In this document: one piece after another, positions 1 through 24,838 of the stretch
Position numbering within the stretch: position 1 is the first letter of the stretch
Layout of the letters: each line of letters opens with the position of its first letter
Virus record (IMG/VR): IMGVR_UViG_3300030382_002775
Coordinates: 1-24,838 of that record
From: a virus
Strand: one strand, 5' to 3'
Length of the DNA: 24,838 bases
The notes under the pieces: generated by a model
What the model was told of the DNA's origin: nothing
Seen by the model: only the letters and a program-made list of their open reading frames with translations
The model's database searches: none
Position numbers and translations under genes: made by a program

Positions 1-868
1 TAAAAGCACCAACATGTATCACATCGGGATTTCCCCCAGATGCAAAAATCAAGTCTAATGCACTTCTAAAGATAGTTTCAGTCAATGCTCTTTGGGTTCC
101 ATCAGTTCGGGCATCGGTCCCGTTTCCTGCTGGGGAAGCTGGTGAACCTGATGCACCCATGATGTCATTTGTTGCTATCCAACTTTGAACGGAACCTAGT
201 TCCCTCGCTGTTGATGCGTTTCCTGCAACACGCCCGTTGTTTAATCCAATCATTGCGTGTTCCATATCTTTTTTTAGTTCCTTAGATTTGTGAAGCATTT
301 GGAACGCTTTTTCTTTTTTACGTCCTGCTCTGTTCACTGCATCTAAAGTATTAGATACCACTACAGTTTTGTCAGAAATTTGAGTATAGTTTCCAACTCT
401 TGTAGTTGTTAAAGAAGCGTCTAATGTCGCTTCATCACCTTCAATAACTTTGTTATCGGCAACGGCACTTAATGCTAAAGTTTGCCATTCGTGAAAAGTA
501 TTTGTCACTTTTTCAGTTTTCAACCCACTTAAAAATGGAGTTTCTGTAACTGCCACTAATGAGATTAGGTTCGTCAAATCTTCACGATTACCGATGCTGT
601 CATAAGACATTATGTTAACGTTAAGGTTCTTTATCCTTAACTTCTATCATTTTATATATAGTGATAGTTCAGACTATATCTTAACCTTTCGGTCTTGGGA
701 TTTCGTGGAGAGGTTATTGTTGGTACTCACTCTCTAGTCGTTACGCCTTCTATAAAACTTAAAACCTTTATAGCTTGGCACGGTATTATCCATTTCAGGA
801 CGTTCACCGTTTAACCCAATTTTACTTCAACTACTTATTTAATCGAAGGTATTGGTTGGCTGTGCCAT
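1..868 (-). CDS. Major capsid protein, SU10/DUF5309 type, split by a group I intron, 3' end outside the window
   Basis: This is the main shell protein of the head. Exon 1 is 868-842 (nine codons, MAQPTNTFD) and exon 2 runs from 607 off the window edge. The joined product reads MAQPTNTFD-SYDSIGNREDLTN, then a segment with SGLKTEKV, HEWQTLAL, VGNYTQI and KELKKDMEHAMIG. This is the order of conserved blocks I know from DUF5309/SU10-type capsid proteins. The start ATG at 868 follows an AAAGG ribosome site and lies 12 nt after the scaffold stop. A naive reading would start translation at the ATG at 610, but that ATG overlaps the intron's last base and would lose the conserved first residues. The C-terminal part of the protein is not in the window. 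Confidence 0.9.
608..841 (-). ncRNA. Group I self-splicing intron (234 nt) in the capsid gene, no homing endonuclease
   Basis: Read on the minus strand. P1: exon end CTTCGAT pairs with intron GTTGAAG, 7 bp, with the required U.G wobble at the splice site. P10: intron ATAAG pairs with exon 2 CTTAT. P4 is ACGGT/ACCGT, P5 is GTCC/GGAT, P6 is GCC/GGC, capped by CTATAAA/TTTATAG. P7 is GACTA (about 740-736) paired with TAGTC inside the conserved AAGATATAGTC (about 681-671). P8 is GACC-GAAA-GGTT. Two 3' hairpins follow (CTATCA/TGATAG and GTTAAGG/CCTTAAC), and the intron ends in ACATAATG with a terminal G. The core and 3' end resemble the T4 td intron (subgroup IA2-like, inferred). At 234 nt it has no room for a homing endonuclease gene. 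Confidence 0.93.
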
Positions 869-880
869 TGTTTTACCTTT

Positions 881-1879
881 CTAATTTAAAACATTCATAA
901 ACGCATCTAGCATGTCACCTGACTTACCAGACTTAGCGCGTTTAATTGCATCTTTGCGACGTTCGTAGTTAGCATCATCTTTGGAAACTGAAACACCAGA
1001 CTTAGAAACTTTTGGAACATTTTTTACTTTTTTGTCACCAAGTTTAGCTTTCTTTAATTGATTATATTTCATGCCTTCTATCGCTACCATGACGGTACGA
1101 TGGTCGGTTAACATGCTTAATTCTTGATCGCTAAATCCAATTTCATTTAAGTAATTTTTAACGCCCGATTGCACTTTCCCCCTTTTAACGGGATCAGCAA
1201 AATCAGGAACTTTTTCACTTAACATATTACTTTGTGTCGTAACATATTCAGCGTACTTTTTCTTTTGTTCCTCTTGTTGTTTTGTTTCTATTGACTTTAA
1301 TTCATTTTCCGCTTGTTGACGCACTTCTTTTTTCTTATCTGACTCTGCTTTCATTCTAACATATTCAATAGGATCATCGTTATACACTTGGTCCCAATCT
1401 ATGTTATCATCCTGCTTATCAGAATTGATAAAAGATTTTAATTTAACTGCGTAATCATCGCGTTCTTTTTTTACCGCTTCCATTTCAGTTTGCGTTTTAG
1501 AACGTTCATTTTCTAAATTTTTACGTTCGGTTGCTAGCTGATTTGTCTTAGTTGAGTAATCGCGTTGACGGCTATATCCATTTTTAAGTTCTTCAAGGTT
1601 AACTTTTTCATCTTGTCCGTTTATTTTAACGGAATAAAGTTCCTCGGTCCCTTCTGCTGGGGAGTTGTCAGCTTCCTCTAGTTCCAGATCATCTGGCGTT
1701 GGTTCATCGGCGGGTGCGTCTGGTTGTGCTTTCGCGTCCTGTTCACCTTCTGATGTCGGTTGTTCGTTCTCTGCGGTTAGTAAGTTCTCGAACTGACCTA
1801 ATAAGTTTTCTTTAACCTCTGGTTCTGCAACCTTTGGTTCTTCAGTAACCGCAGTTTCCTGAGTAGGATTGTCTGCCAT
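881..1879 (-). CDS. Capsid scaffolding protein
   Basis: 332 aa, immediately upstream of the capsid gene, which is the usual place for a scaffold. The first ~80 residues are very acidic and disordered-looking (E, D, P and A rich). Next comes LYSVKINGQDEKVNLEELKN followed by YSRQRDYSTKT, a block I associate with phage scaffold/head-assembly proteins. A long charged helical or coiled-coil region spans about 110-220, and the end is lysine-rich. Scaffold C-termini commonly bind the capsid protein through a basic tail, which fits this one. The ATG at 1879 follows TAAAGGTAAAAA, the same ribosome-site style as the capsid gene. No protease motif is visible. The function comes from position and composition, not from a catalytic motif. 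Confidence 0.8.
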   Translation of the reverse strand: MADNPTQETAVTEEPKVAEPEVKENLLGQFENLLTAENEQPTSEGEQDAKAQPDAPADEPTPDDLELEEADNSPAEGTEELYSVKINGQDEKVNLEELKNGYSRQRDYSTKTNQLATERKNLENERSKTQTEMEAVKKERDDYAVKLKSFINSDKQDDNIDWDQVYNDDPIEYVRMKAESDKKKEVRQQAENELKSIETKQQEEQKKKYAEYVTTQSNMLSEKVPDFADPVKRGKVQSGVKNYLNEIGFSDQELSMLTDHRTVMVAIEGMKYNQLKKAKLGDKKVKNVPKVSKSGVSVSKDDANYERRKDAIKRAKSGKSGDMLDAFMNVLN

Positions 1880-1888
1880 TTTTTACCT

Positions 1889-2122
1889 TTATTTTTTTAA
1901 TAATTTACCAGTCTCCATTATGGATTTTAACTGGTTTAAAACCGACTCATGCATCTTTATCATAAGATAAAGTTTTTCGCGTGCTTCGGTATCTCGAATA
2001 GGACTATTAACTAATTCGTTCATCAGTTCTATTCGTAACTTTTCATTCGCTTCCTTAAAAATAGAATGCTCTAAAATCTTTTTTGCTTCTTCAGATCTTT
2101 TTAATTCTTGCTCTTTATCCAC
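1889..2122 (-). CDS. Small helical protein of the head operon, unknown function
   Basis: 77 aa with a GTG start at 2122 that overlaps the last base of the upstream stop codon (TAG/GTG), preceded by AAAGG eight bases upstream. The overlap implies coupled translation with the gene before it. The sequence is almost wholly charged and amphipathic helix, with no cysteines and no membrane segment. It sits between the portal-linked protein and the scaffold, so a role in head assembly is a reasonable guess. I do not recognise a family. Confidence 0.7.
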   Translation of the reverse strand: MDKEQELKRSEEAKKILEHSIFKEANEKLRIELMNELVNSPIRDTEAREKLYLMIKMHESVLNQLKSIMETGKLLKK

Positions 2123-3075
2123 TATCTACCTTTATAAAAACCACCAAGACTTGTTGACCATCCTGACCCACTGCTTTTGTTGTATTTTTTTGAATCTCTA
2201 TCAGCTAAATTTCTTGCTATATTTTTAGCAATAGCGGATTTATAAGCCGTTTCGTCTCTTTGTCCTTCTTTATTTAATAAAGAACTTTTATAACGTTTAT
2301 ATTTTTTACTTCTTTCAACATTAATTGGTGTTCCACCTTGTCCTGAATTAACTTGTTGCGTTGGAGATTGATAACCTTGTCCACTCCCTTGTGTTCCTTT
2401 ACCTAAAGTATTAAGCAATTCATTAACAGTTTTTCCTTTAATTGCTTTATTGGTTGAGCCACCAATAATTACATCACCAACCTGTTTTAAATAATTTTCA
2501 GGAGTAAATTGTGTAAATAAATCTCCACTTAGTTCTCCAAAAGCCAAAGGATTATCAGCAAAATGTTGTGATATAGTTTGATCTATTAAAGTTTTTATAG
2601 CTTTATCATATTTTGCTTCTCTCCTTTTAGGACCACCAAATAAAGTATCAATAATTTTAAACCATCCAAATCCACCTCCTTTACTGGGGTCAAATTTATA
2701 AATAGGATTTCCATCTTTATCTTTGCCTGTTTTGTATTTATTTATAAATCTATCAGCACTCCACGGCTCAGACATATCTTTTTTCATTTTTCTAAGTATT
2801 TCTTCACTTTCAGTAAGCGGAACTTCGTTTTCATCATCCCTTGTATTATTATCCATGTTTATACAAAATGGATGATCAACGTTTTCTTCAAGAGAACAAA
2901 AAACCCCTAAATCAAAAGCATTTTCAGGAACATCTGGGTCAGGAATAGGATCTGTATTCCATACATACGGTGTTGCTGTTGCAAAATCCATTGGTACCGC
3001 ACCTAAAGGTGTCCCTTGTCCGCTTGCAATATCAGAAAATAATAATGAATCTTGAAAAGGAATAAAATTAGCCAT
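2122..3075 (-). CDS. Portal-linked structural protein, unknown family
   Basis: 317 aa. The N-terminal ~75 residues are low in Lys/Arg and rich in Pro, Asp and Phe, with two Cys. The middle (about 90-230) is mixed helical, with GKDKDGNPIYKFDPSKGGGFGWFKI as a turn-rich element. The C-terminal ~90 residues are Gly/Ser/Gln/Lys-rich and probably flexible, ending in GSGWSTSLGGFYKGR. The ATG at 3075 overlaps the last base of the portal stop, so it is translated with the portal. Position between portal and scaffold suggests a minor head or head-tail junction protein. I cannot name it. Confidence 0.75.
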   Translation of the reverse strand: MANFIPFQDSLLFSDIASGQGTPLGAVPMDFATATPYVWNTDPIPDPDVPENAFDLGVFCSLEENVDHPFCINMDNNTRDDENEVPLTESEEILRKMKKDMSEPWSADRFINKYKTGKDKDGNPIYKFDPSKGGGFGWFKIIDTLFGGPKRREAKYDKAIKTLIDQTISQHFADNPLAFGELSGDLFTQFTPENYLKQVGDVIIGGSTNKAIKGKTVNELLNTLGKGTQGSGQGYQSPTQQVNSGQGGTPINVERSKKYKRYKSSLLNKEGQRDETAYKSAIAKNIARNLADRDSKKYNKSSGSGWSTSLGGFYKGR

Positions 3076-5090
3076 TATAATGTACCTATTTGTGCTTTCT
3101 TATTAATTTTTTCTCGTTCAATTTGAATTTCAGCTACCATTTCTTCTTGTTTTAATTTTATTTCTGCTATCATTTCCTGTTTCTTTAATTCTAGTTCAGC
3201 TTCCATTTTTTCTTTTCGCAATTGTAGATCTCCTATATTCTTTTCTCTATCCGCTTGTATTTGTTGCTGTGTTGCAATTAACAATGGATTATCCTGCATT
3301 GGATCTTTTTTCTGTTCAGGCGGTTGTGTTTCTGGATTAACAAAAAATTCTTGCGGGGATTTAAACCCTGCATTGTGAACCATTCTTTCCAGTGTATTAT
3401 AAATTGTTTGTTCATTTGCCAATCTACTACCTGACATTAAAATCTCTTTTTGAATACCTAAAATTTGTCCTAAAACTTGTAAACGTTGTTCATGTGTTCC
3501 CGTTCCTAACCCCACGTTTATTGTTAAATTAAATTTATTTTTCCACTCTCTTGGGTCTATTGGAACGTATTTATTTCTTATTTTAATTATTCTTTTATGA
3601 TCTTGATATTGTGTTGTCAGTTGTAATAAACAATTCATTAGATCTTTAATTCCTGTTTCTGCAAACACTCTCGCAATCGTTTCAATTCTTTGGCCAGCCG
3701 ATTGTACGGCTTCCCTTACTCCTGTTGCGGTTGTATGAGATTTTTGAATTGTGTTTGGATCTAAACCTTGTTGTAATCTGTTTATGCCTGAACGTTGTTC
3801 TTTTATTTGATCGACTTTCTCAATCATTGCCAAGCCTTCTTGCATAAAGTTTTGTGCTTGTAATGGCACAACAGCGTTTGGTGATTTTACCCTCACTATA
3901 TTGCCCGCGCGCGACTGTAGTAAATCATCCAGATTAACCATTCCGTCCTGCGCTAAAACCCTAGAATTATTCATAAGGAAAGCGTTGTCCAAGCACTGTC
4001 TTAGCAACACTGACTTTATTTTTTGGATGTCCATAACGAGGTCTGCAACACTCATTCCAAATAAACGATGCGGATTAATAATCGGTGTTATCGTTGAAAA
4101 AGGAAGATAACTTATTTCTTCTACATCCAAAATTTCATTCGTATCACCAACAGTAACCACTTTTAATAATTCGGCTACTCCGTCATTATCAATATCGGTG
4201 CGGATATAATTTTCCATGTAAAGAATTTCACGCATAGATGGATCAGCGTTTTCATCCATGTAACTTTCTTCATTAAACATGTTACGGCTTAATGTTTCTT
4301 CATTCCATGTGGAATTTGCGTAAGATGGTAGATCTTCTATTTTTTTTCTATCAAAACCTTCACCAATTAATTCTGATACCGTCTTTTTTAACCGATGCGC
4401 TACATATGGCGCATCCACTAAATTTTTTGCTCTTTTGGAAACAAGCATTTCTTCGGGAGGAACGTTTTCTATGCAAATTTTTCCTGATGATGATTTTCTT
4501 TTAACCTTAACATTAAATGTTACTTGATTATCAGGTAATTCACCCTGTTCCGTCATCACCATTTTTTCTTCTAAAACTTCTTCGACACTTATAACTTCAA
4601 CGTCATCATCAACCAATAAAGCCTGATATTCTATCTCTGTTAAACCTTTATAACTCTCTTTAATAAATTCATCTTCATACTTGTAATAATGCTTAATAAA
4701 TCCATTTTTTTGAATTAATGCATCTTTGAACCAAGTATAAAATATTTGCCATCCATCATTATCCTTCATGATGATATGGTTTATGTATTCTGTTGCCTGT
4801 TTGGATGCTTCTTCATCTTCTTCAGATACAGGCTCAAATTTAACTATATCGTCTCCTGCGGTAAATATTCTGAGTAAACTGGGGAGAACACTCTCAACAG
4901 CTTCCAGCACATCAGAGGATATAACCTGAGATCTGCCTTCTACCTCATTACCAAAAGGTTCTGAATTATAATAATCTAAGGCTAGGCTTCGTTCTTGGAC
5001 CAATTTACCGTTCTGATACCCTAAAGCATCAGTAATTTCGCGCGTAATGGTTCCTTTTAACTCAGCTTCTTTTTTTTTATTTAATTTCAT
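3075..5090 (-). CDS. Portal protein (P22/SU10 type)
   Basis: 671 aa, the usual size for a P22/SU10-like portal, which forms the dodecameric DNA channel at the capsid vertex and docks the terminase. Typical blocks are ALDYYNSEPFGNEVEGRSQV, then VLPSLLRIFTAGDDIVKFEP near residues 85-110, PPEEMLVSKRAKNL near 215, FGMSVADLVMDIQKIKSVLLRQ and RAGNIVRV in the middle, and ATGVREAVQSAGQRIETIAR. The last ~60 residues are a heptad-like Lys/Glu/Met/Ile helix (EAELELKKQEMIAEIKLKQE), matching the coiled-coil barrel found at portal C-termini. It starts 35 bases from the divergent HTH gene, with only a weak AAAGAA ribosome site. Confidence 0.92.
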   Translation of the reverse strand: MKLNKKKEAELKGTITREITDALGYQNGKLVQERSLALDYYNSEPFGNEVEGRSQVISSDVLEAVESVLPSLLRIFTAGDDIVKFEPVSEEDEEASKQATEYINHIIMKDNDGWQIFYTWFKDALIQKNGFIKHYYKYEDEFIKESYKGLTEIEYQALLVDDDVEVISVEEVLEEKMVMTEQGELPDNQVTFNVKVKRKSSSGKICIENVPPEEMLVSKRAKNLVDAPYVAHRLKKTVSELIGEGFDRKKIEDLPSYANSTWNEETLSRNMFNEESYMDENADPSMREILYMENYIRTDIDNDGVAELLKVVTVGDTNEILDVEEISYLPFSTITPIINPHRLFGMSVADLVMDIQKIKSVLLRQCLDNAFLMNNSRVLAQDGMVNLDDLLQSRAGNIVRVKSPNAVVPLQAQNFMQEGLAMIEKVDQIKEQRSGINRLQQGLDPNTIQKSHTTATGVREAVQSAGQRIETIARVFAETGIKDLMNCLLQLTTQYQDHKRIIKIRNKYVPIDPREWKNKFNLTINVGLGTGTHEQRLQVLGQILGIQKEILMSGSRLANEQTIYNTLERMVHNAGFKSPQEFFVNPETQPPEQKKDPMQDNPLLIATQQQIQADREKNIGDLQLRKEKMEAELELKKQEMIAEIKLKQEEMVAEIQIEREKINKKAQIGTL

Positions 5091-5105
5091 TGATTATTAT
5101 TTCTT

Positions 5106-5125
5106 TATAGTGTAACGTTGTTATA
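5106..5125 (+). promoter_or_regulatory. Operator site A overlapping the start codon of the HTH gene
   Basis: The palindrome copy TGTAACGTTGTTATA (5111-5125) differs from the consensus TATAACAWTGTTATA at two positions, and its last base is the A of the ATG at 5125. A -10-like TATAGT lies at 5106-5111. Transcription from it would begin only about 7 bases before the ATG, giving a nearly leaderless message with no Shine-Dalgarno. I see no good -35. A protein bound here would directly block the gene it precedes. Confidence 0.65.
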
Positions 5126-5361
5126 TGACTAAAACAAAATTTAGAAAATTTTTAAAATATCTCGGTATTAGCCAAGGTCAATTGGCTAGGGAGTCAGGTC
5201 AAACAAGAACGAGCATCGGTAATTATTTCAATGGTCGTCGTCCCATCAATACGTTGATGGCGTGGGGTCTGAACCTGAAGGTTGAGAACGAGGATCTTAA
5301 AAAGAAAAATACTAAACTATCCCAGAAGGTCCATACTTTAAATCAGAGGACCAAGAACTAG
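5125..5361 (+). CDS. Small helix-turn-helix DNA-binding protein (XRE/Cro-like), antisense to the packaging operon
   Basis: 78 aa. Residues ~5-45 read as an XRE-type fold: LKYLGISQGQLARESG is the first helix pair and QTRTSIGNYFNGRRPI the recognition helix. It is followed by a short Lys/Asn/Leu coiled coil (about 52-75) that would support dimerisation. It is the only rightward gene inside the leftward head module. Its last ~50 bases overlap the 3' end of terL, and its start abuts the portal promoter region. The upstream in-frame stop at 5113 fixes the ATG at 5125, and there is no ribosome site. The operator over its own start suggests autoregulation. It is a candidate repressor or Cro-like regulator. 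Confidence 0.72.
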   Translation: MTKTKFRKFLKYLGISQGQLARESGQTRTSIGNYFNGRRPINTLMAWGLNLKVENEDLKKKNTKLSQKVHTLNQRTKN

Positions 5362-6589
5362 ACTCGTTTAATCCGATTGCCATATATCTCATGGCATCAC
5401 AGCTATTTGACTCTGTTCCGTGGTGTGGGGTAGAGGTGATTTCTCCTAATTGATTTGTTTTCCATCTATATTGCTTTAGGCAATTAACTAAGTAATCACA
5501 TTTATCTTTATCCAACCATACTCTTTTCAGGACCATTCTCAGAGCATTAATACCTTCTTCTACCTTTAACTTAGGTACGGCTTGTATAAACCATCCTAAA
5601 TTGGAAGCTATCTCTTGCCTGCTTTTTCCTGATCCTAACTCAGTAACGACAATATCATGCCCTGCAAAGTGATTATCATAGGTATAAGGGAGTTCCTTTA
5701 ACTTATTAGCGTAATATTCTATACTTTCTCCTGATCCTTCTAAATGATCAATTACATGTATAGCTGAACCCTGTTTTTGAATAAATACGATGCTGAAAGC
5801 ATCCCTGAACCCAATATCCGAAAACGTGGTTACGGGCAATTCTGGAATATGCGGGACTTTTGTAATTCTGTTTTCATCCTCTACTAATTGCATCGATTTT
5901 GAATAAATTCCGTTTACAACCCCAGCATCAAAATCAACCATAAATTCAGTTGCAAATTCTTCAGGACTCATCATTAATCTTAGATTTTCCAATTCATCCT
6001 TTGGAATAATTTTTGTATCTTCCACGGTGTATTTTTTAATAAACCAATCTTTCTTGCCTTGGTTCTTCATATACATTTGATAAAAGAAATTATGACCTGA
6101 AGGGGTCCCAATAGCAATTAACCATCCTGAATTTTTATCCATTTGGTGCCTATCGACTAATGCAGGACGTAGAACCTTATTTAACAGGTCCTTATGGAGA
6201 AGCTGTGTTTCATCTAAGCCTACACCGTCAGCATAAATTCCACGAATGGAGTCAACACTAGATCCATCAGCGCCTAATAATTGTATTCTTCTTCCCCCCA
6301 CCATATCACAGCGTAATTCGGTTTCATGATACGTTGTATTAGGGATATTTTTTGTTAAAAATTTTAATGTATCCCAATGTATCTTCTTCACCTGTGAATA
6401 GGTAGCCGATATAATATAATACCTAGGATTAGGTAATGTGCATTGAAAACATTTTTTTAATGTTTGTGCCAATAGCCAGTAGCTTTTGCCAAATCTTCTA
6501 TGACACGGAATTACATTAAAGCGTTTAACTTTTTTATGTAACTGTGCCTGATGTTTTCTTGGTTTATACGGTATGATGTAACTAGGCAT
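5312..6589 (-). CDS. terL: Terminase large subunit (DNA-packaging ATPase/nuclease)
   Basis: 425 aa. The ATPase half has a Walker A-like CHRRFGKS at residues 29-36 and a Walker B/catalytic Glu region GVGLDETQ near 125, with a C-motif-like IAIGTPSG further on. The nuclease half shows FSDIGFRDAF near 252 (first catalytic Asp) and SNSCDAMRYM near 399 (last Asp), as in RNase H-fold terminases. The product cuts concatemers and pumps DNA through the portal. The start overlaps the end of the preceding 72-aa gene by 8 nt. The 3' end is overlapped by the antisense HTH gene. The chain is short but contains both domains. Confidence 0.93.
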   Translation of the reverse strand: MPSYIIPYKPRKHQAQLHKKVKRFNVIPCHRRFGKSYWLLAQTLKKCFQCTLPNPRYYIISATYSQVKKIHWDTLKFLTKNIPNTTYHETELRCDMVGGRRIQLLGADGSSVDSIRGIYADGVGLDETQLLHKDLLNKVLRPALVDRHQMDKNSGWLIAIGTPSGHNFFYQMYMKNQGKKDWFIKKYTVEDTKIIPKDELENLRLMMSPEEFATEFMVDFDAGVVNGIYSKSMQLVEDENRITKVPHIPELPVTTFSDIGFRDAFSIVFIQKQGSAIHVIDHLEGSGESIEYYANKLKELPYTYDNHFAGHDIVVTELGSGKSRQEIASNLGWFIQAVPKLKVEEGINALRMVLKRVWLDKDKCDYLVNCLKQYRWKTNQLGEITSTPHHGTESNSCDAMRYMAIGLNESSSWSSDLKYGPSGIV

Positions 6590-6800
6590 CTAATTTTATT
6601 TCTGCATCAGTTTCAATCCAGACTTTAGCACCACATGACAATGGTTTTTCTGGTCTATAAATAACTTTAGAAGGACCTAATATTTCTACACTATAACAAT
6701 AAGTATTATTTTTTTTTTCTTTAATTGTTATGACAGGTTCGTTTGTTTTGTTTTTATTATTTGCCCTTATTTTATGCTGATTAATATGTATTTTTTTCAT
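6582..6800 (-). CDS. Small basic protein before terL, unknown function
   Basis: 72 aa. The Lys/Asn-rich N-terminus (residues 1-30) is followed by a compact beta-looking domain (NTYCYSVEILGPSKVIYRP, LSCGAKVWIETDAEIKL) with two Cys. It overlaps the terL start by 8 nt, which suggests coupled translation. The ribosome site is weak. I do not recognise the family. It is the first gene after the long non-coding gap, so its message may start in that gap. Confidence 0.6.
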   Translation of the reverse strand: MKKIHINQHKIRANNKNKTNEPVITIKEKKNNTYCYSVEILGPSKVIYRPEKPLSCGAKVWIETDAEIKLDA

Positions 6801-7148
6801 TATAACTTTCTGGGAAGAAGGCTTGTATGTAAAATTCTACTATATATTTTCAGAACCCTTGAATAAGGTCCTCAAAGTATTAAAAGGGGTTGCCTAATAT
6901 TATTTTTTTTTTCCGATGGGGTTGCCCGCCTTCAAATCGGCAGAAAACAGCCAAATAATAGTCAATAAGGATTAATTATCCCATCAAAACCTTAGAAATC
7001 AGCCATTATTTAATTAATTTCACAAATATTGATTAATTTTTAAGATTTTTTTAAGATCTCATGAGATTTGCAGACTAAAAAATAAGCTACATAGCAACAA
7101 CAAACAATAATAGATCTAATTTACCTTAGAATACAGCCATTAATCATG
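6801..7148. other. 348-base non-coding gap between the TerS region and terL, with repeats
   Basis: No convincing gene on either strand. It contains three imperfect direct repeats of AGAAWWCAGCCAWTA (starting near 6942, 6994 and 7128; the last two extend to a 20-base match at 6989-7008 and 7123-7142 with two differences). It also has two exact GGGGTTGCC copies (6886-6894, 6918-6926), a possible stem CCGAT/ATCGG (6913-6917 with 6936-6940), a run of T and very AT-rich stretches. Its place next to terS makes it a candidate packaging (pac/cos) region. This is inference. Confidence 0.5.
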
Positions 7149-7262
7149 TTAACCGTTACATTCCCTTTTAGCTTCTTTTAAACTAATCTGATCTCTTTTT
7201 ATCTTCTTTTTGTTCTTTATTACCCTTTGATGATACTTTGATGTACTTAATGCCTTTGCCAT
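7149..7262 (-). CDS. Tiny basic protein with an ArfA-like motif
   Basis: 37 aa from the ATG at 7262: it begins MAKALSTSKYHQRVIKNKKK and ends REAKR/ECNG-like, strongly basic. The stretch AL-x(4)-Y-H-Q-R-V-I-K-N-K-K resembles the ALLHDPLFRQRVEKNKKG core of ArfA, the alternative ribosome-rescue factor, and similar very short phage proteins. The frame is also open back to a GTG at 7310 that overlaps the terS stop (GTGA), which would give 53 aa. Another overlapping frame (ATG at 7285) could encode 34 aa; I prefer this one because of the motif. The ribosome site is poor, so both existence and start are uncertain. Confidence 0.45.
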   Translation of the reverse strand: MAKALSTSKYHQRVIKNKKKIKRDQISLKEAKRECNG

Positions 7263-7306
7263 AGGATTTCTTTGTAACTCCAAGCATCTGTAATAAGCCA
7301 GACTTA

Positions 7307-7735
7307 TCACTTCTCAAAGCTGACTTTGATCTCTCCACCATCTATTCCGCTTATTTCTAATTGATCTTTGTTACCATATACTCTTGGTGCTAGTTTGCTG
7401 GCTCTGAATGTCTGTAGATTGATATGATGACGCATCATATTGACAAAATCTCTGTTAGTTCTCCCCGCTTTATTCTCATCTTTAGCTTCTTCAAGTGCTT
7501 TTGAGGATAGTTCTTCTGTTTCAGCCATCATCCATTCAATACCGTCTGCTTTTGCATCGCTGTACCTTTTACGAAGATTAGGATAATCAGGATTGTTTAG
7601 CCATTGTCTAAATGACTCCCACCAAACACCCTGATTTTTTAGTGCTTTTTTAATGCTGATGCCATGCGCTAAATCATTTAAGATCTTATCTATAAGTTCG
7701 TCTGAATATTTGCTTGGTCGTCCTTTTTGTTCCAT
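7307..7735 (-). CDS. terS: Terminase small subunit
   Basis: 142 aa. It begins GRPSKYSDELIDKILNDLA, then GISIKKALKN...WESFRQWL, a helix-turn-helix typical of phage small terminases of this type, then YSDAKADGIEWMMAETEELS (oligomerisation helices), then LQTFRASKLAPRVYGNK, the conserved end block. It recognises the packaging site and stimulates TerL. It is separated from terL by a non-coding gap and a small gene rather than being adjacent. The start overlaps the 3' end of the preceding zinc-ribbon gene by 46 nt. Confidence 0.88.
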   Translation of the reverse strand: MEQKGRPSKYSDELIDKILNDLAHGISIKKALKNQGVWWESFRQWLNNPDYPNLRKRYSDAKADGIEWMMAETEELSSKALEEAKDENKAGRTNRDFVNMMRHHINLQTFRASKLAPRVYGNKDQLEISGIDGGEIKVSFEK

Positions 7736-7899
7736 TTATCGTCCATATGTTTACCACAATACCATGTTCTCATGTAATCATTACTGAATATGCCTATATC
7801 TCCACAGATAGTGCATTTTTGGTATTCTTGTTGTTCTTCCCGCGTTTTTTCAAAAAACCACATTCCATCAATGGACCGTTTTACTTTGCGTCTCGCCAT
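7690..7899 (-). CDS. Small zinc-ribbon protein, unknown function
   Basis: 69 aa. A basic N-terminus (MARRKVKRS) is followed by CTICGDIGIFSNDYMRTWYCGKH, a CxxC plus CxxH arrangement that would hold one zinc ion. The C-terminus is charged and overlaps the terS start in another frame. The cysteine pattern makes it likely real. DNA or RNA binding is plausible but unproven. The ribosome site before 7899 is weak. Confidence 0.6.
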   Translation of the reverse strand: MARRKVKRSIDGMWFFEKTREEQQEYQKCTICGDIGIFSNDYMRTWYCGKHMDDKWNKKDDQANIQTNL

Positions 7900-8041
7900 T
7901 TAATGTTAGAAGCTGGTTAGAAAAGAGATTTGCTTCGTTTTCATTCGTAAATCCAATGATTTTAACAATAACAACAGGCTTTCCTTCATCTTCACTCCTC
8001 ATTACTGTAAACTGTAAATTCTCTGGGTCGAAAAAAAGCAT
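7868..8041 (-). CDS. Small protein of unknown function, start chosen at 8041
   Basis: 57 aa beginning MLFFDPENLQFTVM. The body EGKPVVIVKIIGFTNENEANLFSNQLL looks like a small alpha/beta domain. The frame is open to an ATG at 8065, but the ATG at 8041 has GGAGGA 11 bases upstream, so I prefer it. Its first ~50 bases overlap the preceding gene in another frame, and its end overlaps the zinc-ribbon start. I do not recognise the family. Confidence 0.55.
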   Translation of the reverse strand: MLFFDPENLQFTVMRSEDEGKPVVIVKIIGFTNENEANLFSNQLLTLNGETQSKTVH

Positions 8042-8291
8042 TTTTGAGTAATTCCTCCGTTTCAAACAGTCTAAGGTGTCGCTGGATTTTTAACCTATTG
8101 AATAAGTGTTTAATATAGTCTGGATTAGTGTCAGCATAATCTGATATTGTGTTTATTTCCCCGCTTTTCATCCAGTCTAGCGCTTCTCTTTGATTAAATC
8201 TGTTAGTATAGCTAGGTTCTGGGAACAGTCCCAAAGCATCTAATATAGCTTGGATTATCACTGACCTCCAAAGCATAACCTCTGGTGTCAT
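7992..8291 (-). CDS. Phage protein of unknown function, first gene of the leftward packaging unit
   Basis: 99 aa. The N-terminal MLWRSVIIQAILDALG followed by NQREALDWMKSGEI and DTNPDYIKHLFNRLK resembles a widespread small phage protein (helical, with an LWRxVIxQAxxDA start and a later HTH-like segment). I know it only as hypothetical. The ATG at 8291 has AGGGA seven bases upstream. It heads the leftward unit and diverges from the accessory cassette that starts at 8439. Confidence 0.7.
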   Translation of the reverse strand: MTPEVMLWRSVIIQAILDALGLFPEPSYTNRFNQREALDWMKSGEINTISDYADTNPDYIKHLFNRLKIQRHLRLFETEELLKNAFFRPREFTVYSNEE

Positions 8292-8438
8292 AGTTTTCCC
8301 TGATTTTTAACGGAATTGTAGTGTTATTAGGTTTTTATCTTAGTTGTTAGTGATTTCATACCAGCACAAATAGAGAACATGCATTTTTTTTATAATATTA
8401 TTTGACATATAACATTGTTATAGTGTAAACATTGTTTT
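8292..8438. promoter_or_regulatory. Divergent control region between the packaging unit and the accessory cassette (operator locus B)
   Basis: On the + strand, TTGACA (8402-8407) is followed by the perfect operator TATAACATTGTTATA (8408-8422) and a degraded second copy (8425-8439) whose last base is the A of the start ATG. The centres are 17 bp apart. A -10 may be TAAACA (8426-8431) or TATAGT (8419-8424). Either way the message is almost leaderless. Bases 8385-8422 are repeated at 9206-9243 with two differences. The leftward promoter for the 8291 gene must also lie here, but I cannot place it. Confidence 0.75.
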
Positions 8439-9173
8439 ATGATATTTAAAATACCACATAGCAAATTCGGTACTATTGAAGCTGATGTTATTGATAACAA
8501 ATTAGTTATTAATAAAGTTTATCATTTTGAAGAAATTAAATGGGATTTAACTTATAAAGGTTATGATCTTTGGAAATATGATACTTATTTTGCAATTTAT
8601 TGTAAAGATAATCAGTATATTGGTTATGGTTTAAAAAATCCTTATGAAAATAGAAATGTATTTGTAGATGTTAAGTTTTCAAAAAAACCAAATAGAAAGA
8701 TTATTAATGCTGAAAGTCCACAAAGTTATTCAAGATCAAATTGGTCAATGTTTAACAATACTACTTATGATTATGACAAAATTAATAATGCTTTTGTTGA
8801 GGGTAAAATTTATAAAGTTTTAACTGATGCAGAAAAACTAGAAAAAGATAAACTTAAAACTGAAAATTGGAATAAAGCTACTTGTTCTGTTTGTCATAGA
8901 TTAATTCAATTAAATGGTCAGTTAATTCATGATCATGGTTATAAAATGGTTGGTTGGAGAAGTGGTAGTTGTTCTGGGGTAAATCATCAATCTTGGGAAA
9001 AATCTCCTGAAGGTAAAATTGATCTTATTAAAGGTTTAAAAAATTATATTGAAAACAATAAAAATATTACACCACAAGAAGTTAAAAGTTTAACATCAAT
9101 GATTGAAGAACATCAAATAATGATTGATAGCTGGAAACCAGCTAAAACACCAAAAGAATTACAAGATAAATAG
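8439..9173 (+). CDS. Zinc-binding phage protein with C-terminal Cys/His cluster, unknown function
   Basis: 244 aa. The N-terminal ~120 residues look beta-rich (FGTIEADVIDNKLVINKV, YFAIYCKDNQYIGYGL). Residues ~147-185 carry CSVCHRLIQLNG, then HDHGY, then WRSGSCSGVNHQSWEKS. This C-x2-C-x-H ... H-x-H-G-Y ... S-C-S-G pattern recurs in hypothetical phage proteins and most likely binds zinc. A helical tail follows. It is the first gene of a rightward cassette under an operator. No ribosome site precedes the ATG, consistent with leaderless translation. The biochemical role is unknown. Confidence 0.72.
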   Translation: MIFKIPHSKFGTIEADVIDNKLVINKVYHFEEIKWDLTYKGYDLWKYDTYFAIYCKDNQYIGYGLKNPYENRNVFVDVKFSKKPNRKIINAESPQSYSRSNWSMFNNTTYDYDKINNAFVEGKIYKVLTDAEKLEKDKLKTENWNKATCSVCHRLIQLNGQLIHDHGYKMVGWRSGSCSGVNHQSWEKSPEGKIDLIKGLKNYIENNKNITPQEVKSLTSMIEEHQIMIDSWKPAKTPKELQDK

Positions 9174-9205
9174 CACAAAACATACAAATATTCACTTTTA
9201 TACAC

Positions 9206-9276
9206 TTTTTTTATAATATTGTTTGACATATAACAATGTTATACTCTATAACAATGTTATGAATAAAGGAGTAAAA
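9206..9276 (+). promoter_or_regulatory. Promoter with two operators (locus C)
   Basis: -35 TTGACA 9223-9228, 18-bp spacer, -10 TATAAC 9247-9252. Operator 1 TATAACAATGTTATA (9229-9243) fills the spacer, and operator 2 (9247-9261, one base off) covers the -10, with centres 18 bp apart. Bound protein would exclude RNA polymerase. AAAGGAG follows at 9265-9271 for the gene at 9277. The T-rich block plus -35 plus operator (9206-9243) duplicates 8385-8422. Confidence 0.8.
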
Positions 9277-9420
9277 ATGTTAAAAAGAAATAGACCTCTA
9301 AAAAGAGGAACAGGATTAAAAAGAACTACACCTAGACCTTTAACAAGAGGAACAGGATTACAAAACAAAACTACACCTAGACCTCTAACAAGAGGTTTAG
9401 GATTAAAAAATGACAAATAA
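9277..9420 (+). CDS. 47-aa Arg/Lys-rich repeat protein
   Basis: Start ATG at 9277, five bases after AAGGAG. The product is almost wholly two and a half copies of a ~15-residue unit, TTPRPLTRGTGLQNK and TTPRPLTRGLGLKND, preceded by a partial RPLKRGTGLKR. At DNA level 9325-9350 and 9370-9395 are the same 26 bases with one change, so the repeat arose by recent tandem duplication. The charge is strongly positive, so nucleic-acid binding is likely. Similar Arg-Pro-Leu-Lys-Arg-Gly runs occur at the N-termini of some phage HNH/VRR nucleases, which is only a loose resemblance. Confidence 0.6.
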   Translation: MLKRNRPLKRGTGLKRTTPRPLTRGTGLQNKTTPRPLTRGLGLKNDK

Positions 9421-9553
9421 TTATTTAAAAAAACTTGGTAAAAGAAAAGCCAATACTCATGGCAGATGTGGAAGCAAAAAAGAAAAAAGATTAGCTTCTA
9501 AAGGTGTGAGAAAAGAAAATAAAAAAATTAATTTATATCAGGTGGCTCAATAA
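9410..9553 (+). CDS. 47-aa basic protein, unknown function
   Basis: ATG at 9410 overlaps the previous gene by 11 nt. The stop TAA overlaps the next ATG (TAATG). The sequence starts MTNNYLKKLGKRKANTHGR and contains CGSKKEKRLASKGVRKENKK. It is highly basic with one Cys and no membrane segment. The tight coupling on both sides argues that it is translated. A possible RNA or DNA binder. Confidence 0.55.
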   Translation: MTNNYLKKLGKRKANTHGRCGSKKEKRLASKGVRKENKKINLYQVAQ

Positions 9554-9562
9554 TGAGCCATC
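9541..9562 (+). promoter_or_regulatory. Hairpin over a stop/start junction
   Basis: GGTGGCTCA (9541-9549) can pair with TGAGCCATC (9554-9562) through a 4-base ATAA loop, 9 bp with one G.U. The stop of the 47-aa gene and the ATG at 9553 lie in it. There is no T-run, so it is not a terminator. It could hide the start codon until the upstream gene is translated. Confidence 0.45.
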
Positions 9563-10299
9563 AAAACTATTTATACATTTCTATTGGTGAATTTAGCATT
9601 TACTACACTTTAAGAAATGTGCGTACTGAAGTTCAATGGACTGATCGTGATGAATTTGGCAATTACAATAATCATTACGGTGAAAACGATTATTATTTAT
9701 TTAATTTATCTACGGATAAAAAAGAAGCTATTCAAAAAGCTGAAAAATATGCCAAAGAAAATAATTTAAAATTATTGCGTGCTGGTGATGATCTTGTTGT
9801 TACTGGTAAAATTGGTGATGCTAAAGAAGATCGTCAAAATAAATATGGTTTATCTACTGGTGAATTTACTGAAAAGAAAAGACCTGATGAACCAATGGTT
9901 TGGAAAATACCTACTAGATCACCAGCAGATATAGAAGCAGACAAATTACAAAAAGAACAAGAAGAAAAAATTAAACAAGAAAGATTAGATTTTTATAAAC
10001 ATCCTGAATGGAAACAAATTAGACGTTATCTTTGGTTAAATGCAATTCATAATCAATATGGTTCTAAGTTACATGCATTAGAAACTGGTTCTCTTAGATG
10101 GAGAGAAGAAGCTAGATATATGTGGGATAGTTGCGGTGATTTTGTTGTTAGCATGGTTAGAGATATTGATAACAAATGGATAATGTCACCAAGAGCATTA
10201 GTAATAGTTTTAGAAATTTATTGTAAGCAATTTGGACGTAAAGGTTCAAAAGCATTTAAAAAAGAATTTAATAATTTGATGGATAAATTTAATGCCTAA
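9553..10299 (+). CDS. Phage protein of unknown function (248 aa)
   Basis: The N-terminal ~95 residues look alpha/beta (YLYISIGEFSIYYTLRNV; KEAIQKAEKYAKENNLKLL). A charged helical linker spans about 115-155, and a helical C-terminal domain has YKHPEWKQIRRYLWLNAIHN and WREEARYMWDSCGDFVVSM. No catalytic motif is obvious. It overlaps its neighbours by 1 and 8 nt, so it is translated as part of the cassette. Homologues, if any, are likely phage-specific. Confidence 0.7.
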   Translation: MSHQNYLYISIGEFSIYYTLRNVRTEVQWTDRDEFGNYNNHYGENDYYLFNLSTDKKEAIQKAEKYAKENNLKLLRAGDDLVVTGKIGDAKEDRQNKYGLSTGEFTEKKRPDEPMVWKIPTRSPADIEADKLQKEQEEKIKQERLDFYKHPEWKQIRRYLWLNAIHNQYGSKLHALETGSLRWREEARYMWDSCGDFVVSMVRDIDNKWIMSPRALVIVLEIYCKQFGRKGSKAFKKEFNNLMDKFNA

Positions 10300-11050
10300 A
10301 TATCTATCACCATCTAACTTTGTTGATATGCCTACTATCAATAAAGATTATATTGAAATTAAACCTATTGCATTAAAAGATGCACAAGAAATAATTAATA
10401 AGTTTCATAAACATAATATCCAGCCACAAGGTCATAAGTTTTCTTTAGGTATATTTAGAAAACAATTAGATAATTGGGAATGTGATGATTATGAAGGTTT
10501 ACATGATTGGGTTATTATAGATAAGTTTGATACGGACGATGATAGTATTATTGAATATTATGATCCTGAATTTGGTGATGTAAATTACAGTGATAAGTAT
10601 GATGCTTATGTATTAAATGTAGGCGGGGAAGGTATTTATGCTAGACCTAAATCTGAAGGTAGTATTTTACTTGGCGTTGCTACTGTTGGATTGCCTGTTG
10701 CTTGTCCTCTTAATGATGGCAAAACTTTAGAAATTACTCGTATTTGTTTTGTTAATGATGATGACGAACCATGTTTTGATAGCCAGCTTCCACAATTTAA
10801 TAAAGATCATGCTTCACCTGTACCAAGCATGTTTGTTTCTACAATTATTAAGAAAGTAAAAGAATTAGGATATAAAAAATTAATTACCTATACAAGAATT
10901 GATGAACCAGCAAAATATTTAAAAGCTGTTGGTTTTATTATTGAGTTTACTCAAACTAGAATTAAGAAATGGAAAAGTAAAAATGCAGATAAGATTTATA
11001 ATAAATCTGCACCAAGTCTTAAAAATCGTTGGAGTATTAACTGTGCATAG
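10292..11050 (+). CDS. XF1762-type GNAT-like acetyltransferase
   Basis: 252 aa. The C-terminal half has the blocks GSILLGVATVGLPVACPLND, GKTLEITRICF, PSMFVSTIIKKVKELGYKKL, ITYTRIDEPAKYLKAVGF. This is the order seen in XF1762-family proteins, which have a GNAT fold and are common in phages and mobile elements. The N-terminal block DAQEIINKFHKHNIQPQGHKFSLGIF matches the family start. An acidic insertion (about 60-115, rich in Asp/Tyr) separates the two and is unusual. The substrate is unknown. GNAT-like phage proteins often act in modification or host take-over. Confidence 0.75.
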   Translation: MPKYLSPSNFVDMPTINKDYIEIKPIALKDAQEIINKFHKHNIQPQGHKFSLGIFRKQLDNWECDDYEGLHDWVIIDKFDTDDDSIIEYYDPEFGDVNYSDKYDAYVLNVGGEGIYARPKSEGSILLGVATVGLPVACPLNDGKTLEITRICFVNDDDEPCFDSQLPQFNKDHASPVPSMFVSTIIKKVKELGYKKLITYTRIDEPAKYLKAVGFIIEFTQTRIKKWKSKNADKIYNKSAPSLKNRWSINCA

Positions 11051-11074
11051 CACAAAACAAAAAGGAGAAGAACG

Positions 11075-11287
11075 ATGACTGATATAAGTAGCCTTAAAAT
11101 GGCATCAACAATAGCATCACTAGGTAGTATGCTGGGAGGTACAAAAACTAAAGCGGAAGATATAGCTTGGAAAAAGCGTATGCTTAAAACCCAAAAAGGT
11201 CTTTCATTTCCTGATGACTTTGACTCACTACCTGAAGATGAACAATTAAAACGATTAAATAAAGCAATCGAAGAAGGAAAAAAGTGA
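11075..11287 (+). CDS. Small protein of unknown function at the end of the accessory cassette
   Basis: 70 aa with a strong AAAGGAGAAGAACG ribosome site. A small-residue N-terminus (MASTIASLGSMLGG, 8-22) is followed by a charged helical tail. The start resembles phage structural or membrane-interacting peptides, but no clear membrane helix is present. Function unknown. Confidence 0.65.
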   Translation: MTDISSLKMASTIASLGSMLGGTKTKAEDIAWKKRMLKTQKGLSFPDDFDSLPEDEQLKRLNKAIEEGKK

Positions 11288-11340
11288 TACGGTTAATAAT
11301 TCTAATATTATTTTTTTTATTAATTTACTATTTATTATAA
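11284..11340 (+). CDS. Possible 18-aa membrane micropeptide
   Basis: A GTG at 11284 overlaps the stop of the preceding gene (GTGA). The frame reads VIRLIILILFFLLIYYLL and stops. It would be a single membrane helix with one positive charge at its N-terminus. Coupled start, strong hydrophobicity and position before a terminator support it, but AT-rich DNA often encodes such strings by chance. Confidence 0.3.
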   Translation: MIRLIILILFFLLIYYLL

Positions 11341-11346
11341 TATTCT

Positions 11347-11374
11347 GGTGGCTTGTTATAGAGCCACCTTTTTA
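11347..11374 (+). terminator. Rho-independent terminator of the accessory cassette
   Basis: GGTGGCT (11347-11353), 8-base loop, AGCCACC (11362-11368), then five T. A perfect 7-bp GC-rich stem that ends the rightward 8439-11340 unit. Confidence 0.9.
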
Positions 11375-11384
11375 TAAAGTTTAC

Positions 11385-11486
11385 TTAACTTATTAAGTAT
11401 AGACCAATCTCCCAAGTTATCCAAAATGATGCTATAAAAAGAAGTACATTAATCCATTTTCTATTTAAACGTTCTATTTCGTTCAT
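11385..11486 (-). CDS. 33-aa single-pass membrane protein
   Basis: ATG at 11486 with AGGAG six bases upstream. The sequence MNEIERLNRKW is a charged head, then INVLLFIASFWITWEIGLYLIS is one membrane helix. It is the last gene of the leftward replication unit and lies 12 nt after the upstream stop. It might act in membrane anchoring or lysis/exclusion, with no direct evidence. Confidence 0.6.
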   Translation of the reverse strand: MNEIERLNRKWINVLLFIASFWITWEIGLYLIS

Positions 11487-11498
11487 AGTGTCTCCTAA

Positions 11499-12017
11499 TT
11501 ATTTAATCCTGAAATATTCAATTAACATATCCAGACCTTCTCTTAACTTATTCATTTTAGGTCCTACTTTTTTATCGGCAATACAACAATCCCATAAAAC
11601 ACCATTATAGTTAACAGCATGCTTTAAAGCCTGATGTAATTTTTCGTAAGAGTCAATTTTATCAACAGCTATATTTTGTTTAGATCCATGTATCATTACT
11701 AAGAAACTATCCCAATCTGGTGTTACTCTTTCCTGAATATTTGCTCTATGACCTAATTCTCTAATGATAGCGCCAGCTAAATATCTTCTTGTATTACTTT
11801 CTGCATTAATAGGATTTAACAGCTTCCTATTACGATATAAGATTAAAATATGATCATCTATTCTATGTAAATGTCGTTGACTGTTGCTTGGATAAACAAC
11901 AGTAAATCTAGCACCATCAACAGGTCTGATTAATTGATTTTTTTTATCATCCTTAATAAGAGTAGAAGATCCAAAATCTGAAACCTCAATTTTTTTCTTT
12001 TTCTTTTTTTTTACCAC
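11499..12017 (-). CDS. Phage protein of unknown function with a poly-lysine start
   Basis: 172 aa. The N-terminus MVKKKKKKKIE is a lysine run. The centre has GARFTVVYPSNSQRHLHRIDDHILILYRN (beta-like). The C-terminal half is helical, with a Cys pair (WDCCIAD) near 143. It overlaps the end of the initiator-like gene by 7 nt. The location behind a replication initiator suggests a DNA-related role, but no motif confirms it. Confidence 0.65.
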   Translation of the reverse strand: MVKKKKKKKIEVSDFGSSTLIKDDKKNQLIRPVDGARFTVVYPSNSQRHLHRIDDHILILYRNRKLLNPINAESNTRRYLAGAIIRELGHRANIQERVTPDWDSFLVMIHGSKQNIAVDKIDSYEKLHQALKHAVNYNGVLWDCCIADKKVGPKMNKLREGLDMLIEYFRIK

Positions 12018-12820
12018 GCTTTAAATTCTTCTTCCGTAATTAAGTTTTCTTTTCTCATCTTTACTACCATGTCATCTGTTATACTTAATAATCGCATTTG
12101 TTTTTTAACTGCATATACATAATCTTTATAATCTTTAGGTTTGGATATTTGAAATTCATCTTTTTCTGGTGTTATGTTGTAAGTTTCCCAATTTTTTCCG
12201 TTCAACCACGTCGTTACCATTGGAACACCTAATTTATTTTCCTGCTGATGCGATGAATAATGATTATAGGTTGTTAAAATTTTAACTAATAAATCACTAT
12301 CTTTTTTATTCTTGTGGTAAAACTTTTCTGCTTTGCCTTTAACCCCTTTATTTGGTCCCACATAATTAAATGCTTTCCACCAATCCTCAAAAGCAGGATC
12401 ATTTATATTATTATTTATTTTATTATTTATTTTATTATGTTTTGTATCGCTTGATGTATCGCTTGGTGTATCTTGATACTCGTCATAATTGCAGATTGTA
12501 AGAATGTTTGGTGTATCGCTTGGTGTATCGTTTGGTGTATCACTTGTAATTACAGAAAAATTTTTTAATTGATCTAAATAGCGCTGAACTCTTGATTTAT
12601 TCCAACCCCACGCTTCAGCCATGTAACGTATTGAACAGCATAATTGACCACGTTTTAAAGTTATTTCCTGATTATTAATTCTATACTGACGTTTAACAAA
12701 ACTAGCTTCCATAATTAACCACATAAAAGCACCTAAATTACACAATTCTCTATTCTTTTTTTGAAAGGCGGGGTGAAATAGTACACCTCTAGTAAATTTG
12801 ACGTAGCCGTTAGAGTTCAT
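12011..12820 (-). CDS. Replication-initiator-like winged-helix protein
   Basis: 269 aa. Residues ~1-105 match the N-terminal winged-helix domain of phage replication/replisome-organiser proteins: GVLFHPAFQKKNRELCNLGAF, ITLKRGQLCCSIRYMAEAW, GWNKSRVQRYLDQLKN, ILTICNYDEYQ. A Ser/Asp/Thr/Pro repeat linker (about 92-125, several copies of SDTP or NDTP) and an Asn-rich stretch follow. The C-terminal domain begins FEDWWKAFNYVG and includes KAEKFYHKNK, as in initiators that bind origin DNA or recruit helicase. No helicase Walker motif is present. It overlaps the LexA-type gene by 4 nt. Confidence 0.75.
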   Translation of the reverse strand: MNSNGYVKFTRGVLFHPAFQKKNRELCNLGAFMWLIMEASFVKRQYRINNQEITLKRGQLCCSIRYMAEAWGWNKSRVQRYLDQLKNFSVITSDTPNDTPSDTPNILTICNYDEYQDTPSDTSSDTKHNKINNKINNNINDPAFEDWWKAFNYVGPNKGVKGKAEKFYHKNKKDSDLLVKILTTYNHYSSHQQENKLGVPMVTTWLNGKNWETYNITPEKDEFQISKPKDYKDYVYAVKKQMRLLSITDDMVVKMRKENLITEEEFKAW

Positions 12821-13062
12821 GCAACCAGCTTTAAGGTTCTAGCCTTATACATTTCTTTAGAAATCCATCCCCGTTCCTCTAAATTTAAAATATAACGAGC
12901 AACATTGGATTTACTTTTCATATTCATGGCTTTTACAATTTCATCATAACTTGGAGATACAGCATTTATTTCAATATATTCTTTTATATAGTTAAAAACC
13001 CTCTCCATATTCTTCGTTAAAGGTATTTTAGCTATTTTTTGCTTACAGTGTGGGCATTCCAT
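12817..13062 (-). CDS. LexA-type winged-helix regulator with N-terminal CxxC, no protease domain
   Basis: 81 aa. Residues ~14-80 fit the LexA DNA-binding domain: VFNYIKEYIEINAVSPSYDEI, VKAMNMKSKSNVARYILNL, EERGWISKEM, ARTLKLV. The N-terminus carries CPHCK, half of a zinc knuckle. The Ala-Gly cleavage site and the Ser-Lys protease domain of LexA and CI-type repressors are absent, so it could not respond to RecA by self-cleavage. It diverges from the recombination operon, with four operator copies between them. It is a candidate lysogeny or early regulator, or an accessory to the initiator gene it precedes. Confidence 0.75.
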   Translation of the reverse strand: MECPHCKQKIAKIPLTKNMERVFNYIKEYIEINAVSPSYDEIVKAMNMKSKSNVARYILNLEERGWISKEMYKARTLKLVA

Positions 13063-13350
13063 ATCAATCTTTCTCAGTCCTTTTTTAGTGTTCTCTTTTT
13101 AATATGAACTAATAATATATGTTTTTTTTAAAATCAATAAAAATAACATTGTTATATCATATAACATTGGATGTTCTTATTTTTTTAAGAACATTGTTAT
13201 ATCTATAACAAAAAAACTTGACGAAACTGATTTCCTCAATTATTTGTTATTATTATTATAAGAACATAAGGTTTTTATAGTCATTTATAATTGCTAAAAA
13301 TAATTAAAAAGGGGTCCAATTAAGGACCCCTACAAAAAGGATAAAGACCG
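13063..13350. promoter_or_regulatory. Divergent control region with four operator copies (locus D)
   Basis: Leftward promoter: -35 TTGATT (13137-13132), 17-bp spacer, -10 TATTAG (13114-13109). Operator copies lie at 13142-13156 (good), 13160-13174 (left half), 13187-13201 (right half good) and 13204-13218 (left half), paired at 17-18 bp. ATGTTCTTA and TAAGAACAT (13171-13194) form a 9-bp inverted repeat around six T. A possible rightward -35 TTGACG is at 13218-13223, with only a poor -10 (TATTTG 13241-13246). This is the most densely marked control region in the window. Confidence 0.75.
13306..13330. terminator. GC-rich hairpin in the 5' leader of the recombination operon
   Basis: GGGGTCC (13311-13317), loop AATTAA, GGACCCC (13324-13330). 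On the minus strand it is followed by TTTTT, so it would work as an intrinsic terminator against leftward transcription. On the plus strand there is no T-run, so there it would be a leader hairpin about 6 bases before the ribosome site AAAGGA. Confidence 0.6.
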
Positions 13351-13617
13351 ATGAAATCTAAATCCCAGAAAAATATTATCACACATGATAAGTTTTTACA
13401 AATTCAGGGAATTAGAACACGTTTAGATTTAATTTATAAAGAAATAGATAAATTACACCGTGAAATTCCAGTAGGAAAACTTAAACAGCAATTCGGTGAA
13501 ATATACGACTCAGGTATTGATATGCTTGATAACCTAGACGACATTATTGAAGGTAGAATACCTAAAGGCAATACTTCATTTTCAACAGAAAACGATAGTT
13601 ATGGCGGGACAATATAA
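13351..13617 (+). CDS. First gene of the recombination operon, unknown function
   Basis: 88 aa with AAAAGGATAAAGACCG before the ATG. Mostly helical (LQIQGIRTRLDLIYKEIDKL; QFGEIYDSGIDMLDNLDDI) with a Ser/Gly/Asn-rich tail. The stop overlaps the next start (TAATG). Because it is coupled to a nuclease gene it may be a recombination accessory factor. No family recognised. Confidence 0.65.
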   Translation: MKSKSQKNIITHDKFLQIQGIRTRLDLIYKEIDKLHREIPVGKLKQQFGEIYDSGIDMLDNLDDIIEGRIPKGNTSFSTENDSYGGTI

Positions 13618-14552
13618 TGGTAGCGTATTCCAATAAAAGAAATTTACCTCAAACGTATGTCAATGCTTGTATGAAGATTTCAAGCCAATATAATAAAGGA
13701 AGATCTGATTATACAGCTTCCCAGTTAAGCAAGTCTGCAAGACAAGTAATTTTGGAACAAGAAAATAATGATAAGATTATTATTGATGTTTCAGAATTAA
13801 CATGGTCTGTATTTGGCACCGTAGGTCATAGCATATTTGAAAATGCTACAACATCAGGAACTACAGAACAAAGAATTTATTCTACTTATGATGGTCCTTA
13901 TGGTGGTACGGTATTAGGTGGTCAACTTGATTTAATACAACCAATTGACGGTGATCCTTTTCATGTTGATGTATGGGATTATAAGTTTGTTAATACTTGG
14001 TCAGTTATATTTGATACAAAAGATAAGTGGACAGAACAACAAAATATTTATAAAAATTTATTAGAACGTAATGGTTATAAAGTTAATTCACTTAATATTT
14101 TAGCTATATTTAAAAACTGGTCTGAAAAAGAAAAACATAAAAAAAATTATCCTCCTCATGATGTAATGTCTTATAGGCTTATAGAATGGGATAGAGAAAA
14201 AACAGAAAAATTTATATTAGAACGACTTCAAAAATTGGAGGACGCTAAAACGAATTTACCCCTTTGTAGTCCCGATGAACAATGGCGGAGGGGTGAAACT
14301 TGGGCGGTAGTAACTGAACAAGGGGGACGTGCTTTATCGGGAGGAGTCTGTTCATCACGGGAAGAAGCAATCTCAGTGGCACGTTCCAATTATAGTAATG
14401 TTAAAAATGTTGGTGTTGAACATCGTCGTTCTGTTGCCAAGAATTGTGAGAGTTACTGTAAGGCTAGAGATTTTTGTTCTCAGTTTAAAGAAGAACAAGA
14501 GTTAGGCAAAAGTGTATTTAAACCATTAACCAAAAAGGAGAAGGAGAAGTAA
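13617..14552 (+). CDS. PD-(D/E)XK exonuclease of the Cas4/RecB type with a four-Cys cluster
   Basis: 311 aa. Active-site motifs are H71 (GTVGHSIFE), D105 in GGQLDLI and D121-x-K123 in VDVWDYKF, followed by WTEQQNIYKNLL (the QhxxY motif). The C-terminus has C217 (LPLCSPDEQW) and C277/C281/C287 (CESYCKARDFC), the four cysteines that bind an Fe-S cluster in Cas4/AddB-type nucleases. The family degrades DNA ends to make single strands for recombination. With the next gene it probably forms the phage recombination module. All expected catalytic residues are present. Confidence 0.88.
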   Translation: MVAYSNKRNLPQTYVNACMKISSQYNKGRSDYTASQLSKSARQVILEQENNDKIIIDVSELTWSVFGTVGHSIFENATTSGTTEQRIYSTYDGPYGGTVLGGQLDLIQPIDGDPFHVDVWDYKFVNTWSVIFDTKDKWTEQQNIYKNLLERNGYKVNSLNILAIFKNWSEKEKHKKNYPPHDVMSYRLIEWDREKTEKFILERLQKLEDAKTNLPLCSPDEQWRRGETWAVVTEQGGRALSGGVCSSREEAISVARSNYSNVKNVGVEHRRSVAKNCESYCKARDFCSQFKEEQELGKSVFKPLTKKEKEK

Positions 14553-14553
14553 G

Positions 14554-14835
14554 ATGGCTGATCCAATTTATTCTCTTGCGTATGATAGCAGGAGTGAAAA
14601 AGATAAGAAAGCAGATCCAAATGGGAAACCTATTTGGAAAAATTGCGGGGTTATTTTTGAGAATGATAACCCTGACTCTGCTGTTAAACTAAATGTTTTG
14701 ATGGATGGACATGTGCCGATTAAGGCATTTCCATATCAGAAAAAACCACCAAAAGATTATTCTAATAATCAACAACAAAGTGGTTATAACAACAACCAAG
14801 GCGGTGGGTACCGTGGCGGTTACAACAACAGATAA
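14554..14835 (+). CDS. Small protein with Gly/Asn/Gln-rich tail, possible single-strand DNA-binding protein
   Basis: 93 aa. Residues 1-67 form a compact beta-looking domain (KPIWKNCGVIFENDN, AVKLNVLMDGHVPIKAFPY). Residues 68-93 are Asn/Gln/Gly/Tyr/Arg-rich and end RGGYNNR, like the disordered tails of single-strand DNA- or RNA-binding proteins. It directly follows an exonuclease, where phage SSBs or annealing proteins often lie. The assignment rests on position and tail composition, so treat it as tentative. Confidence 0.6.
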   Translation: MADPIYSLAYDSRSEKDKKADPNGKPIWKNCGVIFENDNPDSAVKLNVLMDGHVPIKAFPYQKKPPKDYSNNQQQSGYNNNQGGGYRGGYNNR

Positions 14836-14836
14836 T

Positions 14837-14932
14837 ATGAATACCAGACACACCTTATTTCCTCCTAAGAAAAATTTTGTGTCTGATGATGCTCTGCTGG
14901 TTTTGGCTTACATAAAAGGCATGAGCATATGA
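14837..14932 (+). CDS. 31-aa protein, unknown function
   Basis: ATG at 14837, one base after the preceding stop. It ends with TGA overlapping the next ATG (ATGA). It reads MNTRHTLFPPKKNFVSDDAL and then LVLAYIKGMSI. The double coupling supports expression. Confidence 0.5.
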   Translation: MNTRHTLFPPKKNFVSDDALLVLAYIKGMSI

Positions 14933-15174
14933 TACCTAGTGATCCAAATTTTAAAAAGGATTTTTCTGCGGTATTACAATCGTTAGATGACCTGTTAAAA
15001 AAGCACAAGAAGGTTAACTCCGCTACGTTTAGTCTTGCCTTGTCAACTTTTTTGACTCGTCATCTAATGGTTACATCACCGAATGATTTTATTATTATTC
15101 AAACATTAGTAGCACCGTATTTGGAAACACGAAGAAAACAAATTTTTGATGAAAAGAAAAAACCCATTAACTAA
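14929..15174 (+). CDS. Small helical protein, unknown function
   Basis: 81 aa, coupled by ATGA to the previous gene. Helical throughout: FSAVLQSLDDLLKKHKKV, TFSLALSTFLTRHLM, FIIIQTLVAPYLETRRKQIF, with no cysteine or catalytic motif. Part of the recombination operon. Confidence 0.65.
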   Translation: MIPSDPNFKKDFSAVLQSLDDLLKKHKKVNSATFSLALSTFLTRHLMVTSPNDFIIIQTLVAPYLETRRKQIFDEKKKPIN

Positions 15175-15190
15175 ATATTTAAGGAGAGTT

Positions 15191-15352
15191 ATGAATTATT
15201 TTATTGATGCAATTATAGAAAAAATTAGTCCTAGTTTTATTAATAAAAAAAATAAATATAAATGGATTGGCGTTCATTCAATGTCTAATCCTAATCCCAA
15301 TCATAAAGAAAATACCATTGTTAAAAAATTCAAAAAAAATAAAGATAAATAA
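15191..15352 (+). CDS. 53-aa basic protein, unknown function
   Basis: The ATG at 15191 follows AAGGAGAGTT and is the supported start, although the frame is open upstream. It begins MNYFIDAIIEKISPSFINKK and has a Pro/Asn middle and a Lys-rich tail. Confidence 0.55.
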   Translation: MNYFIDAIIEKISPSFINKKNKYKWIGVHSMSNPNPNHKENTIVKKFKKNKDK

Positions 15353-15383
15353 GATAGAAAAGAAAAAGCATGGAGTTATTACC

Positions 15384-15536
15384 TTGTATGATAAAACAAA
15401 AAAGCTGGCGGAAGAAGAAGGAAAAATACCCGTTATTTGCCTTTGTCAGAGCCATAGAAAAGGTTTTTGGATCATTGTGCATGAAGATGATCTGGATAAG
15501 GTAAATGACATTAGAGAGCAAGATAATAGTAAGTAA
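15384..15536 (+). CDS. 50-aa protein, TTG start inferred
   Basis: The body AEEEGKIPVICLCQSHRKGFW, then IIVHEDDLDKVNDI, looks like a small folded domain. There is no ATG in frame near it. The TTG at 15384 has GGAG at a suitable distance. An alternative frame from the ATG at 15370 gives a 44-aa basic product that looks less protein-like. It overlaps the next gene by 32 nt. Confidence 0.45.
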   Translation: MYDKTKKLAEEEGKIPVICLCQSHRKGFWIIVHEDDLDKVNDIREQDNSK

Positions 15537-15831
15537 ATCCCATCAGAAACATGTGGCTTCCCAGCCGTGTTTTTATACTGGTGCAACAGAAGGGGTTCAG
15601 TGTTGCCATGTTAAATTTCTTGGTGAAAGATTTATGATGGGTAAGCGTGTCTCAGATATTTGGACAATACCCATGCATTATTTACTCCATGAACAACAAC
15701 ACCAACATAATGAATTAGAATGGCACCTTAATAGATTAATGATTAGTCCTATTGCCAAAAAATATTGGGCAACGTCCCCTGATAAAAAAATTAGAGATAT
15801 ATATGAACAGCAAAAAATTTTCCTTACCTAA
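15505..15831 (+). CDS. HNH-type nuclease-like protein (DUF968/Ref-like)
   Basis: 108 aa. C22 (QPCFYTG), C33-C34-H35 (VQCCHVKF), then GKRVSDIWTIPM, H58, H62 and H66 reproduce the zinc-knuckle plus HNH pattern of DUF968/Ref-like phage nucleases: CxxxG...HH...K..D.W.vPLC..HH...H. Here the first H of the HH pair is Cys (C34-H35), which may or may not retain activity. Such proteins often sit in lambda-like recombination regions. They cut DNA bound by recombinase or Holliday-type structures. Confidence 0.72.
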   Translation: MTLESKIIVSKSHQKHVASQPCFYTGATEGVQCCHVKFLGERFMMGKRVSDIWTIPMHYLLHEQQHQHNELEWHLNRLMISPIAKKYWATSPDKKIRDIYEQQKIFLT

Positions 15832-16177
15832 TCCATTACCTATAGATAGAGAGTTATTAGCTAAAGCTATTTTTGATGCTAATAATTATCTAGGTGAATG
15901 TAAAGCACATGTTCATTACTTAGAAAAATATTCTAAAGTTTTATTTAGTAAATTATGTATTCAGGAAAAAGGAAATAAAACAGGTAAGGAAGCTGAATGG
16001 CATGCTTTTAATCATCAAGAATATATAAATCATTTAACAGATTTATCTATTCAAGAAATAGAATTGTTTAGAGCCAATGCGATGGTCCTGCAATTATCAC
16101 ATCATCAGGATGATCTAAGACAAGAGAAAGCATTAGATAGAGTTAAAATAGAAAAAGGTATCTATGATGTTACCTGA
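15803..16177 (+). CDS. Helical phage protein, unknown function
   Basis: 124 aa starting at the ATG at 15803 inside the end of the HNH gene; the frame extends further upstream without a better start. Sequence: NPLPIDRELLAKAIFDANNY, then ECKAHVHYLEKYSKVLFSKL, then long helices ending LRQEKALDRVKIEKGIYDV. Several His but no recognised site. It overlaps the next gene by 14 nt. Confidence 0.65.
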   Translation: MNSKKFSLPNPLPIDRELLAKAIFDANNYLGECKAHVHYLEKYSKVLFSKLCIQEKGNKTGKEAEWHAFNHQEYINHLTDLSIQEIELFRANAMVLQLSHHQDDLRQEKALDRVKIEKGIYDVT

Positions 16178-16661
16178 GATCAATCATTCTGTATTTCTTA
16201 ATAATTTAGAAATAGAATTATCTAAAGAGTTAGCTTATCGACGCTATCACGAATGTGAAACAAAAAATGTGATGAATAGAAAAGTGGCATCACGAAAGAC
16301 TAATAAAGAAATTGTTGAGTCAGGTGTTTTATCAGAAATAGCTTTTTGCAAAATGATGAATATTTATCCTGACTTTACTTATCATGTACGAAAAGGTTCA
16401 GCAGATTGTGTTATTGATGGTGTTGCTATTGATATTAAAACAACAAATTTATCTAACGGTCAATTGCTTGTAACTCCTAAAAAAGAAATTGATGGGGGAA
16501 TAGATCTATATGTGTTGATGACGGGTGATGGGAAAAATTTTACTTATAAAGGATGGAAGAAAAGTAAGGATGTTTACAATAAAAATAATTTAAAGGATCT
16601 TGGTTATGGTTCAACGTATGTCATTAACCAGAAGGAATTAAATACATCATGCCAGCTATAA
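16164..16661 (+). CDS. PD-(D/E)XK-fold endonuclease-like protein
   Basis: 165 aa. E58 (GVLSEIAFCKMM), D81 (KGSADCVIDG) and D90-x-K92 (VAIDIKTTN) make a complete PD-(D/E)XK active site in a small single-domain protein. This size is close to resolvase-like or restriction-like phage enzymes. It could be a Holliday junction resolvase or a structure-specific nuclease. The sequence alone does not decide. It overlaps the next gene by 13 nt. Confidence 0.7.
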   Translation: MMLPEINHSVFLNNLEIELSKELAYRRYHECETKNVMNRKVASRKTNKEIVESGVLSEIAFCKMMNIYPDFTYHVRKGSADCVIDGVAIDIKTTNLSNGQLLVTPKKEIDGGIDLYVLMTGDGKNFTYKGWKKSKDVYNKNNLKDLGYGSTYVINQKELNTSCQL

Positions 16662-16879
16662 AAGACTCATCATTAGTTATGACTGATTTAGATAAATTAA
16701 TTATTGAAATTAAAAATTTAGAAAAAGATATTAAGGAATTAAGGAAAATAAATAAAGAATTAAAAACGCATAATAAGTTTTTAACTGATCGATTAGATAA
16801 CTGGGCGGATAAAAACTTTGATCTCAGAAAAGAGAATGAGAAATTAAAAAAAGAACAACCAGAGTTTGTTAAAAAATGA
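16649..16879 (+). CDS. Small coiled-coil protein
   Basis: 76 aa. From residue 12 to 70 it is a continuous Leu/Ile/Lys/Glu heptad array (LDKLIIEIKNLEKDIKELRK). The start overlaps the PD-(D/E)XK gene and the stop overlaps the next start (ATGA). It is probably a dimer and perhaps an adaptor for a neighbouring enzyme. Confidence 0.65.
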   Translation: MPAIKDSSLVMTDLDKLIIEIKNLEKDIKELRKINKELKTHNKFLTDRLDNWADKNFDLRKENEKLKKEQPEFVKK

Positions 16880-17067
16880 GTACCGTAAAGAAAAGATTAT
16901 CCATGAAAAAATACAGAGAAGAAAACTATTCTTCTGTAACAAATCCACGAATAAAAAATAAAGAATTAAAAACTTGCACCTTATGTCCTGCTAAATATTA
17001 TTCTAATTCTGTTCATGATAGATTTTGTAGTCAGTGTAGAAAAAAAGCAAGGAGAATGTATGCATAA
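16876..17067 (+). CDS. Small zinc-ribbon protein
   Basis: 63 aa. Basic N-terminus, then TCTLCPAKYYSN and FCSQCRKKARR: two CxxC pairs about 17 residues apart, a complete zinc ribbon followed by a basic tail. It is likely nucleic-acid binding. It overlaps the DnaA-like gene by 8 nt. Confidence 0.65.
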   Translation: MSTVKKRLSMKKYREENYSSVTNPRIKNKELKTCTLCPAKYYSNSVHDRFCSQCRKKARRMYA

Positions 17068-17557
17068 TCAACACAGAAATGACAAAGGTACCAAGATTGC
17101 TTCTGTATTAAAGAAGAAAAAACATATTGAAACAATAACAATTGATAAAATTAAATTTCAAGGAAAAAAAGAAAACTTTAAAAAAGAAAATTCTAACTGG
17201 ATGCTTAATCAAGAAAGAGAATTAAATGTAGATAAAAAAATATTTTTAACTCAACCAGAAATTATAAGATTAAAAGAATTACTTAGAAATATTGATCATG
17301 TTTATCCTGAAGCGTTGCGGAAAAATGGTATGATGGAATGGTGTATAAAAGTCTGTTCAACGTATGAAATATCATTAGATGAATTTAGATCTAAAAGAAG
17401 GCATAAAAATTTAGTTCAAGCAAGAACTGATTTTTGTCATGCTGTTATTAGAAATACAGATTTTGATTATTCGGCAATTGGAAGGTTTATAAATAGACAT
17501 CATACAGACGTTCTACATCATATAAAAAATAGAAAACCAAAACACTTTGTAAAATGA
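17060..17557 (+). CDS. DnaA domain IV-like DNA-binding protein without the AAA+ domain
   Basis: 165 aa from the ATG at 17060, which has AAGGAG five bases upstream. The first ~60 residues are Lys-rich and probably disordered. Residues ~113-156 (RRHKNLVQARTDFCHA, then DYSAIGRFINRHHTDVLHHI) match the DnaA C-terminal domain: the helix before the HTH, the IGRxFxRxHTxVLH signature loop and the final helix. That domain reads DnaA boxes. No ATPase motifs precede it, so it cannot melt an origin alone. It could compete with host DnaA, mark the phage origin or act as a regulator. Confidence 0.72.
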   Translation: MHNQHRNDKGTKIASVLKKKKHIETITIDKIKFQGKKENFKKENSNWMLNQERELNVDKKIFLTQPEIIRLKELLRNIDHVYPEALRKNGMMEWCIKVCSTYEISLDEFRSKRRHKNLVQARTDFCHAVIRNTDFDYSAIGRFINRHHTDVLHHIKNRKPKHFVK

Positions 17558-17772
17558 GTGATCCTGTTAATCATCCAACACATTACACATCAGGTAAGAA
17601 AGAATTTCTGGATGTGGCTAAAGATATGCTATCAAAAGAAGAATTTACAGGCGCGATTAAATTTAATATATTCAAATACATATTTAGATCTGAATTAAAA
17701 AACGGCGTTGAGGATTTACTCAAAGCTGAGTTTTATCTGAAATATTTGATAAAACTTAAAAAAGGGGGGTAA
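17554..17772 (+). CDS. DUF3310 protein
   Basis: 72 aa. VNHPTHYTSGKKEFLDVAKD, FNIFKYIFRSELKNG and DLLKAEFYLKYLI are the family blocks (D-V-N-x-P-x-H-Y, K-Y-x-x-R, D-L-x-K-A-x-x-Y-L). DUF3310 proteins are very common in phages, sometimes labelled nucleotide kinase-like, but the function is not settled. Last gene of the operon. Confidence 0.85.
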   Translation: MSDPVNHPTHYTSGKKEFLDVAKDMLSKEEFTGAIKFNIFKYIFRSELKNGVEDLLKAEFYLKYLIKLKKGG

Positions 17773-17818
17773 TTCCAATAGATTTGAAACAGTCCTAATC
17801 TATTTACTCCCCATTTTT
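17764..17818 (+). terminator. Terminator of the recombination/replication operon
   Basis: GGGGGGTA (from 17764) can pair with TACTCCCC (ending about 17812), with an inner AATAGATT/AATCTATT stem, then ATTTTT. A long two-part stem immediately after the DUF3310 stop. Confidence 0.75.
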
Positions 17819-17846
17819 CCCCATATTTCACAAATAATACTAATAG

Positions 17847-17894
17847 TATAACATTGTTATAGTTCTTGACCAAACCAGAACATTCATTTATTAA
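17847..17894 (+). promoter_or_regulatory. Integrase promoter with upstream operator (locus E)
   Basis: A perfect operator TATAACATTGTTATA lies at 17847-17861. -35 TTGACC 17866-17871, 17-bp spacer, -10 TATTAA 17889-17894. The operator lies just upstream of the -35, so bound protein could repress or activate. Transcription would start just before attP. Confidence 0.75.
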
Positions 17895-17899
17895 GGTAC

Positions 17900-17950
17900 T
17901 GGTAGCGGAGGAGGGATTTGAACCCCCGACACAAGGATTATGATTTCCTT
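17900..17950 (-). other. attP core: 3' half of a tRNA with CAU anticodon loop
   Basis: On the minus strand this reads as the end of a tRNA: AAGGA ... ATCATAA ... TCCTT (anticodon arm, one extra base on the left), GTGTC variable loop, T-arm GGGGG-TTCAAAT-CCCTC, acceptor CTCCGCT, A, CCA. No 5' half is present, so it is not a gene. It is what a tRNA-integrating phage carries to rebuild its target. CAU fits elongator tRNA-Met or tRNA-Ile2. It lies between the integrase promoter and its ribosome site. Confidence 0.85.
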
Positions 17951-17986
17951 ATGAAGGACCCAACTCCAAGAAAAAAAGGAGTTTAT

Positions 17987-18958
17987 ATGAAATATATAAA
18001 AGAATATCTTAAAACAGATGGAACAAAAGTATTCCATGTGTCTATTCGTCAGCAAGGCGTGAAGATATGTCAAAAATTTTTAGACAAATCTTTAGCTGAA
18101 ATTTTTATACGTCATACGTTAACGGACATTGACCGTAAGAAGATTGATACTTATGAAGAAAAAAAATGTTTTGTTGAGTTAGCTAACATGTATAAGAATG
18201 AACAGCTTCCTCAATTGAAACATGAAATGAATGAAATTCGTTTGGTTGATAAATTAATTAGTGACTTTCGTTTATTACTGAATACAACTGGTCCATTATA
18301 TTTAACAGCAAAAGATATTTCTATGTATGTTAAAAGTAAAAAGAAATTTTTAAAACCAAGTTCTATTCATAAACGTGTTAATCGTATTAAGCAGATCTAT
18401 CAGTATGCTATTGAAGAAGAACACATGAAGATAGTTAATCCTGCAATTGATACAAAGAAGCCAGCTAAACATGATGATAGTCGTGATCGTCGCCCGACGT
18501 TTAGTGAATTAAAATTAATTAATAAGCATGCATCATCTGAATTGTGGGCAAGTATTAAGATTGCTATTCGTACTTGCATGCGTAAAGCAGAATGGGTGAA
18601 TAGAAATTTTCGTTTTGAAAAAAATAAAAATGGGTACTTGCTTATTTTAGATGATCATAAAACAGTGAAGCATGTTGGTAAAAGAAAAATACCTATATCT
18701 AATAGAGCCTTTAACTTATTAATGCGTAATGATTTACCTTCGTATGAAGCATTAAAAAGTCAATGGCAACGTCTTATGAAGAAACTAAATATTATAGATC
18801 TTCGTTTTAATGATATGCGCCATGAAGGTATTAGTCGCTTGTTTGAAAAAGGCTGGCAAATCCCAGAGGTTGCTATTGTTAGTGGTCATAAAGATTGGAA
18901 GATGTTAAAGCGTTATACTAATCTTCGTCCTGAGAATTTACTTTGGAAGCTGAATTAA
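17987..18958 (+). CDS. int: Tyrosine-recombinase integrase
   Basis: 323 aa from the ATG at 17987, which has AAAAGGAG upstream. The frame is open to a TTG inside attP, but that start lacks a ribosome site. Catalytic residues: R195 (IRTCMRKAEW), Lys in HKTVKHVGKRK, R278 in FNDMRHEGISRLF, H301 (SGHKDW) and Y310 (KRYTN). The usual His of HxxR is Asn (N275), a substitution seen in some recombinases. The N-terminal arm-binding and core-binding regions (about 1-170) look complete. It inserts the phage at the tRNA matching attP. Confidence 0.93.
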   Translation: MKYIKEYLKTDGTKVFHVSIRQQGVKICQKFLDKSLAEIFIRHTLTDIDRKKIDTYEEKKCFVELANMYKNEQLPQLKHEMNEIRLVDKLISDFRLLLNTTGPLYLTAKDISMYVKSKKKFLKPSSIHKRVNRIKQIYQYAIEEEHMKIVNPAIDTKKPAKHDDSRDRRPTFSELKLINKHASSELWASIKIAIRTCMRKAEWVNRNFRFEKNKNGYLLILDDHKTVKHVGKRKIPISNRAFNLLMRNDLPSYEALKSQWQRLMKKLNIIDLRFNDMRHEGISRLFEKGWQIPEVAIVSGHKDWKMLKRYTNLRPENLLWKLN

Positions 18959-19079
18959 TTTCTTTACCGCAATCCATACATTCATAGACCTCGGTTTTAG
19001 AATAGTCCGCATTAGGATTGTTCCAATCGGGGTCCATAATTATATGGGATATTTTTTTACTACCACATTCACATTGCAT
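18918..19079 (-). CDS. 53-aa zinc-ribbon protein overlapping the integrase 3' end
   Basis: ATG at 19079, six bases after the stop of the 570-aa gene. Sequence MQCECGSKKISHIIMDPDW, then ECMDCGKEINS: two Cys pairs (CxC and CxxC) forming a probable zinc ribbon. It ends inside the integrase gene on the opposite strand (41 nt overlap). There is no separate ribosome site, so it is probably coupled to the gene before it. Confidence 0.6.
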   Translation of the reverse strand: MQCECGSKKISHIIMDPDWNNPNADYSKTEVYECMDCGKEINSASKVNSQDED

Positions 19080-19085
19080 AATTTT

Positions 19086-20798
19086 TTATACAGTAGCGGT
19101 ACTTAAAAGACCAGAATTAATTTCTTTTTTTTGCAACATGCCATCTTTAGGCATAATATCTGCTTTAGCTAGTTTTAATATATCTTTAAACCAACTTTCA
19201 TTAACCATACCTCTTAATATCTTAGACATATTAGGTGCTAATCTTTTTGTCAGCAAAGGTTCAACTAAATATCCTTTTATAAAATCAGCTAATAATTCTA
19301 CATCTTTCATTCTGTATGTAACTTGTTTTTGATGTTGTTCTTTAACTGTATCAGGTATTTTATCTTTATATCTTTTTAAATGTTTATCGTTCCATAAATT
19401 AGGACGCATCGATTTAGATACTGCAATTAATTCAGCATTAGCTATTCCTATTTCTAAATTATGTCCCTCTAAAAATGACGGAATAGTATTTTTGGTTAAA
19501 TGCATATGTAATAAATGACCAACCTCATGTGATAATGTTTCTGCTTCAGCATAACTATAAGGCGGTTGTAAAAAAAAATTTTCTTGTCGCATAGCTAAAA
19601 CTTTTTTATTTTCTTGTGATGCTATTGCTTTTAAATCATTTAATTCGCTTAATTCAAATGCATAAGGTTGCCCAGATTCTTTTTTAAAATTTAATTCATT
19701 TTGTAATTTTGCTATTTTTTCTCTTAACGCCAATGTTTTTGCTGGGTACTCGTGTACTAAACCCATAACTAATGGTTCCTCTTGAAATCTACGATGCTGA
19801 CTTTTAATACTATCAGATAAAATATAAGCTAATCTTTTAATTTCATTGTTTTCTAAACCTATATTTTTACCGCTAATCTTACCCGATATAAATTTAGCTT
19901 CAATAGGTTTACCATCTAATTTTGTTGTAACTGTTTCTTTTATTGGTGTTAACCCCTGCTCTATTCTAACCTTGTTTAAATCTTTTAAATCAAGATCATC
20001 TAAGCGTGCTTTTATTTTAGATTGTTCCGCCCATGTTTCACCTTCAGAAATTTTTATTTCTCTCTCTATTATTTTCTTTTTTATCTTAGCTTCAAATTTA
20101 CTTTGTTCTTTTGCATTAACTTTTAGTCCGTGCCAAAGATGACCTTTATCACCTTCCCATGATTTTGATTTTGTGTACCAATCATATTCATAAATAATAC
20201 CGCTTTGATTTTTGTCGGATATGTTTATTGAATCAAACATTTCTTCAACATCATCCATTGTATATCTTATTGAAGAATTACTATTAGCTTTTTCTAAAAT
20301 TTCTTTCTTAACCTTATTAGGTAATGGTTCCCTATTTTTTATACTTTTCATAATAGGAATACGAAACTCTGCAAAAGTCGGGAAAGCTAAAAGACCCTCT
20401 AATAAATGACCTTCAACATGATCACCAAAATCGTCTGAGTCCATACTACCACCAGAATTATACATAATATCTGAAAGTTTATTTGCCCAAGTATCTGGTA
20501 ATGCTTCGTGTATTCCTTCTGCTGAGTCACCAAGAAAAGCAAAAGGTGTGCGCAATAAACCCATACCATAATTAAAACCTTGTTCTGCTGTTCCTAAAGT
20601 ATTCGCTAATAATCCTTTATTAAATTTCTGCATGCCACCAATAATAGGATTGTCAGAAAACTCTTGTCCCGTTATTGTTTGGTTATCGTCTAATAATCCT
20701 TCGGTCCAAGGTGTTTTGTTTACATCTTTCCACGCTTGAACTGTTCTTAAATCATCCCAGCTTTTTTGATTATTTATGTCTAGTAGATTGTCGCCCAT
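19086..20798 (-). CDS. Large virion-associated protein with a HEVGH metalloprotease motif
   Basis: 570 aa. The N-terminal third is rich in Gly/Phe/Leu/Asn (IIGGMQKFNKGLLANTLGTA, FNYGMGLLRTPFAFLGD), like phage internal or ejected proteins. The middle is Lys/Glu-rich. Residues 424-433 read HEVGHLLHMH, a zincin HExxH with further His nearby, and downstream helices contain possible third-ligand Glu residues (NAELIAV; KDVELLADF). It could be an injected protease or a virion maturation protein. It overlaps the SprT-like gene by 29 nt. Confidence 0.65.
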   Translation of the reverse strand: MGDNLLDINNQKSWDDLRTVQAWKDVNKTPWTEGLLDDNQTITGQEFSDNPIIGGMQKFNKGLLANTLGTAEQGFNYGMGLLRTPFAFLGDSAEGIHEALPDTWANKLSDIMYNSGGSMDSDDFGDHVEGHLLEGLLAFPTFAEFRIPIMKSIKNREPLPNKVKKEILEKANSNSSIRYTMDDVEEMFDSINISDKNQSGIIYEYDWYTKSKSWEGDKGHLWHGLKVNAKEQSKFEAKIKKKIIEREIKISEGETWAEQSKIKARLDDLDLKDLNKVRIEQGLTPIKETVTTKLDGKPIEAKFISGKISGKNIGLENNEIKRLAYILSDSIKSQHRRFQEEPLVMGLVHEYPAKTLALREKIAKLQNELNFKKESGQPYAFELSELNDLKAIASQENKKVLAMRQENFFLQPPYSYAEAETLSHEVGHLLHMHLTKNTIPSFLEGHNLEIGIANAELIAVSKSMRPNLWNDKHLKRYKDKIPDTVKEQHQKQVTYRMKDVELLADFIKGYLVEPLLTKRLAPNMSKILRGMVNESWFKDILKLAKADIMPKDGMLQKKEINSGLLSTATV

Positions 20799-21132
20799 GA
20801 ATGTTGTCCTGAAAAAATTTTAAGAACCAAGGATTGTCTTTGATGACAGTCATTAGTCCGTTTGTGATTGAATTGACGACAATTTCCTCATTATTATCAG
20901 TAGATAAAATATTGCCCTCACATGTTAAAGAATGTTCGTACACTACTGCATGTAATATTTCATGTAATAAAGTATTAGCAAAGTCAGTAGGTGTTAAGTC
21001 TTGTTGTATTTCAATCTTGTTCGCCCTGTGTTGATACTCCCCGTAACAATCAGTTTGTTTGGAAAAGTCTGAACGAACAAGATCAATAGTTATGTCCTTA
21101 TATCCAACCTTAACTTTTGGAGGACAATTCAT
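20770..21132 (-). CDS. SprT-like zinc metallopeptidase
   Basis: 120 aa. HEILHAVVYEH at residues 57-67 gives HExxH with a further His, preceded by a beta strand (KIEIQQDL) and the helix FANTLLHEIL as in SprT/minigluzincin-like phage proteins. DNEEIVVNSITNGL supplies the following helix with Glu and Asn, a candidate third ligand. It starts directly after the stop of the 33-aa membrane gene (TAA then ATG). Substrate unknown. Confidence 0.72.
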   Translation of the reverse strand: MNCPPKVKVGYKDITIDLVRSDFSKQTDCYGEYQHRANKIEIQQDLTPTDFANTLLHEILHAVVYEHSLTCEGNILSTDNNEEIVVNSITNGLMTVIKDNPWFLKFFQDNIHGRQSTRHK

Positions 21133-21234
21133 TTAAAACATTCCGTATAAATACATTCCAGCAATTATTATTAAAGCAATAATAATAATCTGGTATTTCT
21201 TTTGTAGGTCCTTAAACCATGTAAAGTATTTCAT
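21133..21234 (-). CDS. 33-aa single-pass membrane protein in the lysis region
   Basis: ATG at 21234 with AGGAG six bases upstream. MKYFTWFKDLQKKYQ is a charged head and IIIIALIIIAGMYLYGMF one membrane helix. It lies next to the holin, so a lysis accessory or pinholin-like role is possible. Confidence 0.6.
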   Translation of the reverse strand: MKYFTWFKDLQKKYQIIIIALIIIAGMYLYGMF

Positions 21235-21288
21235 TTTATCTCCTATTTTTTGAAAAATTTAGATGCACCTACACCTAATGTATAAGTG

Positions 21289-21684
21289 TTATTTCTTTTT
21301 CATGTGTGAAAGACCCGCTTTACCAAATCTATACCCAAAAGAACTACCAATACAAACGTATAAACAAGTAGCAAACCACGATGGTGTACTTTCTTCAAGA
21401 AAAATAAAACCTTCTTTTACATACATTTGAGTCCAAGGCAGGAAGCAACAAATTAAAATTCCGCCGAAGATACAAGTCCAAAATTCGTCTTTCCAGCTTC
21501 CTTTCATCTGATCTACGGCTGATGCTTCCCACGAAACCTCGCCTGCTATTTGTTGCTGACGCAATTTAGTTTTAGCTTGTATCTCTGTAACTTTTTGCTC
21601 TGCCTTTGCTTTCTTTGTATCTACAAAACCTTTCACGCTTGTGGAAACAATATCAACAACTGGTCCTAAAAGTAAATTTAACAT
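21289..21684 (-). CDS. Holin, three-membrane-segment GTA/phage type
   Basis: 131 aa. MLNLLLGPVVDIVSTSVKGF is an N-terminal hydrophobic/amphipathic helix, followed by a charged KAKAEQKVTEIQAKTKLRQQ helix and WEASAVDQMKGSWKDEFWTC. Two membrane segments follow at about 70-88 (IFGGILICCFLPWTQMYV) and 104-118 (FATCLYVCIGSSFGYRFG). The W-E-A-S/W-K-D-E-F order is typical of the 3TM holin family. It would make membrane holes that release the endolysin. Confidence 0.75.
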   Translation of the reverse strand: MLNLLLGPVVDIVSTSVKGFVDTKKAKAEQKVTEIQAKTKLRQQQIAGEVSWEASAVDQMKGSWKDEFWTCIFGGILICCFLPWTQMYVKEGFIFLEESTPSWFATCLYVCIGSSFGYRFGKAGLSHMKKK

Positions 21685-21891
21685 AAATAATTTTTCCTTT
21701 TGTTAAAAAAAATATCCACAAGATAAAAAAAAATATTTTTTTAAGCTATGCTTTAAATAATTTTTTTGTGTTTAACGGTAACTCCTCATTTATTAGATGT
21801 AACATTGTTACACATACAACAGCGTTTTTGACTTTTGATAAAAACTATGATAGTATGTTTTTTATATTAATTTACAAAAAGGAGTTAACCG
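21685..21891. promoter_or_regulatory. Divergent control region with operator (locus F) and an AT-rich stretch
   Basis: Operator TGTAACATTGTTACA 21798-21812 is a perfect palindrome apart from its centre. Promoter for the gene at 21892: TTGACT 21828-21833, 17-bp spacer, TAGTAT 21851-21856. The left half (21690-21780) is almost pure A/T with one TATCCACA, close to a DnaA box. The leftward holin promoter is not identifiable. Confidence 0.7.
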
Positions 21892-22188
21892 ATGAATTAT
21901 AAATTAATAGATTGTGGTTCTTATGTTTGGTTCGTTAAAACGGATCGTAAGTACCATCATTGTATTTACAGTGTAACAGGTGAATACAAAAAGATTAGAC
22001 GTAGTGCTAATCCTTTAATGCCATCTAATCAAAAGATGAGACTAGCTTATCTTATGGGATGGAATTTAGAAACAGCGCCATGTATTTTAAATAAAAAGAA
22101 TGCAAAGTTTTATTTAAAACTTTGGAAACAAATTACTAAAACTTTACGCATAAAAGAAATCATGAAACAACTAAAGGAGGTATCATGA
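21892..22188 (+). CDS. Protein of unknown function, first of a three-gene early operon
   Basis: 98 aa with AAAAAGGAG before the ATG. Sequence features: DCGSYVWFVKTDRKYHHCIY (beta-like, Cys/His), RLAYLMGWNLETAPC and a basic helical tail. No family recognised. The promoter carries the operator, so it is probably expressed or repressed together with the integrase and the other rightward units. Confidence 0.65.
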   Translation: MNYKLIDCGSYVWFVKTDRKYHHCIYSVTGEYKKIRRSANPLMPSNQKMRLAYLMGWNLETAPCILNKKNAKFYLKLWKQITKTLRIKEIMKQLKEVS

Positions 22189-22643
22189 AAGATTTATTTG
22201 ACTTAAAAAAAGGCGAACACAAACTATTTGATAAACCACAAAAATTTTATGAAATTTGGAGTAGCGGTAGTAGTGTTTCTTTTCAAGAAAAAATAACTTA
22301 TGGTGTGTGGCATCATTCAAGAATAGTAAAAAGAAAAAGAATTAATATTTTCCATTTTCAAAGTGAGTACAATAAAGGTACTCGTTCTTTTGATTGGTGG
22401 TTGCCAGTTAACGATGTTGCTATGACTATTAAAGATGCTTTGACAATTTCCAAAGCTAGAAGAATAGAACTAGCAAAAGAAAGTTTAGTTAGAGGTGAAA
22501 GAATAATAAAAGTAAATAATATTTATTTAAAAGATTATTCTAATTTTGAACCTGTACTTGAACAAAGCGAATACCAAAAAAGAACAAAAAAATTTAGTAT
22601 TAATTTTCCAAAATTAACAGAAATTCGTCAGGATATTATATGA
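22185..22643 (+). CDS. Protein of unknown function (152 aa)
   Basis: Coupled to the previous gene by ATGA, with AAAGGAGG just upstream. Beta-rich with many aromatics: SVSFQEKITYGVWHHSRI, INIFHFQSEYNK, RSFDWWLPVNDV, then helical. Basic overall. No motif recognised. Confidence 0.65.
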   Translation: MKDLFDLKKGEHKLFDKPQKFYEIWSSGSSVSFQEKITYGVWHHSRIVKRKRINIFHFQSEYNKGTRSFDWWLPVNDVAMTIKDALTISKARRIELAKESLVRGERIIKVNNIYLKDYSNFEPVLEQSEYQKRTKKFSINFPKLTEIRQDII

Positions 22644-22846
22644 TAAAAACATTAAAATATCTTGATGGTTTAGGACACCTTTGTGATGAAGCTATGAAAA
22701 TTCATCAAGAAAAATGGTCAACATTTGATATACATGAATTAAATTTTACCATTGAAATAGATGACATCACTGGCATACAAAAAAAGATAGTCAGTGTATC
22801 TGCTGATGTATCTAGTGAATTAAGTCAGTTACTTAAAATTGGTTAA
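22640..22846 (+). CDS. Protein of unknown function (68 aa), end of the early operon
   Basis: Coupled by ATGA. A helical start (KYLDGLGHLCDEAMKIHQE) is followed by a beta segment (ELNFTIEIDDITGIQKKIVS). The stop codon faces and overlaps the endolysin stop by 4 nt. Confidence 0.6.
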   Translation: MIKTLKYLDGLGHLCDEAMKIHQEKWSTFDIHELNFTIEIDDITGIQKKIVSVSADVSSELSQLLKIG

Positions 22847-23244
22847 TCAATATCCTCGTAAAAATGATGAACCCCTATCTTCGTGATGGGGGTTTTTCCT
22901 TCTGCCCATTTAGGTTCCTTAATATAATCTGCATAGTAATGAGTTGCTTTACCAACATTACTATCATGCAAATTATCTAAAACATTATTTGCTATATCAA
23001 CAAAGTCAGTAATATCTCCGTGAGTAAGCTGTTCCATTTTTTCCTTGTTAGGATCATTCTCATTCCAACAGGAGAACTGCCATTTCTTTTTGCATACACC
23101 TTCTAAAGTATCTGCACTAAACCATTTCTTAGAGTCTAATCTATTTTTAATAACATGAGCAATGGCGTACTGACCTTCTTTTGTTTCCCCTCTTGACTCA
23201 CCCCATATTGTTTGAGCCATTACTAATCTATCAGACTTTTCCAT
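22843..23244 (-). CDS. Endolysin: SleB-type cell wall hydrolase
   Basis: 133 aa from the ATG at 23244, which has GGAG at good spacing; the frame is open to an ATG at 23262 without a ribosome site. Blocks: AQTIWGESRGETKEGQYAIA, HVIKNRLDSKKW, QFSCW, KATHYYA, PKWAEG, IGVHHFY. These are the SleB/Hydrolase_2 signature, including the conserved Glu of GESRGE. It cleaves peptidoglycan at lysis. It overlaps the metallophosphoesterase gene by 14 nt. Its last codons contain the terminator of the convergent operon. Confidence 0.88.
   Translation of the reverse strand: MEKSDRLVMAQTIWGESRGETKEGQYAIAHVIKNRLDSKKWFSADTLEGVCKKKWQFSCWNENDPNKEKMEQLTHGDITDFVDIANNVLDNLHDSNVGKATHYYADYIKEPKWAEGKTPITKIGVHHFYEDID
22870..22897 (+). 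terminator. Terminator of the rightward operon, located inside the endolysin gene
   Basis: AACCCCTATC (22870-22879), loop TTCGT, GATGGGGGTT (22885-22894), ending in five T (22893-22897). A 10-bp stem with one T.G. It lies within the last codons of the convergent endolysin gene. Confidence 0.85.
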
Positions 23245-23938
23245 TCCATTCTCCATTTTCATTTAAGTACATGGGTTGAATGATAGGACCTATTCCCTCA
23301 ATCAACATACCACATGATAATATTGGTCGCTTAATAAATAACTTTTGATATTTCATTGCTGGTGCCTTGGGATTAATTAAACATCCTGTTGACATGGCAA
23401 AATTTAAAGCAGAAGGTGAGGACCACCAAAAAATATTCGCCTGCGTGTGGAAATGTCCAGAAATAAATGAACAGCCTAATTCTTTTGAACTACTCAGTAC
23501 ATTGTTCTTAAAGTTATGTGTTAAAAATACTTTATGTTTGCTGGGGAGAGTAAGAATGAATTTATCGTGCCAGCGCCATTTTGCTTTTATATCAAAAATT
23601 TCGTTTAGATCTTTTAGCATTGTTCTTGGAATACCAAAACGTTCTGCTTTTCTTTCAATACGAAGATCGTGGTTGCCTTTAAGTATATCCATTTCAGGAA
23701 ATAACTTTTCCAGCTTCCTAATTTCTTTCGTTGCTTTACCTATTTCAAATACAGGAGACTCTACCTCTGGATCGTTTGGTCTTTCCACCTGTACGCTTGC
23801 AAAATCTACCAAGTCTCCAATTTGAAAAATCTTAGTAAATTTCCATTTCTTATGTAGCTTTTCCAGAAAAGGAATAGCGGATGGGTGTTGATTTGGCATG
23901 TGCAAATCACTAATTATTAATATGCGATTTTGTTTCAT
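23231..23938 (-). CDS. Calcineurin-like metallophosphoesterase
   Basis: 235 aa. All metal-binding blocks are present in order: SDLHMP (10-15), GDLVD (41-45), GNHD (about 88-91), LTHNF (about 140) and GHFHT (about 161). AAAGGA precedes the ATG and lies in a small hairpin. Phage members cut phosphodiester bonds in nucleic acids or cyclic nucleotides. The substrate here is unknown. A role against host signalling defences is conceivable but not shown. Confidence 0.85.
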   Translation of the reverse strand: MKQNRILIISDLHMPNQHPSAIPFLEKLHKKWKFTKIFQIGDLVDFASVQVERPNDPEVESPVFEIGKATKEIRKLEKLFPEMDILKGNHDLRIERKAERFGIPRTMLKDLNEIFDIKAKWRWHDKFILTLPSKHKVFLTHNFKNNVLSSSKELGCSFISGHFHTQANIFWWSSPSALNFAMSTGCLINPKAPAMKYQKLFIKRPILSCGMLIEGIGPIIQPMYLNENGEWNGKV

Positions 23939-23961
23939 TGTTTCCTTTGAAACAGTCCTAG

Positions 23962-24162
23962 TTATTGATTGGCGATTAGCTTCATAAATACCCAGATCCC
24001 ACTGAGTATTGATCCTATTACTAGAGTTGTTCTTATAGCTGACTTACCTGTTGCCATTTCTTCTTTTAATTTTATTACCTCTTGGCGGTTTTCCTTGACC
24101 TCAACTTTAACCTCATCAAGAGTTTTTTGTAAAAGTGTTAATTGTTTTTCCCAATCAGACAT
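23962..24162 (-). CDS. XhlA-like lysis-associated membrane protein
   Basis: 66 aa. A coiled-coil helix (LTLLQKTLDEVKVEVKENRQ, residues 8-38) is followed by TGKSAIRTTLVIGSILSGIW and one membrane segment. This is the haemolysin XhlA-type order found in phage lysis cassettes. The start overlaps the preceding stop (TAATG). Confidence 0.65.
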   Translation of the reverse strand: MSDWEKQLTLLQKTLDEVKVEVKENRQEVIKLKEEMATGKSAIRTTLVIGSILSGIWVFMKLIANQ

Positions 24163-24392
24163 TATGCACTTGTCCTGTTCATTGATGTTAACGGGAAAGC
24201 ATCAAAAGGAACACAAAATGCTTCTGTTATAAGTTTATCTTTATATTCTTGATCTTTGTTTGCATATGCTTCCATATATCCATTTTTTGCTATTAAACAT
24301 TCTTGTTCTGTAAAATAAATTACAGCATTATATTTTATTGATGGTTGATTAGGTGTTGACATTAACATCAGTAATAAAAATATTTTTGTCAT
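24162..24392 (-). CDS. Small exported protein with two cysteines
   Basis: 76 aa. MTKIFLLLMLMSTP looks like a short signal or anchor sequence. The rest (YNAVIYFTEQECLIAKNGY, EAFCVPFDAF) has two Cys that could form a disulphide in the periplasm. It lies between two membrane/coiled-coil genes of the lysis region. Family not known. Confidence 0.6.
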   Translation of the reverse strand: MTKIFLLLMLMSTPNQPSIKYNAVIYFTEQECLIAKNGYMEAYANKDQEYKDKLITEAFCVPFDAFPLTSMNRTSA

Positions 24393-24394
24393 TA

Positions 24395-24709
24395 TTAATT
24401 TCCATAGGAATAAGAACTATTAGAATTATCCCCTTCAATTAATTCAAATAACTTTTTATGCTGATCCATTATCTCTTTATCCTTTTTATTTCCTTGTTTG
24501 AGGTCTTTCTTGATTTGCTTTACATCTTGCATCAGATTTTCCAAATCAATTTTCATCTTAACTTGGTTTTCAATCACATCAGCTTCATTTTCTTTTTCAA
24601 ATTTATCGTATAAAATTTCTATCTTGTGATTTTGTGCTGAAAAAAACCAGATAAAAACTATAAGCTGAACTGCTAATCCTGTAATTATTCCATAATTTAT
24701 TTTAGTCAT
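24395..24709 (-). CDS. N-terminal-anchored coiled-coil protein, spanin-like
   Basis: 104 aa. Membrane segment at residues 6-24 (GIITGLAVQLIVFIWFF), then a long coiled coil (about 30-95) in the outside portion, and a Ser/Asn tail. This layout is that of an inner-membrane spanin or similar lysis protein. Function inferred from topology and neighbours only. Confidence 0.6.
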   Translation of the reverse strand: MTKINYGIITGLAVQLIVFIWFFSAQNHKIEILYDKFEKENEADVIENQVKMKIDLENLMQDVKQIKKDLKQGNKKDKEIMDQHKKLFELIEGDNSNSSYSYGN

Positions 24710-24777
24710 TGTTGTATTGCCATAATAATTAAGCCACCAACAATACTAACTGCGTACATTGTAATAATTATTTCCAT
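24706..24777 (-). CDS. 23-aa membrane micropeptide
   Basis: MEIIITMYAVSIVGGLIIM then AIQQ. The ATG at 24777 overlaps the upstream stop (TAATG), and its TGA overlaps the next ATG. GGAAAG lies upstream. Coupled at both ends, so probably translated. Confidence 0.5.
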   Translation of the reverse strand: MEIIITMYAVSIVGGLIIMAIQQ

Positions 24778-24838
24778 TAATTTTCTTTCCAAAGAAATTC
24801 TTGTTTAACTGTTAATCCTAGTGAACTTTTTTCTTGGT
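24777..24838 (-). CDS. C-terminus of an upstream gene, cut by the window edge
   Basis: The open frame reads QEKSSLGLTVKQEFLWKEN and stops at 24777, overlapping the next start. Too little is present to identify it. Confidence 0.55.
   Translation of the reverse strand, partial: QEKSSLGLTVKQEFLWKEN

Follow-up and report, generated by a model that had tools for sequence, protein, structure and literature searches.

A compact group I intron in an SU10-type major capsid gene, where mobile introns of aquatic viruses have settled repeatedly

The DNA analysed here, referred to as the window, comprises 24,838 nucleotides (positions 1 to 24,838 of the IMG/VR virus record IMGVR_UViG_3300030382_002775) and opens with a major capsid gene read on the minus strand. 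Exon 2 of this gene (1-607, minus strand) begins TCT TAT GAC at position 607 and is cut by the contig end, so that the gene is incomplete. Its product matched the Pfam family SU10_MCP (PF17236) with 174.2 bits against a cut-off of 24.1, bearing out the SU10-type capsid identity given in the first-pass annotation, and the predicted spliced protein scored 174.9 bits. Exon 1 (842-868, minus strand) consists of an ATG and eight further codons (ATG GCA CAG CCA ACC AAT ACC TTC GAT, read from 868 to 842; MAQPTNTFD), and GAAAGG, a short way upstream of it, is likely to be the ribosome site. Between the exons, after codon 9, lies a 234 nt group IA intron (608-841, minus strand), which begins with an in-frame TAA directly after exon 1 and ends in G; its removal would give the junction ...TTCGAT/TCTTATGAC... 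in DNA letters. In the capsid frame an ORF caller would take as its first remaining start the ATG at 610-608, within the intron, and the ORF reported from there (2-610, minus strand) would be mis-started, as had been foreseen.

Elsewhere in the window, a phage contig, are genes for a product carrying the C-terminal helix-turn-helix of bacterial DnaA (17015-17557, plus strand; 43.6 bits), a LexA-type DNA-binding domain protein (12817-13062, minus strand) and a phage integrase (17918-18958, plus strand); the last two suggest a temperate phage. The product of 10292-11050 (plus strand) weakly resembles the Mom family of DNA-modification proteins (18.6 bits, short of the 27.1 cut-off), and that of 15505-15831 (plus strand) is a short DUF968-like protein of 108 aa, a weak match below the curated cut-off and at best a candidate homing enzyme. 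A search of the window gave no tRNA gene.

The Rfam covariance model had been proposed as a check on the intron and gave a divided answer. In a local permissive search of 551 bases the group I intron family RF00028 matched over the full model with 35.8 bits (E=1.5e-7), but this is below the gathering score of 50. Searches of Rfam at the gathering threshold and with RF00028 across the whole window and record gave no match for the intron; because its score is under the curated cut-off, standard annotation is silent on it. The homologue at the same site in another contig (L087) scored 59.4 bits, above the gathering score. As the element at 841-608 is structured and compact, it might instead be an element of an intergenic leader, such as a riboswitch, a thermometer or a packaging signal. 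However, no other Rfam family matched this stretch in the local permissive search, and the full-length group I match, the intact P7 and J8/7 core and the exact empty sites described below refute that idea, which we regard as having a negligible chance of being correct.

The exact ends of a group I intron proposed for this sequence, 841 and 608 on the minus strand, proved sound: the U.G pair of P1, P10, P7 (GACUA/UAGUC), J8/7 and the terminal G are all present. P1 is a helix of 7 bp, in which the exon strand CUUCGAU (842-848; this and all following elements on the minus strand) pairs with the internal guide sequence GUUGAAG (825-831), whose G is opposite the last exon U at the 5' splice site. 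This U.G pair and the terminal G are both typical of group I introns, and 4 of the 7 pairs of P1 show compensatory change among five homologous introns. P10 is formed by AUAAG (834-838) with exon 2 CUUAU (602-606), and the guanosine-binding helix P7 by GACUA (735-739) with UAGUC (672-676). Between P7 and P3' there is an extra stem, the P7.1 hairpin GAGAG/CUCUC (708-734; three compensatory pairs relative to the intron of L086); a P7.1/P7.2 stem in this position marks group IA, an assignment made at the level of group IA as a whole. The segment 672-699 (CCCAA GACCGAAAGGUU AAGAUA UAGUC) contains P3', P8 with a GAAA loop, J8/7 (AAGAUA) and P7', and was identified by the Rfam match, the fold, covariation and a blastn match to Twort-like phage introns. 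The P9 and P9.1 hairpins (620-667) carry six compensatory pairs.

The predicted RNA was more stable than shuffled versions of itself (fold energy -57.1 vs -42.1; z=-3.8), none of 200 shuffles being as good. The minimum-energy fold recovered P1, P4, P5, P6, P6a, P7, P7.1, P8, P9 and P9.1 and missed P3 and P10; P3 was present in the centroid fold. When the five introns, one of them a copy from another site, were aligned, 97.8% of cells were paired, and P3, P4, P5, P6, P7 and P8, the P3-P8 core, were paired in all or nearly all of the sequences. Compensatory changes were seen in 18 of the 64 pairs, a level of covariation reached by 0 of 500 shuffles. Pairing fell to 29-44% when the partners were slid relative to one another; since the structure had been modelled on the window sequence, it has an advantage in this slide test, though none in the compensatory counts. 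The covariation extends across the splice site, with exon differences in L086 and L212 matched by changes in their own guide sequences.

These data bear on the idea that the intron has decayed and does not splice, the capsid protein being made from the ATG at 610-608, within the last bases of the intron, to begin MSYDSIG. This ATG is exactly in frame with the ORF open behind it, and the introns at the same site in L086 and L087 likewise end in ATG. Against this, no ribosome-binding sequence is found just before it, whereas exon 1 has one, and on this ground an internal start at 610 was judged unlikely; moreover, most introns of the set described below end in UG, so that an ATG here is expected without any role in translation. 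The helices, the exon-intron P1 included, have been preserved through compensatory change. The same is evident over a short distance: two contigs near-identical to the window (L015 and L083) carry the intron with 4 differences in 234, of which one falls in a loop and the other three preserve pairing (a compensated A-U/G-C pair in P6a and a G-C to G-U change in P6). A decayed intron is therefore a very unlikely explanation, and we retain the view that the element is a self-splicing group IA intron.

The first-pass annotation had also argued that splicing restores the family N-terminus in frame, and had pointed to intronless relatives as a check. This N-terminus was borne out by five contigs (L001-L005; capsid proteins 93-94% identical) in which MAQPTNTFD runs into SYDSIGNRED without interruption, an exact empty site, so that the interrupted gene has the empty-site relatives looked for with a group I intron. 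In addition to the shared intron, the capsid genes of L015 and L083 hold another of group I, roughly 45 codons downstream (approximately 4140-4372 in L015 and 7295-7528 in L083; 87 bits, above the Rfam cut-off), which is absent from the window. Two more distant capsid genes, those of L086 and L087, have the same intron at the same site. Between the window and L087 the intron is 92% identical, but the exons show only 59% nucleotide identity (55 codons compared), which indicates that the intron has moved between phages; for L086 the figures are 91% for the intron, 81% for the exons and 51% at four-fold degenerate sites. The window intron would thus have reached its present hosts by lateral transfer. 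In the capsid tree, L086 is sister to the intronless L007 (95% SH-aLRT). Codon 9 is GAC in both L007 and L010, which are hence without the U that P1 needs, whereas in L086 it is GAT, and identity between the window and L001-L005 dips from about 60 nt before to about 15 nt after the insertion point. The codon-9 difference and the flanking dip fit what co-conversion of the exons would leave, and neither proves it.

Since all the relatives are metagenome contigs, and two of them have the look of chimeras, claims based on a single contig need care, and the intron of another phage might have been joined into an intronless capsid gene during assembly. The two contigs in question do resemble assembly chimeras inside intron sequence. 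In one (L088, minus strand, 1068 to 790), exon 1 and the 5' half of the window intron are followed by the 3' half of a second, different intron and by a capsid gene other than that of the window; it is probably an assembly chimera and possibly a true recombination inside introns. In the other (L293, 1820-2150; L274 is this contig too), 27 nt of exon sequence are duplicated either side of an intron, as if the assembler had merged variants with introns at two sites. For the window itself, however, the same intron and junction are found in contigs from different metagenomes (L015 and L083), diverged copies are present in L086 and L087, and P1 fits its own exon in each of these. An assembly artefact is thus refuted in the main by independent contigs, and its likelihood is minimal. 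L088 and L293/L274 were left out as probable chimeras, and L283 because its junction was not resolved. The exon-pattern match in L085 arose by chance, with no intron present, and an 11-bit RF00028 match in L006/L082 was likewise taken as chance.

Searching IMG/VR with a P6-P7 core pattern gave many group I introns among the matches listed, several of them in SU10-type capsid genes; an earlier pattern with stricter P7.1/P9 text had given no match, near kin included. With RF00028, four introns per capsid gene were found in L090, L092 and L196, two in L102 and L290, and one each in L096, L148/L275, L284 and L287; gap and splice mapping placed two in the capsid gene of L212. Splice sites were picked by a U before the intron, a G at its end, P1 and the capsid profile, and those chosen give a continuous reading frame; removal of all four introns from L092 leaves 333 aa in the capsid frame. 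The introns occupy at least seven positions, at capsid residues ~9 (A, the site of the window intron), ~25 (B), ~49 (C), ~55-60 (D), ~116-120 (E), ~243 (F) and ~288 (G), with exact positions within B and D varying by a few bases between phages. The four-intron arrangement comprises B, D, F and G in L092 and L196, which come from different samples, and B, D, E and F in the separate lineage L090. All 23 introns mapped by splice-site scoring are 234-275 nt long and without an endonuclease gene; the missing endonuclease of the window intron, previously described as unusual, is therefore nothing out of the ordinary in this gene family. Intron presence on the capsid tree, a quick tree with long branches, requires at least 12 changes, 8 of them forced by starred branches. 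In the intron tree, the introns of site A fall together with the L212 intron of site C in a 100/100 group, and those of D, E and F are each scattered, a pattern that suggests moves between sites with acquisition of new guide sequences. These results show the SU10-type capsid gene to be a repeated landing site for mobile group I introns in aquatic viruses, with up to four per gene.

One intron of this gene does encode an endonuclease. At site C of L054, between HE and W, a 905 nt intron (3096-4000; a weak RF00028 match of 23.6 bits) carries a gene for a 240-aa LAGLIDADG_3 protein (24.8 bits against a cut-off of 22.5), and its removal gives a capsid protein of 316 aa. All 22 members of the family of this enzyme found in IMG/VR (the query locus included; L300-L321 among them) share one location, residue ~49 of an SU10-type capsid gene, and no relative was found in 50,697 phage records. 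It would appear that in other phages a larger intron, at a different position of the capsid gene, keeps a LAGLIDADG homing endonuclease. The window intron has no ORF in its 234 nt, in agreement with the first-pass annotation; leaving aside the weak DUF968 match, a Pfam scan of 25 window proteins revealed no homing endonuclease domain, free-standing included, and none was found for the window intron's own site. The GTDB genome collection yielded no copy of the core of the window intron. It is conceivable, although we put this forward only tentatively and at less than even odds, that one clan of group I introns has over the long term targeted several sites in the SU10-type capsid genes of aquatic phages. 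Besides ordinary endonuclease homing at residue ~49, ORF-less introns would then relocate to new sites within the gene, each move bringing a new guide sequence, for instance via reverse splicing or endonucleases acting in trans.

The presence of a group I intron in the capsid gene is thus confirmed, and its splicing is predicted from the sequence. We consider it highly probable (about 0.94) that the SU10-type major capsid gene is interrupted at 841-608 by a compact self-splicing intron of group IA, a laterally acquired member of a mobile set, its splicing and the mobility route of the endonuclease-less copies being deduced. The basis for this explanation is sequence, structure, covariation, empty and filled sites, and patchy distribution. 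In the proposed mechanism the transcript would fold so that P1 sets the last U of exon 1 opposite the G of the guide sequence, guanosine bound in P7 would attack the 5' splice site, and the freed exon 1 would then attack after the terminal G, with P10 helping to align exon 2; the predicted product joins MAQPTNTFD to SYDSIGNRED. On unspliced message the in-frame TAA should halt ribosomes entering the intron. Each virion takes hundreds of copies of a capsid protein, so splicing would have to be efficient.

Such capsid genes are overlooked or given a wrong start by gene callers and default Rfam searches. Surveys of capsid genes in viral metagenomes lose N-termini, and the intron cores held in common may produce assembly chimeras. 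The set also offers a natural test of how introns spread without an endonuclease: the same intron and site recur in distant capsid genes, the same core occurs at different sites with matching guides, and the LAGLIDADG enzyme is found only in the capsid gene, at one site.

Group I introns in capsid genes are already documented. For mycobacteriophage LittleE, splicing of an intron in the major capsid gene was established by RT-PCR and protein sequencing (PMC3706429). This intron, like that of the window, is of group I type, with U before it and G at its end; it differs in its length of 819 bp, its LAGLIDADG-like ORF and its high-GC host bacterium, the window intron being 234 nt and ORF-less. An intron in the capsid subunit gene of lactococcal phage Tuc2009 is cited in the same paper. 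The crAss-like Zeta phages have major capsid genes with several group I introns (PMC7886860), as does the SU10-type set, also from uncultured phages; the Zeta introns were found through intron-encoded endonuclease domains in genomes of 145-192 kb, whereas the SU10-type ones are ORF-less mini-introns. With these precedents the window intron belongs to a known type, and the first-pass view of it as unusual has to be adjusted. No report of introns in SU10-type capsid genes was found in the open-access literature searched, which is not proof of absence; the wider multi-site pattern seems to be undescribed. At the sequence level, introns of several Twort-like staphylococcal phages were in blastn 79.5% identical over 72 nt to the 3' core of the window intron (P8 to the 3' end); their host gene and peripheral elements differ, and the similarity is absent from the 5' half. 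The td intron of T4 (group IA2) interrupts the thymidylate synthase gene and holds I-TevI. The window intron is built on the same group IA plan, an extra stem separating P7 from P3, and differs in having no P2.
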